Shown here in pieces: positions 1 through 64,000 of a DNA stretch of 64,000 nucleotides (positions are counted from its first letter, which is position 1; each line of letters opens with the position of its first letter). Under the pieces are notes generated by a model, which saw only the letters and a program-made list of their open reading frames with translations, had not been told where the DNA came from and ran no database searches. Source of the DNA: Metabacillus endolithicus. Its GTDB lineage: Bacteria > Bacillota > Bacilli > Bacillales > Bacillaceae. Made by a program: the position numbers and the translations under genes. The stretch lies in assembly GCF_023078335.1 (NCBI RefSeq), contig NZ_CP095550.1, positions 2,338,001 to 2,402,000 on the forward strand. Reading direction: 5' to 3'.

Positions 1-6
1 TCACCA

Positions 7-146
7 CTTGACTTTCCATACCCGTTCTTGTCCCGATTCTCGCTCTATCGGGACACTACTTGACTCTCCATACGGTTCTTGTCCCGATTCTCGTGCTATC
101 GGGACAAAACTTGATTCTCCATACCCGTTCTTGTCCCGATTCTCCC
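7..146. repeat. Tandem 51-bp hairpin repeat (about 3 units)
   Basis: Three consecutive units begin with ACTTGA(C/T)T(C/T)TCCATAC. GTCCCGAT occurs at 30-37, 81-88 and about 133-140, giving a period of about 51. In the first two units it pairs with ATCGGGAC (47-54 and 98-105) to form an 8-bp stem with a 9-nt loop. The third unit lacks the right arm. The array lies downstream of the minus-strand ywlG gene. I see no supported gene in 1-362. Confidence 0.7.
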
Positions 147-338
147 TTACTCAAACATAGTTTTGCTTTTAAGGGTTTATGTTCGTATCCTAATTCACAC
201 TTCAGCCCAAGACCTGTCCAAATACCGCGACTGAAACAATACACGAATCATTGAGTGCCCCTAACCCTGTTCGGATGCGTATGCACGAGAATTCAAAGTT
301 CCGCTCATCTCCTCTCTAATTTTGCGCAAAAAGAAAAA

Positions 339-358
339 GAACCAACCAAAGTTAGTTC
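339..358 (-). terminator. Rho-independent terminator of ywlG
   Basis: On the minus strand GAACTAAC pairs with GTTGGTTC around a 4-nt loop and is followed by TTTTTCTTTTT, starting just after the ywlG stop codon. Confidence 0.6.
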
Positions 359-362
359 CTTT

Positions 363-935
363 TTAACGACAAGATTGATTTTCTGTTGTGCTTTCATAAA
401 CAGCCCGTACTCCACCGATTAGTTTTGGACGGGTTTTGGCCATTGTCACATGGGCAGAGCCGATTTCCGTTATTTTGCTACGAAGTGGGACGGCAACATG
501 TTTTAAGTGCATTCCGATGAAGGTGTCGCCGATGTCGACTCCAGCATCCGCTTTGATAAATTCCACCACAACCGGGTTTTGCATGTGCTGATAGGCATAG
601 GTGGCCATTGCGCCACCTGCTTTTCTCACAGGAACAACGGAGACTTCTTCAAAGCCCTTTGCTCTGGCTACCTCTTTTTCCACAACTAGTGCGCGGTTTA
701 GGTGCTCACAGCATTGAAAGGCTAGGTGCACACCTGTTGTTTGGTGGAGGGTATGGAATGTTTCATAAATTATTTCGGCTACTTCTTCTGTGCCGGCCGT
801 ACCGATTTTTTCACCGATTACTTCACTTGTGCTGCAGCCTACTACAAGGAGATTGCCTGCACTAAGCTCAGCCTGATTTGTTAAGTCCTTTAGTAACTCA
901 GATAAATCTTGCTTCCATTTTTGAAGATTTGTCAT
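363..935 (-). CDS. ywlG: YwlG family protein (UPF0340, TIGR01440)
   Basis: This is a 190-residue soluble protein matching the conserved Bacillus YwlG family, whose function is unknown. The family name is recognised from the overall sequence (N-terminal [18 protein letters not shown], central [12 protein letters not shown]) and from synteny: in B. subtilis ywlG follows ywlF (rpiB), as here, with 17 bp between the genes. An AAGGAAG ribosome binding site precedes the ATG. There is no signal peptide or membrane segment. Conserved Cys and Gly residues suggest a small-molecule binding fold, but no activity can be inferred. Confidence 0.85.
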
Positions 936-952
936 GAATTTACGACTTCCTT

Positions 953-1399
953 TTAGTTTTGATTCTCTTCGTATTGAGTGATCTTGCCTACGCGTGTTGC
1001 ATGACGCCCACCTTGATAGTCTGTTGTTAGCCAGATTTTAGCGATATCTCGTGCTAAGCCAGGACCGATTACGCGCTCACCCATTGCAAGCATGTTCGTA
1101 TCATTGTGCTCACGAGTTGCTTGAGCACTGAATGTATCATGAACAAGTGCGCAGCGGATGCCTTTTACTTTGTTGGCAGCGATGCTCATTCCGATGCCAG
1201 TTCCACAGATTAAGATGCCACGGTCGAATTCACCGTTTGCTACTTTTTCTGCTACAGGTAGAGCGTAATCAGGATAATCCACGGATGTTTCACATTCACA
1301 TCCCATATCCTCAAATTCAATATTTAATTCTTCAAGTAATCCAATAATTTCTTTTCTAATATTGATTCCACCGTGATCTGACGCAATTGCTACTCTCAT
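953..1399 (-). CDS. rpiB: Ribose-5-phosphate isomerase B
   Basis: This enzyme interconverts ribose 5-phosphate and ribulose 5-phosphate in the pentose phosphate pathway (RpiB/LacAB family; YwlF in B. subtilis). The N-terminus [11 protein letters not shown] carries the substrate-binding Asp-His. [14 protein letters not shown] holds the catalytic Cys and the phosphate-binding loop, and [15 protein letters not shown] is the typical C-terminal signature. At 148 residues it has normal family length. A GGAGGG site precedes the ATG. It is the first gene of a short unit with ywlG. Confidence 0.95.
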
Positions 1400-1445
1400 C
1401 GTGCCCTCCTATGGTAACGTATTTCTTCCATTTTTATTCTATCTC

Positions 1446-2732
1446 TTAAATAATAAAACGATCAATTGTTTTCCTTAATTCTTCTGAACTTTCTGCTAGT
1501 TTCTTTCCTAAATCGTTCATGTGATTAATTTGTTCGGACTGCTCTTTAATCGACGATGCGACTTCATGTGCACCTGCTGATGTTTCCTGGGCAATAGCGG
1601 CCACTTCCTCAGATTGCGCACCTGTTCTGTGTAATGAGTCCATTTGTTGATGAATAAGCTCACTAATTTGCTTTACTGCAGTCGCCACATCTAAGATAGC
1701 TTGACTTGATTCGCTTAAGATTTCAGCCGAAACTTGTCCATTTTTCGCTTGGTTTCTAGCCGTTTCTACTTGTTCCCCAATCTGCCCAACAACATTTTGA
1801 ACTTCTTGTTGAATGTTTTGTATGAGACCTGTTATTCCTTGAACGGCTTTTGCGCTTTCATCAGCCAGTTTACGAACTTCATCAGCAACAACAGCAAAGC
1901 CTTTACCATGCTCACCTGCTCTAGCAGCTTCAATAGAAGCATTTAGTGCGAGGAGATTTGTTTGGTTTGCAATCTCTCCAACAAGTGATACGATCGATGA
2001 TACTTCATTTGCGTGCTCTTCTAAACGACGCACAGCTGTCATTGATTTTTCATTTTCTTCTGCTAGTGTTTGAATTCCACCGATTAGTGATGTATAAACT
2101 TCTTTCGTTTCATTTAATGAGGATACCATTTCATTTGATAGCTTCTCTGATGTTGTCGCTTTCTCTTCAACCTGTGTAGCAAATTCAATAATATCTTCAA
2201 CAGATGTCGCAGTTTCCTGAATAGCTGTTGCCGATTGGTCTGCACCACGTGCAATTTCTTGAACAGTGACTAATATTTCATCCGCCTGGTTTGAAGCACT
2301 ACTAGATGCCGTTGCCATTTGACTAACTTGTTCATTAGTTGAGTGGAAGTTTGACTCAATGCTTTGAACCATATTTCTCATGTTGTGCAGCATTTCGTTA
2401 AAAGCTACACTAAGTCCTCTAATTTCATCATCACTATCTGAAACAGGAACATCTTCATTTATATCTCCTTGTGCAGCTTTGTATGCAGCAACTTCAAGCT
2501 TTTGTAATGCTCTTGTCAAAAATCCTGATCCGAAATAAGCTAGGACCCCTGACCAGAAAATTCCCATTACTAATGTAATGAGCGTAAATATTCCTGGTGA
2601 CACAAGGTGATCAACATATTCAACTAAAAATGAAATAAAAATCGCACTAGTTGAATACGTAATAATCGCAAGTACGGTTGTAAAAATGACCAGCTTTAAC
2701 CTTAAGCTAAACTTATACTTTTTCTGTTTCAT
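1446..2732 (-). CDS. Methyl-accepting chemotaxis protein without a large sensor domain
   Basis: This 428-residue receptor has two membrane segments (about 13-37 and 45-70) separated by only a few residues, so there is essentially no extracellular ligand domain. A HAMP linker follows (about 70-125), then a long coiled-coil signalling domain. The conserved hairpin tip ([12 protein letters not shown]...[19 protein letters not shown]) lies at about 253-291. It should signal to CheA/CheW at the inner membrane face. Input may come through the membrane, the HAMP region or a partner. It sits between rpiB and ywlE, an insertion relative to the B. subtilis order as I recall it. Confidence 0.9.
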
Positions 2733-2756
2733 GGTGGTTTCTCCTCTGCATAATGA

Positions 2757-3206
2757 TCATTTGTTGAGCTTTTTCACTAATTTTGAAATAAGTTCTTCGA
2801 GATCCGATAACGTTTGACGATACATTGGGAGTGGTCCCCCGAATGGATCTGAAATATCTCGTTTTTCTTCATCCTGATCTGAAACATATTCTGAAAGTGT
2901 AAAGGTTTTACGCCCTGCATAAGGATGTTGATCAATGACCGATTGTTTATGTTGATTTGTCATCGTTAAAATAATCGTCGCCCATTCAACTAGGTCTTTT
3001 GTTAAGCTTGAGGATTGATGTTCACATGTAATCCCTTTTTCCTTTAAGGCTTCAATTGCATTTGGAGATGCTGTACTGCCACCAAAAGCAAAAACTCCTG
3101 CAGACTTTACGCTAATGCTATCTGAGTTTTTCAAGTGATTTAAAAGAGCCTCAGCCATAGGGCTTCTGCATGTATTTCCCGTACAAACAAATAGTACATT
3201 TGTCAT
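2757..3206 (-). CDS. ywlE: Protein-arginine phosphatase YwlE (low-molecular-weight phosphatase family)
   Basis: A 149-residue protein with the P-loop VCTGNTCRSPMAE. Thr (rather than Ile) after GN is the feature tied to phosphoarginine specificity in B. subtilis YwlE, which opposes the McsB arginine kinase. The acid loop DPFGG near residue 120 supplies the general acid. I start at the ATG of MTNVLF because GAAAGGAG lies 8 nt upstream; an in-frame GTG three codons earlier falls inside that ribosome binding site. The gene ends 24 bp before the chemoreceptor gene. Confidence 0.9.
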   Translation of the reverse strand: MTNVLFVCTGNTCRSPMAEALLNHLKNSDSISVKSAGVFAFGGSTASPNAIEALKEKGITCEHQSSSLTKDLVEWATIILTMTNQHKQSVIDQHPYAGRKTFTLSEYVSDQDEEKRDISDPFGGPLPMYRQTLSDLEELISKLVKKLNK

Positions 3207-3345
3207 ATAAAACACTCCTTTCTCTTATTATAATAGAAAAATGGAGCTGAAAGTAGTCGTGAAGATTATCGAATTCGACAAAAGTGTGATCAGACTTTTC
3301 GTAATAATTAAAAAAGTGTAGAACAATGGTCTACACTTTTACATG

Positions 3346-4209
3346 TTAATAAATATAGATATATGGATCAGAAGGTGCTTCAACTTTTTCTAGCGAACTA
3401 ATTCCAATAGATGGGATTGTTACTCCATTTCGATCCGTTTTTTCGATGACACCTGTTACCTTTACCCATTCATCATTTTTTAAATTCTTTACCTCGTCAC
3501 CGGTTGCGAGAGTTCCCATTACCTGAAGATCTGCCACACAGCAAGATACGGTGAATCTGGAGACTGCCATTTGATCTTGAGTAAAATCAGGCTCACGGTA
3601 TACAAAGCCTGTTAGTTCTATTTCTTTACCGACAAACTCATCTAGATTTGTTTCAAGATATCCAGATATTTTTTGATACTCTACATCTGTGACAACTATT
3701 TTCTCACTATTTAAAAGTCCCTCGATGTAAAGATCATCAACACTTTTTGGCTGAGTATCATCTGTTGCAGTGCTTTCGTCAGTTGATTTCTCTTGTGTGC
3801 TAGTGTTTTGGTTTTCTTCCGCTGCTACAGAAGACGTTCCTAAGTTAATACCTCTTTTTGCTACGATCGAGCTGTCCAAAATAACTTCCGGAAACATAAA
3901 TCCAGTTAAGATTGGAAACAAAAAGATTGAATAGATTAGTAGAGACTTGATTGGTGAGCTTTTTGCAGTGTGATCTAGTCCACAATCACAAAAAAGGTCA
4001 ATATCTTTTTTAGAGTCACTACGAAAAATTTGAATGGTCCCAAGTATTAAAAATGTACCGGTAGCAAAGTAAATAAACGGCAGCATTTTTGGTGCAATAA
4101 AGTTGGTAATATCTCCTGAAATGATCAGTTTAAACAATAACATCGTAAAGCCAACTAAGATAATTCCACGAATAAACTTTTGAAATCCTAAGTGATCTGA
4201 CTGCTCCAT
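3346..4209 (-). CDS. ycgQ: YcgQ-like membrane protein (TIGR03943 family)
   Basis: This 287-residue protein has N-terminal membrane segments (about 10-30, 40-57 and 88-105), a Ser/Thr/Glu-rich linker (about 130-155) and a soluble C-terminal domain. The C-terminal domain contains SRFTVSCCVADLQVMG and KVTGVI, the signature of the TIGR03943/YcgQ family. It lies 14 bp downstream of the YcgR-type permease, and these two families regularly occur as a pair. The biochemical role is unknown; the CobW-like neighbour suggests metal handling, which is inference. Confidence 0.8.
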   Translation of the reverse strand: MEQSDHLGFQKFIRGIILVGFTMLLFKLIISGDITNFIAPKMLPFIYFATGTFLILGTIQIFRSDSKKDIDLFCDCGLDHTAKSSPIKSLLIYSIFLFPILTGFMFPEVILDSSIVAKRGINLGTSSVAAEENQNTSTQEKSTDESTATDDTQPKSVDDLYIEGLLNSEKIVVTDVEYQKISGYLETNLDEFVGKEIELTGFVYREPDFTQDQMAVSRFTVSCCVADLQVMGTLATGDEVKNLKNDEWVKVTGVIEKTDRNGVTIPSIGISSLEKVEAPSDPYIYIY

Positions 4210-4223
4210 CTAGATTCCTCCTA

Positions 4224-5240
4224 TTAAAATACTATTGCTTGATAGATAAGAACACCTACGTATACAACAACTGTCACAACCAACATAAATACAAGGACAA
4301 ACTTTGTTTTAAAATAAGCAAATAGCATGACCGTGTTTTTCAAATCCAGCATAGGTCCATAAACCAGGAATGCTAGTAGAGCACCTGGTGCAAACGCACT
4401 TCCGAATGAAGCAGCAACAAATGCATCCGCTTCTGAGCATAGAGATAACAGAAAAGCAAAAGCCATCATAACAATAGGTGAAGAAAATTCATTTGAGCCT
4501 AAACTTACAAGAATGCTTCGATCTAAGAATGTCTGGAATAGGCTAGCGATTAGAGCACCAATGATTAAATATTTACCCATATCGAAAAATTCATCACTTG
4601 CATGGTAAATCGTTGCTTTTAGTCGATTTACTTTCATAGGAGTTTCTGATGGGTCCGCTCCTCTACCAATTAACTCTTCAGATGTTACTTTAAACTGATT
4701 ACTTTGTTTAAATAGAATATATAAAATTAATCCGATGACCATTGATAATAAAAACGCCAAAGCCATACGCCCAATTAAGATATCCGTATTGTTTCGAAAA
4801 GCAAAGTAAGTTGAAGCAGCAACAACAGGATTTAAAATAGGGGCACAAGCTAAAAAGACGAACGCAACATGCAAGGGCATCCCTTTTTTAATAAGCCTTC
4901 TCACAACAGGGACAATGGCACATTCACAGACTGGAAAAATTGCTCCTAATAATGCAGCCGGTAATACGGCCACGATCATATTCTTTGGGATATATTTTTG
5001 AACAGTTTCTTCTGAGACAAAGACTTGAATGAGAGATGAAACAAAAACACCTAACAATATAAACGGGATAGCCTCAATGACAATACTTAAAAAGATTGTA
5101 TTTAAGTTTAATAGATTCTGAGGAATGGTAAATTGCCTTTGGAAAATTTCGTAATCCCAAAAGAGAAAAAAATAGATAAACACGGCAACTAAAGCTAAAC
5201 CTATTATCTCTTTTGACTGATTTAGTAGTGAAGTTTTCAT
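4224..5240 (-). CDS. ycgR: YcgR-like permease (UPF0718/DUF318)
   Basis: A 338-residue polytopic membrane protein with about eight hydrophobic segments. The paired motifs FPVCECAIVPVVRRL and LSLCSEADAFVAASF are the duplicated Cys-containing signature of the UPF0718 permease family. It is the first gene of a two-gene unit with the YcgQ-like protein and is divergent from a CobW-type GTPase gene. Members are proposed transporters, with substrate not firmly known. I saw no convincing Zur box in the 235-bp divergent region. Confidence 0.85.
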   Translation of the reverse strand: MKTSLLNQSKEIIGLALVAVFIYFFLFWDYEIFQRQFTIPQNLLNLNTIFLSIVIEAIPFILLGVFVSSLIQVFVSEETVQKYIPKNMIVAVLPAALLGAIFPVCECAIVPVVRRLIKKGMPLHVAFVFLACAPILNPVVAASTYFAFRNNTDILIGRMALAFLLSMVIGLILYILFKQSNQFKVTSEELIGRGADPSETPMKVNRLKATIYHASDEFFDMGKYLIIGALIASLFQTFLDRSILVSLGSNEFSSPIVMMAFAFLLSLCSEADAFVAASFGSAFAPGALLAFLVYGPMLDLKNTVMLFAYFKTKFVLVFMLVVTVVVYVGVLIYQAIVF

Positions 5241-5475
5241 TCTAAAACCCCTTCGTTTTCTTGTTTTTCATCCAATTGCTTAAAATCTAGGTATCTTTTT
5301 ATATTTTTCTGCATATATCCTTATGATAGAGTCCAAATGTTAAGGAATCTTTTACATAATTTGTAGATTTCGTAAAGTTTTTGTAAATTTCTGCTATAAC
5401 GTTGTCGAAGGTACTAGAATAAAATATGATGAAAGAAATAGAATCGTTATGTTTCCTACTAAATGGAGGGATTTG

Positions 5476-6538
5476 ATGAACAAGCCTGTTGAAGTCTATA
5501 TACTAAGCGGTTTTTTAGGAAGCGGAAAAACTACTGTTCTGAAGCGAATTGTAGATGAGTGTAAAAAACGTGACCAAAAGCTCGGCATTATTTTAAACGA
5601 GCTTGGCGATACAAATGTAGAAAATCATCTTTTTGAAGATGAAAAAATGTACGAGCTTCTTAACGGCTGTATTTGCTGTTCGATTCAGGATGACTTAAAG
5701 ATGACCTTGAATCAATTTGTGGAAAATCCTGTTGATGTGTTACTTATTGAAGGAACTGGTGTAGCAAATCCGAATGAAATTGTGGAGGCTTTAGCCACTC
5801 CTGAATTTATAGATCGTTTTTCTCTACTTTCGATTATTAGTTTAGTTGATGCTAGTAATTACCTTGACTATCAAAGTATTTTTTCTAGTTCAAAGGAAAT
5901 TCGTACATTATTAAAGGAACAAATTACAAGTGCATCACTGATTATTTTAAATAAAACGGATCTTGTTTCAGATAAAAAGCTAGATAAAATCAATTTACAA
6001 ATAAACAAATTAATCACCCATGATGTACCTGTTGTGCAATCTAGCTTTGGCGAGGTACCGGCAGATGTGCTCCTTCAAACAAGAATTAGAACATTGAAGT
6101 TATCAGAAGAACCTAAAACATGTGGCTGTTCTTCTACCTGCGATCATGACCATTCTCACGATCATGTAAATCATGCTGCCATTAAGGCGATTAAGCTGGA
6201 AGATTTACCTGTTGTGGAGAAAAAGATATTCGAGAAGTGGCTGAAAGAATTGCCAAACGACGTGTTACGAGGAAGGAATCATTCAATTTAAGGATGACTC
6301 TGCCTTATATTCCTTCCAATTCGCTTCAAAAAAGCTTGCAGTGGACAAAGTAGAGGGAACAACGAGTCAAAAGCCAATAATGATATTGATTGGGAATTCT
6401 TTAAACGTGGAAGAAATCAGGCTTCGTACGAAAAAACATTTTTACAACTTTCCAGATAAAAACAAAGAGGTGCACTCACCTCTTTGTTACTTTATAAATT
6501 CAAGAAAAGCCGGCACCCTCTTTTTGAAATCCTCATAG
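5476..6538 (+). CDS. CobW/COG0523 family GTPase, frameshifted near residue 265
   Basis: The N-terminus has the Walker A motif SGFLGSGKTT, the CXCC motif NGCICCSI and the NKTD guanine motif, all typical of CobW metallochaperones. A Cys/His stretch (CGCSSTCDHDHSHDHVNH, about 216-233) should bind metal. The frame stops at 6291, but the CobW C-terminal domain (FKDDSALYSFQFASKK, then ILIGNSLNVEEI) continues in another frame to 6538. The shift lies near 6271-6276 (one extra base, or two missing). I start at the ATG at 5476, behind TGGAGGG. The extreme C-terminus runs into the terminator of the convergent gene, so the true end is uncertain. Confidence 0.75.
6461..6488 (-). terminator. Terminator between convergent cobW-like and esterase genes
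   Basis: AACAAAGAGGTG pairs with CACCTCTTTGTT (12 bp) around a 4-nt loop. On the minus strand it is followed by TTTTTATC and starts at the esterase stop codon. Confidence 0.7.
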
Positions 6539-7245
6539 TGATGACGCCCTTCAGGAATAATATCAAATTTCACATTCTGCGCTTTGTTATTCAGTAATTC
6601 ATAAACCCTTTTGTTTGATGCTACAAATTCTTTATTTTTTCTTTCATCATTTGTTTCACTGTCACCACAATCCATATAAATGCCTTTTACACCAAACAAA
6701 TTTGAATGTTGAATGTATGTTTCGATTTCTTCCTGATTACGTAAAAAGGCTGAGGAGATTGCAGCAACCTTGTGGAAAACCTGTGGATAACTACAAGCTG
6801 CGTAAACCGAAATTAATCCTCCAAGTGAAATACCTGATATTGAGTTCTGATTGCTTAATGTGCGGTACTTGTTATCCATAAATGGCTTAAGGTCATTGAT
6901 GATAAAATCAACATAGTCTTTCCCCTTACCGCCTGGTAAATCAACCTGCCCAAAATGCTTCTTACTATATTCACCAATTTCCCAAGGACAATATTCATTC
7001 ATCCGCTCCTCAGGGTTTTGATCAACGGCCACCACGATCAACTCATATTCCTGTTCATTAAGATACTGTTCAAGCCCTAAAGAAAAGCCACCAATCGCTT
7101 CATCATCACTAAACACATTTTGACCGTCATGCATGTACAGCACAGGATAACGTTTTTCTCCCTTATCATAATGCTTCGGTACATAGACCCGAATTGTTCG
7201 ATGTTGTTTAAGAGCTGTCATATAAAGAGAGAAAAGTTCAACCAT
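6487..7245 (-). CDS. Putative esterase, alpha/beta hydrolase (esterase D-like)
   Basis: A 252-residue protein of the putative-esterase family. RTIRVYVPKHYD and YPVLYMHDGQNVF form the oxyanion-hole region, GISLGG (about residue 140) is the nucleophile elbow, and GRHHYEDF near the C-terminus holds the probable catalytic His. There is no signal peptide, so it is cytoplasmic. Relatives hydrolyse siderophore or other ester substrates; the actual substrate cannot be read here. It is monocistronic and convergent with the cobW-like gene. The ribosome binding site is weak, so the start is provisional. Confidence 0.8.
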   Translation of the reverse strand: MVELFSLYMTALKQHRTIRVYVPKHYDKGEKRYPVLYMHDGQNVFSDDEAIGGFSLGLEQYLNEQEYELIVVAVDQNPEERMNEYCPWEIGEYSKKHFGQVDLPGGKGKDYVDFIINDLKPFMDNKYRTLSNQNSISGISLGGLISVYAACSYPQVFHKVAAISSAFLRNQEEIETYIQHSNLFGVKGIYMDCGDSETNDERKNKEFVASNKRVYELLNNKAQNVKFDIIPEGRHHYEDFKKRVPAFLEFIK

Positions 7246-7286
7246 GTTTGTTCACCATTCACTTTCATGTTTATGTATTTAATAAA

Positions 7287-7312
7287 GGCCCAAACCATAA
7301 ATGATTTGAGCC
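7287..7312 (-). terminator. Terminator of mntP
   Basis: On the minus strand GGCTCAAA pairs with TTTGGGCC (one G-U pair) around a 10-nt loop and is followed by TTTATT, just after the mntP stop. Confidence 0.55.
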
Positions 7313-7321
7313 CTTGAAACC

Positions 7322-7882
7322 TTAAAAAGGAAATAACAGCTTTAAACCAAACGCAAGCAGAATACTTCCGCCTAGCGCTTCACTATAGGCACCTAACCAA
7401 TTTTGGACACGCTTGCCAACCAATAATCCAATCCACGTTAACACCATACTAACGACACCGAACATCATGACAGTTAGAAAGGTTTTGGCCCCGTAGATTC
7501 CTAAGCTTAAACCAACGGAAAAGCTATCTAAGCTCACACTTAAGGCAAAAACGATTAAACCGAAGCCTACTGGTGTAATGAGTGGCTCATCATCTTTTTT
7601 AAACGATGCAAAAATCATTTGAATGCCTAATAAGATAAGTAGAGTACCGCCTAATAAAGTAGCAATCGTTCCAAACGTATCACTTAGTAGACGACCAATT
7701 AACATTCCAACAAGTGGCATCCATATATGAAAAACGCCGATTGTGATTCCTATGTAAAAAATTTGCCGCATTCGCAGCTTAATTAAGCCCATGCCAAGGC
7801 CGACCGAAAAAGCGTCCATACCTAGTGCCAGTGCCATAATAAATAATGTAACAAGTTCTCCCAATATTGATTCTATGTTCAT
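7322..7882 (-). CDS. mntP: Manganese efflux pump MntP
   Basis: A 186-residue inner-membrane protein with six hydrophobic segments arranged as two homologous halves. It carries the conserved acidic motifs [14 protein letters not shown] and [12 protein letters not shown] that define MntP (YwlD in B. subtilis), which exports Mn2+. It lies 76 bp downstream of tsaC as in B. subtilis. The short spacer leaves no room for a full yybP-ykoY Mn riboswitch. Confidence 0.92.
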
Positions 7883-7958
7883 TTTCCCCCTCCTCGGACA
7901 CGCCTAATTAACCTTATGCGCACCCGATTCTGATTAGAACATCGTATTAGGAGCTTGT

Positions 7959-9004
7959 TTATTCTTCTACAATAACTTGGTTTCCTGCTGCTTTTAAAAG
8001 CCTGTTCATAACAGCTTCACCGACACCAGCCTGTGGAAAACTTTCACTTAAAATAAGATCCACATCTTCTTGATCAAATTTTCTTAACACATCATAAAGA
8101 TTGGCTGCGACAGTTTGGAGGTTTTCCCGTGTTCCGCATGCTATGACCTTAGCAGCATGAAGCTCACTTTTCCCTTCCTCTGTTGTTAACACACCTACTT
8201 TTTTTCCGTCCTTTTTATGTTGGTTAATAAGAGTTTGTAAAAACGGACGGCTTCCATCAACCACAATAATAGGTGCGTTTGGAGCATAATGTGTGTATTT
8301 CATGCCGGGAGATTTTGGTGCATGACCTTCTTCAAGTAATGCCTGGTCCACCCCCACTTCTCCAACAACGGCTTCGAGTTGCTCCTTCGTTACTCCACCA
8401 GGTCTTAAAATCGTTGGAATGACTGAGGTACAATCCACAACCGTTGATTCAACACCAACTCCAGTTGGACCCCCATCCACAATTCCACTAATTCTCCCTT
8501 TAAGATCGTGGTATACATGTGAAGCTTGGGTTGGACTTGGCTTTCCAGATCTGTTTGCACTTGGTGCCGCGACGGGGACATTTGCCTCTTTTATTAACTC
8601 TAGGGCAATCGGGTGGTCCGGCATTCTTACTCCAACTGTATCAAGACCTGCTGTCACGAAGTCTGATAGGAGCTCTCCTTTTTTCTCAAAACTAATGTTA
8701 ATGGTCCAGGCCAGAATTCTTTGATCAGTTGGTTTGCATAGTCAGGAATATCTTGTACAATATCGTTCAGCTGCTCCTGTGAAGCAATATGGACAATCAG
8801 TGGATTATCACTTGGGCGCCCCTTTGCTTCGAATATTTTACGGACTGCTTCATCAGAGCATGCATTTGCCCCAAGTCCATAAACAGTCTCAGTAGGAAAG
8901 GCAACAACCTCATTTTCTTTTAACATTTTAGCTGCCTGTGCAATTTGTGGATAACTAGTGGATAAGTCTGTTAGGTCATCCACAGTCCAAAGATTCGTGT
9001 TCAT
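7959..9004 (-). CDS. tsaC: Threonylcarbamoyl-AMP synthase (YwlC/Sua5), frameshifted
   Basis: Makes threonylcarbamoyl-AMP from Thr, bicarbonate and ATP for the t6A37 tRNA modification. The N-terminal YrdC/Sua5 domain (FPTETVYGLGANA, KGRPSDNPLIVHI) is followed by the remainder of YrdC (VTAGLDTVGVRMPDHP, APSANRSGKPSPT) and the C-terminal SUA5 domain (SPGMKYTHYAP). The frame is broken in a six-T run on the plus strand at 8679-8684. Adding one base joins ...VLRKKGELLSDFVTAGLD and gives 348 residues, normal for YwlC. This is probably a sequence error rather than two genes. A DnaA-box cluster overlaps the start. Confidence 0.85.
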
Positions 9005-9163
9005 TTTCTATTAACTCCCTTAAAATCCGTACTTTCACATACATTTCTTGCCTAAATGTAGAGGTTTAACTCTAGAAAGTATAAAAGAAGCGTCACAATA
9101 AAACAAGCCTTATCCACAAATTGTGGATAAGGCTGTTATTATTGTGAATAACTATGTGGATAT
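8946..9163. promoter_or_regulatory. Cluster of seven DnaA-box-like 9-mers
   Basis: Against TTATNCACA (reverse TGTGNATAA) there are full matches at 8946-8954 (TGTGGATAA), 9110-9118 (TTATCCACA), 9122-9130 (TGTGGATAA) and 9143-9151 (TGTGAATAA). One-mismatch copies lie at 8957-8965, 8976-8984 and 9155-9163. The boxes cover the first codons of tsaC, its upstream region and the 3' end of ywlB. I recall the same region in B. subtilis (ywlC) as a DnaA-bound site outside oriC. Confidence 0.75.
9108..9132 (-). terminator. Terminator of ywlB built from two inverted DnaA boxes
   Basis: GCCTTATCCACAA and TTGTGGATAAGGC are inverted around a short loop. On the minus strand they are followed by TTGTTTTATTG. 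The same arms contain two perfect DnaA boxes. Confidence 0.6.
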
Positions 9164-9170
9164 TAGAAAA

Positions 9171-9614
9171 TTATGAGGATTTCACCATAATCATTGCATT
9201 TGGATCTTCAAGTGAACCACTCATATGATCTAAGGTTAACATTTCATCCGGAATCACATCAGATTCGATTTGATTAAAGCCCATTAATCCTAAAAAATGG
9301 ACAGATGCTTCTTTGTTTGTAACAAGGTATAAACTCGAAATTCCCTTTTTCTCTGCTAACGTTTGAATGCTTTGAAAAAGTGTCACAATATGTGCCTGCT
9401 TTAGCTTGTCCGAAACAACAAGAGAACGTAGCAATCCATGAGTATTCAACGGTTCTACACCGATACAGGCCACAACCTCATGATTACCATCCTCCAACAT
9501 CACAAAGTAATCTATTATACTATCCAAACCTTCTGAACTAAGTCCTGCCTTCTCAATAAAATCTGTTAATCTACCAAGATCTTTTTCCTCTGCTATTTTT
9601 AACTGAAACAACAT
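9171..9614 (-). CDS. ywlB: GNAT family N-acetyltransferase YwlB
   Basis: A 147-residue single-domain GNAT-like protein. The central strand GLLRSLVVSDKLKQAHIV corresponds to the acetyl-CoA binding region, and YLVTNKEASVHFLGLMGF is the usual C-terminal GNAT signature. Synteny with tsaC supports YwlB. The acceptor substrate is unknown. A GGGGTG ribosome binding site precedes the ATG. The gene is divergent from the secreted-protein gene that follows. Confidence 0.8.
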   Translation of the reverse strand: MLFQLKIAEEKDLGRLTDFIEKAGLSSEGLDSIIDYFVMLEDGNHEVVACIGVEPLNTHGLLRSLVVSDKLKQAHIVTLFQSIQTLAEKKGISSLYLVTNKEASVHFLGLMGFNQIESDVIPDEMLTLDHMSGSLEDPNAMIMVKSS

Positions 9615-9683
9615 ACTTTCACCCCATTTTGTATTCTCTACTAAACTTTATGAAGGGAAAGCTAGATTTATTCATAGATTTTG

Positions 9684-9712
9684 TTCGACAAACTTCGGGA
9701 AGTGACAGGCAC
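9684..9712 (+). repeat. Dispersed repeat, copy 1
   Basis: TTCGACAAACTTCGGGAAG followed by TGACAGGCAC. Other copies are at 11755, 20459 (inverted), 22149 and 28627. It lies in the 5' leader of the following gene. Confidence 0.7.
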
Positions 9713-9784
9713 TACCTACAGATTCCTACGCATCTAACCGAAGAGTATATATGGTGCATTTTTCAACGGAAAGGTGGTGAAATT

Positions 9785-10636
9785 ATGCAATTCCGTCATT
9801 TATTAGTTGCTGCTTTGGTCAGCTTTGTAGCCTTTGCTTTTCCTAATGATACTTTTGCTAAAGAAAACGGTCAGGCTGAGAATAAGAATGCTCAAAATGC
9901 TCAACAAAAAACGGACACGGTAAAAAAGGAAATTTCCAAACCTACTCCATCACCACAAGCGAAACCGGAAAAACCTGTAAAGAACAAGGTTGAGAAAACA
10001 CTTCCGGCTCAGGCAAGTGAAAAAGCTAGTAAAGCAAAGCCCCTTCCTGAGAAAGCTAGTGATAAAACGAGCAACACTAAGCAGCTTCCTGAGAAGGCTA
10101 GTGATAAAGCAAAACAAGCTGTTAATAAAGTGAAAGAAGAAAAGGAAAAAACGGTTAACAGCAACCAGCCTTCAAAACAGCCAGGTAACGAGCCATCCTC
10201 TAGTGAGAAGAAGGAAGAAACTGAAGTGAAATCTCCTTCACAGACTGTTGTTACTACTACACCTTCTGTTAAAGAGACTACTTCAAAAGCTTCCGAAAAA
10301 GGTGATGACGTTAAACCTGTCGAGACTAGTAAAGAGGTAGTGAGTGTGGAACCTAAGAAGGAAGATGAACTCCCTATTAAAAAGGAAAGCAATGTTCCTA
10401 TTAAGGCAATCAACCCTCACTCTTCCTTTTCTCAGAAATCATCTGAAGGATCATCAAAGGACAGAACGAGCAAAGGATCCAATGCAAATAGTACATTTGA
10501 TAAATTCATAGTAAATGCAGAAGCGTACTTGATCGTTAAGCGGGTTCAGCCACTTATTTCTAAGCAGCTCCAGTACCGCAATCAATGGGATCATGCACCT
10601 CCATCGCCGCCACCACAAGATACTCCTTTTTTCTAA
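9785..10636 (+). CDS. Secreted low-complexity Lys/Glu/Ser/Pro-rich protein, function unknown
   Basis: A 283-residue protein with a clear signal peptide (MQFRHLLVAALVSF...DTFAKE, cleavage after about residue 26). A long disordered region follows with repeats of the type LPEKASDK(T/A) (about residues 80-120), then Thr/Ser/Lys-rich sequence. The C-terminus (about 235-283) is less biased, contains KFIVNAEAYLIVKRVQPLIS and ends in a proline-rich tail (PPSPPPQDTPFF). No catalytic motif or wall anchor is visible. I start at the ATG at 9785, behind AAAGGTGGTG. It is 44 bp upstream of another secreted repeat protein, probably cotranscribed. I do not recognise the family. Confidence 0.75.
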   Translation: MQFRHLLVAALVSFVAFAFPNDTFAKENGQAENKNAQNAQQKTDTVKKEISKPTPSPQAKPEKPVKNKVEKTLPAQASEKASKAKPLPEKASDKTSNTKQLPEKASDKAKQAVNKVKEEKEKTVNSNQPSKQPGNEPSSSEKKEETEVKSPSQTVVTTTPSVKETTSKASEKGDDVKPVETSKEVVSVEPKKEDELPIKKESNVPIKAINPHSSFSQKSSEGSSKDRTSKGSNANSTFDKFIVNAEAYLIVKRVQPLISKQLQYRNQWDHAPPSPPPQDTPFF

Positions 10637-10680
10637 AACTATTGTAAATACATTTTTTAATAGAAAAAGGAGAGAATCAT

Positions 10681-11709
10681 ATGTTAAAAATGAATGTGGT
10701 AAAAACAGCGGTATTAGCAGGAATTGTTTCAGTTGGAATTTTTGCTGGAGGTCAAATTAGTGAAGCAGCAGGACCGAAAGATGCTAAAGCAGTAAAAACG
10801 GTAAAAGTTGTGGAAGCTAAAAAAGTTGAAGTGAAAGCTGGCAAATCACAGGCTAGTGTTAAAGCTAGTGCAACAGCAAAAGAACATGCTGCTGCAAATT
10901 CAGCTGTTCATGGAAAAACGAAAGTAAAAGCTCAAGCAGAAGTACAACCTGAAGTAACTGAAGTGGAACAAACAGAAGCTGTTGAAAAAACAGAAAAGCA
11001 AAATAAATCTGCAGCAAACAAAGCAAAATCACAAGCATATGAGAATTCTAGTGACAATGCAAAATTGCATGCAAATAAAAATGCTGCTGTTCACGCTGTA
11101 GCTGAAGAAGAAGTGGCAACAGATGTAGAAGAAAATATTTCTGAAGAAACAACTGAAGAAGCTACTGATGTTAATGAAGAAAGTGAATCTACTGTAGAAA
11201 CTGATGCAACTGAAGAAGGTACAGAAGAAGCTACTGATGTTAACGAAGATAGTGAAAAGACTGTAGAAGAAGATGCTGCGACTGATGAAGATGCAGAAGA
11301 AGCTACTGACGTTAATGAAGATCGTGAAACAACTGTAGATGAAGATGCTGTGACTAACGAGGATGCAGAAGAAGCTACTGATGTTAACGAAGAAAACGAG
11401 ACAATTGTAGAAGACGGTTCAACTGAAGAAGGTACTGAAGAGTCTACGAACGTTAACGAAGATAGCGAAACGACTGTAGAAGAACCTACAACTGAAGAAG
11501 CAACGACAGAAACTACTGAAGATGAAGCTAGTAAAACTGTTGAAGTAAATACTTCTAGCAAAAATAAAGCAGCAGCAAAAGCAAACGAACATGCTAGTAA
11601 CATGGCAAAATTACATGCACATGCAAACTCTGCTGTTCATGCAACAGCTGTGGAAGAAGAAACAGTTGAAGCAGATGAAGAAATCCAAGTTGAAGTAACG
11701 GTAGAATAA
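10681..11709 (+). CDS. Secreted acidic repeat protein with Ala/His-rich modules, function unknown
   Basis: A 342-residue protein with a signal peptide (cleavage near ISEAA-GPK, residue 30). Three copies of an Ala/Lys/His-rich module ending in N(S/A)AVH(G/A) lie at about 58-77, 112-138 and 296-321. Copies two and three share AKLHA. Between copies two and three an acidic region (about 140-285) repeats ATDVNE(D/E) at residues 161, 184, 208, 232 and (as STNVNE) 255, a period of 23-24. The repeats alone suggest a cell-surface or spore-associated structural protein, not an enzyme. AAAGGAGAG precedes the ATG. There is no LPXTG anchor and I know no named family. Confidence 0.75.
   Translation: MLKMNVVKTAVLAGIVSVGIFAGGQISEAAGPKDAKAVKTVKVVEAKKVEVKAGKSQASVKASATAKEHAAANSAVHGKTKVKAQAEVQPEVTEVEQTEAVEKTEKQNKSAANKAKSQAYENSSDNAKLHANKNAAVHAVAEEEVATDVEENISEETTEEATDVNEESESTVETDATEEGTEEATDVNEDSEKTVEEDAATDEDAEEATDVNEDRETTVDEDAVTNEDAEEATDVNEENETIVEDGSTEEGTEESTNVNEDSETTVEEPTTEEATTETTEDEASKTVEVNTSSKNKAAAKANEHASNMAKLHAHANSAVHATAVEEETVEADEEIQVEVTVE
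11150..11475 (+). repeat. In-gene tandem repeat of about 69-72 bp encoding acidic units
   Basis: Five degenerate units contain GAAGCTACTGATGTTAA(T/C)GAAG or a close variant, spaced 69-72 bp and always in frame. They encode the ATDVNE repeats of the secreted acidic protein. Confidence 0.75.
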
Positions 11710-11720
11710 ATCGATCAAAA

Positions 11721-11747
11721 AAGCCGGAGTAATTATCACTCCGGCTT
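11721..11747. terminator. Bidirectional terminator between the acidic repeat gene and spoIIR
   Basis: AAGCCGGAGT pairs with ACTCCGGCTT around a 7-nt loop, with an A run before and a T run after, so it can stop transcription from both convergent genes. Confidence 0.8.
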
Positions 11748-11754
11748 TTTGGTA

Positions 11755-11784
11755 TTCGACAAACTTCGGGGAGTGACAGGCACC
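11755..11784 (+). repeat. Dispersed repeat, copy 2
   Basis: TTCGACAAACTTCGGGGAG followed by TGACAGGCACC, immediately downstream of the spoIIR stop codon. It differs from copy 1 by one base in the shared part. Confidence 0.7.
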
Positions 11785-11786
11785 CA

Positions 11787-12440
11787 TCACGAAAACAACC
11801 CTTCAAACCACTCAACCAAAAAGAATTTCACTTCTACTTCTTGCTTGTCTTCATCTTCGTCAACAACTAGTGATGCAACTTCTTCTGTTGTTTTGCTCGC
11901 TTCGTTTGTTTTTTCTGTTTCTTCAGCTTGTACGGCTTCTCCATTTGAGAAGTCTAGGAAGCATAGTGGTGGGAATAGAACACACCACCAGTTAGCGCCC
12001 TTTGCTTCACCTAGGCTGATTAAGATCGCTTCATACTCACCTGCTGGATAAATGAAGTTACCATAAAGCTTTGTTGGAAAGCTTACATCATGATCAAAAT
12101 CTACTGTATACTCTTGCTCCATGTTTTCTTCCTTTAGTACACGTGCAACGATGTTTTCGATTTCCGGTAGTCTTGATTCTATTAACTCTTCAGCAGCTTC
12201 TACTGAAGTTAATTCTGAAACCCACTCTGTGATTTCCTTGTTTACTTCATCGCGAACTTTTCTCTTTAACTCTTGATCTTCATCAGAATTACTATTTGCT
12301 AGAATTCGTAAGCGAATCGCTTCATCTGGTATCACTACCGGTTCCTGTGTGCTAGCTTCCACCGGCTCTTTATAAACATTTGCTATTGCCCCAAAGAATA
12401 ATAAGAATATATATATAAGTGCTAATTGTTGTTTTTTCAT
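11787..12440 (-). CDS. spoIIR: Stage II sporulation protein R
   Basis: SpoIIR is made in the forespore and secreted to trigger SpoIIGA cleavage of pro-sigma E in the mother cell. This 217-residue protein has an N-terminal signal or anchor segment (about 5-25), IRLRILANSNSDEDQELKRKVRD (the core family signature, about 41-63), and GNFIYPAGEYEAILISLGEAKGANWWCVLFPPLCF, the conserved C-terminal block. An extra Glu/Lys-rich tail follows. Position beside prmC matches B. subtilis. A sigma F promoter is expected but I could not place one securely. Confidence 0.92.
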   Translation of the reverse strand: MKKQQLALIYIFLLFFGAIANVYKEPVEASTQEPVVIPDEAIRLRILANSNSDEDQELKRKVRDEVNKEITEWVSELTSVEAAEELIESRLPEIENIVARVLKEENMEQEYTVDFDHDVSFPTKLYGNFIYPAGEYEAILISLGEAKGANWWCVLFPPLCFLDFSNGEAVQAEETEKTNEASKTTEEVASLVVDEDEDKQEVEVKFFLVEWFEGLFS

Positions 12441-12538
12441 TTCCTCACGCCTCCCTTGTAGTAGACAGTATAGTCAGCGTGAGAGATTCTTAAACTATAT
12501 TTTTGAAAAAAAATAGTTTTATAGTTTTAAAAAGAAGA

Positions 12539-12561
12539 AACCCCAGTTTTACCAAGGGTTC
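12539..12561 (-). terminator. Possible terminator of prmC
   Basis: On the minus strand AGAACCC and GGGTTTCT can pair with one bulge and are followed by TTCTTTTTAAA. Confidence 0.4.
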
Positions 12562-12567
12562 TACTCC

Positions 12568-13416
12568 TTAAATTGTCGCAAATACCATGCGATCTTTGCC
12601 GTTAATATCGTAAACAACTTCTACTTTCGCCTTTGTCGGAAGTGCTTGTTCAAGAAGAGCCTTAACATCCTTCCCCTGCCCAGCTCCAATTTCAAACGCA
12701 ATTAACGCTTTTGGATTCAGCAAGCTTATCATGTCATTGATCAGCCTTCTATAAAAATCTAAGCCATCTTCTCCACCTGCCAATGCGCGCATTGGTTCAT
12801 GATCCTTCACAACAGGTGATAGAGTTTCAATTTCCCAATCTGGAATATAAGGTGGATTTGATACTAAGATATCGATTTTATTTTTAACAGGTTCTAGTAA
12901 ATCTCCGTGAAGCCACTCGACTTCAGCATGTAGTTCCCTGCTGTTTTGCTGAGCTACTTGAAGAGATTCCTCTGCAATATCAACAGCTGACACACAGAAT
13001 TTCGGGTTTTCAAGAGCCAAGGTAATTGCGATGGCACCACTGCCTGTCCCAACATCGACAACATTTAGTTTTTGCTCACCATCAAAATGCTCAGAGGCTC
13101 TTTGTAAAATCCCCTCCACAAGCTCCTCAGTTTCAGGTCTTGGTATTAATACTTCTTTATTTACGATAAAACGCCTGCCATAAAACTCTTCATATCCAAT
13201 TAAATATTGAACAGGCTGTCCTTCTGCATGTTTTTTTACATCAACTTGAAATGCTAGGATTTGCTTTTCTGAGAGGACCAGTCTCAAATTAGATAATAAT
13301 GTTGCCCGATCCATTTCTAAATGGTGCCGCAACAATAATTCCCCTGCATTTTCATCTCTTCCCGCTTCCTTTAAAAAAGAAGAAGCCCAGTTCAGGGCTT
13401 CGTACACAAATTTCAT
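12568..13416 (-). CDS. prmC: Release factor glutamine methyltransferase
   Basis: Methylates the Gln of the GGQ motif in release factors RF1 and RF2. It is 282 residues long. The N-terminal helical domain is followed by a Rossmann methyltransferase domain with VVDVGTGSGAIAI (SAM motif I) and the catalytic VSNPPYIP. The YLIGYEEFYGR and PRPETEELV blocks are typical of PrmC. I start at the ATG of MKFVYEALNW, 7 bp after the prfA stop; a longer in-frame extension would overlap prfA. Coupling to its substrate gene prfA is the usual arrangement. Confidence 0.92.
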   Translation of the reverse strand: MKFVYEALNWASSFLKEAGRDENAGELLLRHHLEMDRATLLSNLRLVLSEKQILAFQVDVKKHAEGQPVQYLIGYEEFYGRRFIVNKEVLIPRPETEELVEGILQRASEHFDGEQKLNVVDVGTGSGAIAITLALENPKFCVSAVDIAEESLQVAQQNSRELHAEVEWLHGDLLEPVKNKIDILVSNPPYIPDWEIETLSPVVKDHEPMRALAGGEDGLDFYRRLINDMISLLNPKALIAFEIGAGQGKDVKALLEQALPTKAKVEVVYDINGKDRMVFATI

Positions 13417-13423
13417 CTTTATT

Positions 13424-14494
<1,071 letters not shown>

Positions 14495-14644
14495 ACATGT
14501 TCACCTCAATTTTCATGCATAACATTATAATTATAGTATAGGTCACAATAAGCGTCAAAAGCAAATTGACTAAATATAGTTCATTATAATATGATTTGTG
14601 AAAAACTGTGCTTTTATTACATATTTAGGGAGAGAAGTTAAAAT

Positions 14645-15031
14645 ATGAAAATCAAAAAAATCCATCATGTTGCGATTATTTGTTCTGATTATGAAAAGTC
14701 AAAAAAGTTTTATACAGAGGTACTAGGGTTTCCTGTTTTATCTGAAGTTTATCGTGAAGAACGGAAGTCGTATAAATTAGATTTGATTGTGCATGACACC
14801 TATCAAATTGAGCTATTTTCCTTCCCAGATCCCCCTAGCAGGCCAAATCAGCCTGAAGCCGCAGGATTACGACACCTCGCTTTTGAAGTGGACAATATTG
14901 ATGAAGCTGTGGATGAGCTCGTAGGAAAAGATGTAGAAGTCGAAGAAATTCGAATCGATCCATTCACCGGTAAGAAGTTTACGTTTTTTAAAGATCCGGA
15001 TGGATTGCCGTTGGAGTTGTATGAGGGGTGA
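14645..15031 (+). CDS. ywkD: VOC/glyoxalase-fold protein YwkD
   Basis: A 128-residue single VOC domain. KIHHVAIICSDYEKSKKFYTEVLGF carries the first metal His, HLAFEVDN the second, and DPDGLPLELYE ends with the metal Glu, as in glyoxalase I-like enzymes. The substrate is not known. It is divergent from prfA, with GGGAGAG before the ATG. Its stop codon lies inside a large palindrome at 15017-15072. Confidence 0.85.
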   Translation: MKIKKIHHVAIICSDYEKSKKFYTEVLGFPVLSEVYREERKSYKLDLIVHDTYQIELFSFPDPPSRPNQPEAAGLRHLAFEVDNIDEAVDELVGKDVEVEEIRIDPFTGKKFTFFKDPDGLPLELYEG

Positions 15032-15072
15032 TGTGGGGACAGGTTCCTTGTCCCACATCACCCCTCATACAA
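15017..15072. repeat. 56-bp palindrome spanning the ywkD stop codon
   Basis: TTGTATGAGGGGTGATGTGG is answered by its inverted copy, CCACATCACCCCTCATACAA, around GGACAGGTTCCTTGTC. The left arm is the end of the ywkD coding sequence, so the gene's 3' end is duplicated in inverted form. Confidence 0.8.
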
Positions 15073-15076
15073 TATA

Positions 15077-15106
15077 AAAAAGGAGTGCAAAGTAGGCACT
15101 CCTTTT
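15077..15106. terminator. Bidirectional terminator between ywkD and the nik-type operon
   Basis: AAAAGGAGTGC pairs with GCACTCCTTTT around a 7-nt loop, with flanking A and T runs on both sides. Confidence 0.75.
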
Positions 15107-15132
15107 CCTTTTCTATTCTTTGTCGCCAGGAT

Positions 15133-16029
15133 CTATAAGCGGGTCAAGGAACCTGTCCCTCCGTCCCTTCTTTGTCGAAGGATCCTGTACGCGGGACCTG
15201 TCCCTTTGTCACCAAACGAGCCGCTGTCTCTGACTGTGCGGTTTCGTGGGTGCTCGGCAAGGATAGAGTTTCTCATTTCCTGAGCGACAGGGTGGTTTGA
15301 TGTGAAGAATTGAGTTTTGTCGTGGTAGAGTTCTACGAGTTCTCCTTTTTCTAGCAAGCCAATTTTATCGCTAATCTCATATGCAGCTTTTATGTCGTGT
15401 GTAATAAAGAGGTAAGATAAGCCAAAGTCTTTTTTTAATTCTTTTAGTAATTCTAAAACAAGTGTTTGATTTACCATATCAAGGCTGCTTACAGATTCGT
15501 CTAATACGATCAGCCTAGGTTTTAGGGAGATGGCTCTTGCAATGTTGATTCTTTGCAATTGGCCACCGCTAAATTGGTTCGGGTGTTTTTTCAGGTCACT
15601 TTCGCTTAGACCTACTCTTTCTAGCAACTCAATAATCATTCGCTTTTGTTCATTCACCGTTAGCTTTTCATAGTTTTCTAAAGGCTCTGCAATAATACGT
15701 TCTGCCGTCAGTCGAGGATTAACAGAAGAGTAGGAATCCTGGAAAACCACTTGAAGATCTCGGCGGATTTTATGAAGAGTACGCTTATCAACATTATAAA
15801 GATCATGGCCTTGAAAAAGAATTTCACCTTTTTGTGGTCGTTCTAATCCAAGTATTACTTTACCTAAAGTGCTTTTACCGGCCCCGCTTGAACCAAGCAT
15901 CCCAAGACAGGTTCCTTCTTCAATAGAAAAAGAAATATCGGAAAGGACTTTTTTCGAACGATCTTTCTTTTTAAAAAGTGATTGAGATCCGTAGCTATGA
16001 GTTATGTTATTTACTTGTAATAAACTCAT
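15133..16029 (-). CDS. nikE: Nickel/oligopeptide-type ABC transporter ATP-binding protein (NikE-like)
   Basis: A 298-residue ATPase subunit with Walker A (GSSGAGKSTLG), signature FSGGQLQRINIARA and Walker B (LIVLDESVSSLD) of the OppF/NikE type. The last 30 or so residues (after NSILAEHPRN) are not family-like. They are encoded by GGGACAGGT-type repeat sequence at 15140-15220, so the natural C-terminus seems to have been replaced or extended. I start at the ATG behind GGGGGAG. It is the last gene of the five-gene operon, 17 bp after nikD. Confidence 0.85.
   Translation of the reverse strand: MSLLQVNNITHSYGSQSLFKKKDRSKKVLSDISFSIEEGTCLGMLGSSGAGKSTLGKVILGLERPQKGEILFQGHDLYNVDKRTLHKIRRDLQVVFQDSYSSVNPRLTAERIIAEPLENYEKLTVNEQKRMIIELLERVGLSESDLKKHPNQFSGGQLQRINIARAISLKPRLIVLDESVSSLDMVNQTLVLELLKELKKDFGLSYLFITHDIKAAYEISDKIGLLEKGELVELYHDKTQFFTSNHPVAQEMRNSILAEHPRNRTVRDSGSFGDKGTGPAYRILRQRRDGGTGSLTRL
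15140..15225. repeat. GGGACAGGT/GGTTCCTTGACCC-type repeat at the 3' end of nikE
   Basis: GGGTCAAGGAACCTGTCCC and GCGGGACCTGTCCCTTTGTC resemble the loop of the palindrome at 15017-15072 (GGGACAGGTTCCTTGTCCC). The repeats run through the end of the nikE reading frame. Confidence 0.6.
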
Positions 16030-16046
16030 TTTTCTCCCCCTCAATC

Positions 16047-16874
16047 TCAAATAACAGTTTCATTTACATGTAGTAGTGGGCGTGCTTGCAATAGTTTTTT
16101 TGTATATTCATGCTGCGGTTCATCAAATAGCTGAAACACATCTGCTTTTTCAACGATTCTACCATTTTGCATAACCGCTACATCATCTGCCATTTCTGAG
16201 ATCACCCCTAGATCATGGGAGATTAAAAGAATAGCAGAGCCATATTTAGAACGAATTGCATCTAAATGATGTAATACTGTTTTTTGATTTTTTACATCAA
16301 GTGCGGTAGTTGGTTCATCGGCAATAATAACAGCTGGATGGGTACAAGCTGCAATGGCAATCATCACACGTTGAAGCATACCTCCGCTTAATTGGAAAGG
16401 ATAGGATTTTAGCAGTTTTGCAGGGTCAGGTAGATTAACAGAATTCATTGCTTCGATCGCAAGCTCTATTGCTTGTTTTTTATGACAATTTGTATGAGAG
16501 CGAATCGTTTCAACAAATTGATGGCCAATTGTAAAAACAGGTGTAAAAGCATTCATTGGGTTTTGCATAATAAACGCGATATCCTTGCCACGTATGTTAC
16601 GCATGTCTTTGTCACCTAAACCATTCAATTCTCGACCTTGTAATGTTATACTTCCTTCGATTGTTGACGTTTTTCTGTTAAGAAGCTGAAGGATGGACAT
16701 ACTTGTAACGGTTTTCCCGCATCCACTTTCTCCAACAAGACCAAGAACACTTCCACGCTTTAGTTCAAAATTAACATTTTGAACTAGAGACATCTCACTA
16801 TTCTTCGTTTTTACCTTCACATGTAAATCTTTGACCTGTAGCACCTTTGACTGTTCTGTTTCCAACCTTCTCAT
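16047..16874 (-). CDS. nikD: Nickel/oligopeptide-type ABC transporter ATP-binding protein (NikD-like)
   Basis: A 275-residue ABC ATPase of the OppD/NikD type. It has Walker A GESGCGKTVTS, the typical IAFIMQNPMNAFTPV Q-loop, signature LSGGMLQRVMIA and Walker B VIIADEPTTALD. It pairs with the NikE-like subunit to power the importer. The start could be the ATG given here or a TTG three codons in (LETEQSK), because the purine-rich AAAAAAGGA sits very close to the ATG. Confidence 0.88.
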   Translation of the reverse strand: MRRLETEQSKVLQVKDLHVKVKTKNSEMSLVQNVNFELKRGSVLGLVGESGCGKTVTSMSILQLLNRKTSTIEGSITLQGRELNGLGDKDMRNIRGKDIAFIMQNPMNAFTPVFTIGHQFVETIRSHTNCHKKQAIELAIEAMNSVNLPDPAKLLKSYPFQLSGGMLQRVMIAIAACTHPAVIIADEPTTALDVKNQKTVLHHLDAIRSKYGSAILLISHDLGVISEMADDVAVMQNGRIVEKADVFQLFDEPQHEYTKKLLQARPLLHVNETVI

Positions 16875-16880
16875 CCTTTT

Positions 16881-17714
16881 TTAAAATTTACGTTTCACAC
16901 CGTAACGCTCTGACAATGCTTCACCTAATAAATTGAATGTAACGATAACTATCATAATGAACAAGCCTGGATAGAGCATTAATTCGGGATTCGTCCGTAT
17001 GTATGACTTTCCTTCATGAATCATTGCCCCCCACTCTGGTGTAGGAGCCTGAACGCCCAACCCGAGAAACGACATGGCCGATATATCCATAATCGCCCAG
17101 CCCATTTCTAAAGTTCCCATCACAACAAGTGGTGGAAGGACATTTGGAACAATATGATTTTTAATAATCTTCCATTGAGAAGAGCCACTCACCTTTGCAG
17201 CAGCAATAAAGTTTTGCTCCTTTAAGCTTAGAACCATTCCCCGAAACATTCGCGCATAATAAACCCATTGCACAAGCATAATGGCGATAATGACTTGTGT
17301 TAGACCAGGTCCAAAAATACCAACTAGCCCAAGAACAAGGATCAAGTTCGGAAAAGCCATCACACCATCACAAAATCTCATTAAAACATGATCAATCCAA
17401 CCGCCTTTATACCCTGAAAAGGTACCAACGATCAACCCAATAAAAATAGATGAGATAAAAATTAAAATGGCAAAACCTAGTGATATCCGGGCACCATATA
17501 AAATTCTTGATAAATTACATCTTCCTAGCTGATCTGTTCCTAAAGGATATTCCCATGATGGAGGCTGTAATTTATTCACTATGTTAACTGCGATTGGATC
17601 ATTAGGTGCAATCCAGGGAGCAAATATAGCAATGAAGAAAAGAATACCTAAAATAATCGAGCAGATCGGAATTATTTTTTGACTGATGAAAATTTGACGT
17701 ATTCTTCTTATCAT
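16881..17714 (-). CDS. nikC: Nickel/oligopeptide-type ABC transporter permease (NikC-like)
   Basis: A 277-residue permease with six predicted membrane segments and the EAA loop (AAAKVSGSSQWKIIKNHIVPNVLPP). It has the N-terminal PNDP and YPLGTDQLGRCNLSRIL block characteristic of DppC/NikC permeases. It overlaps the nikB-like gene by 4 nt (ATGA), indicating translational coupling. Confidence 0.88.
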   Translation of the reverse strand: MIRRIRQIFISQKIIPICSIILGILFFIAIFAPWIAPNDPIAVNIVNKLQPPSWEYPLGTDQLGRCNLSRILYGARISLGFAILIFISSIFIGLIVGTFSGYKGGWIDHVLMRFCDGVMAFPNLILVLGLVGIFGPGLTQVIIAIMLVQWVYYARMFRGMVLSLKEQNFIAAAKVSGSSQWKIIKNHIVPNVLPPLVVMGTLEMGWAIMDISAMSFLGLGVQAPTPEWGAMIHEGKSYIRTNPELMLYPGLFIMIVIVTFNLLGEALSERYGVKRKF

Positions 17715-18655
17715 TGCTTGTAGCCTACTTTCCTGGAAATGCGCGGGTCTATCACCATTTGAATCACATCTACTAGTAAATTACTAATAATAAACAAACT
17801 TGCTCCAATCAAAACATAGCACTGAATAACCGGTATATCACGATTAAAAATCGCTTCAATAAAATAACGACCAAAGCCAGGCCAAGAAAAAACAGCTTCA
17901 ACGATAATGGTACCTGTTAAAAGTTTTCCAAGATTCATTCCTAACCCGGTAATCATCGGAGAAATCGCAATCCTTAATACATGCTTCGCCATAATTATTT
18001 TTTCTTTAATTCCCCTCGTTCTCGCATAAAGCACATAAGGCTCATTCATATTTTCAAGCACACTGGCACGTAACAATCTTGTATAAATGGCGATTAGCGG
18101 AAGAGCCAGAGTTACTGAAGGAAGAACAAGGTGCAGCCACGTTCCAGTTCCTTCAACTGGAAAAAGATCGAGCTTTACAGAAAAGAAAAAGATAAAAAGA
18201 TATCCAAGCCAAAAAGAGGGGATGGATGCCCCTATAAAGGAAAGAAATCGACTAAAGTGATCTATCATACTATTTTTCTTTATTCCAGCAAGAAAGCCAA
18301 GAGGAACACTAACGAGGATTGCAATTAAAATACTACCCAGTGCTAACTGAATAGTAGCTGGAATACGTGTGATCACCTCATCCCAAACAGGCTTATTCGA
18401 AACATAAGATATGCCAAAATCAAGCTGGCATATCTTTATAATAGAATTAGCATATTGAATGAAAAATGGCTGATCTAAGCCAAACTCTTGTCTTTTTTGT
18501 TCCAAGAGTTCATCAGTTGGTTGAATATGGGCCGCAGTTAAATAAGCTTCAGCCGGGTCTACCGGTGAGAGATGAATCATTCCTGTTGTAACAAGTGCTG
18601 CCAACAGAAAGACCGGAATGATTGAAAACATTCGCTTTAAAATAAAAGTGCCCAT
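17711..18655 (-). CDS. nikB: Nickel/oligopeptide-type ABC transporter permease (NikB-like)
   Basis: A 314-residue permease with an N-terminal membrane segment, the HLSPVDPAEAYL region and the EAA-type loop (YARTRGIKEKIIMAKHVLR) of DppB/NikB proteins. An AGGAGG site lies 6 nt before the ATG. It follows the binding-protein gene by 25 bp. Staphylopine-type (Cnt) or peptide transporters are alternatives, since permeases of these groups cannot be separated by eye. Confidence 0.87.
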   Translation of the reverse strand: MGTFILKRMFSIIPVFLLAALVTTGMIHLSPVDPAEAYLTAAHIQPTDELLEQKRQEFGLDQPFFIQYANSIIKICQLDFGISYVSNKPVWDEVITRIPATIQLALGSILIAILVSVPLGFLAGIKKNSMIDHFSRFLSFIGASIPSFWLGYLFIFFFSVKLDLFPVEGTGTWLHLVLPSVTLALPLIAIYTRLLRASVLENMNEPYVLYARTRGIKEKIIMAKHVLRIAISPMITGLGMNLGKLLTGTIIVEAVFSWPGFGRYFIEAIFNRDIPVIQCYVLIGASLFIISNLLVDVIQMVIDPRISRKVGYKQ

Positions 18656-18680
18656 AAAAACCTCCTGATACTGTTACTTC

Positions 18681-20309
18681 CTACTTCATGCTAATGTTTG
18701 TAAATGGATGCTCATCACGATTAGCAGGGAAAGTAAAGTTCGTTACATCCTTTTGATAGATTGCTGTTTTCTTAATATAAGAAATAGGAATAAGCGCTCC
18801 CTGTTCTTGTATCGATGTTAAGATTGATGTATATAGCTGCTGACGTTGTGCCTCATCAGTTGTCTGAGGAACCTCTGCAATTTGTTTTAAAATTTCAGCT
18901 TTGTTTGGATAAGCTGATATTGCCTCATTAAATCCAAATCCTTCTGATGCAACGATGTTTAAGAACGTATGTGGATCATAAGGAGTTCCATAGTTACTAA
19001 AGAAATTCACATCAAATTCATTATCCTTAAAACGTTGAACCTGCTCAGTTAGTTCAACTCCTACAATGTTTAATTTTACACCAATTGCTGCCCATTCAGA
19101 TTGAATAACTTCAGCCATTGTTTTTTGAATTTGTTCTGCTGAGTCATACATTAGCTCAAATTCAAGAGGTTGTCCATCTTTTTCACGAACCGTTTCTCCT
19201 TCAGAAAGCGTCCAACCTGCTTCGTCTAATAACGATTTTGCTTTTTCTACATCATAATCAATGACAGTTGCACCATTGTCTTTTGTATAAGGTAAGTTTG
19301 TTGGCAGGATATAGTCTGCTTTTTCTTCATAACCTGACGTAACACCCTCAACTAAAGCTTCCTTATTAAAAGCGTAGTGTAAAGCTTGACGGACCTTTTC
19401 ATCAGAAAGCTGTTCTTTTTTCGAGTTGATCACAAGCTGTCTTGTTGCAACTGGCTCAGAAATACTAGATTCATAGTTTTCTGTTGATTCTAACTGTTTG
19501 AAAGCATCTAAACTAATTGTTCCTTCACCATACAGGAGATCGATTTCACCTTTTTCAAACGCTAGCACTCTTGTTTCGGCATCAGGAATAACTTTCACAG
19601 TGATTTTTTCTTCTTTTGGAAGCTCACCCCAGTACTCTTCATTACGCTTGAAAACAGCATATTCATCTACTTTATAGTCTTCTAGCACCCATGGACCTGT
19701 TCCGACTGGTTCTACTACACCTTTTGAAGTATCACCATCCTCAGGAAACCCTGCTTCACCTAAGAAACGAACCGGTCTTACAACAGCCAATTCCTGAATT
19801 GTTGGATAATAAGCTTCTGTTAATGTTAGCTTGAACGTATATTCATCAACAACTTCTGTTGAATTAATTTTTGAAAGAAACCCTAACCAGCTATGCATAT
19901 CTAAATGGTTTAGTACGGTATCAAAATTCTTTTTCACAACTTCAGCATTAAAGCTTGTTCCATCAGAGAACTTTACACCTTCACGAAGATGAAACGTATA
20001 TTCCTTACCATCTTCAGAAATTTCCCAAGACTCTGCAAGATGCGGTTTTAGCTCTCCACCTTCTTGGTAACTCACTAATGGTTCATATACCATTGATTGC
20101 GCAAATAATTGTGAAGGATTATACACATGCGGATTCATTTCTCCTATATCTCTAGGCCAAGCGAACGTAAGCATATTCTTTTCGCTTTTTTCCTCTGAGC
20201 TCACAACTTCTTCTTTGTTATTTGCACACCCAAATAATATTGTCGATAAAATTAAAATAAATACAGATAATAGTAGAACTTTACGATGATGTTGTACCTT
20301 CTTAACCAA
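18681..20309 (-). CDS. nikA: Nickel-type solute-binding lipoprotein (NikA/CntA-like)
   Basis: A 542-residue extracytoplasmic binding protein with lipobox LFGCANN (Cys near residue 28). The mature part follows E. coli NikA block by block: AWPRDIGEMNPHVYNPSQLF, QSMVYEPLVSYQ, DIDLLYGEG and TPYDPHTFLN. This favours nickel or metal-chelate uptake over peptide uptake. I chose the TTG start (VKKVQHHRK) because GGAGG lies 8 nt upstream. A Fur-like palindrome sits just before that site, so metal-dependent repression is likely. Confidence 0.85.
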   Translation of the reverse strand: MVKKVQHHRKVLLLSVFILILSTILFGCANNKEEVVSSEEKSEKNMLTFAWPRDIGEMNPHVYNPSQLFAQSMVYEPLVSYQEGGELKPHLAESWEISEDGKEYTFHLREGVKFSDGTSFNAEVVKKNFDTVLNHLDMHSWLGFLSKINSTEVVDEYTFKLTLTEAYYPTIQELAVVRPVRFLGEAGFPEDGDTSKGVVEPVGTGPWVLEDYKVDEYAVFKRNEEYWGELPKEEKITVKVIPDAETRVLAFEKGEIDLLYGEGTISLDAFKQLESTENYESSISEPVATRQLVINSKKEQLSDEKVRQALHYAFNKEALVEGVTSGYEEKADYILPTNLPYTKDNGATVIDYDVEKAKSLLDEAGWTLSEGETVREKDGQPLEFELMYDSAEQIQKTMAEVIQSEWAAIGVKLNIVGVELTEQVQRFKDNEFDVNFFSNYGTPYDPHTFLNIVASEGFGFNEAISAYPNKAEILKQIAEVPQTTDEAQRQQLYTSILTSIQEQGALIPISYIKKTAIYQKDVTNFTFPANRDEHPFTNISMK

Positions 20310-20328
20310 AACTGTTTCCTCCCAAATG

Positions 20329-20351
20329 CAATTGATAATTGTTTTCAATTG
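20329..20351. promoter_or_regulatory. Fur-family-like operator upstream of nikA
   Basis: A 23-bp near-palindrome with CAATTG ends. Its core TGATAATTGTTTTCA (20333-20347) matches 12 of 14 fixed positions of the 7-1-7 Fur box TGATAATNATTATCA. It lies a few bases upstream of the nikA ribosome binding site. Confidence 0.6.
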
Positions 20352-20676
20352 TATGGGAAGTAGTCGCTTGTGTCAATAGAATTGTGGGAATTTTCAGGTT
20401 TGAGGTGCCTGGTTTGGGGTGGGAGTCTGCTCTGGGTTTGGTGCTGCTCTGGGTTTGGGGTGCCTGTCACTTCCCGAAATTTGTCGAACCCTTCACAATA
20501 TGTAAAACTTCCACTTTCTTTGCCGAATTGGTTCTTGTTTTGTCTAACATGAAGGGAACTGCCTTTTTAGGTCGAAAATTTACTCTAGTAAGTTCCTTAA
20601 CAATATCTGTTCTTGGGATTGGCGCAACGAGGAGTTTAGGACTTGTACTTATATCAGTATCAGGGGAGGAGAAAAG
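20352..20676. other. Intergenic region with G-rich repeats and one dispersed repeat
   Basis: A 325-bp divergent region before racA. At about 20401-20466 the phrase CTGCTCTGGGTTTGG occurs twice and GGTGCCTG twice, giving a G-rich plus strand. An inverted copy of the dispersed repeat is at 20459-20488. An open frame crossing the repeats has no family resemblance. Confidence 0.6.
20459..20488 (-). repeat. Dispersed repeat, copy 3 (inverted)
   Basis: GGTGCCTGTCACTTCCCGAA followed by ATTTGTCGAA; read on the minus strand this is the TTCGACAAAT...GTGACAGGCACC element. Confidence 0.7.
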
Positions 20677-21192
20677 ATGAGTACAGCTGCTGTTGCAAAG
20701 TCACTTGGGGTTTCGAGAAGAACGTTAATGAGATGGGTAGATCAGTTAGATTTGGAACTAGAGAAAAATGAGCTGGGACACTATCAATTCTCAGAAGAAG
20801 ATATAGAGAGACTAAAACAACTTCAAAACAATCCAACAGGCACCCCAACACCTGCTAATGAGCAAACACGAAAGGGGACTATTACACAAATGGTATCACT
20901 AGATGAAAACAAAGTAGATTTTTTAACACAAAGACTTGAAGAAGTGGAAAGAAAGGTTCAAAGCAAGGCTGATGGAGTCGTATCCTATCAACTTCTTCAA
21001 CATCGAAGAGAAATGGAAGAATTACAAAGTATAATCAAAAAGTTAGAGCTTCGAATTGAAGAGCTTGAGCAAGAAAAACTTTCGAAAAAACAAGAATTTG
21101 GTAAAGATCCTGCTCTAGTTTTTGATCAAACAAAAGCACCAGCGAAGCCATCGCGTAGAAAGGGGCTAATTAGCTCGATTTTAGGCTTTTAA
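20677..21192 (+). CDS. racA: RacA-like polar chromosome-anchoring protein
   Basis: A 171-residue protein with an N-terminal MerR-like helix-turn-helix (AAVAKSLGVSRRTLMRWVDQ, ELGHYQFSEEDIERL, residues about 4-50). A linker follows, then a coiled coil (about 80-140, EEVERKVQ...ELEQEKLSKK) and a basic tail. This architecture and the position between ywkD and tdk match B. subtilis RacA (YwkC), which tethers the origin region to the pole at sporulation. A GGGAGGAG site precedes the ATG. The 3' end overlaps the convergent lipoprotein gene by 12 nt. Confidence 0.8.
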   Translation: MSTAAVAKSLGVSRRTLMRWVDQLDLELEKNELGHYQFSEEDIERLKQLQNNPTGTPTPANEQTRKGTITQMVSLDENKVDFLTQRLEEVERKVQSKADGVVSYQLLQHRREMEELQSIIKKLELRIEELEQEKLSKKQEFGKDPALVFDQTKAPAKPSRRKGLISSILGF

Positions 21193-21645
21193 GGGGCGAA
21201 AAAATGCCCCTCTATTTTTTTCTAGATTAACGTCGATTCTATACCTCGGTAAAGCCGTAATCATGTTTTCATGAATTTCCTTCGTTTTCTTCTTCATTTC
21301 CTTTTTTGAAAGATCCTCAGTTGTAAACACCTTTACATTTATATGATTTGCATTCATGATGACTCTTCCTAATGATAAGGTATCGTCATTCATAATGGCT
21401 TCTTCTAATTTACTTTGGTCATCCCCTTTGTCGGGTCTTGTTTCTGTTAGATCAAGGAAATTTGGATTTTGGTTTGGAACAAATTGCTCATCGTCGAGCT
21501 CTTGGTTATCATATGTGCCATGACCATCCCTCATCAATCTTAACCCGTTCACATCTTCCTGCTGGGGCTCGTAGCGCTCTCCTGCTTGGAATTGGCAGCC
21601 CGCCATACAAAAGCAGAGGATAGATAAGATAAGGACCTTTTTCAT
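21181..21645 (-). CDS. YhcN/YlaJ-like sporulation lipoprotein
   Basis: A 154-residue protein with a lipoprotein signal (MKKVLILSILCFCMAGCQFQ, lipobox MAGC). A polar Gln/Asp-rich segment follows, then a small domain containing NANHINVKVFTTEDL and the Lys-rich KKEMKKKTKEIHENM. This resembles spore lipoproteins of the YhcN/YlaJ family, which fits the sporulation neighbours, but the match is by eye only. AGGAGGTG precedes the ATG. Its 3' end contains the racA terminator. Confidence 0.65.
   Translation of the reverse strand: MKKVLILSILCFCMAGCQFQAGERYEPQQEDVNGLRLMRDGHGTYDNQELDDEQFVPNQNPNFLDLTETRPDKGDDQSKLEEAIMNDDTLSLGRVIMNANHINVKVFTTEDLSKKEMKKKTKEIHENMITALPRYRIDVNLEKNRGAFFRPLKA
21193..21210 (+). 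terminator. racA terminator
   Basis: GGGGC and GCCCC are inverted around an A-rich loop and followed by TCTATTTTTTT. The hairpin lies directly after the racA stop, inside the convergent lipoprotein gene. Confidence 0.65.
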
Positions 21646-21755
21646 TTTTCAGCACCTCCTAGTTGTAGGATGCCCGATGATTTTCTTTTCATGAGGGGAA
21701 ATGAGGACGTATGGGGGTGGATGAAGATCATTTTCCTTCATTCAAGACGCTATGT

Positions 21756-22036
21756 TGGTCTTCATCTCTCTTATGAAGAACATCTCACTTCTTTCGAGCC
21801 ATCATGTTGGTCTTCATCTCTCTTATGAAGAACATCTCCCTTCTTTCGAAACGCTGTAATGGTCTTCATCACTCCTATGAAGACCATCTCACTTCTTTCG
21901 AAACGCCATGTTGGTCTTCATCTCTCTTATGAAGACCATCTCCCTTTTTTCGAAACGCCATAATGGTCTTCATCACCCTTATGAAGACCATCTCCCTTCA
22001 TTCGAACCGTCATAATGGTCTTCATCTCTAAAATTA
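21756..22036. repeat. 52-bp tandem hairpin array A (six units)
   Basis: Units start at TGGTCTTCAT at 21756, 21808, 21860, 21912, 21964 and 22016, an exact 52-bp period. Each full unit is TGGTCTTCAT, 7 nt, ATGAAGA(C/A)CA, then TCTC(C/A)CTTC(T/A)TTCGA and a short variable end. A degenerate partial unit precedes it near 21721. The array fills the 560-bp gap between tdk and the lipoprotein gene. A related array lies at 49861-50064. Confidence 0.85.
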
Positions 22037-22074
22037 AAAAATTCACACCCTGCTTTGGCTTTCCGTAACAAAAA

Positions 22075-22106
22075 AACAGCCCAATTTCATAAAAAATTGG
22101 ACTGTT
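22075..22106 (-). terminator. tdk terminator
   Basis: On the minus strand AACAGTCCAATTT pairs with AAATTGGGCTGTT (one G-U) and is followed by TTTTTTGTT. Confidence 0.75.
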
Positions 22107-22148
22107 CAATCTAAATATTCTCTTAGAAGTCAAATAGCAATCAAGTCA

Positions 22149-22178
22149 TTCGACAAAACCCGGGAAGTGACAGGCACC
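22149..22178 (+). repeat. Dispersed repeat, copy 4
   Basis: TTCGACAAAACCCGGGAAG followed by TGACAGGCACC, in the 3' untranslated region of tdk. Confidence 0.65.
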
Positions 22179-22205
22179 ACCAGCTCGACGCAGACAGGCA
22201 TCGCC

Positions 22206-22823
22206 CTACTTCACCACATTACTCTCTCTCTTAAAATCCTTCACCGGTGCTCCCGGTACTTCGTGGTGGTGTCTGCATCTTGGTTCGTAGGATTCAGAGG
22301 CACCGACTAGGATGATTGGGTCGTCATAGGATGCTGGTTTGCCGTTGATGAGTCGCTGGGTACGGCTTGCAGGAGATCCACAAACTGAGCATACTGCTTG
22401 AAGTTTAGTGACGGATTCAGCTAGTGACATTAAGGCAGGAACCACGCTGAAAGGTTCTCCTCTGAAGTCTTGGTCTAATCCAGCTGCAAGGACGCGGTAG
22501 CCTTGATCGGCTAATAAAGTTAAAACATCAACGATTTGTTCATCGAAGAACTGGACTTCATCGACTGCGATGACGTCTGTTTTTTCTGTTATATATTCAA
22601 AAATCTCAACTGAAGCAGCGAGTGGCTTGCAAATGATGGCTGTTCCGTTATGGGAAACAACACTTTCTTCGCTGTATCGGTTGTCGATTACAGGTTTAAA
22701 TACTTTTACCTCTTGTTTAGCAAATTGAGCTCGTCTTACGCGGCGAATAAGCTCCTCTGATTTGCCTGAGAACATGCTTCCGCAGATGATTTCAAGCCAT
22801 CCGCTTTGCTTCATTACATACAT
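22206..22823 (-). CDS. tdk: Thymidine kinase
   Basis: A 205-residue type II thymidine kinase that phosphorylates thymidine with ATP in the salvage pathway. It has Walker [12 protein letters not shown], Walker [13 protein letters not shown], the zinc ligands CSVCG and a C-terminal Cys in EPRCRHHHE, and the lid region [14 protein letters not shown] start at [12 protein letters not shown], with GAAGGGAGAGG 8 nt upstream; this matches B. subtilis Tdk, and the longer frame has no support. Confidence 0.95.
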
Positions 22824-22990
22824 TGAAACGGCCTCTCCCTTCGTTGCCTCGAGTTTACTCGGGCAACCGATTCCTGGTAAAGTGATCATCTATTATGACA
22901 TGTATTATACATGGTATCATCGTTCAAAAACCCTACCAATATATGTAGGATAACCAAATTTTAGTGTGAAAATTGTAAAAGTAGGCGTGA

Positions 22991-23025
22991 AAAAACAGGC
23001 AAGAGCCAAAATGTCCTGCCTGTTT
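22991..23025 (-). terminator. rpmE terminator
   Basis: On the minus strand AAACAGGC pairs with GCCTGTTT around a longer loop, followed by TTTTC. Confidence 0.65.
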
Positions 23026-23038
23026 GGAAAAAGCCTTA

Positions 23039-23251
23039 TTATTGTTGTTGTGACTTAAGGCCGTATTTTTTGTTGAATTTATCTACACGTCCACCTGCAT
23101 CTGCAAACTTTTGACGTCCAGTGTAGAATGGATGGCACTCAGAACAAACCTCAACTTTGATCTCTTTATTAGTAGATCCAGTTTCGAATTCGTTACCACA
23201 TGCACATGTCACCATAACTGTATTATAGTTTGGATGAATTGCTGATTTCAT
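23039..23251 (-). CDS. rpmE: 50S ribosomal protein L31, zinc-binding type
   Basis: A 70-residue L31 of the Cys-containing (zinc) type, with CACG and [10 protein letters not shown] ligands. I start at the ATG of MKSAIHPNY: the GGAAGGAG site is 9 nt upstream of it but directly abuts the earlier ATG. The zinc-free paralogue is not in this window. It lies between rho and tdk as in B. subtilis. Confidence 0.93.
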
Positions 23252-23413
23252 TCTTTTCATCTCCTTCCGCCCTGAGTCTTTCGAAACAGAGTTATATATC
23301 TAGGCTTTCACTCGTCCAATTGACAAGCTGTTTCCTAGAAAAGCACATGATGAAATTATAACAAGTGCTTAAACTAAAATCAAGCTGAAGTTAAATATTA
23401 CTAATTACTTTGT

Positions 23414-24685
23414 TTATCGATTTCGAGCCTTTTTCATTTCCTCATCTAAGTTGCTGAAGAATTCCTCGTTTGATTTTGATTGACGAAGTTTTCTTAGGAA
23501 CTTTTCAACAAAATCAGGAGTGTCTGTCATAGATTTACGGATCGCCCATAGTTTTTCAAGGTGATCTTTAGGAATAAGAAGCTCTTCTTTTCTTGTTCCA
23601 GAACGACGAATATCGATTGCCGGGAAGATACGTTTTTCTGCAAGAGAACGATCAAGATGAAGCTCCATATTACCAGTACCTTTAAATTCCTCGTAAATCA
23701 CGTCATCCATACGTGAGCCTGTATCAACTAAAGCTGTTGCTAAAATGGTTAAGCTTCCGCCTTCTTCAATATTACGAGCAGCACCGAAGAAGCGTTTTGG
23801 ACGGTGGAATGCCGCTGGGTCAATACCACCTGATAATGTACGGCCACTTGGCGGGATAACTAAGTTATAAGCACGAGCTAGACGTGTGATGCTGTCCATT
23901 AAGATGATTACGTCTTTTTTATGCTCAACTAAACGCATGGCTCTCTCAAGAACAAGCTCGGCCACTTTAATATGATTTTCTGGAACCTCATCAAATGTAG
24001 AACTTACAACATCGCCAGCTACTGAACGCTCAATGTCAGTTACTTCCTCAGGTCTTTCATCGATTAACAGGACGATTAGCTCTGCTTCAGGGTTGTTTGT
24101 TGTGATGCTGTTGGCAATCTCCTTTAAAAGCATTGTTTTACCTGCTTTAGGTGGCGCCACAATTAAACCACGTTGCCCGAATCCAACTGGTGCAATAAGG
24201 TCCATAATTCTTGTAGATAGGTGATTAGGTTTTGTTTCAAGATATATTTGTCTATCTGGATATAGAGGAGTTAGTGCTGGGAAGTGAACACGTTCCTTGG
24301 CTGTTTCAGGGTCTTCACCATTTACCGCTTCTACATGAAGTAACCCGTAATAGCGTTCGTTTTCTTTAGGAGGTCGAACTTTACCTGAAACTTTGTCTCC
24401 ATTACGTAAGTCAAAGCGTCTGATTTGGGATGCAGAGATATAAATATCCTCAGAGCTTGGTGAGTAATTAATCGGTCTTAAGAAACCAAATCCTTCCGAC
24501 TGAATAATTTCCAAAACACCTTCCATAAACAATAGATCTTCTTGCTCTGCATTTGCTTTTAAGATCGCAAAAATTAATTCTTTTTTCGTTAGCTTGCTAT
24601 AATAGGACACTTTATAGTGACGGGCAAGCTCGTATAATTCTTTCAATTTCATATGTTCCAATGAAGAAATTGAAACCTGATTCAT
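23414..24685 (-). CDS. rho: Transcription termination factor Rho
   Basis: A 423-residue hexameric RNA helicase. The N-terminal Rho-N domain ([22 protein letters not shown]) is followed by the cold-shock RNA-binding domain (EGFGFLRP...[12 protein letters not shown]). The RecA-like ATPase domain has Walker [14 protein letters not shown], Walker [16 protein letters not shown] and the Q/R loops. It is nearly identical by eye to B. subtilis Rho over most of its length. I start at [13 protein letters not shown] by analogy with that protein; the ribosome binding site (GAGTGG) is weak. Confidence 0.95.
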
Positions 24686-25040
24686 AAAAACACCACTCTT
24701 TTTCAATTTTCAATACATCATACTTTCAAACGTTCATCATTCAAACCCATTTCATATGTGAGAACTTGTCTAATAGCAAATTAGGATATAGATGATTTGC
24801 TCTATGTTGTAAAAGAAGAATAAACATATCACTTTAGGATAGAGAAGGAAATGAAGGTGAGCTTGAAGTAGATTTTGTAGTTATTCATTCAATGCAGCAC
24901 TCTTTATTTTTACCCTATTTCTTAGATTTAATCAATCATTTTTGGAATTTTCCATTAAAATAGAGCAATAACGAAGAAAGTTTTATTAGATTGACAAGGA
25001 TAAAGGTTTCCCCTCATCCTTGTCAATTATATTTTACAGC
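24686..25040. other. rho leader and murAB 3' region, no gene seen
   Basis: This 355-bp gap holds the murAB terminator at 24991-25026 and the AT-rich upstream region of rho. I found no ORF with a ribosome binding site and no recognisable riboswitch. Confidence 0.5.
24991..25026 (-). terminator. murAB terminator
   Basis: TTGACAAGGAT pairs with ATCCTTGTCAA. On the minus strand this is followed by TCTAATAAAACTTTC, a weak T tract. Confidence 0.65.
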
Positions 25041-26331
25041 TTACGAATTTTGAAGTTGTTCGATTTCTTTTTCTGTTAATTTTTCACGCCAAATTGTTGC
25101 ACCAAGACCTGTTAGTTTTTCCTCTAACTGACTGTACCCACGATCGATATGCTCTAAACCTGTAATCTCAGTTATTCCGTCTGCCATTAAGCCTGCGCAG
25201 ACCAAGGCAAGCCCCTGCGCGCAAGTCACTTGCTTTTACTTTTGCTCCTTGAAGCTTCGTAGGACCAGAGACGATTGCTGATCTGCCTTCAACCTTAATT
25301 GATGCACCCATTCTTCTTAGTTCATCAATATGCTTAAAGCGTGCAGAATAGATTGTATCTGTTACAACACTAGTTCCGGTTGCTCTTGTTAAAAAAGAAG
25401 TAAACGGCTGCTGCAGATCTGTTGGGAAGCCAGGATAGACAAGCGTTTTAATATCAACAGCTTTTAGTTCCTTTTGTCCACCAACGATTAAAATCTGGTC
25501 ATTGCTTGTTTCGATATGCATGCCCATTTCTCTTAGCTTCGCAATTAAGGATTCAAGATGTAATGGAATAACATTGTCGATCATAACCTCTTTACCCATT
25601 GCTGCACCAATGATCATATATGTTCCCGCTTCAATGCGGTCAGGAATAATGGAATGACGGCAGCCATGGAGCTTTTCAACACCATCGATGCGGATTACAT
25701 CTGTACCAGCACCTTTAATTTTCGCACCCATACTTGTTAGTAATGTCGCAACATCAATGATTTCCGGTTCTTTTGCTGCATTTTCAATGATTGTTCTGCC
25801 TTTAGCCAAAACAGCTGCTAGCATAATGTTAATCGTTGCACCAACACTAACAACATCTAAGTAAATACGAGCACCTTTTAATTCATCCGCACGAAGATAA
25901 ATCGCACCTTGTTCATTTGTAATTTGAGCACCTAGTGCCTCAAACCCCTTAATATGCTGATCAATCGGGCGTGGACCTAAGTGACAGCCGCCTGGAAGGC
26001 CGATTACAGCCTTTTTGAAACGACCAAGCATCGCTCCCATTAAATAATAAGAAGCTCTAAGCTTTTTCACTTTTCCATTTGGTAAAGGCATCGAAATCAT
26101 TGAAGAAGGATCAACAACCATCTCATTGTTTTTCAACTCTACCTTACCACCGATTTCTTCTAATAAATCACCTAATATATTCACATCTGAAATGTTTGGT
26201 AAACCCTCAATTGTAACAGGAGATTCAGCGAGAATCGTCGCTGGGATTAGTGCAACCGCACTATTTTTTGCTCCACTAATTGATACTGTACCTTTTAGTA
26301 AATCTCCACCGGCAACTTTTAATTTTTCCAT
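25041..26331 (-). CDS. murAB: UDP-N-acetylglucosamine 1-carboxyvinyltransferase (MurAB/MurZ type), frameshifted
   Basis: Transfers enolpyruvate from PEP to UDP-GlcNAc, the first committed step of peptidoglycan synthesis. The fosfomycin-target Cys is in [16 protein letters not shown] (near residue 116), and substrate residues in [18 protein letters not shown] are present. The frame shifts near 25209-25212, where one extra base turns the expected RAGAALVCAG into [10 protein letters not shown]. Removing it gives 429 residues, the length of B. subtilis MurAB, whose position beside rho and fbaA it shares. I start at [10 protein letters not shown], behind GAAGGGAG. Sequence error is likelier than a true lesion, unless a second MurA covers the function. 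Confidence 0.88.
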
Positions 26332-26801
26332 GTTAGTCTCCCTTCTATGAAGTTGACTTTCCGGAAAGAACATTAAGGGTGAGCTAGGCTCTGTTTTAAG
26401 CATAGCTATGTATAAAATCACACGACCATCATGTTTTCCGAATTAAAAACATCTAGTCAACATAATTAAAAAAATTAACAACCATGTTAGACGACTATTA
26501 CCTTTTATAAGTGTTTATCTATTTTATTGCCTTATATTCCTTAGTCAATACATGACAATCTTACATATGTAAAACTTATTCGCCTGAAAAAAAGCGATCC
26601 TTTTTACAGACCCTCTTATTATTAAACCATCTATTGTGTTGGACAACAATGATTTACTGTAAAAGAATACGTTTTTCTATGAGTTTTTGAGAGTTTAGTG
26701 AAAAATGATGTTTTTTACTAGGAGAATCTTGATGCAACGAAAGATTTTGTAGGTTATGATTTGCGGAAAAAGAATGTGATTCTCAAGATGACAAATGAAA
26801 A

Positions 26802-26823
26802 CGGACTAGCTTAGGCAAGTCCG
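26802..26823 (-). terminator. Hairpin, possible second terminator after fbaA
   Basis: CGGACT pairs with AGTCCG around a 10-nt loop. On the minus strand it is followed by TTTTCATTT. Confidence 0.45.
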
Positions 26824-26917
26824 CTTTCTATTATTCTATCAATTATGGTCAGCTAGGTAAAGGTTTAGAAGGATTTTATCAATAATTGTTAGCGCTTTCT
26901 TAATTTTCGGAATATAA

Positions 26918-26936
26918 CCGCCTTTTAACAAGGCGG
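26918..26936 (-). terminator. fbaA terminator
   Basis: CCGCCTT pairs with AAGGCGG around a 5-nt loop, 18 bp after the fbaA stop. The following T tract (TTATATT) is weak. Confidence 0.5.
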
Positions 26937-26954
26937 CCTATTCCTAAAAATTTA

Positions 26955-27812
26955 TTAAGCTTTATTAGAAGAACCAAATTCACGCATTTTGCCGATAACT
27001 GTTGCTTTAATCGCGTCACGAGCTGGTCCTAAATATTTACGTGGATCATACTCATCTGGCTTCGCAGCTAACACTTCACGAACTGTTTTTGCAGATGCAA
27101 TTTGGTTTTCAGTGTTAACGTTGATTTTAGCTGTTCCGAAAGAAATAGCTTTTTGGATATCCTTAGTTGGGATTCCAGTACCACCGTGAAGTACTAATGG
27201 CATATTTGTTAAGCCAGCGATTTCTTCCATTTCTTTGTAACCTAAGTTAGGCTCACCTTTGTATGGTCCGTGTACAGAACCAAGAGCTGGTGCTAGGCAA
27301 TCAATACCCGTACGTTTAACAAGTTCTTCACACTCTTTTGGATCTGCATAGATTACGCCTTCTGCTACAACGTCATCTTCTTGTCCACCAACAGTTCCAA
27401 GCTCAGCTTCAACTGATACACCTTTTGAATGAGCATATTCTACAACTTTAGAAGTTGTTGCAATGTTCTCTTCAAATGGATCATGTGAAGCATCAATCAT
27501 AACAGATGTGAAACCTGCATCGATTGCTTCTTTACACTTGTCAAAGCTTGAACCGTGATCAAGGTGAATTGCTACCGGTACAGTGATGTTGTAGTCTTCG
27601 ATAAGACCTTCAACCATTTTTACAACTGTTTTGAATCCGCCGATATAACGAGCTGCACCTTCAGATACACCAAGAATTACTGGTGAGCTTTCTTCTTGAG
27701 CTGCTTGCAGGATCGCTTGAGTGAACTCAAGGTTGTTGATGTTGAATTGACCTACTGCATATGCTTCGTCTTTTGCTTTGTTAAGCATTTCTGTCATTGA
27801 AACTAAAGGCAT
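26955..27812 (-). CDS. fbaA: Class II fructose-bisphosphate aldolase
   Basis: A 285-residue zinc aldolase of glycolysis and gluconeogenesis, splitting fructose 1,6-bisphosphate into DHAP and glyceraldehyde 3-phosphate. Zinc ligands lie in [28 protein letters not shown] and [25 protein letters not shown] is the phosphate-binding loop. Position beside spo0F matches B. subtilis. It ends with its own terminator and appears monocistronic. Confidence 0.95.
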
Positions 27813-28019
27813 GTGAAAAATCCTCCTATATAGACCTTATTTTTCTTATACAGAAAAGTATATCATACCTAGCATGACCAAATAATTTCCTTATATGTAA
27901 CTTCGCATGATCACTTTTCACATCTTCTAGCATACCAATATATGAAGATTTCGGCAACAATTCGACATATATTAGGGTAATATAATATTACAGGATGCTT
28001 GCAAAGTTAGGTTTAGTAA

Positions 28020-28394
28020 TTAATTCGCTTTAAGTGGTAAATACTTTTTTACTGCTTCACGAATTTCATCGATGTCAAATGGTTTTGCAAAGTGTGTGAG
28101 TGCACCTAAGTCTTTTGCTTCTTGGATCATATCAAGTTCGCCGTAAGCTGTCATGATGATGACACGGATGTCTTGGTCGATTACTTTCATTCTTTTCAAA
28201 ATTTCGATTCCATCCATTCCCGGGATTTTCATATCAAGTAATACAAGGTCTGGAGAGTGGTTTTCCACGATTTCAAGTGCTTGGAAACCGTTTGCCGCTT
28301 GGAAAGTTTGATAGCCTTCTTTTTGAAATACTTCATTTAGCAAAATACGAATTCCGTATTGATCATCAACAATTAAGATTTTTTCTTTTAACAT
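28020..28394 (-). CDS. spo0F: Sporulation phosphorelay response regulator Spo0F
   Basis: A 124-residue stand-alone receiver domain that carries phosphate from the Kin histidine kinases to Spo0B. The acidic pocket is in [10 protein letters not shown], the phosphorylated Asp in [13 protein letters not shown] (about residue 54), the Thr switch in VIIMTAYGE and the Lys in THFAKPFD. There is no output domain, as expected. Upstream elements resembling a sigma H promoter and a Spo0A box are listed separately. Confidence 0.95.
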
Positions 28395-28515
28395 TGTCTA
28401 CACCTCTTGAGTTATTTTTGTTTTTTGTGACATATATCGAACTTTCATTGAATAATTAGCATTTATTTTCACGCTAACATAAAGCGCTTAAAGCATAAAT
28501 AAACGATCACCTAAA

Positions 28516-28570
28516 GAATTCGTTTCCCCCTGGATATTCCCTGCTTTTTTTCATCTTCTTTTCTCGACAA
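28516..28570 (-). promoter_or_regulatory. Possible sigma H promoter and Spo0A box of spo0F
   Basis: On the minus strand GCAGGGAAT (28536-28544) resembles the sigma H -35 element RNAGGAWWT, and AACGAATTC (28516-28524) resembles the -10 RNNGAAT. Their 11-bp spacing is short. TTGTCGAGA (28562-28570) is one base from a TGTCGAA 0A box. B. subtilis spo0F has both controls. Confidence 0.4.
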
Positions 28571-28626
28571 ATTCTGCTTGGGTTAAGTTTATCATAATAA
28601 GGTTTGTTATGGTAAACTTGTTGGGG

Positions 28627-28696
28627 TGTTGCCTGTCACTTCCCGGATTTTGTCGCAGAAAATTCGGGTGGTGACAGGCACGCCCCGAAGTTTGTC
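28627..28696. repeat. Dispersed repeat, copy 5, as an inverted pair
   Basis: TGCCTGTCACTTCCCGGATT and AATTCGGGTGGTGACAGGCA face each other and can form a stem of 16 positions (14 matches). A third fragment, CCCCGAAGTTTGTCAC, follows. The pair is just upstream of the ywjG ribosome binding site. Confidence 0.65.
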
Positions 28697-28718
28697 ACAT
28701 TAGGAGGTTATATTTTTG

Positions 28719-29261
28719 ATGAAGATTTTCTCCACACAGTTAACGGGTCATTTTAACCGAATTGTAGAGCAAGAGGAGCTGAGTATTGAGGATAGTGCGC
28801 GCTTGCTTGCCCAGGCTTTAGTTGGTGAAGGAAAGATTTATATATATGGTTTTCAAGAGTTACATGGCATTGTGTTAGAGGCGGTTAACAGCAGTGAGCC
28901 TCTTATCCGTTCAGAAGCTTTGTTTAATCAAAATGGTGAAATGAAGGAACTAACAGCTGCCGACCGTGTTCTACTTTTTACATATCGATCAACGGATGAA
29001 GAAGCGATTAAGCTTGCTCAAGAATTATCCTCTAAAGGAATTCAAACAGTTGGAATTTCTGCTGTGATGAAAGGTGAAGAAGCAGGGCTCAACAATATCA
29101 CGGACCTACATATTGATTCAAAATTAAGGCAGCCGCTCATTCCTGGTGAAGATGGTGAGAGATACGGTTTTCCCGCCTTAATGACATCGTTATATGTTTA
29201 CTACAACTTAACTTTTATCTTAAAAGAAATTTTAGATGAGTTTGAGGATGATGAGCTTTAA
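28719..29261 (+). CDS. ywjG: DUF2529 family protein YwjG
   Basis: A 180-residue protein of the DUF2529 family, found next to spo0F in Bacillus. The central VLLFTYRSTDEEAIKLAQEL and GIQTVGISAV resemble a SIS-like sugar-phosphate binding fold, but no function is established. AGGAGG lies 11 nt before this ATG and 8 nt before an in-frame TTG one codon earlier (28716), which could be the real start. The leader contains the inverted dispersed repeat. Confidence 0.82.
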   Translation: MKIFSTQLTGHFNRIVEQEELSIEDSARLLAQALVGEGKIYIYGFQELHGIVLEAVNSSEPLIRSEALFNQNGEMKELTAADRVLLFTYRSTDEEAIKLAQELSSKGIQTVGISAVMKGEEAGLNNITDLHIDSKLRQPLIPGEDGERYGFPALMTSLYVYYNLTFILKEILDEFEDDEL

Positions 29262-29269
29262 TTCTCAAC

Positions 29270-29309
29270 AAAAAAAGAATGAACTCTTAAAACGAGTTCA
29301 TTCTTTTTT
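29270..29309. terminator. Bidirectional terminator between ywjG and the IclR gene
   Basis: AAAAAGAATGAACTC pairs with GAGTTCATTCTTTTT around a 7-nt loop, flanked by A and T runs. Its right arm overlaps the end of the IclR gene. Confidence 0.8.
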
Positions 29310-30062
29310 ATTATCGTACCCTAATTTAACTGAAATTTTTTCAGCTACTTCTTTCACTTTATCAATAATAACCGGAATGGTTTCTGCTTGGAAACGAACA
29401 TTTGGACCTGCCACACTTATACCTGCAACCACTTCTCTTTTATGATTAAAAATAGGCGCAGCAATTGATGTAGTGTAGTCTTCTAACTCTGAGTTACTAA
29501 TTGTATAACCATTCCTCTGTGTTTCCTTTAATACTTTACGGAGCTTTTCTTGGTCAGTAATCGTTCCTGAACCAATTGCTCTTAGTTCGACATCTTGTAA
29601 ATATTGCTCCAGTTCATCTTCAGGTAAAAAAGCAAGAAGAACTCTTGAGCATGCTCCAGCATAAAGAGGGGATTTCCTGCCGATTGCTGTATACAACCTA
29701 ACTGGCTGGGTTGTATCAACCTTTTCAATATACATTGCTTCATGTTGGTCCCGAATTGTCAGGTTTACAGCTTCTCCCATTTCATCTCGAAGGAATTTCA
29801 TATAAGGCAAGGCAATTTGACGGATGTCTAGCCTGTCCGCCACCAATTGACCGTATTGTAAAAATAATAAGCCAAGAGAATATTTACCATCTTCATCTTT
29901 ATCAAGAAACCCCATATCCTCGAGTGAACCAAGCATACGATGAACAGAGGTTTTTGGCATGCCGGAAACTTTGATCATTTCATTAAAAGATAGTTTAGGA
30001 TGCGTTAAAAAAAGGGTAAGGAGGTCCATCGATTTAATCACAGTTTTATTCTTATTTTGCAA
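29298..30062 (-). CDS. kipR: IclR family transcriptional regulator (KipR-like)
   Basis: A 254-residue regulator with an N-terminal winged helix (SMDLLTLFLTHPKLSFNEMI, SGMPKTSVHRMLGSLEDMGF) and a C-terminal IclR effector domain (YIEKVDTTQPVRLYTAIGRK, LYAGACSRVLLAFLP, AGISVAGPNVRF). It sits 104 bp after the accC-like gene at the end of the kip operon. B. subtilis kipR, also IclR family, ends the kipI-kipA operon. It probably represses the locus, with an unknown ligand. Confidence 0.85.
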   Translation of the reverse strand: MQNKNKTVIKSMDLLTLFLTHPKLSFNEMIKVSGMPKTSVHRMLGSLEDMGFLDKDEDGKYSLGLLFLQYGQLVADRLDIRQIALPYMKFLRDEMGEAVNLTIRDQHEAMYIEKVDTTQPVRLYTAIGRKSPLYAGACSRVLLAFLPEDELEQYLQDVELRAIGSGTITDQEKLRKVLKETQRNGYTISNSELEDYTTSIAAPIFNHKREVVAGISVAGPNVRFQAETIPVIIDKVKEVAEKISVKLGYDNKKE

Positions 30063-30166
30063 AAATTCTCCCCCTTAGTCGATACAATCTAGTAATAAAT
30101 TGTCTTTCATTCATTATATATTATTTTATTAAAAGATTGTACCGTACCAGGTCGCTTGCGGAGAAT

Positions 30167-31519
30167 CTATTCTTTTATCGAAATATGATAGGTTTCTAGA
30201 AATTTCGTATTAAACTCACCCGAAACAAACGCGTCATGCTCTAATAGCTCAAGGTGAAACGGAATCGTTGTTTTAATCCCAGTAATGATGAATTCATCAA
30301 GAGCTCTTTTCATTCTTTGCAGCGCATCTTCACGATCTTTACCCCAAACGATTAATTTGGCGACCATTGAATCATAAAAAGGAGAAACAGTGTAGCCCGG
30401 ATAAACAGCACTATCTACCCTAACGCCAAAGCCACCTGGTGGAAGATATCCTTCAACAAGACCAGGAGATGGCATAAAGTTTTTCACAGGGTTTTCAGCA
30501 TTGATCCTACATTCGATTGCCCAACCGTTAATTTTAACTTCCTCTTGTTTAAAAGAAAGTTCATATCCAGCAGCTACTGCTATTTGCTCCTTAATAAGAT
30601 CAATTCCTGTGACAAGCTCTGTTACAGGATGCTCGACTTGGATACGCGTGTTCATTTCCATAAAATAAAAATGACCATGTTTATCTAGTAAAAACTCTAC
30701 CGTTCCTGCACCATGATACTTTACAGATTGAGCTGCTTTTACAGCCGCTTCACCCATTTTGTTACGCAGTACTTCATCAAGGGCTGGTGACGGAGCCTCT
30801 TCGATCAGTTTTTGGTGGCGGCGTTGAATGGAGCAATCTCTTTCACCAAGATGAACAACGTTTCCAAATCGGTCGGCAATGATTTGAATCTCGATATGAC
30901 GCGGTTCTTCTAAATATTTTTCTAAATAAACACCCGGATTTCCGAAGGCTGTTTCTGCTTCTTGCTGTGCTTGACGAATTGCTTTTTTCAATTCTTCTGC
31001 ACCGTACGCGACTCTCATTCCTTTACCGCCACCACCTGCTGTAGCTTTCACGATCACTGGATAACCAATTTCAGTCGCAACTTGCAATGCCTGTTCCTCA
31101 TCTTTTATCAACCCATCTGTTCCCGGTACAGTCGGCACTCCTGCTTTACTCATTGTTTCACGGGCTACGTCTTTTGTTCCCATTTTTTGAATCGCCTCTG
31201 AGTCAGGGCCAATAAATGTGATATGGCATTTTTCGCATGCTTCAGCAAAATCTGCATTTTCGGCAAGAAAGCCATAGCCAGGATGTATTGCATCCGCTCC
31301 TGTCATTGTTGCAGCACTCAAAATATTCGGTATATGTAAATAACTTTCCTTTGAAGCTGTTTTCCCAATACAATAAGCTTCATCAGCTAATTTTACGTGA
31401 AGTGCTTCTCGATCGGCCTCAGAAAAAACAGCAACTGTTTTAATCCCCAATTCTTTACATGCTCTTATAACTCGAACAGCAATTTCTCCGCGATTAGCAA
31501 TTAACACTTTCTCAAACAT
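30167..31519 (-). CDS. accC: Biotin carboxylase (AccC-like) of the pxp/kip locus
   Basis: A 450-residue biotin carboxylase with an N-terminal domain ([20 protein letters not shown]), ATP-grasp lid and glycine loop ([13 protein letters not shown]), and catalytic [14 protein letters not shown]. It carboxylates biotin on a carrier protein with ATP and bicarbonate. I start at MFEKV, where AAGGAGG is properly spaced. It lies 24 bp after accB and downstream of kipI-kipA. It could serve acetyl-CoA carboxylase, but its place here suggests a dedicated partner for the KipI/KipA proteins. Confidence 0.88.
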
Positions 31520-31543
31520 ATGATGTTTCCTCCTTACCAAAAG

Positions 31544-32015
31544 TTAAGATTTTCTAATTGCAAACAAAGGCTGGCCAAATTCAATAAGCTGACCTTCTTC
31601 TACTAAAATCTCAACAATTTCTCCATTAACTTCAGCTTCAATTTCATTGAAAAGCTTCATGGCTTCTAGTATACAAACAACCGTGTTACTTTGAACTTTT
31701 GAGCCAACTTGAACAAATGGATCTGCATCTGGATTTGAACGGGAATAAAATGTACCAACCATTGGAGATAACACCTTATGTAGATCTTCTTTCTTCTCTT
31801 CTACCTTTTCTTGTTTCTCCACAACAGGAGGCTCTACTACAACCGGTGCTGCTGGTGGTTGTGGGCTTGGACATCATTTCTACAACAGGTGAACCTTCTA
31901 CTTCAGAAACTTTTTCAATCACAACCTTTGTTCCCTCGTGCTCTAACCTGAATTTTTGAATGGATGAAGAATCAACCGCTTTAATCATTTCTTTAATGTC
32001 ATTTATGTTTAACAT
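31544..32015 (-). CDS. accB: Biotin carboxyl carrier protein (AccB-like), frameshifted
   Basis: A biotin carrier with an N-terminal AccB region ([20 protein letters not shown]), a Pro/Ala-rich linker and the biotinyl domain. [17 protein letters not shown] contains the Lys that is biotinylated. The frame is broken near 31868-31874 at the start of the linker. Removing one base joins ...VVEMM to [18 protein letters not shown] and yields 156 residues, normal for AccB. The ribosome binding site is AAGGAG. It follows kipA by 14 bp and precedes accC by 24 bp. Confidence 0.85.
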
Positions 32016-32029
32016 GAATTGTTGCTCCT

Positions 32030-33037
32030 TTATTGTTTTAATTTATAGTTAATACTCACCGCTAATTGCTTTAAGCTTTTTTCTCTTTCTAAATACAATC
32101 TTTCAGCTTTTTCTAATGTTATTTCAGTAAAAGAAAGTGACTGACCTGGCATCACCTGTGCAACAACAGGTAGGTCAACCGTTGCAACTTGACCGATTTT
32201 CGGATATCCCCCTGTTGTTTGCCGGTCAGCAAGCAGGATAATTGGATTTCCATCAGGCGGGATTTGAATGGTTCCATGAGCCACAGCTTCTGAAAGCATT
32301 TCCAATTTTTCTTCTAATTCAATAGATGGTCCTGATAATCGGTACCCCATTCGATCAGATTGTGGTGACACTCTAAAAGATTGGGTGAAAAACTGCTGCT
32401 TGCTATTGGCTGTAAATTGTTCGAACTGTGCTCCTGGTAAAACGCGAATATTCGGATTTTTTGTAAGAGGTAGAAACTCATTCCAACGAACAGACCAGTT
32501 AGTTGTTAGGAACGCTCCTTTATATTGCTTGTTTTTTAGCTTTTCAATCTGTGAGAAAGCTCCTTCTGATATCGGATTTGTTTCTAAAACATCTCCCTCT
32601 TGAATCGCTCTTCCTTGATATCCACCTATTTCAGCTCTTAAGTAGGTGCTTTTGCTCTTCATCATTCTCTGAACAGCAAAGCCACCAGCTACTGCCAGGT
32701 AAGTTCTGCAGCCAGACTTTTGTGCTCCAAATTGAAGTTTACTTCCTTTTTTCACAAAAACAGGACGCCATAATGGAACAGAAACCCCTTCAATCGTAGG
32801 AGATAAATCTCCTCCTGTAATTGCGATGAGCATATCTTTTTCAACTAACAACGTTGGTCCCATTAAAGTGATTTCTAATGCAGCTTCTTCTTTTGAATTG
32901 CCAACTAATAAATTTGCGATTCTGAGAGAATATGAATCCATTGCACCGCTAACAATGACTCCGTACTTTTGGTATCCATACCTTCCTAGATCCTGGATCG
33001 TCGTAAGCAGTCCTGAACGTAGAGTGGTTATACTCAT
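32030..33037 (-). CDS. pxpC: 5-oxoprolinase subunit C (KipA/PxpC, AHS2 domain)
   Basis: A 335-residue AHS2-domain protein (biotin-dependent carboxylase-like domain 2). SITTLRSGLLTTIQDLGRYGYQKYGV is the family N-terminus, SPQSDRMGYRLSGPSI the conserved core and IILLADRQTTGGYPKIGQVA the C-terminal signature. With PxpA and PxpB it forms ATP-dependent 5-oxoprolinase; in B. subtilis KipA also opposes the KinA inhibitor KipI. The ATG overlaps the kipI stop by 4 nt (ATGA), behind GGAGGG, so the two are translationally coupled. Confidence 0.92.
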   Translation of the reverse strand: MSITTLRSGLLTTIQDLGRYGYQKYGVIVSGAMDSYSLRIANLLVGNSKEEAALEITLMGPTLLVEKDMLIAITGGDLSPTIEGVSVPLWRPVFVKKGSKLQFGAQKSGCRTYLAVAGGFAVQRMMKSKSTYLRAEIGGYQGRAIQEGDVLETNPISEGAFSQIEKLKNKQYKGAFLTTNWSVRWNEFLPLTKNPNIRVLPGAQFEQFTANSKQQFFTQSFRVSPQSDRMGYRLSGPSIELEEKLEMLSEAVAHGTIQIPPDGNPIILLADRQTTGGYPKIGQVATVDLPVVAQVMPGQSLSFTEITLEKAERLYLEREKSLKQLAVSINYKLKQ

Positions 33038-33798
33038 TTGTTTCCCTCCTTCCATTCCAAAAAGTCATTGTAGGAAATAGGATAGAACTTCACTATGTCT
33101 CCTGCCTGAAGTAGACTTGGTGGTTCTTTTTCTGATAAAAAAAGACTAAGAGGAGTTTGACCAATCAGCTGCCAGCCGCCTGGTGTGGAAATCGGATAAA
33201 CACCGGTTTGTTTCCCGGCAATTCCAACAGAACCGGCTGGGATGCTAGTTCGCGGTGTCGAACGTCTTGGTGTTGCAATTTTCTCTGACATCCCCCCTAA
33301 AAACGGAAAACCAGGGGCAAACCCGAGCATATAAACGAGATATTCCCCACCTGAATGAAGGCTTATCACTTCATCTGTTGTTAAGTTGTTTTGTTTAGCG
33401 ACAAATTCCAGATCCGGACCGCATTCACCGCCATAGCAAACGGGAATTTCAACGGTCCGATGTGTTTCTATTTCTTCATCTTTCAGGTTTGTTAACATAT
33501 CCTCGATGATGGAACGGACATTTTTGTAAGGAGAGACCATTTTCCCTACTTTATAAGCGTGGCTCTTTTCTTCTACTAAAAGTGGATCATAAAAGACAGT
33601 CAAACTGGTATATGATGGAATACATTCAATGAATCCCTTAAAGCTGTTTTGTGTTAAATAATTAGACAACATTTGTACCTTACGATGTACGGAATACTCG
33701 ATTTCATTGCCATACCGAACCACAATAGCAGCATCTCCGGCAGGTTCGATGATGAAGTTCTCTTGATTTATATGATTAGTCTTTGTCAATCCTCTCAC
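33034..33798 (-). CDS. pxpB: 5-oxoprolinase subunit B (KipI/PxpB, AHS1 domain)
   Basis: A 254-residue AHS1-domain protein. FIIEPAGDAAIVVRYGN, VEIPVCYGGECGPDLEFVA and LGFAPGFPFLGGMSEKIATPRR form the family signature. It partners PxpC in ATP-dependent 5-oxoproline cleavage and, in B. subtilis, inhibits the sporulation kinase KinA. The start is uncertain: GTG at 33798 or TTG at 33789, each with an imperfectly spaced purine stretch. It is the second gene of its operon if the 47-codon gene upstream is expressed. Confidence 0.9.
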   Translation of the reverse strand: MRGLTKTNHINQENFIIEPAGDAAIVVRYGNEIEYSVHRKVQMLSNYLTQNSFKGFIECIPSYTSLTVFYDPLLVEEKSHAYKVGKMVSPYKNVRSIIEDMLTNLKDEEIETHRTVEIPVCYGGECGPDLEFVAKQNNLTTDEVISLHSGGEYLVYMLGFAPGFPFLGGMSEKIATPRRSTPRTSIPAGSVGIAGKQTGVYPISTPGGWQLIGQTPLSLFLSEKEPPSLLQAGDIVKFYPISYNDFLEWKEGNK

Positions 33799-33853
33799 AT
33801 CCTCTTTGCATCTTTTAATAAGAAGATTTCCATTTGGGGATTTTCCTTAATGA

Positions 33854-33997
33854 CTATTGGAAATCATTATAGTAAACAATTTGGGAAAGAAATTTACTTC
33901 CTTTTATTTTATCATAAGCTTCTTTTGCTTCTTTTTCGTTATTGAACTCAAACATTTTCGGATGATTGTGCTCTGAGTAGACAGTGATAACCCACAT
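33854..33997 (-). CDS. 47-residue small protein at the head of the kip operon
   Basis: A short frame reads MWVITVYSEHNHPKMFEFNN, then EKEAKEAYDKIKGSKFLSQI and a short aromatic end (VYYNDFQ). AGGAGG lies 8 nt before the ATG. The composition (beta-rich start, charged helix, beta-rich end) looks like a small folded domain, and I recall similar short Bacillus hypothetical proteins. It precedes kipI by 55 bp on the same strand and follows the divergent TnrA/GlnR-like box, so it is probably the first gene of the kip transcript. Function unknown. Confidence 0.7.
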   Translation of the reverse strand: MWVITVYSEHNHPKMFEFNNEKEAKEAYDKIKGSKFLSQIVYYNDFQ

Positions 33998-34140
33998 TAG
34001 AAAGCCTCCTAAGCTATTTTTATTATAATCTATTTATCTTATTCCGTTAAACGGAACTAAAATTCCTTATATCGGACTTAGAGGCTATTATAATTTTAGT
34101 TTTTATAAAATACAACAAAAAACTTGAACAAAATGATGTT

Positions 34141-34157
34141 TGTTAGAATAGTTAACA
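34141..34157. promoter_or_regulatory. TnrA/GlnR-like box in the divergent pxp promoter region
   Basis: TGTTAGAATAGTTAACA fits TGTNAN7TNACA with all fixed bases. A TATAGT -10-like element at 34187-34192 would place the box centre about 50 bp upstream of a plus-strand start, the usual spacing for TnrA activation. B. subtilis ycsF-kip genes are TnrA targets. Confidence 0.65.
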
Positions 34158-34281
34158 AAATAGTTTAAAAATTTAAACAGATACATTATAGTCAATCCAT
34201 GTTACAATAATTGAAACTTTAGTTCCTAAATTCGGGAACAAAGCTATACTTGTACTCATTTTTTTAAAAGGGGAATCTTGT

Positions 34282-35040
34282 TTGTATCAAATTGATTTGA
34301 ATTGTGATTTGGGAGAAAGTTTTGGGGCTTATAAAATTGGGATGGATGAAGAAGTTCTTCAATTTATTACATCAGCAAATGTTGCTTGTGGATTTCATGC
34401 CGGAGATCCTTCTGTCATGAGAAAAACCGTGCAACTTGCTCTTAAGAATAACGTTAAAATTGGAGCACACCCTGGACTACCTGATTTAGCAGGCTTTGGT
34501 CGACGTAACATGAACATTTCTTCGCAGGAAGCCTATGATCTCGTTGTTTACCAAATAGGAGCTCTTTCCGGCTTTTTAAAGGCAGAAGGAGAAAAAATGC
34601 AGCATGTTAAACCACACGGTGCTTTGTATAATATGGCGGCAAAAAACAGAGAATTATCGGAAGCGATTGCCGAGGCTGTTTACAAAGTAGATCCACAGCT
34701 GATTCTTTTCGGTCTTGCCGGAAGTGAATTAGTAAAGGCTGGTGAAAAAATCGGACTTAATACAGCACATGAAGTCTTTTCTGACCGAACTTATCAGCAC
34801 GACGGCTCATTAACACCACGAACTCTACCCCATGCACTTATACATAGCTACGAAGATTCTGTTTCACAGGTTATTCGTATGATCAAGGAAGGAAAAGTTC
34901 GTTCAACGCAAGGCGTTGATGTACCTGTATTAGCTCAAACAGTTTGTATTCATGGAGATGGTCCTGAGGCTCTTGTATTCGCTAAACAGCTAAGAGAGTC
35001 AATGCAATCTGAAGGCATAGAAGTAAAAGCGTTTAGTTAG
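34282..35040 (+). CDS. pxpA: 5-oxoprolinase subunit A (LamB/YcsF family, PxpA)
   Basis: A 252-residue LamB/YcsF protein, the third subunit of ATP-dependent 5-oxoprolinase, which recycles 5-oxoproline to glutamate. [51 protein letters not shown] and [11 protein letters not shown] are the family signatures. Its start is a TTG, with AAAGGGG about 8 nt upstream. It is divergent from kipI-kipA, unlike a single pxpABC operon, and is followed after 11 bp by the NRAMP-like gene. Confidence 0.93.
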
Positions 35041-35051
35041 GAGGAAAATTT

Positions 35052-36294
35052 ATGGAGCCACTTAATGTTTCACCAAAAAAGGAAGATAAAAGCAAATCAT
35101 CTTTACCAAAAATGAATTGGTCACTCTTAATGGGAGCTGCCTTTTTAATGGCAACCTCAGCAATTGGACCTGGTTTCTTAACACAAACAACTGTGTTTAC
35201 TCAAACATTAGCAGCCAGTTTTGGTTTTGTTATTTTAGTTTCTATTATTTTAGATATTTTTGCTCAAACAAATATATGGCGAATTATTGCTGTTTCTGAA
35301 AGAAGAGGACAAGATATCGCCAACATGGTTTTCCCGGGACTCGGGTATATCCTTTCTTTCCTGATCGTCCTTGGAGGTCTTGCCTTTAATATTGGGAATA
35401 TTGCGGGTGCCGGAACTCGGTTTAAACGCAATAACCGGTGTATCGCCGGAGGTTGGTGCGGTGATTGGTGCAGTGATTGCAATCTTTATTTTCGTTGTAA
35501 AAGAAGCAGGAAAAGCAATGGATCGCTTCACACAAATTGCAGGATTTGTCATGATTGGATTAATGATCTATGTTGCGATTACAACAGCTCCTCCTGTTGG
35601 TGAAGCGATTATCAGATCTGTAGCACCCTCGCAAATTGATGTTTTAGCGATTGTAACGCTAGTTGGTGGTACAGTTGGTGGATATATTACCTTTGCTGGT
35701 GGCCATCGTCTTTTAGAAGCTGGTATAAAAGGAAAAGCCGCGATTCCAGAGGTAACAAGAAGCTCTGTTGTCGGGATTTTATTTACATCTGTTATGCGTA
35801 TTGCCCTTTTCTTAGCTGTACTGGGAGTTGTTTCAAAAGGGTTAGGATCACAAATTGATCCAACGAACCCACCTGCATCTGTGTTTCAGCTTGCAGCTGG
35901 AGATGTTGGTTATAAAATTTTCGGTATTATTATGTTTTCTGCTGCTATTACATCAGTTGTTGGTGCAGCGTATACTTCTGTTTCGTTTATTCGTACATTC
36001 AGTGATAAATTAGAGAGAAATAATAAGGTCATTACAATTGGTTTTATTGTGGTGTCAACTCTTGCTTTTGTGTTGATTGGTAAGCCTGTTAAAGTGTTAG
36101 TGTTGGTTGGAGCTTTAAACGGACTTATTCTGCCATTAGCGCTTGGAACCTTGCTTGTTGCGGCTTATAAGAAGAGTATTGTTGGGGATTATAAGCATCC
36201 GTTATGGTTAACGATTTCGGGAGCGCTTGTAGTGATTGTGATGGCATTTTTGGGTGCATATACGATTATTAAGTCGCTTCCTCAGTTGTTTTGA
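35052..36294 (+). CDS. ycsG: NRAMP-related transporter (YcsG-like), frameshifted
   Basis: A polytopic membrane protein of the divergent NRAMP branch that accompanies pxpA (YcsG in B. subtilis). TM1 reads SAIGPGFLTQTTVF, so the DPGN metal-binding motif of true NRAMP metal carriers is absent. The frame shifts at 35414-35415, where one extra A turns AGAGLGLNAITG into AGAGTRFKRNN. Removing it gives 413 residues with about 11 membrane segments. AGGAGG precedes the ATG. A role in 5-oxoproline or amino acid uptake is inference from context. Confidence 0.82.
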
Positions 36295-36330
36295 TTTGGT
36301 GAATGTAGACTAAGGGTAAAAATTAGCTCG

Positions 36331-36450
36331 TTCCATTGCGCTGCAGACACTTGCTTTCCGCGGGGAGGAAGCCAAGCCTCCTCGGCTTTGCCTGCGGGGT
36401 CTTGGCCTTTCCTCACTTCCCGCAGGAGTCAAGTGTCTTCCGCTCCATTA
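36331..36450. repeat. 120-bp structured intergenic repeat (GC-rich, inverted arms)
   Basis: GACACTTG (36346-36353) is answered by CAAGTGTC (36430-36437). Inside lie CCGCGGGGAGGAAGCCAAG and GGGGTCTTGGCCTTTCCTC, which pair in part. Much higher GC than the surroundings, and closely similar to a repeat I recall from many Bacillaceae genomes. It lies between two convergent genes. Confidence 0.7.
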
Positions 36451-36495
36451 CACTATTGTTCTTTAAATTTATTTAAAAACAACAATCAGAACCAA

Positions 36496-36533
36496 AAAAA
36501 GCTTGTAGAGATCACAATCTCTACAAGCTTTTT
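36496..36533. terminator. Terminator of the cellulase gene
   Basis: AAAAAGCTTGTAGAGAT pairs perfectly with ATCTCTACAAGCTTTTT around a 4-nt loop; it can act on both strands. Confidence 0.85.
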
Positions 36534-36539
36534 AATTTA

Positions 36540-39076
36540 TTATTCTTGTTCTAAATTAGCTCTTCTTCTTACATAGAAATAAGCTCCAGCCCCGGTTAGT
36601 AGTACTAGTCCACCAATTAATAGTGTATTGAATGAGTTTGTAGCTGTTTTTGGTAGTTTTTCACCGTTTTTGTCTTTAGCTTTTTCTTCTGCTTTTTCTT
36701 TATCTTTTACAGGTGTTGTTACAGGGTCTTTGCTTGCTTCGTCATTGTCGGCAGGGTCGGCTGGTGTTTGTCCATCGTTTTCACCAGTGCCTGGTTGAGC
36801 TGGTGTTTCTTCTTCTCCGTCTCCTGTACCAGGTGCAGAGGCTTTATCAAATCTTACATTATCAACAAACATTCTTCCTGCAAAATCACTTTCATCATCT
36901 GCGAAAATTAATAGCATGTTGCGTAATGATGTATCTGATTTTACGTTTTCAAGGTTTGTAACATCAATTTTCGCTTCGTAATGATATAGACCATCTGCTG
37001 TTTTTTCTACGGAGTCTAATGCTGTTAAATCAATATCAAAGGTTTCTGCGGATTGTTGCCAAAAGCCAAGTAATTCTGGTTGGAAAACTAGGTTAATAGA
37101 AATTCCACCTTCTGTTGCACGAGTTGGGTCAAGATATAAATCAAATGCAACATACTCATTGTCACCGCGCTTTAAATCTTCTGACCAGAAGTCTAGGCGT
37201 GGAGCTGATGCCCAGTTGTCAGTTGGTTTTACTTCAGGATAAGCAAATTCCCATGATAGTGCTTTAGAACCGTTTGCTTCTTCAATTGTTAATGCTGTTT
37301 TAACTCCAGAGTCTCCACTCCATTTCCAGCCTTGACGAGTATCATCTTCAAAAGTAGATGGAAGTGTTGCTGCTCCTTCTGGATCATTAACTACTTCAAT
37401 CTCAATTTCTTTACCAGTTACCGTAATATTGTCTAAAGAAACAACATCTGTATTTTCAGCTCCAACAAATAAGATCATATTCTCTAACTTGTTATTATCA
37501 GGCTTTCTGCAATTGTTGCTAGTGATGGTGCATCTTCTTTTGAAATTGTTAATACTGCTTTGTATTTATTTCCAAATGGTTCAAAATCCTCTGCTTTCAC
37601 TTGAATTGCACGCGTCGGATTAGCCCATCCTGCTGAAGGTCCTTGTGGAATCGCTGCAACAGAAACAGTTGTTGGCTTGTCCACAATCACATCCATTGAT
37701 AGTTCTTGCGCTCCTAAAACATCAACAGATTCACCCCAGTTATCAGCAGACAAGCGTACATTCGCCCAATAGTTTTCTGCAGAAACATCACTGCTTGCAT
37801 TTAGTCCTGAAATTTGTAGAGCTCCATCAACATTCTTTAGTGTTACATCTTTTACAGGACTATCTCCATTTACACCAAAACCTTGTGTAGAATCTGTAAA
37901 GTCAAAAAGTACTTTTGAGTATTTTGTACGATCAATTGGCTCATACGAAACTCCTTTAATACGAGCACGAACATATTCACCTGATAAGCTTAATTCTTTC
38001 GGTGCCCATACCTGGTCAGCACCTGGATCTAAATCAGTAGCCTCTGTTTTCCCCAATTGAAACGGAGTAAACGCTGCAGATGTTTCATTTTTATTTGTTA
38101 GAGACCAGTTAGCCCAGCTAATATTATTTTCATTTAAGAAGTTGATCCATTGATTTGCTTCTTCTAAATATGGACCATTGTTTCCATTTGCTTCACTTGT
38201 TCCCCATTCTGTTGCAAAAACAGCTTGTCCTTTTTCAAGGGCATATCTAGCATTACTCATGACATTTTCACGATTTGAACTGTCTGATGCTGCTGGATGT
38301 GAACCAGTGTAAAAGTGAACTGTATACATTGTGTTGCTATCATCAATTGGATTATCAGCAGCTAAATCTGCACGTTGACTCCAGTTCGGTTTACCAACAA
38401 TCACAATGTTTTGATTTCCATTATCACGTAGCATTTTAATAATCGGCTCAGCATATGATTTTACTTTTGCCCAACCTTCTGCATCATTTGTTAATCCCGG
38501 TCCATCATTACTATTACTACTTGGTTCATTTGCTAATTCATAGATAATGTGAGGATCGTTCGGATAAAGACTTGAAATTTCCTTAAAGAAATTCAATGCT
38601 CCTTTATAAACATCAGCATTCGGGTCTCCCGGAGCATGTACGTGCCAATCGACAATAACATACATATCATTTGCCTTTGCTAATTCAATTCCATCAATAA
38701 CACGTTGCTTCATCAGTTTGGGATCTGTTGCATAACCACCTTCACCAACATACATCGCAAGGCGAATAAGATTTGAACCCCAGTCATTTGAAAGAGCCGA
38801 AAACGCATTTTCATTTAAAATTCCTGGGAACCATTGTAAACCATGAGTACTCATCCCACGGAGTTGAATCTTTTGGCCATTTTTATCAACAAGTGTTTTT
38901 TGTCCATTTACAACCTTAAGGCTTAATGCCCCAGCTTGAGACGGTCTTTTCCCTGGTTCAACAAGCAAGCTGTTGTAATCAGCTTCTGCTGCTGAAGCAA
39001 AATTAGGTAGTAATGATGTTAATAATCCAAGAACCATTATTAGTGCCATAAACCTTTTTAGCATTCTGTGCTTCAA
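36540..39076 (-). CDS. GH5 endoglucanase with two carbohydrate-binding modules and LPXTG-type anchor, frameshifted
   Basis: A secreted beta-1,4-glucanase. It has a signal peptide (about 1-29), then a GH5 catalytic domain (about 40-345) with acid/base Glu in YELANEPSSN (near 184) and nucleophile Glu in FATEWGTSEA (near 290). Two beta-sandwich modules resembling CBM17/CBM28 follow, then an Asp/Glu/Pro linker. The end is a sortase signal (LPKTATN, hydrophobic stretch, RRR). The frame is broken at 37499-37503: one missing C turns AESPDNNKLENM into AESLIITS. Restored length is 845 residues. CelR-like operators and a perfect cre site lie upstream. Confidence 0.87.
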
Positions 39077-39110
39077 AATAAATCCCCCTTGTTTGATGTG
39101 AAAAATGTAT

Positions 39111-39124
39111 GGAAACCGGTTTCC
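39111..39124. promoter_or_regulatory. LacI-family operator upstream of the cellulase gene
   Basis: GGAAACCGGTTTCC is a perfect 14-bp palindrome 35 bp upstream of the cellulase ATG. The same motif recurs at the ABC transporter promoter. Confidence 0.75.
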
Positions 39125-39144
39125 GAAGTGAGAAAAAAAGATTC

Positions 39145-39158
39145 AGAAACCGTTTTCT
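39145..39158. promoter_or_regulatory. Second LacI-family operator upstream of the cellulase gene
   Basis: AGAAACCGTTTTCT, a near-palindrome related to GGAAACCGGTTTCC. Confidence 0.6.
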
Positions 39159-39184
39159 CCCCAAGTTAAAAAAATAACCTCTTT

Positions 39185-39198
39185 TGAAAACGCTAACA
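39185..39198. promoter_or_regulatory. CcpA cre site upstream of the cellulase gene
   Basis: TGAAAACGCTAACA matches the consensus TGWAARCGYTWWCW at every position. This suggests carbon catabolite repression of the cellulase gene. Confidence 0.75.
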
Positions 39199-39271
39199 CT
39201 GAATCTAGTATACTATAGACCTTATTTAATTTAAAGTAGTATATTAAAATAATTCTAATAATTCAATCATT

Positions 39272-41050
39272 CTATACTTTGAATCTCTTTACTAGCTCCT
39301 GAAGCGCCAATGCCTTTGAACTTAATTCCTCAGATGATGACGTTACTTTTGTCATAATAGCATTCTGCTCTTCAACTGATGCAGCCACTTCCTCTGTATT
39401 CCCAGCTGAAAAAACAGATATATTTGCAATTTCTTCTATTAAATCCACCATACTTTGTGTACTTGCATTTACTTGCTCCACAATAGCTGAAACTTCCTGT
39501 GATTGTGAGGCAACATTAGCTACCATTTCAACAATATTCCCAAAAGAATCACCAGTTTTACTAACCATAACAATTCCTTCATTAACAGCGTTTATTCCAT
39601 CTGTCATTGATTTTAACGCATTTTCAACCTCTGTTTGCATTTCATAGATCACATTTTTAATTTCCTCAGCTGCTTGTCCAGATTGCTCCGCAAGCTTTCT
39701 AACCTCATCGGCTACAACAGCAAATCCTTTACCATGCTCGCCTGCTCTTGCTGCCTCAATAGCTGCATTTAAAGCTAATAAATTTGTTTGATCTGCAACA
39801 CTTGTTATTAAAGAAAGAATCTGGCCGATTTGGTTTGATTTGTTACTTAATGTATTCATTGCAGAAGAGGTATGTTGAACTTTATGTTGCACCTCATTCA
39901 TTTGAACAACTGTTTGCGAAACAATTCCTTGACCAGTTGTTGCCTTCTCATTTGTTGCTAATGTTAGGTCGGAGACAGCTTGTATAGAGCGTGCAGCCTG
40001 TGTCATTCCCTTTGAAATTTCATGAATCACACGGTTTGCTTCAGAAGCACGTGTTACCTGATTCTCTGCACCTCCAGCTACCTCTTTGATAGCAGTAGAG
40101 ATAGAATTATTACTTGATTGTGTTTGTTCAGCACTAGCTGAGAGATCTTCTGACGTTGTTGCCACTTGCTCAGAGTTTTTCATCACTTCTACGATCAATT
40201 GCTTCAAGTTATCAGTCATTGTGTTAAAGTCTGTTGCAAGTTTACCAATTTCATCCCTATTTTTAATAGAAATTGGTTCTAGCATTAAATTTCCTTGCGC
40301 CACCTGCTTCACACTCGTCGACATTGCTGACAATGGCCGAGATATGCTTCTTGATAGAAGGAAACCCATAATGATTGCGATAATTAGAGTAACCACAATC
40401 AAAATAGCTGTAATGGATAGAACGAATGTTGTGACATTATGTCTCTCTTCCGCAGCTTTCGTTGCCATTGATTGATTTATCTCAACAAGTTTTGTTAAAT
40501 AACCTTCAATCGTTTCAATCTGTTGCCTAGATTGTTTAATCAATTTACTTGCTTCATCATCTTGATTAGCCCTTGATAGAGCAAGAATCTCCTCATGAAC
40601 AACAAGGTATTTATCCCATTCTGCTTGGAAGCCATTATAAATTTCCTCTTCTTCTTTCGTCAAAATGGTTTTTTCAAACTGTTCGTACAGCTCATCTAAT
40701 CTACTAAAAATAGTATCAAATCGCCCATCAAATTGGTTCATTTCTCCGATTGTTTCAGCACTAGCATAAAACAACTGAAATGCAGCCACCTGTTCAACGA
40801 GATACCTCATTTCACCGAGTCTTTCAACTGATGGAAGCCACACATCCTCTACTTCATTAGACTTCTTGTTCATTGAGTTTAATCCAGTTAAAGTAGAAAC
40901 ACTAAGAGCTGCGATTAAAATAAAAATAATAGCAAATACAGTAAAAATTTTTCTTCCAACAGTTAGCTTTAAGGGTAATTTCACAACAGATTGTTGATCA
41001 TTACTAGTTTTACTCAGCCTCTTTACGTATTTATGTAAGAGCTTCCGCAT
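39272..41050 (-). CDS. Methyl-accepting chemotaxis protein with a four-helix-bundle sensor
   Basis: A 592-residue receptor with TM1 at about 34-55, an extracellular helical domain of roughly 155 residues (4HB_MCP type, [20 protein letters not shown]), TM2 at about 212-235 and a HAMP domain. The signalling coiled coil has its conserved tip ([20 protein letters not shown]) at about 425-450. It lies between bglA and the cellulase gene inside the beta-glucan locus. It may sense cello-oligosaccharides directly or through a binding protein; that link is inference from position. Confidence 0.9.
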
Positions 41051-41118
41051 ATAGATCCCCCATCCTGACAGCCATTATTATGTTTTTTATCTATTTTTTC
41101 TTAACCCCATCTATGAAA

Positions 41119-41157
41119 AAACCCCCTTCGAAACCGAAATCGGTTTCCAAAAGGGGT
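41119..41157 (-). terminator. bglA terminator containing an operator-like palindrome
   Basis: On the minus strand ACCCCTTTTGGAAACCG pairs with CGGTTTCGAAGGGGGT and is followed by TTTTTTC. The stem centre, GAAACCGAAATCGGTTTC, resembles the LacI-family operators of this locus. Confidence 0.75.
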
Positions 41158-41164
41158 AAATTCC

Positions 41165-42514
41165 TTAATAAAACATATCAAAGAAACCATTTTTTATTGT
41201 TTGTTTATACCAATAATAGCTATCTTTCTTTGTTCTTTCTAATGTATTGAAATCAACGTGAATGATTCCAAAGCGCTTGTCATAGCCTTCTGCCCATTCA
41301 AAGTTATCAAGCAGTGACCATGTGAGATAACCTTTAATATTTACACCACTATCCATTGCTCGCTTTAATGATGTTAAATGCTGTTTCAAGTAATCAATAC
41401 GTCCTTGATCTTTTACTCTGCCGTTTTCAACTCCATCATTGTAGCAGGCACCATTTTCAGTGATATAAATTGGCACTGAACCGTATTGTTCGTTTATTTT
41501 TGTTAACACCTTATAGAAGCCTTCAGGATAGATATTCCAATCAAAATCAGTTTTTTCATAGCCAATATCTACTTTTTCAGCATCTAGTAAACCATCATTT
41601 TCTTTGTATCTAGTCACACTGCCTGTGTAGTAGTTGATTCCAACAAAATCAATTTCTTGGTTGATGATGTCCATGTCGCCTTCTTGAACTGGAACTGTCA
41701 CACCTTTTTTCTCGAACCACTCTACCATAAATTGTGGATAGCTACCTTTGAATACAGGATCAAAGAACCACTCAACAAACCAGCCTGTTGCTCTGTTACA
41801 AGCATCGATGTCTTCTTGTTTGTTGCTAAATGGCTCGTTCCATTCTGTATTAGGTGCATAACCTATTTCACCTTCGTATCCTCCGTCTCTTAGGCGGGAT
41901 ACTGCTTTACCGTGTGCAAGTAGTAAATGATGTGAAATCGTTGTTGCTAATTGTAAATTTTGGAATCCTGGTGCATGAAGTCCGATAAAGTTTGATAGAA
42001 ATGATACACACCAAGGTTCATTGATTGTAATCCATTTTTTAATTTTTCCGTTAAACTCTTTAAACATTAACTCAGCATAATCAGCAAATGCATCTACTGT
42101 TTCACGGTTTTCCCAGCCACCCTTATCTTGAAGAGCTTGTGGCAGATCCCAGTGATATAGCGTACACATTGGCTCGATTCCGTTTGCTAGCAATGCATCT
42201 ACAAAATCATGATAAAATTGAAGACCCTTTTCATTGATTTCTCCAGTTCCATTTGGAAAAATACGTGGCCATGATACAGAAAAACGATAAATATCAATGC
42301 CAAGTTCTTTCATTAATGCGATATCTTCTTCATAGCGGTGATAGCTGTCACACGCTACATCTCCGTTATCGCCATTTAATACTTTACCAGGTGTTTTGGC
42401 AAAGGTATCCCAAATGGAAAGACCTCTTCCATCCTCAGTTGCTGCTCCTTCGATTTGGTATGCTGCCGTTGCAGCTCCCCATCTCATCTCTTTTGGAAAT
42501 TGTATAATTGCCAT
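41165..42514 (-). CDS. bglA: GH1 beta-glucosidase
   Basis: A 449-residue family GH1 enzyme. The N-terminal FPKEMRWGAATAAYQIEGA block, acid/base Glu in TINEPWCVSF and nucleophile Glu in IYITENGACY are all present. GYLTWSLLDNFEWAEGYDKR forms the aglycone and glucose-binding region. It has no signal peptide, so it should hydrolyse imported cellobiose or other beta-glucosides in the cytoplasm. It lies 37 bp after the LacI-type regulator gene. A residue check cannot rule out 6-phospho activity, but the ABC importer context favours unphosphorylated substrates. Confidence 0.92.
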   Translation of the reverse strand: MAIIQFPKEMRWGAATAAYQIEGAATEDGRGLSIWDTFAKTPGKVLNGDNGDVACDSYHRYEEDIALMKELGIDIYRFSVSWPRIFPNGTGEINEKGLQFYHDFVDALLANGIEPMCTLYHWDLPQALQDKGGWENRETVDAFADYAELMFKEFNGKIKKWITINEPWCVSFLSNFIGLHAPGFQNLQLATTISHHLLLAHGKAVSRLRDGGYEGEIGYAPNTEWNEPFSNKQEDIDACNRATGWFVEWFFDPVFKGSYPQFMVEWFEKKGVTVPVQEGDMDIINQEIDFVGINYYTGSVTRYKENDGLLDAEKVDIGYEKTDFDWNIYPEGFYKVLTKINEQYGSVPIYITENGACYNDGVENGRVKDQGRIDYLKQHLTSLKRAMDSGVNIKGYLTWSLLDNFEWAEGYDKRFGIIHVDFNTLERTKKDSYYWYKQTIKNGFFDMFY

Positions 42515-42551
42515 TGTTGTACCTCCACCAAATTCTTTTCTATGTTTAGCC

Positions 42552-43553
42552 TTATGATTCTCTCACAACTAATTCAGAATCGATAAAAACAGGCTTTAAT
42601 TCTGATTTTCCATTGATGATGTCATTTAACATATACGCAGCAAGCTTACCGAGTTGTTCTTTATCCTGCCTTATAGTCGATAGCTTCGGACTGCTATGTC
42701 GACATGCATCAATATCATCACAGCCAATCACAGATATATCTTCAGGAACTCTTAGTCCTTTTTCTCTAATCGCATCAATTGCACCAAAAGCCATCATATC
42801 CGATACGGCAAAAATAGCGCGGGGATAAGAATTTGTTTCTAATATTTTTTTCATTGCTTGATATCCACTTTCTTCATGGAAATCACCATATTGAAACCAC
42901 TCTTGATGAATCTCAAGACCAAGCTGATCCATTGTTTCTCTTGCACCTTTTTCTCGAAACATCGTGATGGCAGAATCTTCTTGACCACCAATAAACCCAA
43001 TGTTTCTAATTCCTTGCAAATAAAAGTGTTGAATCACTTTTCTTGATAAATTCACATTATCACTCATCACAAAGCTTGCTTTTGGTCCGCTAAGCTCAAG
43101 GTCAATCCCCATACAAGGAATCTCCTCGCGCACAAGCTCATAGATCGCATCCTCTACTTCTTCACCAGCGATAATGACACAGCCATCTACATGAAAATGG
43201 CGACATCTTGCTAAATAACTACCATTATCTTTGTAGAATTGTTCGTTTGAGAACATGATAATGTCATAGCCTAGCGAACCAATTGTTTTTTTAAACGATG
43301 TAACAACCTCATTAAAAAAAGGATGTGTAAATTCAACATTTACCTTACCGGCATAAATTAACCCAATTAAATTCGATTTTTTGGTGGCTAGTGCTTTAGC
43401 TGAAAAGGTTGGCTGATATCCTGTTTCCTGGATAATATCCAGCACTTTTTTCTTCGTTTTTTCACTAATGCCACCATAGTTATTAATAATTTTTGATACA
43501 GTTCCTGGAGAAACTCCAGCCATCTTTGCAATATCTTTAATCGTTAAATTCAT
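42552..43553 (-). CDS. LacI family transcriptional regulator (CelR-like)
   Basis: A 333-residue repressor with an N-terminal LacI helix-turn-helix (LTIKDIAKMAGVSPGTVSKII) and a periplasmic-binding-protein-like sugar domain (HVDGCVIIAGEE, NIGFIGGQEDSAI, PEDISVIGCDDIDACR). It lies between the ABC importer and bglA. The GGAAACCGNTTTCC-like palindromes in front of the importer and the cellulase gene are its likely operators, with cellobiose or glucose as possible inducer; both are inference. Confidence 0.88.
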   Translation of the reverse strand: MNLTIKDIAKMAGVSPGTVSKIINNYGGISEKTKKKVLDIIQETGYQPTFSAKALATKKSNLIGLIYAGKVNVEFTHPFFNEVVTSFKKTIGSLGYDIIMFSNEQFYKDNGSYLARCRHFHVDGCVIIAGEEVEDAIYELVREEIPCMGIDLELSGPKASFVMSDNVNLSRKVIQHFYLQGIRNIGFIGGQEDSAITMFREKGARETMDQLGLEIHQEWFQYGDFHEESGYQAMKKILETNSYPRAIFAVSDMMAFGAIDAIREKGLRVPEDISVIGCDDIDACRHSSPKLSTIRQDKEQLGKLAAYMLNDIINGKSELKPVFIDSELVVRES

Positions 43554-43676
43554 AGCGGTCCCTCAATTGCCTTTCGCCTTCATAATAGATTGCTTATTTA
43601 CTGTTAGATTACTATTATTTGAAGCAATTTACAATTTGATAATGGGCGAAAAAAGAAGGTAATAAATTGAAATTTT

Positions 43677-44519
43677 TTATTTAACCGCACCATCTGTAAT
43701 ACTAGAAATAAATAATCTGTTAAACAGTAGGAAAATAATTAATAAAGGTACTGTTGCCCAGAATACACCAGATAAAATCATACCGAAGTCAATGTTGAAT
43801 GTGTTACTTAATGTCGCCAAGGCAACTTGAATTGTATACATTTCTGGATCTCTTAGAATTGTAAATTGCCATAAGAATTCTCCCCATACAGCTGTGAAGA
43901 CAATAATACCTAATGTTGCAAATGCAGGTAAAATGATTGGTAACACAATACTGCGGTAGATTCTGAAATTCGAACACCCATCAAGCTTTGCTGCTTCAAT
44001 TAATTCATCTGGTACCGAATTACTTACATATTGTCTCATTAGAAAGATTCCTAATGGATTTAAGAAAAATAGAATCGCAACACCCTGTAATGTATCAAGC
44101 AAATCTGCTTTTGAAATTAAATAGTATTGCGGAATTAATCCTAATTGCGGTGGGATAACCATTGTTAAAAGAATCGAAACAAACAATGCGTTTTTCCCAG
44201 GAAATCTAAATTTAGCAAAAGCAAATCCTGCTAGTGAGCTAATTATTAATACAATGATTGTTACTGATGTACAAAGAATCACCGTATTGATCATTGCTTG
44301 GAAGAAATCAATCGCACCCAATACCTTCTGGAAGTTTTCCACTAACATATTACCAGGCGTAATCGTTGGCGGTATGGAGTTATATGCTGAACTTGGGCGA
44401 GTTGCCATCACAAACATCCAATAAAATGGAAACAATGAAAAAAGTGATGCTAGAGTAAGAAATGTATAGATGAAAATTCTACCTTTTGAAAACTTTTTTG
44501 TTCCTGCTACGTCACCCAT
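43677..44519 (-). CDS. Sugar ABC transporter permease (MalG/CUT1 type)
   Basis: A 280-residue permease with six membrane segments and the EAA loop ELIEAAKLDGCSNFRIYRSIVLP typical of CUT1 second permeases. It overlaps the preceding permease stop by one base (TAATG). No ATPase gene is present; as is usual for CUT1 systems in Bacillus, a shared MsmX-type ATPase elsewhere probably energises it. Confidence 0.9.
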   Translation of the reverse strand: MGDVAGTKKFSKGRIFIYTFLTLASLFSLFPFYWMFVMATRPSSAYNSIPPTITPGNMLVENFQKVLGAIDFFQAMINTVILCTSVTIIVLIISSLAGFAFAKFRFPGKNALFVSILLTMVIPPQLGLIPQYYLISKADLLDTLQGVAILFFLNPLGIFLMRQYVSNSVPDELIEAAKLDGCSNFRIYRSIVLPIILPAFATLGIIVFTAVWGEFLWQFTILRDPEMYTIQVALATLSNTFNIDFGMILSGVFWATVPLLIIFLLFNRLFISSITDGAVK

Positions 44520-45460
44520 TATTTAGCTACCTCCTTTTTTCTACCGATTTTTCCAGATGTTACTAACGTATTAATTGCAGAGAAGATAATGATGATAAAT
44601 AACAAGATAACGGCTGTTGCAGATGCTGTACCAAATGATTGTAATTTAAACGCATCACGATACAGATACATAACAACTGTCATAGCTTCATCTCTTGTAA
44701 AGGCTGATGCACCTAAGAATACTGTTGGTTCAGCGAATAATTGCAGTGCACCAACTGTTGAGAAGAAAACAGTTAAAATGATAAACGGCTTTAACATCGG
44801 CATTGTAATATAAAGCATTTGTTGGAACTTATTTGCACCATCAATTGTTGCTGCTTCATACAGGTCATTTGAAATACTTTGAAGACCCGCTAGATAAATG
44901 ATTGTGTTGTAACCAACCCATCTCCAAAATACCATGATGGAGATTGCAATTTTTGTACCCCATTCAGATGAAGCCCAGCTAACCGGATCAAATCCAAACA
45001 CGCCTAGTACATAATTGGCTAAGGAAGTTTCGTGATTACTAAATAACACACTAAAAATGAGGTTTACTGCAACCATTGACGTAATATATGGCATGAAGAT
45101 CGTAACTCGGAAGAAATTTCTAAAGCGGAGAAACGATAGATTTAATAGAAATGCAAGGATAATCCCAATAATTAATTGAGGGGCAGTACCCATTAATCCA
45201 ATAACAATTGTGTTATATAAAGATTTCCAAAATAGTGGATCTTCTAATACAATTTTGAAGTTATTTAACCCAGCAAACTCCAGGCTTAACCCATTCCATT
45301 TTTGGAAAGCTAGATATAAACTGAATAACGCCGGATATAAACCAATAACAGCAAAGATGATAAAGAAAGGTGAAACATAAAGATAGCCAGAAATCATGTC
45401 TTTCTTTTCTTCTGATAGAAACCTTTTCTTTTTGACTACTTTTTCATTTGCAGTAACCAT
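44519..45460 (-). CDS. Sugar ABC transporter permease (MalF/CUT1 type)
   Basis: A 313-residue permease with a basic cytoplasmic N-terminus, six membrane segments and the EAA loop DLYEAATIDGANKFQQMLYITMP. I start at the ATG of MVTANEK, 5 nt after GGGGAG; an in-frame GTG two codons earlier overlaps that site. It is 79 bp downstream of the binding-protein gene and forms the importer channel with the MalG-type protein. Confidence 0.9.
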   Translation of the reverse strand: MVTANEKVVKKKRFLSEEKKDMISGYLYVSPFFIIFAVIGLYPALFSLYLAFQKWNGLSLEFAGLNNFKIVLEDPLFWKSLYNTIVIGLMGTAPQLIIGIILAFLLNLSFLRFRNFFRVTIFMPYITSMVAVNLIFSVLFSNHETSLANYVLGVFGFDPVSWASSEWGTKIAISIMVFWRWVGYNTIIYLAGLQSISNDLYEAATIDGANKFQQMLYITMPMLKPFIILTVFFSTVGALQLFAEPTVFLGASAFTRDEAMTVVMYLYRDAFKLQSFGTASATAVILLFIIIIFSAINTLVTSGKIGRKKEVAK

Positions 45461-45539
45461 TTTCACTCCCCGTTTCTTTCAGTAAAACTAGATATGGTGC
45501 AACGTTTTGCACCATATCTTAGCTTCATTCTTTTTTGAA

Positions 45540-46841
45540 TTAACGATTTACTAAATCTTGCGCACGTTTAACAGCAGCTTTCCATTCTTTTTCTGGATCC
45601 GCACCGTCTTGAACGTTTTTAAGAGCATTTAGAATTTCTTGGTGTATTGGGAAGTATTTTTCACCTTTGAAAACGGCACCTTCGATATCTTGTGCTGCTT
45701 GAGCAAATACTTCAGATGTTACTTGACCACCAAAGAACTCATCTTGGTTAGAAGCGAATTCTTCCATTTCATATACAGCTGGCGCAGATGGGAATAATCC
45801 ATTGCTTTGGAAAGATTTTAATTGATTTTCAGGTGATACTAACCATTCAACGAAATCATATGCAGCTTGTGCATTTTCAGTTTCACTTGGGATTGCGATG
45901 TAAGATCCACCCCAGTTTGCAGCAAATTCAGTTGGTAATGTAGCTACTTTGAACTTACCAGAAGCATCTGGAGCATTACCTTCCATCCAGCCTTTTAACC
46001 AGCCAGCACCTAATTCAGCAGCGAATTCACCAGTGTTAACGGCATTTGACCATTCAGGTGTCCACATTTCAAACTTACCAACGATTCCAGCTTCATTTAA
46101 TTCAACTGCATAATCGTATGCTTTTTTAACTGAACTACCCTCTTTGTCAAGGATTAATTCACCATCAGGATTTAGGTATTGTTCAACTGAAGGATCAAGA
46201 AGTGCTCTGTAAGCCATTTCAATACTGTCTACGAAAGGTTTACCAGTTTTCTCTTTTACTTGTAATCCAGCTTCTTTAAAAGCTTCTGGAGAATTAATTA
46301 ATGCTTCTACTTCAGCAGGCTCAGTTGGTAGACCAGCTGCTTCGAATACATCTGTACGGTAGTATAATGCTTTAGGACCAATATCAGTTGGAAGACCGAA
46401 TAAGAAGTCTCCTCCTTCATTTTCACCAGCATTCCATTTCCAATCTAGGTATTGATCTTGAACGTCTTTTGCACCAAGATCATATAAGTTTGCAAAGCGA
46501 TCTTGAGCTGCTTTGAAACGATCAAATTGATCTACTTCTAGCATTGCGATATCAGGAGCACCACTACCAGCAGATAAAGCTGTGAATAATGCATCATGAT
46601 GTTCAGCTGTTTCGGAAGATTTAAACTTTATAGTTACGTTTGGATTTTGTTCTTGATATTCTTTTACTAACTCTTCATAGCCTGTTGCACCGAAAGCCCA
46701 GAAGTTTAGTTCTACTTTTTCATCTCCACTTCCGCCGCCCTCTGAAGCAGATTCTTTCTTATCGCCACCACTACATGCAGCTAACGAAAATGCTAAAGCT
46801 AAAGACAAACCAGAAGCTAACCATTTTTTCTTGCTTTTCAT
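45540..46841 (-). CDS. Sugar-binding lipoprotein of the beta-glucan ABC importer
   Basis: A 433-residue family 1 solute-binding protein with lipobox LAACSGG (Cys near residue 23), a Gly/Ser linker, then VELNFWAFGATGYEELVKEY and APDIAMLEVDQFDRF, typical of CUT1 oligosaccharide binders. Cello-oligosaccharide binding is inferred from the GH5 and GH1 enzymes and the LacI-type regulator downstream. The upstream region has three copies of the locus operator. Confidence 0.88.
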   Translation of the reverse strand: MKSKKKWLASGLSLALAFSLAACSGGDKKESASEGGGSGDEKVELNFWAFGATGYEELVKEYQEQNPNVTIKFKSSETAEHHDALFTALSAGSGAPDIAMLEVDQFDRFKAAQDRFANLYDLGAKDVQDQYLDWKWNAGENEGGDFLFGLPTDIGPKALYYRTDVFEAAGLPTEPAEVEALINSPEAFKEAGLQVKEKTGKPFVDSIEMAYRALLDPSVEQYLNPDGELILDKEGSSVKKAYDYAVELNEAGIVGKFEMWTPEWSNAVNTGEFAAELGAGWLKGWMEGNAPDASGKFKVATLPTEFAANWGGSYIAIPSETENAQAAYDFVEWLVSPENQLKSFQSNGLFPSAPAVYEMEEFASNQDEFFGGQVTSEVFAQAAQDIEGAVFKGEKYFPIHQEILNALKNVQDGADPEKEWKAAVKRAQDLVNR

Positions 46842-46885
46842 TTTATTTCCCCCTTGTTTTTTGTTTAATAACCGTTACCTGTTAC

Positions 46886-46899
46886 GGAAACCGATTTCC
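46886..46899. promoter_or_regulatory. LacI-family operator at the importer promoter, site 1
   Basis: GGAAACCGATTTCC, differing by one base from the perfect palindrome at the cellulase promoter. Confidence 0.7.
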
Positions 46900-46933
46900 T
46901 TACTAGGAAAAAATTAAAGTGGTTTTCGTTACT

Positions 46934-46947
46934 GGAAACCGCTTTCA
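46934..46947. promoter_or_regulatory. LacI-family operator at the importer promoter, site 2
   Basis: GGAAACCGCTTTCA, a related near-palindrome 48 bp from site 1. Confidence 0.6.
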
Positions 46948-47012
46948 ACTATGATTATATCTTCTATTATTCTATAAATCAATCTATTTTTTGAAAAAAT
47001 TAAAAACTTTTT

Positions 47013-47026
47013 AAAAACCGGTTTCC
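47013..47026. promoter_or_regulatory. LacI-family operator at the importer promoter, site 3
   Basis: AAAAACCGGTTTCC, with the AAACCGGTTT core intact. Confidence 0.6.
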
Positions 47027-47060
47027 ATATCTATTTCCTTCTATAGTAAAGCTAATTAAA

Positions 47061-47082
47061 AAGCCATCCTTATAGGATGGCT
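47061..47082 (-). terminator. pyrG terminator
   Basis: AAGCCATCC pairs with GGATGGCTT around a short TTATA loop; on the minus strand TTTTTAATT follows. Confidence 0.75.
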
Positions 47083-47096
47083 TAACTAATGTTTTA

Positions 47097-48719
<1,623 letters not shown>

Positions 48720-48876
48720 CTAATCTTTTTTTATTTTGTACAAGAAATGAAAAAATCATTTGAAAAACTATGAATAAGAGTGAAAAATTTTGTGAAATTC
48801 AGGGGTAAGCCTGTCCTACTTAACAATTCTAAATCATTTTAGAAATGAACTTTAAACTTTTATATAAAATAAGAAA

Positions 48877-48906
48877 GCTCCCTTCCAAACAAACTTGAAA
48901 GGGAGC
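48877..48906 (-). terminator. pyrG leader attenuator
   Basis: On the minus strand GCTCCCTTTC pairs with GGAAGGGAGC and is followed by TTTCTTATTTT. The 5' arm contains CTCCCTTTC, the C-rich tract that poly-G transcript ends can pair with in the B. subtilis mechanism. Confidence 0.8.
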
Positions 48907-48944
48907 AGTAATTGTTTAATTAAACGAACAATCTCTTTTTAAAA

Positions 48945-48984
48945 GCCCAAAATAGATTCTACCTAGTTAGAAAAAGAAAGTCAA
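48945..48984 (-). promoter_or_regulatory. pyrG promoter with GGGC start
   Basis: On the minus strand TTGACT (48979-48984), a 17-bp spacer, TAGAAT (48956-48961), 7 nt, then GGGC starting at 48948. This is the arrangement needed for reiterative G addition at low CTP. Confidence 0.8.
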
Positions 48985-48996
48985 GACGATTTGATT

Positions 48997-49560
48997 TTAT
49001 TTTTCTTCGTCTGAATCATCATCAAAATCGTCGTCTTCTTCGTCATCATCATCAAGGTCGTCATCATAGTCATCGTCGATTAAATCATCATCATCTTCAT
49101 CTTCATCTAGATCGTCTGCATCATCTATATCATCAAAATCATCTTCTTCTTCGTCGTCATCTGAATCATCGTATTCATCGATATCGTCATATTCGAGGTC
49201 TTCCTCATCAAGCTCATCGTATACATCATCCAGATCTTCATCGTCTGCTTTTTTCGATTTTTTCTTTTTAGGTTTTGCAACAGGAACGATTTCTTCTTCA
49301 ATTTGCTCGTATGGATACCATGTGCGTAATCCCCACATGTTTTCACCAACACAAATAAAACGGCCATCGATGTTGATGTCTGTATAAAATTGAGCAATTT
49401 TATCTTCTACTTGTTGCTGTGATAATCCTAGAAGATCAGCAATTTCTTTTACTAAATCACTAAATACGTAAGGTTTTCTTGCTTCTAAGAAAAGTTCATA
49501 GGCAACCTCAACCATTGCCATTTCTTTTATTTGTTCTTCTGTTAATTGTTTTAGACTCAA
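48997..49560 (-). CDS. rpoE: RNA polymerase delta subunit
   Basis: A 187-residue delta subunit. The N-terminal HARE-HTH domain (about 1-90, MSLKQLTEEQIKEMAMVEVA, MWGLRTWYPYEQ) is followed by a Lys patch (KPKKKKSKK) and a very acidic disordered tail (about 105-187) that displaces nucleic acid from RNA polymerase. The tail DNA is GAT/GAA-rich and repetitive. It lies immediately upstream of pyrG, whose promoter begins 12 bp after the stop. Confidence 0.95.
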   Translation of the reverse strand: MSLKQLTEEQIKEMAMVEVAYELFLEARKPYVFSDLVKEIADLLGLSQQQVEDKIAQFYTDINIDGRFICVGENMWGLRTWYPYEQIEEEIVPVAKPKKKKSKKADDEDLDDVYDELDEEDLEYDDIDEYDDSDDDEEEDDFDDIDDADDLDEDEDDDDLIDDDYDDDLDDDDEEDDDFDDDSDEEK

Positions 49561-49860
49561 GTTCCGGCACTTCCTTTCTACATCATCGATCTATTGTAAA
49601 TCCAGGGCTGCTTTCTAGTGTGGTTCTGTTATCTTAGACAGAATTCAGCTAGAATAAGCCAATTAAGTAGAATAAACTTTAAAATATGTACATAGTAAAC
49701 CTATCAAATCATACCATTCATTATAAACAATTTCTAGCAGTTTATGCCACCTTTATCATGTAAAAATTGATTTAAGAGTGTTTTTACATTATTTTTGCAA
49801 ACTTGTTGCGGTAGATCAGGTGTTGGGTGGGTTGATTTGCGCTGCAGGTTGAGCATTAAC

Positions 49861-50064
49861 TGTATGAAGACCATCTCACTGCTCTTCAACCACTAAAATA
49901 GTCTTCATCACACGAATGAAGACCATCTCAGCACGCTTCACCCATTAAAACGGTCTTCATCTCTCCTATGAAGACCACCTCAACACGCTTCACCCACTTA
50001 AACAGTCTTCATCTCTCTTATGAAAACCATCTCTCAACTCTTCACCCACTAAAACGGTCTTCAT
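49861..50064. repeat. 52-bp tandem hairpin array B (about four units)
   Basis: GTCTTCAT begins units at 49901, 49953, 50005 and 50057, an exact 52-bp period; a partial unit (ATGAAGACCATCTC) precedes. It shares the hairpin GTCTTCAT-7 nt-ATGAAGACCATCTC with array A, while its linker (ACGCTTCACCCACTAAAAC-like) is different. Confidence 0.85.
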
Positions 50065-50115
50065 AGCCTCGTTAATGACAGCCAGAAGTGTCACACCTAT
50101 CCACTAACAAAAACA

Positions 50116-50136
50116 GAAACCGGCATAACCGGTTTC
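50116..50136 (-). terminator. icmF terminator
   Basis: GAAACCGG pairs with CCGGTTTC around a 5-nt loop; on the minus strand TGTTTTTGTT follows. Confidence 0.75.
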
Positions 50137-50142
50137 CCCACA

Positions 50143-53100
50143 CTACATATTCCTTCTATATTGTCCCCCAACTTCATATAATGCCTGCGTAATTTGGCCA
50201 AGGCTGGCTACTTTTACAGTTTCCATTAGTTCGGCAAAGATGTTGCCGTTGTGGATGGCTTTGTTTTTTAGGTTCAACAGTGCTTCTTCAACTTTGTGCT
50301 CGTGTGTTTGTTGGAAGGTTTTTAAGTTTTGGATTTGCGTTTCTTTTTCTTCTTTTGATGCACGGGCGAGTTCCATGTTGTCCATCATGTCTTGTGATGG
50401 TGGATTTGGATTTAGGTATGTGTTTACACCGATGATCGGCAGTTCACCTGTGTGTTTTTTCATTTCGTAATGCATCGATTCATCCTGGATTTTGCCGCGT
50501 TGATATTGTGTTTCCATTGCGCCTAGTACACCGCCGCGTTCATTAATGCGGTCGAACTCCTGAAGTACTGCTTCTTCTACTAAGTCTGTTAACTCTTCAA
50601 TAATAAATGAGCCTTGCAAAGGATTTTCATTTTTAGTTAAGCCATGTTCTTTTGTGATGATCATTTGAATGGCCATTGCGCGGCGAACAGATTCTTCTGT
50701 TGGCGTTGTGATCGCCTCATCATAGGCATTTGTGTGTAATGAATTACAATTATCATGCAGGGCCATTAGCGCTTGAAGGGTTGTGCGAATGTCGTTAAAA
50801 TCAATTTCCTGGGCATGCAGTGAGCGCCCTGATGTTTGAACATGGTATTTTAGTTTTTGGCTTCGTTCGTTGGCGCCGTATTTGTCGCGCATAACGGTTG
50901 CCCATATTCTCCGGGCAACGCGACCGATAACGGTATATTCCGGATCGAGTCCATTGCTAAAGAAAAACGATAAGTTAGGTGCAAATGAATCAATATCCAT
51001 TCCTCTGCTCAGGTAATATTCCACATACGTAAACCCATTTGAGAGCGTAAAGGCTAATTGTGAAATTGGATTTGCTCCTGCTTCTGCGATATGATAGCCA
51101 GAAATGGAAACAGAGTAATAATTTCGTACCTTTTGATCAATAAAGTATTGCTGAATATCCCCCATTAAACGAAGAGCAAACTCTGTTGAAAAAATACATG
51201 TGTTTTGTCCTTGATCTTCTTTTAAAATATCAGCTTGCACGGTTCCTCTTACTGTTTGAAGAGTGTAGGCTTTTACTTCATCATATTCTTCCATTGTTAA
51301 CGAGCGTCCAAGCTCAGCTTCTTTTTTGCTCACCTGTTGCTCAATTGCAGTATTCATGAACATCGCTAAAATGATTGGAGCTGGACCGTTGATCGTCATT
51401 GAAACAGAGGTCGAAGGCGCGCATAAATCAAAGCCATCATAAAGCTTTTTCATATCATCTAATGTACAAATGCTTACTCCACTTTCGCCGATTTTTCCGT
51501 AAATGTCAGGGCGGTAAGCTGGATCTTCTCCGTATAGCGTTACTGAATCAAATGCTGTGCTTAAGCGTTTTGCGTCATCATCTTTTGATAAATAATGAAA
51601 ACGGCGGTTCGTACGGGCTGGAGTTCCTTCACCAGCAAACTGCCTTTTCGGATCTTCTCCTTCCCGTTTAAACGGGAACACACCAGCTGTATATGGAAAA
51701 GAGCCTGGTACATTTTCTTTATAAAGCCAATTGAGAACATCACCGTCATTTTTATATTTTGGCAATGATACTTTCGCTATAGATAATCCTGACAGGGAAG
51801 TGGTTCTAAGCTTTGTGACAATTTCCTTATTGCGAATAACCGTTGTAAATTGCTCTTGAGCATATTTTTCCTTCGTTTCTTCCCAGCTATTTAGCAATGC
51901 TTTTGATTGAGGTGTTAGCTTTTCCTCAAGAGAATTCAGAACGTTTTTTAACGATAAAATCACTTCTTCGTTTGTTTCCTGTTCAATAAGAGTTTCAAGC
52001 GCACCTTTTAGTTGAAATCTTTTTGTCGCAAGCTCTGCTTGTTCCTCTGAGTGACGATGATAGTTTCGAACAGTCTCACTGATTTCTCTTAAGTAATAAC
52101 GGCGTTCAGGTGGGATAATCACGTTTTGCTTTTCTACATCTTTTACAACCGGAAGAGAGGTTTGCCAGTCTAGATTCGTTTTTTCATTGATTAACTCTAG
52201 TAGTTTTGCGAATAGAGTGTTTGTGCCTAAATCGTTAAACTGACTGGCAATTGTGCCGTAAACAGGCATCTCATCTAGCGGCTGATCGAAAAGCATCCGA
52301 CTGCGCTGCACCTGCTTTTGCACTTGGCGCTTCGCATCTTCAGAGCCTTTACGCTCAAATTTATTGATAACGACCACATCAGCATAATCGAGCATATCAA
52401 TTTTTTCTAATTGAGACGGTGCCCCAAATTCACTTGTCATCACGTACATCGATAAATCACATATCTCGGCGATTTCTGCATCACCTTGACCAATACCGCT
52501 TGTTTCGACGATTACCAGATCAAAGCCTGCTGCTTTTACAATAGAGATCGCATCTTGAATGGCCAATGATAGCTCAGACTTTGATTGTCGCGTTGCCAAG
52601 CTTCTCATAAACACTCGTGGAGAAAAAATGGCATTCATTCGAATTCGATCTCCAAGCAGTGCTCCACCCGTTTTTTGCTTTGTTGGATCAACTGACAATA
52701 TGGCGATCTTAACCGATGCTAACTCATTTAAAAAACGTCGAATCAATTCATCGGTTAGTGAACTCTTCCCAGCGCCGCCTGTACCTGTAATCCCGATCAC
52801 AGGTGTTTTCGCATTTAACGTTTTTGCTTCACGAATTAGGTTGTCTGCTGCTTCTGTGATTTCTTGTTTAAACACTTTCGCTTCTGCACATGAGATAAGT
52901 TTAGCAACCGCTTTTGTTTCTCCTTCTTTCACATCGTCCAAAGAGATTTCTCCCTTTTCAACGGTTGAAAAATCGCACTCTCTTAGCATATGGTTGATCA
53001 TGCCCTGAAGACCAAGCTCGCGCCCGTCATCAGGAGAGAAAATTTTCGCAATTCCATAATCATGGAGCTCTTTTATTTCTCGAGGAATAATGACCCCTCC

Positions 53101-53403
53101 GCCGCCGCCATAAAGACGAATATGATCTGCTCCTTTTTCGTGGAGAAGATCGTACATGTATTTAAAAAATTCCACGTGTCCACCTTGATAAGATGAAATT
53201 GCGATTCCCTGAACATCCTCCTGGATTGCCGCAGCCACAATTTCTTCGACCGAACGATTATGTCCAAGATGAATAACTTCCGCTCCACTTGCTTGTAGAA
53301 TTCGTCGCATAATATTAATGGAAGCATCGTGTCCATCAAACAAGCTTGATGCTGTGACAAAGCGGACAGCATGCTTTGGTTTGTAAACCTCTGTTATTGT
53401 CAT
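50143..53403 (-). CDS. icmF: Fused isobutyryl-CoA mutase (IcmF)
   Basis: A 1086-residue adenosylcobalamin enzyme interconverting isobutyryl-CoA and n-butyryl-CoA. Domains in order: B12-binding ([15 protein letters not shown] with the cobalt His, about 15-145), a MeaB-like GTPase chaperone ([17 protein letters not shown] near 205, [14 protein letters not shown]), a linker, and the TIM-barrel mutase domain (about 560-1086, [13 protein letters not shown]). The fusion order B12-GTPase-mutase is diagnostic of IcmF rather than methylmalonyl-CoA mutase. It lies 32 bp after a TetR gene, downstream of acyl-CoA dehydrogenases, so it probably feeds branched C4 units into beta-oxidation. Confidence 0.93.
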
Positions 53404-53435
53404 TTATAAAAACACCCCTTTGATTGCCACAAGAG

Positions 53436-54056
53436 TTACTTCCCAACCCCTTGTAAAATAACCTTTGTTTGCAGCTCAATGTAATCTTCAAGTGTATACA
53501 TTTTGTGAAGGGCCCAGCGTCTAAAGCCCCACATTTGGCCTTTCACAAAAATATTGTGAGCAATTAAATCACATTCTGGATCTGATAACATGAGTTCCCC
53601 ATTTTGCACACAGTCTTTCACGATTTTTTTAAACATCCCAACCATTTCCATTTCCTTTTTCAACACATATGGCAGAGCGTCCTTAGATAATGACTTGACC
53701 TCCTGATACATCACAAGCACTTCATCCTGCATTTCATCCATCACGATAAAATAATTGTGGATCGCTCGTTTTAAGCTTTCAATTGTACCTTGCTTCGTAT
53801 CAATATCTTCCTCTAAACGGGCATGAACCTGGTCATAAATGCTGTCACAAACTAAGTAAAGAACATCCTCTTTTTGGCGGATATATTCATATAACGTACC
53901 GATACTAAAGCCGGCAGACCTGGCAATCTCCCTTGTTGTAGTGCGGTGAAATCCTTTTTCTTTAAAAAGATTGACTGCACCTTTAATCATCTGCTCCCTA
54001 CGCTTTTCAATTAACTTCTCATCCTTAACGGATGCGACAACTTCACGCTTATCCAT
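53436..54056 (-). CDS. TetR family regulator of the acyl-CoA operon
   Basis: A 206-residue TetR/AcrR regulator. The N-terminal helix-turn-helix is GAVNLFKEKGFHRTTTREIA and GFSIGTLYEYIRQKEDVLY; the C-terminal part is all-helical with no family-specific motif visible. It is embedded between acdA and icmF. The paired TGA(N)TGA...TTCAGTCA palindromes upstream of the thiolase and ywjF genes are candidate targets, with an acyl-CoA as likely ligand (inference from FadR-type TetR proteins). Confidence 0.87.
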   Translation of the reverse strand: MDKREVVASVKDEKLIEKRREQMIKGAVNLFKEKGFHRTTTREIARSAGFSIGTLYEYIRQKEDVLYLVCDSIYDQVHARLEEDIDTKQGTIESLKRAIHNYFIVMDEMQDEVLVMYQEVKSLSKDALPYVLKKEMEMVGMFKKIVKDCVQNGELMLSDPECDLIAHNIFVKGQMWGFRRWALHKMYTLEDYIELQTKVILQGVGK

Positions 54057-54090
54057 CTACCTCCCACCTATCACCGAAACTAGTATTCTT

Positions 54091-55231
54091 TTATTTCGTT
54101 AACATTCTAGAAATCACAAGTCGTTGAATTTCCTGTGTGCCTTCATAGATTTGTGTGATTTTGGCATCTCTCATAAACCGTTCAACAGGGTAATCCTTTG
54201 TATAGCCATAGCCACCAAATACTTGAACAGCCTCAGTTGTAACCTTCATCGCTGTGTCACCAGCAAAAAGCTTAGACATCGCTGATTCTTTTCCATATGG
54301 TAACCCTTCAGACTCTAGCCATGCTGCTTGATAGGTTAATAATCGTGCAGCTTCAATATTTGTTGCCATATCTGCCAGCTTAAAGCTAATTCCTTGCTGA
54401 GCTGCGATCGGCTTACCAAATTGCTCTCTTTCCTTTGCATAGGCAATGGCCGCATCCAAAGCACCCTGTGCAATTCCAACTGCTTGAGCTGCTATACCGT
54501 TTCTACCGCCATCTAATGTCATCATGGCAATTTTAAAGCCATCCCCAATCTCGCCTAGTACATTTTCTTTTGGTACTTTACACTCTTCAAACATAATCTC
54601 CGTTGTAGGTGATGAACGAATGCCCATTTTGCTTTCTTTTTTTCCTACTGAGAAGCCTTCAAAATCTTTTTCAACGATAAACGCTGTTGTTCCTTTATGC
54701 TTACTTGAAGGATCTGTTACTGCAAATACGATATAGATATCGGCAATTCCTCCATTTGTGATGAAAATTTTTGAGCCATTTAAAATATAATCGTCTCCGT
54801 CTTCACGGGCATTCGTGCGCATACCACCTGCATCAGATCCTGAACCAGGCTCAGTTAACCCGTAAAGCCCCGATTTTTTCACCTAGTGCCATCGGCTTTA
54901 AATATTTTTGCTTTTGTTCTTCATTACCGAACTTATATAGGGGCCAGCCTGCAAGTGATGTATGGGCGGATAACGTTACCCCTGTTGATGCACATACTCT
55001 TGAAAGCTCCTCAACTGCGATCACATATGATAGATAGTCACTGCCAATTCCACCATATTCCTCAGACCAAGGAATTCCCGTTAATCCAAGGTCGGCCATT
55101 TTTCTGAAAATGTCCATATCAAAACGCTCTTGCTCATCGCGCTCTGCTGCTGTTGGTTCTACTTCTTTTCTTGCAAAATCTCTTACCGTTTTACGTAGCA
55201 TTTCATGTTCTTCTGAAAGTTTAAAGTACAT
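54091..55231 (-). CDS. acdA: Acyl-CoA dehydrogenase (AcdA-like), frameshifted
   Basis: An FAD-dependent short-chain acyl-CoA dehydrogenase. [20 protein letters not shown] begins the helical N-domain, [15 protein letters not shown] is the FAD/substrate signature, and the catalytic Glu is in [12 protein letters not shown]. One extra base in CCCC (54868-54871, plus strand) turns [11 protein letters not shown] into EKIGALRVN. Removing it gives 379 residues, the length of B. subtilis AcdA. GGGGAG precedes the ATG. It lies 22 bp after a second dehydrogenase that is clearly a paralogue. Confidence 0.87.
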
Positions 55232-55253
55232 CTTTTTCTCCCCTTTTCACCGC

Positions 55254-56396
55254 TTATTTTTCTTTCACCAAATGTTTACTGATGACAATTCGCTGAATTT
55301 CACTAGTACCTTCATAAATTTCACAAACCTTCGCATCACGGAAATACCGCTCCACCGGGTAATCCTTTGTATAGCCATAGCCACCAAAGATTTGGATTGC
55401 CTCTGTGGTGACCTCCATTGCTGTTTTTGAAGCAAATAGCTTTGCCATCGCAGCCTGCTTGCCACATGGAAGTCCTTGTTCTTTTAACCATGCAGCTTGA
55501 TAAACTAATAATTTCGCAGCTTCTACATTTGTTGCCATATCCGCAAGCTTAAAGGAAATTCCTTGCTGAGCTGCGATTGGCTTGCCAAACTGCTTGCGTT
55601 CCTGGGCATACGCTGTTGCCTTCTCTAGTGCAGCCTCGGCAATTCCAAGTGCTTGAGCAGCAATGCCAATTCGGCCGCCGTCTAAGTTTGCCATCGCAAT
55701 CTTAAAGCCCTCACCCTCTTTTCCTAGAAGGTTTTCAAGCGGTACTCTAGCATTCTCAAAAATCAGCTCAGTAGTTCGTGACCCATTTAACCCCATTTTG
55801 TGTTCATCTTTTCCGATAAGAAATCCCGGTGTTCCTTTTTCAATGATGAACGCCGATATGCCATTGCTTCCTTTGTCCTCGCTCGTTCGGGCAAAAACAA
55901 TATATATGTCAGCTTCACCACCATTTGTAATAAATACTTTTGATCCATTTAATAGATAGTGATCATCCTTTTTCATTGCTTTTGTTTTCATACTTGCCGC
56001 GTCAGATCCAGAGCTTGGTTCTGTTAAGCAAAAAGCTCCTAGATGCTCCCCTGTTGCAAGCTTTTTTACATAGTTGTTTTTTTGCTCTTCATTGCCAAAC
56101 ATGAGAATTGGATAGGTTGCAACAGATGTGTGAACAGATAAAATAACAGCTACTGTCGCACTTACTTTGGCTATTTCATGTATGGCCATAATATAAGAGG
56201 TATAGTCCATGTTCGCCCCGTTATATTCGGTCGGAATTGGAATCCCCATTAAACCAAGTCCCGCCATTTTTTGAAGAATAGAGGATGGAAATACCCCTTT
56301 TTCCATCTCTTCCACAAATGGTTCAATTTCTGCTTTTGCAAATTCACGTACCATTTTTTGCATCATTATTTGCTCTTCTGTAAAATGTAGATTCAT
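55254..56396 (-). CDS. Acyl-CoA dehydrogenase, paralogue of the next gene
   Basis: A 380-residue intact acyl-CoA dehydrogenase with [15 protein letters not shown], the [18 protein letters not shown] helix and catalytic Glu in [12 protein letters not shown]. It is close in sequence to the downstream AcdA-like enzyme, so the two probably arose by tandem duplication and may differ in chain or branch preference. AAAGGGGTG lies before the ATG. It follows the 3-hydroxyacyl-CoA dehydrogenase gene by 67 bp. Confidence 0.92.
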
Positions 56397-56463
56397 TTGA
56401 TGCCCACCCCTTTGGTCATTGCAAAAATATGAATATATGAAAACCCCTTTGTTCTACCGTGAA

Positions 56464-57315
56464 CTAGGAATACTGATAAAACCCTCTACCAGATTTTTTC
56501 CCAAGCCACCCTGCTTTTACATATTTCCGTAGCAATGGACATGGGCGGTATTTATCATCCCCAAAGCCTTCGTGGAGTGTTTCCATAATGTATAAGCATG
56601 TGTCTAATCCGATGAAGTCTGCTAAAGTTAATGGACCCATTGGATGGTTCATCCCAAGCTTCATCACTTCATCCACTGCTTCTGGCTCTGCCACTCCTTC
56701 ATACACCGTGAAAATCGCTTCATTGATCATTGGCATTAAAATGCGGTTGGAAACAAAGCCTGGGAAATCTTTTACCTCAACAGGTGTTTTATTTAATTTT
56801 TTCGTAAGATCTTCAATTTGCTGATAAACTTCATCAGATGTTGCAAGACCGCGGATAATTTCAACCAGTTTCATCACAGGAACAGGATTCATAAAATGCA
56901 TGCCAATCACGCGGTCTGGTCTATTCGTAGCTGCAGCAATTTCTGTGATTGGTAAGGAAGAAGTGTTTGTTGCCAAAATAACCTGTTCTGGCGCAAGAGT
57001 ATCGAGTTGCTTAAATAGCGATGTTTTCACTTCCATTTTTTCAATAACAGCCTCGATAATGAAATCAACTTCTTTAGCATCTTCAATGGAAGCAGAAGGT
57101 GTTAGTCTTTGAAGAGTTTTAACCTTATCCTGCTCAGAAAGCTTTCCCTTTTCCACTTGCCTTTGCAATTGCTTTTGAATAAAACTTAAACCTTTTTCAG
57201 CTATATCCTGTTTCATATCATGAAGTATCACTTGAAAGCCTGCCATGGCACATACTTGGGCAATGCCTGAGCCCATTTGTCCAGCACCGATCACCATGAT
57301 TTTTTGAATGTTCAT
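56464..57315 (-). CDS. mmgB: 3-hydroxybutyryl-CoA dehydrogenase
   Basis: A 283-residue NAD-dependent dehydrogenase. The Rossmann motif VIGAGQMGSGIAQV is near residue 8, the catalytic His in RVIGMHFMNPVPVMKLVE, and C-terminal helices carry DFIGLDTCLYIMETL. It converts 3-hydroxybutyryl-CoA to acetoacetyl-CoA in C4 beta-oxidation. GAGGAGG precedes the ATG. It is separated from the thiolase gene by a 156-bp spacer with a strong hairpin. No enoyl-CoA hydratase gene is present in the window. Confidence 0.93.
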   Translation of the reverse strand: MNIQKIMVIGAGQMGSGIAQVCAMAGFQVILHDMKQDIAEKGLSFIQKQLQRQVEKGKLSEQDKVKTLQRLTPSASIEDAKEVDFIIEAVIEKMEVKTSLFKQLDTLAPEQVILATNTSSLPITEIAAATNRPDRVIGMHFMNPVPVMKLVEIIRGLATSDEVYQQIEDLTKKLNKTPVEVKDFPGFVSNRILMPMINEAIFTVYEGVAEPEAVDEVMKLGMNHPMGPLTLADFIGLDTCLYIMETLHEGFGDDKYRPCPLLRKYVKAGWLGKKSGRGFYQYS

Positions 57316-57436
57316 ATGGGGCCTCCTCTTTGGATTTGAATTGTTTTCTATACGTTCAATCTAACGGAAATATAGTTTTAAATTTCTAATTCTGTGTTGT
57401 GCGCTGAGGTGAGAGGTCAGAGGTCAGAGCCTGAGG

Positions 57437-57457
57437 CAATCGGGGAGCACCCGATTG
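57437..57457. other. Hairpin between thiolase and hbd genes
   Basis: CAATCGGG pairs with CCCGATTG around a 5-nt loop, without a clear T tract. It may be an mRNA processing or stability element, or a partial terminator in the operon. Confidence 0.45.
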
Positions 57458-57471
57458 CTCTCTATATTGGG

Positions 57472-58650
57472 TTAAACTTCAATCATGATGGCGTCGCCTT
57501 GGCCGCCGCCGCTGCAGATTGCTGCAATGCCGATACCGCCGCCTCTACGTTTTAGTTCATGAATTAAGGTGATGAGAATTCTTGCTCCACTTGCACCGAT
57601 TGGGTGTCCGATTGCAACAGCTCCACCGTTTACGTTTACCTTTTCTGGATCAAGACCGGCAATTTGGTTAGCAGCTAATGCAACTGTTGCAAATGCTTCA
57701 TTAATTTCAAAAAGATCAATATCCTCAACGGTTTTGCCTGTTTTGCTTAATAACTCATTAATGACAAGTCCCGGTGTTTTAGGGAAGTCTTCTGCTTCAA
57801 CAGCAATGGCTGTATGAGCTAAAATAATTGCGAGAGGCTCTCTGCCTTCAGTTTTCGCTCTTTCATCACTCATTAATACAAGGGCGGCTGCTCCGTCATT
57901 AATTCCTGGGGCATTACCTGCTGTGATCGTTCCATCATGATCAAAAACAGGATTTAGGTTTGCTAATCTTTCTAATGAAGTGTCTTTACGTGGTGCTTCA
58001 TCTTTGTCGACCACAATCGGGTCTCCTTTACGCTGTGGTACTTCAACTGCAACAATTTCTTCGCCTAGTATGCCAGCTTCTTGGGCAGCAACTGTGCGCT
58101 GATGGCTTCTTAATGCCCACTCATCCTGCTGCTGACGTGTGATTTCAAGCTCTTTTGATGTGCTGTTACCGTATGTGCCCATGTGAACACCAGTAAAGCT
58201 GCATGTTAAACCATCATGAATCATTAAATCCTTTACAGCAGAATCGCCCATACGCAGTCCCCATCTTGCTTTTGGCATCATATATGGCGCATTGCTCATT
58301 GATTCCATGCCTCCGGCTACAATCACTTCTTCGTCACCGGCACGAATGATTTGATCGGCCATAGTGACGCTTCTTAATCCTGATGCACATACCTTATTTA
58401 CTGTTTCTGTTTTTACATTCCATGGCAGACTTGCCGCACGTGCCGCTTGACGTGATGGAATTTGCCCTTGTCCCCCTTGCAGAACATTTCCGATAATCAC
58501 CTCTTGGACGTCTTCAGACTGTACATTTGCTCTTGTTAACGCTTCCTTTATGGCGATTCCGCCAAGCTCTGCTGCTGTTAATGTTGAAAGAGCTCCACCA
58601 AACTTCCCCACAGGTGTTCTGACTCCACTTAAAATAACGGTTTTTGCCAT
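57472..58650 (-). CDS. Acetyl-CoA acetyltransferase (thiolase)
   Basis: A 392-residue degradative thiolase. The acylated Cys is in [11 protein letters not shown] (near 88), the active-site His in [12 protein letters not shown] and the second Cys in [12 protein letters not shown]. It cleaves acetoacetyl-CoA to two acetyl-CoA. I start at the ATG of [16 protein letters not shown], behind GGGGAGAGG; the longer frame upstream runs through the operator region. First gene of the acyl-CoA operon. Confidence 0.94.
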
Positions 58651-58687
58651 GTTCCTCTCCCCTTTTCCATGTATGTAAATTAAAAAT

Positions 58688-58701
58688 AGTAAACGCTTAC
58701 A
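58688..58701. promoter_or_regulatory. CcpA cre site upstream of thiolase
   Basis: On the minus strand TGTAAGCGTTTACT, a full match to TGWAARCGYTWWCW, about 38 bp upstream of the thiolase start. Confidence 0.7.
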
Positions 58702-58706
58702 AATAG

Positions 58707-58724
58707 TGACTGAACGCTCGCTCA
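58707..58724. promoter_or_regulatory. FadR-like operator upstream of thiolase
   Basis: On the minus strand TGAGCGAGCGTTCAGTCA, 15 of 18 bases identical to the element upstream of ywjF at 61006-61023. Confidence 0.6.
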
Positions 58725-58740
58725 ATATTTACTCAGAGAT

Positions 58741-58763
58741 AAAGAGGGGTAATTCCCCTCTTT
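58741..58763 (-). terminator. ywjF terminator
   Basis: AAAGAGGGG pairs with CCCCTCTTT around a 5-nt loop, between ywjF and the thiolase promoter. Confidence 0.65.
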
Positions 58764-58793
58764 CCATTTTATCTTACTTTTCTTTGAAAATGA

Positions 58794-60902
58794 CTATGAA
58801 ACTAGCTCTTTTTGTTCGCCAAATATCGACTTTTCTAACAGCTCTGCAACATCATATGTGCTCACTGTTTCTTCTACTTCTTTTGCTTTTGTTCCATCAC
58901 TTAACATCGTTAAGCAATACGGACAGCCTGAGCTGATTACCGATGGATTCACAGCCAATGCTTGCTCTGTTCTTGCAACGTTAATGCGGCTTCCTGTATC
59001 TTCTTCTGTCCACATTAAGCCTCCACCAGCTCCACAGCACATTCCTTTTTCACGATTTCGTTCCATTTCAATAAGCTTCACACCAGGAATTGCTTTTAAA
59101 ATATTACGTGGTGCATCATACACTTCATTGTATCTACCTAGGTAACAGGAATCGTGGAACGTGATTGTTTCATTAACAGGAAGACTTGGTTTAAGTTTTC
59201 CTGAAGCCACTAACTCTGCAAGCAATTCCGTATGATGATATACCTCTGCTTCTAACCCAAAGTCAGGATATTCATTTTTAAAGATGTTATAAGCATGTGG
59301 ATCGATTGTGACGATCTTTTTTACATCATTTTTCACAAATTCATCAATATTTTTCGTTGCTAGCTCTTGGAATAAAAACTCATTTCCAAGGCGACGCGGT
59401 GTATCTCCAGAGTTTTTCTCTTTATTACCAAGAATCGCAAATTTAACGCCAGCTTCGTTAAGAAGCTTTGCAAAAGATAAGGCGATTTTTTGGCTGCGGT
59501 TATCGTAAGAGCCCATAGAGCCAACCCAGAATAAGTATTCAAACTCTTCTCCTGCTTTGCTCATTTCTTTTACCGTTGGAACGTGTACATCTTCGCGAGC
59601 TTCACGCCATGTTTCACGCTCTTTTCGGTTAAGCCCCCAAGGATTTCCTTGACGTTCAATGTTTGTCATTGCACGCTGAGCATCCGCATCCATTTTTCCT
59701 TCTGTTAGGACTAGATAACGACGCATATCAATGATTTTATCAACATGCTCATTCATAACAGGACATTGATCTTCACAGTTACGGCACGTTGTACAAGCCC
59801 AAATTTCTTCTTCTGTAATTACATCACCGATTAATGAAGCACTATAGCCTGTTGCTGCCGTTTCTTGCGCCCCAGAACTTGCTGCCATCATCGCAATTTG
59901 ATTTCCTTTTGTTCCACTAAATGCTACTGCTGGCACCCATGGTTGCTTTTGTGTAACAGCTGCTCCTGTAAAGGTTAAATGGTCACGGAGCTTAATGATT
60001 AGGTCCATTGGAGAAAGAATTTTCCCTGTCCCTGTTGCCGGACACATATTTGTACAGCGTCCACATTCTACACAAGCATATAAATCAATTAACTGTGGTT
60101 GTGTGAAGTCTTCAATTTTGCCAACCCCGAATGATTCTTGTGTTTCATCTTCGAAATCAATTTTTTCAAGCTTACCAGGGTTTGATGTGCGATTAAAATA
60201 CACATTCGCAGGCCCAGCAATTAAATGCGCATGCTTTGATTGTGGTACATACACTAAGAACGTTAATAAGAAAAGTAAATGGATCCACCATGCAATATAG
60301 AAAATAACGATAGATCCTGTTTTGCCTACAAAGCTAAGTAACAAAGCAAATGATGAAGCTAGTGGCTCAGACCATGTTAGATCATGATCATGCCAGATTA
60401 AGCCCATTCCATTACCAAGCAGTACAGATAGCATTAAGCCACCGATGAAAAGTAATACTAGTCCTGATTTAAAGCCTCGTTTTAAGCGAACAAGCTTCTC
60501 CACATAACGACGGTGAAACGCCCAAACTACAGCAACTAAAATCATAAAAGTAATAATTTCTTGGAAAAATGTAAACGCCGGATACAGCGGTCCAAGCGGC
60601 AGATGTGCACCTGGTACTAAGCCTTTAATAATAAAATCAATGGCCCCAAATTGAACTAGAATAAAGCCATAGAAAAACATCACATGAATGATTCCACTTT
60701 TCTTATCTTTTAAGAGCTTTTTCTGTCCAAACACATTCACCCAAATTTTTTCTAATCTTTCTTTTACCTTCCCATCAAATTCGACTTTTTTGCCTAGCTT
60801 AATATAAGCCATTCTTGTACGAATTAAGTAGATGAAAAGATGAGCTGCGTAAGCGGTTACAATTAAAAATGCAAGTAAATTTACCCAAAGTAATGCGCCC
60901 AT
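58794..60902 (-). CDS. ywjF: Membrane iron-sulfur oxidoreductase YwjF (heterodisulfide reductase-related)
   Basis: A 702-residue protein. Several N-terminal membrane segments (about 1-260) resemble the NarI/HdrE-type haem-binding region. Two 4Fe-4S motifs follow (CVECGRCTNMCP and CTTCRNCEDQCP), then two CCG domains (TFHDSCYLGRYNEVYD, GMCCGAGGGLMW, SSGCPYCLTM). It probably passes electrons from acyl-CoA dehydrogenases via ETF to quinone, a role supported here by context only. I start at the ATG of MGALLWVNL by similarity to B. subtilis; an upstream TTG is possible. The promoter region has a FadR-like box. Confidence 0.9.
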   Translation of the reverse strand: MGALLWVNLLAFLIVTAYAAHLFIYLIRTRMAYIKLGKKVEFDGKVKERLEKIWVNVFGQKKLLKDKKSGIIHVMFFYGFILVQFGAIDFIIKGLVPGAHLPLGPLYPAFTFFQEIITFMILVAVVWAFHRRYVEKLVRLKRGFKSGLVLLFIGGLMLSVLLGNGMGLIWHDHDLTWSEPLASSFALLLSFVGKTGSIVIFYIAWWIHLLFLLTFLVYVPQSKHAHLIAGPANVYFNRTSNPGKLEKIDFEDETQESFGVGKIEDFTQPQLIDLYACVECGRCTNMCPATGTGKILSPMDLIIKLRDHLTFTGAAVTQKQPWVPAVAFSGTKGNQIAMMAASSGAQETAATGYSASLIGDVITEEEIWACTTCRNCEDQCPVMNEHVDKIIDMRRYLVLTEGKMDADAQRAMTNIERQGNPWGLNRKERETWREAREDVHVPTVKEMSKAGEEFEYLFWVGSMGSYDNRSQKIALSFAKLLNEAGVKFAILGNKEKNSGDTPRRLGNEFLFQELATKNIDEFVKNDVKKIVTIDPHAYNIFKNEYPDFGLEAEVYHHTELLAELVASGKLKPSLPVNETITFHDSCYLGRYNEVYDAPRNILKAIPGVKLIEMERNREKGMCCGAGGGLMWTEEDTGSRINVARTEQALAVNPSVISSGCPYCLTMLSDGTKAKEVEETVSTYDVAELLEKSIFGEQKELVS

Positions 60903-61208
60903 GTTGCTTCCCCCAATCTCCCAATTGTTACGGTCTACTGTTTCCCCTTTGAACAACAGTCAATTTCTCATTTTCTGAATTTACTTATATCTCTATCATA
61001 ATAAATGAATGAGCATTCAGTCAATATTTTTTTGATTTGTATTTATAATTGCTGGTTGTACAATGTATTCTTGATGTTTTTTATTATGCATTTGTTCAGG
61101 AAAGAATCTAAAGACTACATAAAAAAGAAAAATCCGCTAAAAATAAATAAAACTTACTGATTATCTTTTTACTTTTCGTAAAACTATATGCTGCTAGGAG
61201 GATGGCGT
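60903..61208. other. Divergent region ywjF/cls
   Basis: A 306-bp region holding the FadR-like box near ywjF, then AT-rich sequence up to the cls ribosome binding site. No further gene seen. Confidence 0.55.
61006..61023. promoter_or_regulatory. FadR-like operator upstream of ywjF
   Basis: TGAATGAGCATTCAGTCA matches 14 of 17 defined positions of the B. subtilis FadR (YsiA) box TGAATGAMTANTCATTCA. Confidence 0.7.
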
Positions 61209-62411
61209 TTGAACATCGTATTCATTATTTGCTTTTTCATAGTGGCACTGATCTGCTGGTGGACAATTGATTATCACCTTGGCAGAAGAAGTCATCTTGC
61301 AACATCAAAGTATACGCAATTTCCTCAACGCAAAAGTGATATTACCCTTATGACAGATGGAGATACATTATATAAAGATCTTTTTGAGAGCATTAAAAAT
61401 AGTACAAAAAGTATTCATGTGCTATTCTTCATTGTGAAAAATGATGAAATCAGTGATGAATTTTTAACGATTCTGGGTGATAAAGCCAGTCATGGTGTTG
61501 AAGTGCGCCTTTTACTGGACTATGTGGGTAGCTCGAAGCTTACGAAAAAAAGGATTCAGGCTCTTAAGGACAAGGGTGTTCGCCTTGCTTTTTCACATAA
61601 ACCTAAGCTTCCTTTTCTTTTTTATACTTTACAAGCACGAAATCATCGGAAAATAACTGTTTTAGATGGTAAAACGTCTTATTTAGGCGGCTTTAATATT
61701 GGAAAAGAGTATCTTGGAAATGATCCAAAGTTAGGGTATTGGAGAGATTTTCATCTAAAAATTACAGGAGAAGGTACGGCTGATTTACAGAAACAGTTTT
61801 TAAAGGATTGGTTTGACTCGACTGGTGAAAACGATGTAGAAAATCCTGAGTATTACCCTGCCTTGCCTATTGGCAAAAGTGAGCATATGTTCATTTCTAC
61901 ATATGGAGAAAATCTTGAAAAACATTTTATTTCATTTATTCGAGATGCTAAGCAAGACATTTTAATTTGCTCACCTTATTTTATCCCCGGTAAGGTCATT
62001 TTGGATGAGCTTTTAGCTGCTTTAGCCAGAGGTGTACGCGTCCAAATTATGGTGCCGATGGGAAAGGATCATCCACTTGTAAAAGAAGCTTCGTTCCCAT
62101 ATTTTGGTCCACTAATACTGGCAGGTTGTGAAATTCATCGCTATTATCATGGCTTTTTTCACGCAAAAATGATTATGATTGACGATCATCTTTGTGACAT
62201 TGGAACAGCAAATTTTGATAAAAGAAGTTTTTATTTAAATGATGAAATGAACTGCCTCATCTATGACCGACAATTCATTCAAGAGGTAAAGACGTTTGTT
62301 CAAGGTGACTTTGGTCGTTCAGAATTGTTAACATACCAAGCCTATCAGAAGCGTTCGTTATTTGAAAAAGGAAAGGAAAAGTTTGCAACGTTGGTGTCAC
62401 ATTTTTTGTGA
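61209..62411 (+). CDS. clsB: Cardiolipin synthase family phospholipase D protein (YwjE)
   Basis: A 400-residue membrane-anchored enzyme with one N-terminal hydrophobic segment (about 1-20) and two HKD motifs: NHRKITVLDGKTSYLGGFN and FHAKMIMIDDHLCDIGTANF. It should condense phosphatidylglycerols to cardiolipin. The start is a TTG 7 nt after AGGAGG; the in-frame ATG at 61188 lies upstream of that site. Synteny with ywjD and ywjF supports YwjE. Only one membrane segment is visible, fewer than in ClsA-type enzymes. Confidence 0.9.
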   Translation: MNIVFIICFFIVALICWWTIDYHLGRRSHLATSKYTQFPQRKSDITLMTDGDTLYKDLFESIKNSTKSIHVLFFIVKNDEISDEFLTILGDKASHGVEVRLLLDYVGSSKLTKKRIQALKDKGVRLAFSHKPKLPFLFYTLQARNHRKITVLDGKTSYLGGFNIGKEYLGNDPKLGYWRDFHLKITGEGTADLQKQFLKDWFDSTGENDVENPEYYPALPIGKSEHMFISTYGENLEKHFISFIRDAKQDILICSPYFIPGKVILDELLAALARGVRVQIMVPMGKDHPLVKEASFPYFGPLILAGCEIHRYYHGFFHAKMIMIDDHLCDIGTANFDKRSFYLNDEMNCLIYDRQFIQEVKTFVQGDFGRSELLTYQAYQKRSLFEKGKEKFATLVSHFL

Positions 62412-62489
62412 AATTATTGGTGCTCAGGGTGTGGGACCTCTCATGCTCTTTGGCGCTGAAATCGTATACTTTAGAACAGGAGGGAGATC

Positions 62490-63446
62490 ATGATTATTCG
62501 ATTCGGCTATGTGTCACATGCTCTTTCTCTATGGGATTGCTCACCAGCCAAAACATTAACATTCACAAGATGGAAAAAGCTCGAAGAACAAGAACGACAC
62601 GAGCAATTATTGTTTGTAACGAAGCAAAATCTAGAACACACATTACGAATGATGCACTACAATATTGCCCACGAAATAATGGTATACAGGATGTCATCAT
62701 CGATTGTTCCGCTAGCGACTCATCCTGAGGTACTTTGGGATTATCAAACACCATTTAAAGATTTACTTACTGAAATTGGGGATTTGGTGAAAAAGTATAA
62801 GCTGCGGACAAGTTTTCATCCCAATCAGTTCACACTGTTTACAAGTGATAAAAAGCATATTACAGAAAATGCAGTTGGCGATATGACCTATCATTATGAT
62901 TTATTGGATGCGATGGGACTTGCAGATGAAGCCATTATTAACATCCATGTTGGCGGAGCTTATGGGGATAAGATAAAGGCTACAGAACGTTTTCATCAAA
63001 ATATCAAAAAACTGCCACCACATATAAAAAAGCGAATGACTCTAGAAAATGATGATAAAACTTATACAACATCAGAAACATTAGCCATTTGTCAAAAAGA
63101 GCAAATTCCTCTTTTGTTTGATTATCATCATTACATGGCAAATAAAGATGATGATGAGAATTTTTTAGAGCTGCTTCCTACTATTTTTGATACGTGGGAG
63201 TGGGTCGGAATACACCCCAAAATACATGTTTCCTCTCCAAAGTCTGAGAAGGAATTCCGCAGTCATGCTGATTATGTTGATGCTGAGTTTTTAATGCCGT
63301 TATTAAAAGGGTTAAAAGAATTGAATGTTGATGTAGATTTGATGATTGAAGCGAAGCAGAAGGATAAAGCCGCATTGAAGCTTTGTGAAGATGTTGCGAA
63401 GATTCGAGGGGTTAAGCGGATTGGTGGCGCTACTATAGAATGGTAG
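62490..63446 (+). CDS. uvsE: UV damage endonuclease UvsE (YwjD)
   Basis: A 318-residue UvdE/UvsE-type endonuclease that nicks DNA 5' to UV photoproducts. It is a TIM barrel with [41 protein letters not shown] and [10 protein letters not shown], containing metal-binding His, Glu and Asp residues. CAGGAGGG precedes the ATG. It is 78 bp downstream of clsB on the same strand, as in B. subtilis. I saw no clear LexA box, and it is more likely a spore or growth-phase gene. Confidence 0.92.
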
Positions 63447-63466
63447 TGCCATTTTCCTACTTAAAA

Positions 63467-63480
63467 TGGTAACGTTTTCA
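63467..63480. promoter_or_regulatory. cre-like site, distal, upstream of beta-amylase
   Basis: On the minus strand TGAAAACGTTACCA, one mismatch to TGWAARCGYTWWCW. Confidence 0.5.
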
Positions 63481-63533
63481 CTTGATTTATATGAATGATC
63501 TGGGTTATCCTTTATTCTACAACGGTGCACTTA

Positions 63534-63571
63534 CATTTCTTTTTGTGCAATCGGTTGCGCAAAAAGAAATG
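63534..63571. promoter_or_regulatory. Long palindrome between uvsE and beta-amylase
   Basis: CATTTCTTTTTGTGCAA is inverted as TTGCGCAAAAAGAAATG around TCGG. It could be the uvsE terminator. Its centre GCAATCGGTTGC also resembles a LacI/MalR-type operator. Confidence 0.6.
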
Positions 63572-63574
63572 TTT

Positions 63575-63588
63575 TGTAAGCGTTTAAA
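63575..63588. promoter_or_regulatory. cre-like site, proximal, upstream of beta-amylase
   Basis: TGTAAGCGTTTAAA, one mismatch to the cre consensus, 33 bp before the ATG. Confidence 0.6.
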
Positions 63589-63620
63589 ATAAACCGTTGT
63601 ACAACAAAGGAGGATGTTAT

Positions 63621-64000
63621 ATGTGTCATTTTTTCAAAAGGTTTGGAATTAGCTTACTCATTATTCTACTTACCGTATCTTCTCTTTTTTCACCCTCAGC
63701 AAGCGCAGACATCAAATCAGATTATAAAACATACGTCATGGCACCACTTACTAAAATCACAAACTGGAGTGATTTTGCAAAGCAGTTGGCTACTTTAAAA
63801 AGCAATGGGGTATATGCTTTAACAACTGATGTTTGGTGGGGTGATGTTGAAAAAAACGGCAACAATCAATTTGATTGGTCCTACTATCGTCAATATGCAC
63901 AAACTGTAAGAGAATCAGGACTTAAATGGGTTCCGATCATCTCTACACATCAATGTGGCGGTAATGTTGGTGATGATTGCAATATTCCAATACCAAGCTG
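63621..64000 (+). CDS. Secreted beta-amylase (GH14), cut by the window end
   Basis: The first 126 codons are visible. A signal peptide (MCHFFKRFGISLLIILLTVS, cleavage after the SPSASA region near residue 29) is followed by the GH14 start: YKTYVMAPLTKI, LKSNGVYALTTDVWWGDVEK and KWVPIISTHQCGGNVGDDC. The Asp and His in these blocks are conserved glucose-binding residues of bacterial beta-amylases, which release maltose from starch ends. AAAGGAGG precedes the ATG. Two cre-like sites upstream suggest glucose repression. The catalytic Glu residues and any starch-binding domain lie beyond the window. Confidence 0.9.
   Translation, partial: MCHFFKRFGISLLIILLTVSSLFSPSASADIKSDYKTYVMAPLTKITNWSDFAKQLATLKSNGVYALTTDVWWGDVEKNGNNQFDWSYYRQYAQTVRESGLKWVPIISTHQCGGNVGDDCNIPIPS

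Follow-up and report, generated by a model that had tools for sequence, protein, structure and literature searches.

A minus-strand gene run in the 64-kb window (the whole stretch of DNA analysed) encodes KipI, KipA, AccB and AccC, which we propose, with a probability of about 0.55, to form a split urea-carboxylase-like biotin carboxylase that may act on 5-oxoproline, with PxpA opening the ring. AccC would carboxylate the biotin of AccB with ATP and bicarbonate. As the carboxyltransferase, KipI-KipA would then pass the carboxyl group to 5-oxoproline, most likely to its lactam nitrogen, and PxpA would open the activated ring, after which the carbamate would break down to glutamate and CO2. The proposal draws on gene content and order, the biotin carboxylase active-site positions, the biotin motif, the carboxyltransferase-family fold of KipA, a separate housekeeping-type accBC pair, a recurrent linkage that involves AccC of several clades and the failure to find another carboxyltransferase in linked loci; from these we infer the biotin dependence of KipI-KipA, the substrate, the carboxylation site and the role of PxpA. 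The genes concerned are:

29298..30062, minus strand: kipR-like IclR-family regulator, last gene in the minus-strand run (Pfam IclR_C, 6.1e-56)
30167..31519, minus strand: accC, biotin carboxylase, extra copy (TIGR00514, 789.7 bits, cut-off 626.5)
31544..32015, minus strand: accB, biotin carboxyl carrier protein, frame-broken (92-aa piece: TIGR00531, 131.1 bits, cut-off 115.2)
32030..33037, minus strand: kipA/pxpC, carboxyltransferase subdomains A and B (TIGR00724, 326.6 bits, cut-off 230.2)
33034..33798, minus strand: kipI/pxpB, carboxyltransferase subdomains C and D (PF02682, 1.2e-75; TIGR00370 PxpB, 267.5 bits, cut-off 145.55)
34282..35040, plus strand: pxpA (LamB/YcsF) (PF03746, 2.5e-104; NF003814, 377.7 bits, cut-off 226)
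35052..36294, plus strand: NRAMP-family transporter, frame-broken (two overlapping frames; Nramp, 1.5e-14)

The adjacency of four urea-carboxylase-like parts beside pxpA, as described in the sequence-only reading, was confirmed, although accB proved not to be one open frame. The kipI and kipA genes overlap by 4 nt (ATGA; kipA starts with the ATG at 33037 and kipI ends at 33034), and the same kipA ATG is directly preceded by a stop codon in the close relatives L133 and L137. Gaps of 14 nt (kipA end 32030, accB ATG 32015) and 24 nt (accB stop ending at 31544, accC ATG 31519) follow. The pxpA and NRAMP-family genes are divergent from this run, and IclR homologues lie near pxp genes in many relatives. 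The Pfam domains at the locus are CT_C_D, CT_A_B, Biotin_lipoyl, Biotin_carb_N/C, LamB_YcsF, IclR and Nramp; neither D-glutamate cyclase nor DUF969/DUF979 was found at the window locus.

The ATG frame of accB stops early and its biotin domain goes on in another frame (31822-31544), while the NRAMP gene is split between frames in the same manner. Both genes are intact in L133 and L137 (156 aa for accB and 413 aa for NRAMP), and alignment to L133 reveals one single-base gap in each. Judged by eye, murA (25168-26421) also seems shortened, and a further biotin-carboxylase gene of the genome is divided between an 806-aa frame, which holds the biotin carboxylase part, and a second frame with the biotin part. 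Given the intact copies of the relatives and these other apparently broken genes, assembly indels are the likeliest cause of the accB and NRAMP frame breaks.

The window AccC and AccB score above the cut-offs of the AccC and AccB family models. AccC matches E. coli AccC in the alignment at eleven positions, which we take to be active-site residues, and the biotin motif EAMKL is present in accB. That the accBC genes here are simply those of the general acetyl-CoA carboxylase, the alternative raised earlier, is improbable, and the sole accBC pair that would have refuted the sequence-only reading is not what the genome has: a second, housekeeping-type accB-accC pair, whose AccC is 71% identical to that of the window, is found elsewhere in the genome in a textbook Bacillus neighbourhood. 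Genes that we interpret as accD and accA are also found elsewhere, as is a urea-carboxylase-type fusion protein of 1,210 aa, with an amidase-like gene after it. The window accBC is an extra pair and not the housekeeping one.

All the urea carboxylase domains (BC, BCCP, CT_A_B and CT_C_D) are present at the locus by Pfam, spread over four genes, and KipA and KipI match the carboxyltransferase part of urea carboxylase. Since the genes are separate and there is no single polypeptide, the TIGR02712 urea carboxylase cut-off of 1303.85 bits is not reached (KipA 192.1 and AccC 566.2 bits). KipA scores below the PxpC equivalog model NF045499 (281.6 versus 500), which counts against the biotin reading, and PxpA falls narrowly under the equivalog model NF003813 (382.5 versus 392). 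The general base in the carboxyltransferase of Kluyveromyces lactis urea carboxylase is lysine K1605, according to an excerpt of PMC5770610. An arginine takes its place in each of the 72 aligned KipI, linked to accBC and unlinked alike, which also argues against biotin dependence. Likewise, no position of KipI or KipA separates linked from unlinked Bacilli, a separating residue being defined as one kept in 85% or more of 24 linked or carrier-only proteins and in 40% or less of 26 unlinked ones. Because such positions are lacking, either biotin is used by linked and unlinked KipIA alike, or the biotin genes perform a function that many relatives manage without.

The accBC-kipIA linkage recurs in Bacillota, Proteobacteria and a haloarchaeon, and thus the co-occurrence for which the sequence-only reading had called for a survey was borne out, with linked AccC belonging to four supported clades. 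In 26 of 236 loci, both accB and accC lie no more than 3.5 kb from kipA. This is a count of loci and not a prevalence: some genomes were reached twice (e.g., L198 and L249), a longer list contributed its 80 top-scoring loci, and four duplicate rows and seven rows having neither accB nor accC are left out; loci read with 1.5-kb flanks may miss genes farther off. The order kipI-kipA-accB-accC is kept in 25 of the 26, three of which have a stretch between accB and accC (two permease genes in both that were read, L234 and L267). Among plasmid records, 10 of 18 examined carry both accB and accC near kipIA, including those of Rhizobiaceae, Variovorax and a haloarchaeon. By hand arithmetic, five biotin carboxylase domains in 5.3 Mb would place one that near kipA in about 0.7% of loci, and chance is a poor explanation of the linkage. 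In three more of the 236 loci, all of Bacillota, and in one Agrobacterium record, accB is found near kipIA without accC. Such a lone carrier is hard to explain unless it is used by kipIA; 31 of 31 carriers checked keep the MK biotin motif (28 AMK and 3 VMK).

Evenly drawn samples speak against the biotin reading, with linkage in 4 of 60 genomes sampled from the family and in none of 47 loci (44 genomes) sampled from the phylum, where two 24%-identity matches in L164 and L165 were not taken as biotin carboxylase. These samples rule out the expectation that linkage would be common. Six chosen staph-like genomes have three biotin carboxylase matches each, of the housekeeping, pyruvate-carboxylase and kipIA-adjacent types. 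Among six f96 genomes, G447 (kipA 28% identical) has no accBC within the 1.5-kb flanks, and linkage in G422 was read from coordinates alone.

The context of linked loci fits 5-oxoproline as the substrate, as they feature pxpA, D-glutamate cyclase and DUF969/DUF979. D-glutamate cyclase occurs in 10 of 30 linked versus 20 of 62 unlinked loci and DUF969/DUF979 in 5 of 30 versus 7 of 62; both are thus about equally frequent in unlinked loci, an observation that weighs against the argument from context.

In a tree of 63 AccC rows, those that are linked (33) form four supported clades and one long single row. This tree omits L433, whose AccC and KipA read through as they would in a fused urea carboxylase, two near-duplicates and a pyruvate carboxylase row; for L426 and L431, where the AccC match is split into overlapping pieces, the larger of the two was used. 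Linked and unlinked labels change five times, versus 21.3 in shuffles, with just three of the five changes forced by strong branches, each change being a gain or a loss and the deep branching between linked clades weakly supported. The staph-like linked AccC form a clade of their own and are 47-51% identical to the window AccC, compared with 60-66% for housekeeping-type AccC of the same genomes, so their divergence is an old one. The AccC of L305 sits inside a linked clade yet belongs to a propionyl-CoA-carboxylase-type operon, which is evidence against the biotin reading; biotin carboxylases of the linked lineage can therefore serve other carboxyltransferases. The KipA tree comprises every linked or carrier-only row (28), 80 random unlinked rows and a few chosen neighbours, in total 114 of the 221 distinct rows. 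A single clade of linked KipA is ruled out by this tree, whose 14 label changes, 11 of them forced, also count against the biotin reading. The accBC pair near kipIA is freely lost. Among 11 distinct genomes with kipIA and no linked accC, the best AccC is nearest to a housekeeping-type or other unlinked row in eight, and the other three are ambiguous.

The locus resembles several known systems. It has homologues of PxpA, PxpB and PxpC as in the PxpABC 5-oxoprolinase (E. coli ybgJKL; B. subtilis kipI-kipA-ycsF), and B. subtilis-group loci (L275 and L291) likewise have an NRAMP gene and an IclR regulator close to kipIA. Unlike the E. coli pxp operon, which has no accBC beside it, it includes accB and accC within the gene run. 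A contrast with E. coli had been drawn in the sequence-only reading and stands as far as gene order goes; it is weakened by the similarity of linked and unlinked KipI and KipA in Bacilli and by the accBC of E. coli, which are encoded elsewhere in its genome, so that E. coli PxpBC could borrow them. The same gene set as at the window locus makes up a six-gene S. aureus operon that includes pxpB, pxpC, pxpA, accB and accC; excerpts of PMC11315280 present it as a regulator target and ascribe its accBC to fatty acid synthesis. The order in staph-like genomes (L378 and L379) is kipI-kipA-accB-accC-pxpA-NRAMP. In M. smegmatis, PDB entry 9yx5 is titled as a long chain acyl-CoA carboxylase complex with MSMEG_0435-MSMEG_0436 bound; its chain V matches KipA and chain W KipI. 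By title and chain names, KipI and KipA homologues were thus solved together with the biotin carboxylase-carrier subunit AccA3, although AccA3 is also listed in other carboxylase entries. A limited literature search found no biotin-dependent 5-oxoprolinase.

KipI-KipA-PxpA might instead be an ordinary biotin-free, ATP-dependent 5-oxoprolinase, with the linked accBC co-regulated for a separate job such as feeding another carboxyltransferase, an explanation that we consider unlikely but take seriously. It agrees with the phosphorylation of 5-oxoproline by PxpB/PxpC, which the consulted part of PMC13274462 states as an assumption, with the frequent loss of accBC near kipIA and with the absence of distinguishing KipIA residues. 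That assumption and the ATP hydrolysis reported for co-purified PxpBC (PMC8453981, in excerpt) both oppose the biotin reading. It accounts poorly for the recurrent linkage with AccC of four clades, the carriers found alone, the carboxyltransferase-family fold of KipA and the binding of KipIA homologues to a carboxylase complex in the 9yx5 title; moreover, none of 30 linked loci yielded a homologue of AccD, AccA or PccB.

That no accD or accA homologue was found in those 30 loci or at the window locus also makes it quite improbable that the linked accBC serves to raise the dosage of acetyl-CoA carboxylase for fatty acid synthesis. The housekeeping-type set already present and the long divergence of the staph-like linked AccC point the same way, even though both family cut-offs are passed and the S. 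aureus pair is counted as fatty acid synthesis in print. It is very improbable that the locus encodes a split carboxylase of the urea or guanidine type whose substrate is not 5-oxoproline. Urea and guanidine carboxylases share the four parts found here, and KipA and KipI resemble their carboxyltransferase; they carry BC, CT and BCCP on one chain, however, whereas the window locus has four genes with pxpA adjoining and arginine in place of the catalytic lysine. With the genome's own 317-aa amidase piece as the query, no allophanate hydrolase homologue came up at the window locus or in any of 30 linked loci, and the fused urea-carboxylase-type protein and amidase-like gene are already present in the same genome.

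The biotin-dependent interpretation offered earlier is thus partly supported by the comparisons of genes and proteins made here. A wider reading, doubtful though conceivable, is that every prokaryotic PxpBC may be a carboxyltransferase fed by a dedicated or housekeeping biotin carrier, in which case 5-oxoproline would be opened as an N-carboxy lactam and the printed phosphorylation scheme would be wrong. If biotin carboxylase genes are indeed dedicated to PxpBC, PxpBC would become, alongside the urea and guanidine carboxylases, a biotin enzyme that carboxylates nitrogen. The large family that carries the 5-oxoprolinase annotation would then acquire a mechanism that can be tested, and second accBC copies at present assigned to fatty acid synthesis, such as those of the S. 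aureus operon, would have to be re-assigned.

The locus is laid out in two divergent parts, with the gene order as read:

33798 to 29298, minus strand: kipI, kipA, accB (biotin carrier), accC (biotin carboxylase) and an IclR-family regulator gene
from 34282, opposite direction to the kipI run: pxpA and an NRAMP gene

Profile searches of the window proteins placed these genes in the families named, and the spacings proposed by the sequence-only reading are correct (a 4-nt overlap of kipI and kipA, 14 nt before accB and 24 nt before accC). The accB and NRAMP genes are each split over two frames in the window; both are whole in two same-genus relatives, and alignment with the nearer relative gives one single-base gap for each gene. 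Because other genes of this genome also look split, the splits are taken as indel errors in the assembly, while a true mutation of accB is possible. A similar frame-split appearance is found for murA (window 25168-26421) and a gene inferred to be of the pyruvate-carboxylase type (G000:C1:4504217-4507629). A Spo0F-like response regulator gene, identified by reading, lies at 28020-28394, at a distance of ~5 kb from kipI; the B. subtilis homologue of kipI carries the PDB name kinase A inhibitor.

The sequence-only reading proposed that KipI, KipA and AccBC form a biotin-dependent enzyme, the alternative being that accBC are simply the general acetyl-CoA carboxylase genes. The alternative does not hold, as a further, housekeeping-type accB-accC pair is present at C1:899-901 kb, flanked by nusB, folD and xseA and, at its other end, by sporulation genes (names by reading). 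The 5.30-Mb genome encodes five biotin-carboxylase domains, and classical carboxyltransferase genes, including putative accD and accA near C1:1.298 Mb (by reading), are found elsewhere in it. The pxp-linked AccC shares 71% identity with the housekeeping-type AccC and matches E. coli AccC at 11/11 positions checked, which we take to be active-site residues. All 21 linked accC entries (20 genomes, one reached twice) come with one or more additional biotin carboxylase matches. The genome also has a gene for a fused, 1,210-aa protein of the urea-carboxylase type, upstream of an amidase-like gene. This fused gene (region L026:4064-10135) is preceded by two similar small genes that presumably resemble those for urea-carboxylase-associated proteins, and its product may therefore be a guanidine carboxylase.

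In a survey of co-occurrence, 26 of 236 pooled loci had both accB and accC no more than 3.5 kb from kipA, and three had only accB. In the family sample, 60 genomes all with split kipA, accBC adjoins kipA in four (the window, L092, L133 and L137). In the phylum sample kipA occurs in 46/149 genomes, two of the 46 from the window genome's own family, and accC is beside kipA in 0/47 loci (44 genomes outside that family). Among the best 30 loci at class level, accC is linked in L195 and L198 besides the window; among the best-scoring 80 named loci, accC is found in 15 and accB without accC in L231, L235 and L262. Thirty loci from 26 chosen genomes yielded linkage in five (L337, L338, L343, L349 and L352), all in families f96 and f121, labelled staph-like by inference, for example from operon order; in the longer stretches taken for staph-like L378 and L379, pxpA and then the NRAMP gene follow the run. 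A DUF969/DUF979 permease pair lies inside the pxp clusters of L230 (3596-5264), L234 (7608-9261) and L267 (7557-9217), and between accB and accC in the latter two.

Among the first 18 of 40 listed plasmid records, out of 743 matching, ten carry accC together with a carrier gene (L426, L428, L431, L434, L436, L437, L440, L441, L442 and L443), L427 has only carrier genes, L433 is of the fused urea-carboxylase type and six have neither. The annotated Rhizobiaceae records have the order carrier, accC, carrier-like, pxpB, pxpC, pxpA, with 4-nt overlaps from accC through pxpC; L436 and L440 have pxpA, accB, accC, kipI, kipA, and the haloarchaeal L434 has accC on the opposite strand. In the Agrobacterium vitis record L427, two carrier genes and no accC match were found near pxpBCA. 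The second carrier-like gene precedes pxpB at:

L426: 3863-4297
L428: 3923-4315
L431: 3881-4315
L442: 3890-4315
L427: 3848-4291

The AMK biotin motif is present in the first rhizobial carrier (6/6) and absent from the second carrier-like protein (5/5 checked), which may be a structural stand-in.

In a 60-row AccC tree, 26 linked AccC fall into two clades, with two changes forced: a Bacillales-Paenibacillus-Negativicutes clade (support 95/97) that holds 20 linked AccC and the unlinked L305, and a staph-like clade of six (100/98). With Proteobacteria and one archaeon added (63 rows, 33 linked), the linked rows form four supported clades, with Natronococcus as a long single row; besides the two clades above there is one of Rhizobiaceae with Variovorax, neighbouring E. 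coli AccC, and a further rhizobial pair. Five label changes are needed, versus 21.3 in shuffles; strong branches force three, and the deep order is poorly supported. Judged from these trees, a single origin of the linkage is unlikely. On the KipA tree, accBC near kipA comes and goes (14 changes, 11 forced). At L376:6445-9852, an AccC within the pxp-linked clade lies in an apparent propionyl-CoA-carboxylase-type operon, and the biotin carboxylase lineage has therefore changed partners.

Several observations favour biotin use. The MK biotin motif is kept in 31/31 AccB proteins checked, and the KipA fold resembles both E. coli YbgK and the carboxyltransferase part of K. lactis urea amidolyase. 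Homologues of AccD, AccA, PccB and an allophanate-hydrolase-like amidase (query from the window genome) were found in none of 30 linked loci (L195, L198 and three short loci of the staph-like group lay outside this set), in none of four loci with a carrier only, and also not at the window locus. The title of PDB entry 9yx5 (released 2025-11-26) describes MSMEG_0435-MSMEG_0436 bound to the long chain acyl-CoA carboxylase complex of M. smegmatis; by sequence, chain V matches KipA and chain W matches KipI, and the chain names include AccA3. D-glutamate cyclase occurs in 10/30 linked versus 20/62 unlinked named loci and DUF969/DUF979 in 5/30 versus 7/62, neither being found in the window locus; because the gene setting is alike, the substrate is probably the same with and without linked accBC.

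On the other side, no KipI or KipA position separates linked from unlinked Bacilli at the threshold used. The position of K1605, given as the general-base lysine of urea carboxylase in PMC5770610, is arginine in 72/72 aligned KipI. Of two further papers, one assumes phosphorylation by PxpBC in the 5-oxoproline step (PMC13274462) and the other notes ATP hydrolysis by PxpBC (PMC8453981). Eleven distinct genomes have kipIA without linked accC (G477 and G515 being one genome, and L262 having only accB). In eight of them the best AccC sits closest to an unlinked copy, either housekeeping-type or second, and in three its placement is ambiguous; at least eight therefore have no dedicated copy elsewhere. 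Two readings fit: PxpBC always use biotin, borrowing the housekeeping carrier where they lack a dedicated one, or biotin use was added in some lineages. Of the earlier reports, one assigns accBC of an S. aureus operon with pxpBCA to fatty acid synthesis (PMC11315280), one describes pxpBC and an additional BCCP/BC copy as two distinct features peculiar to Lactiplantibacillus pentosus (PMC12427679), and a 2011 biotin carboxylase study notes split carboxyltransferase homologues without functional data (PMC3199775). No paper uniting pxpBC and accBC as one enzyme was found in the literature searched. We consider a biotin-dependent mechanism for the pxp-linked accBC locus moderately likely.

Negativicutes linked AccC groups with Bacilli linked AccC, apart from the second AccC of the same genome, as if kipIA and accBC had moved together. 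Negativicutes loci L232, L234, L240, L242, L245 and L267 each contain two kipI-kipA pairs and one pxpA, with accBC following just the pair that is like the window's. In six Pelosinus, Sporomusa and Lucifera loci, the pair 52-60% identical to the window's has accBC, while the pair 37-41% identical has no biotin genes directly after it. These two-pair clusters offer a natural side-by-side comparison of accBC-bearing and other kipIA.
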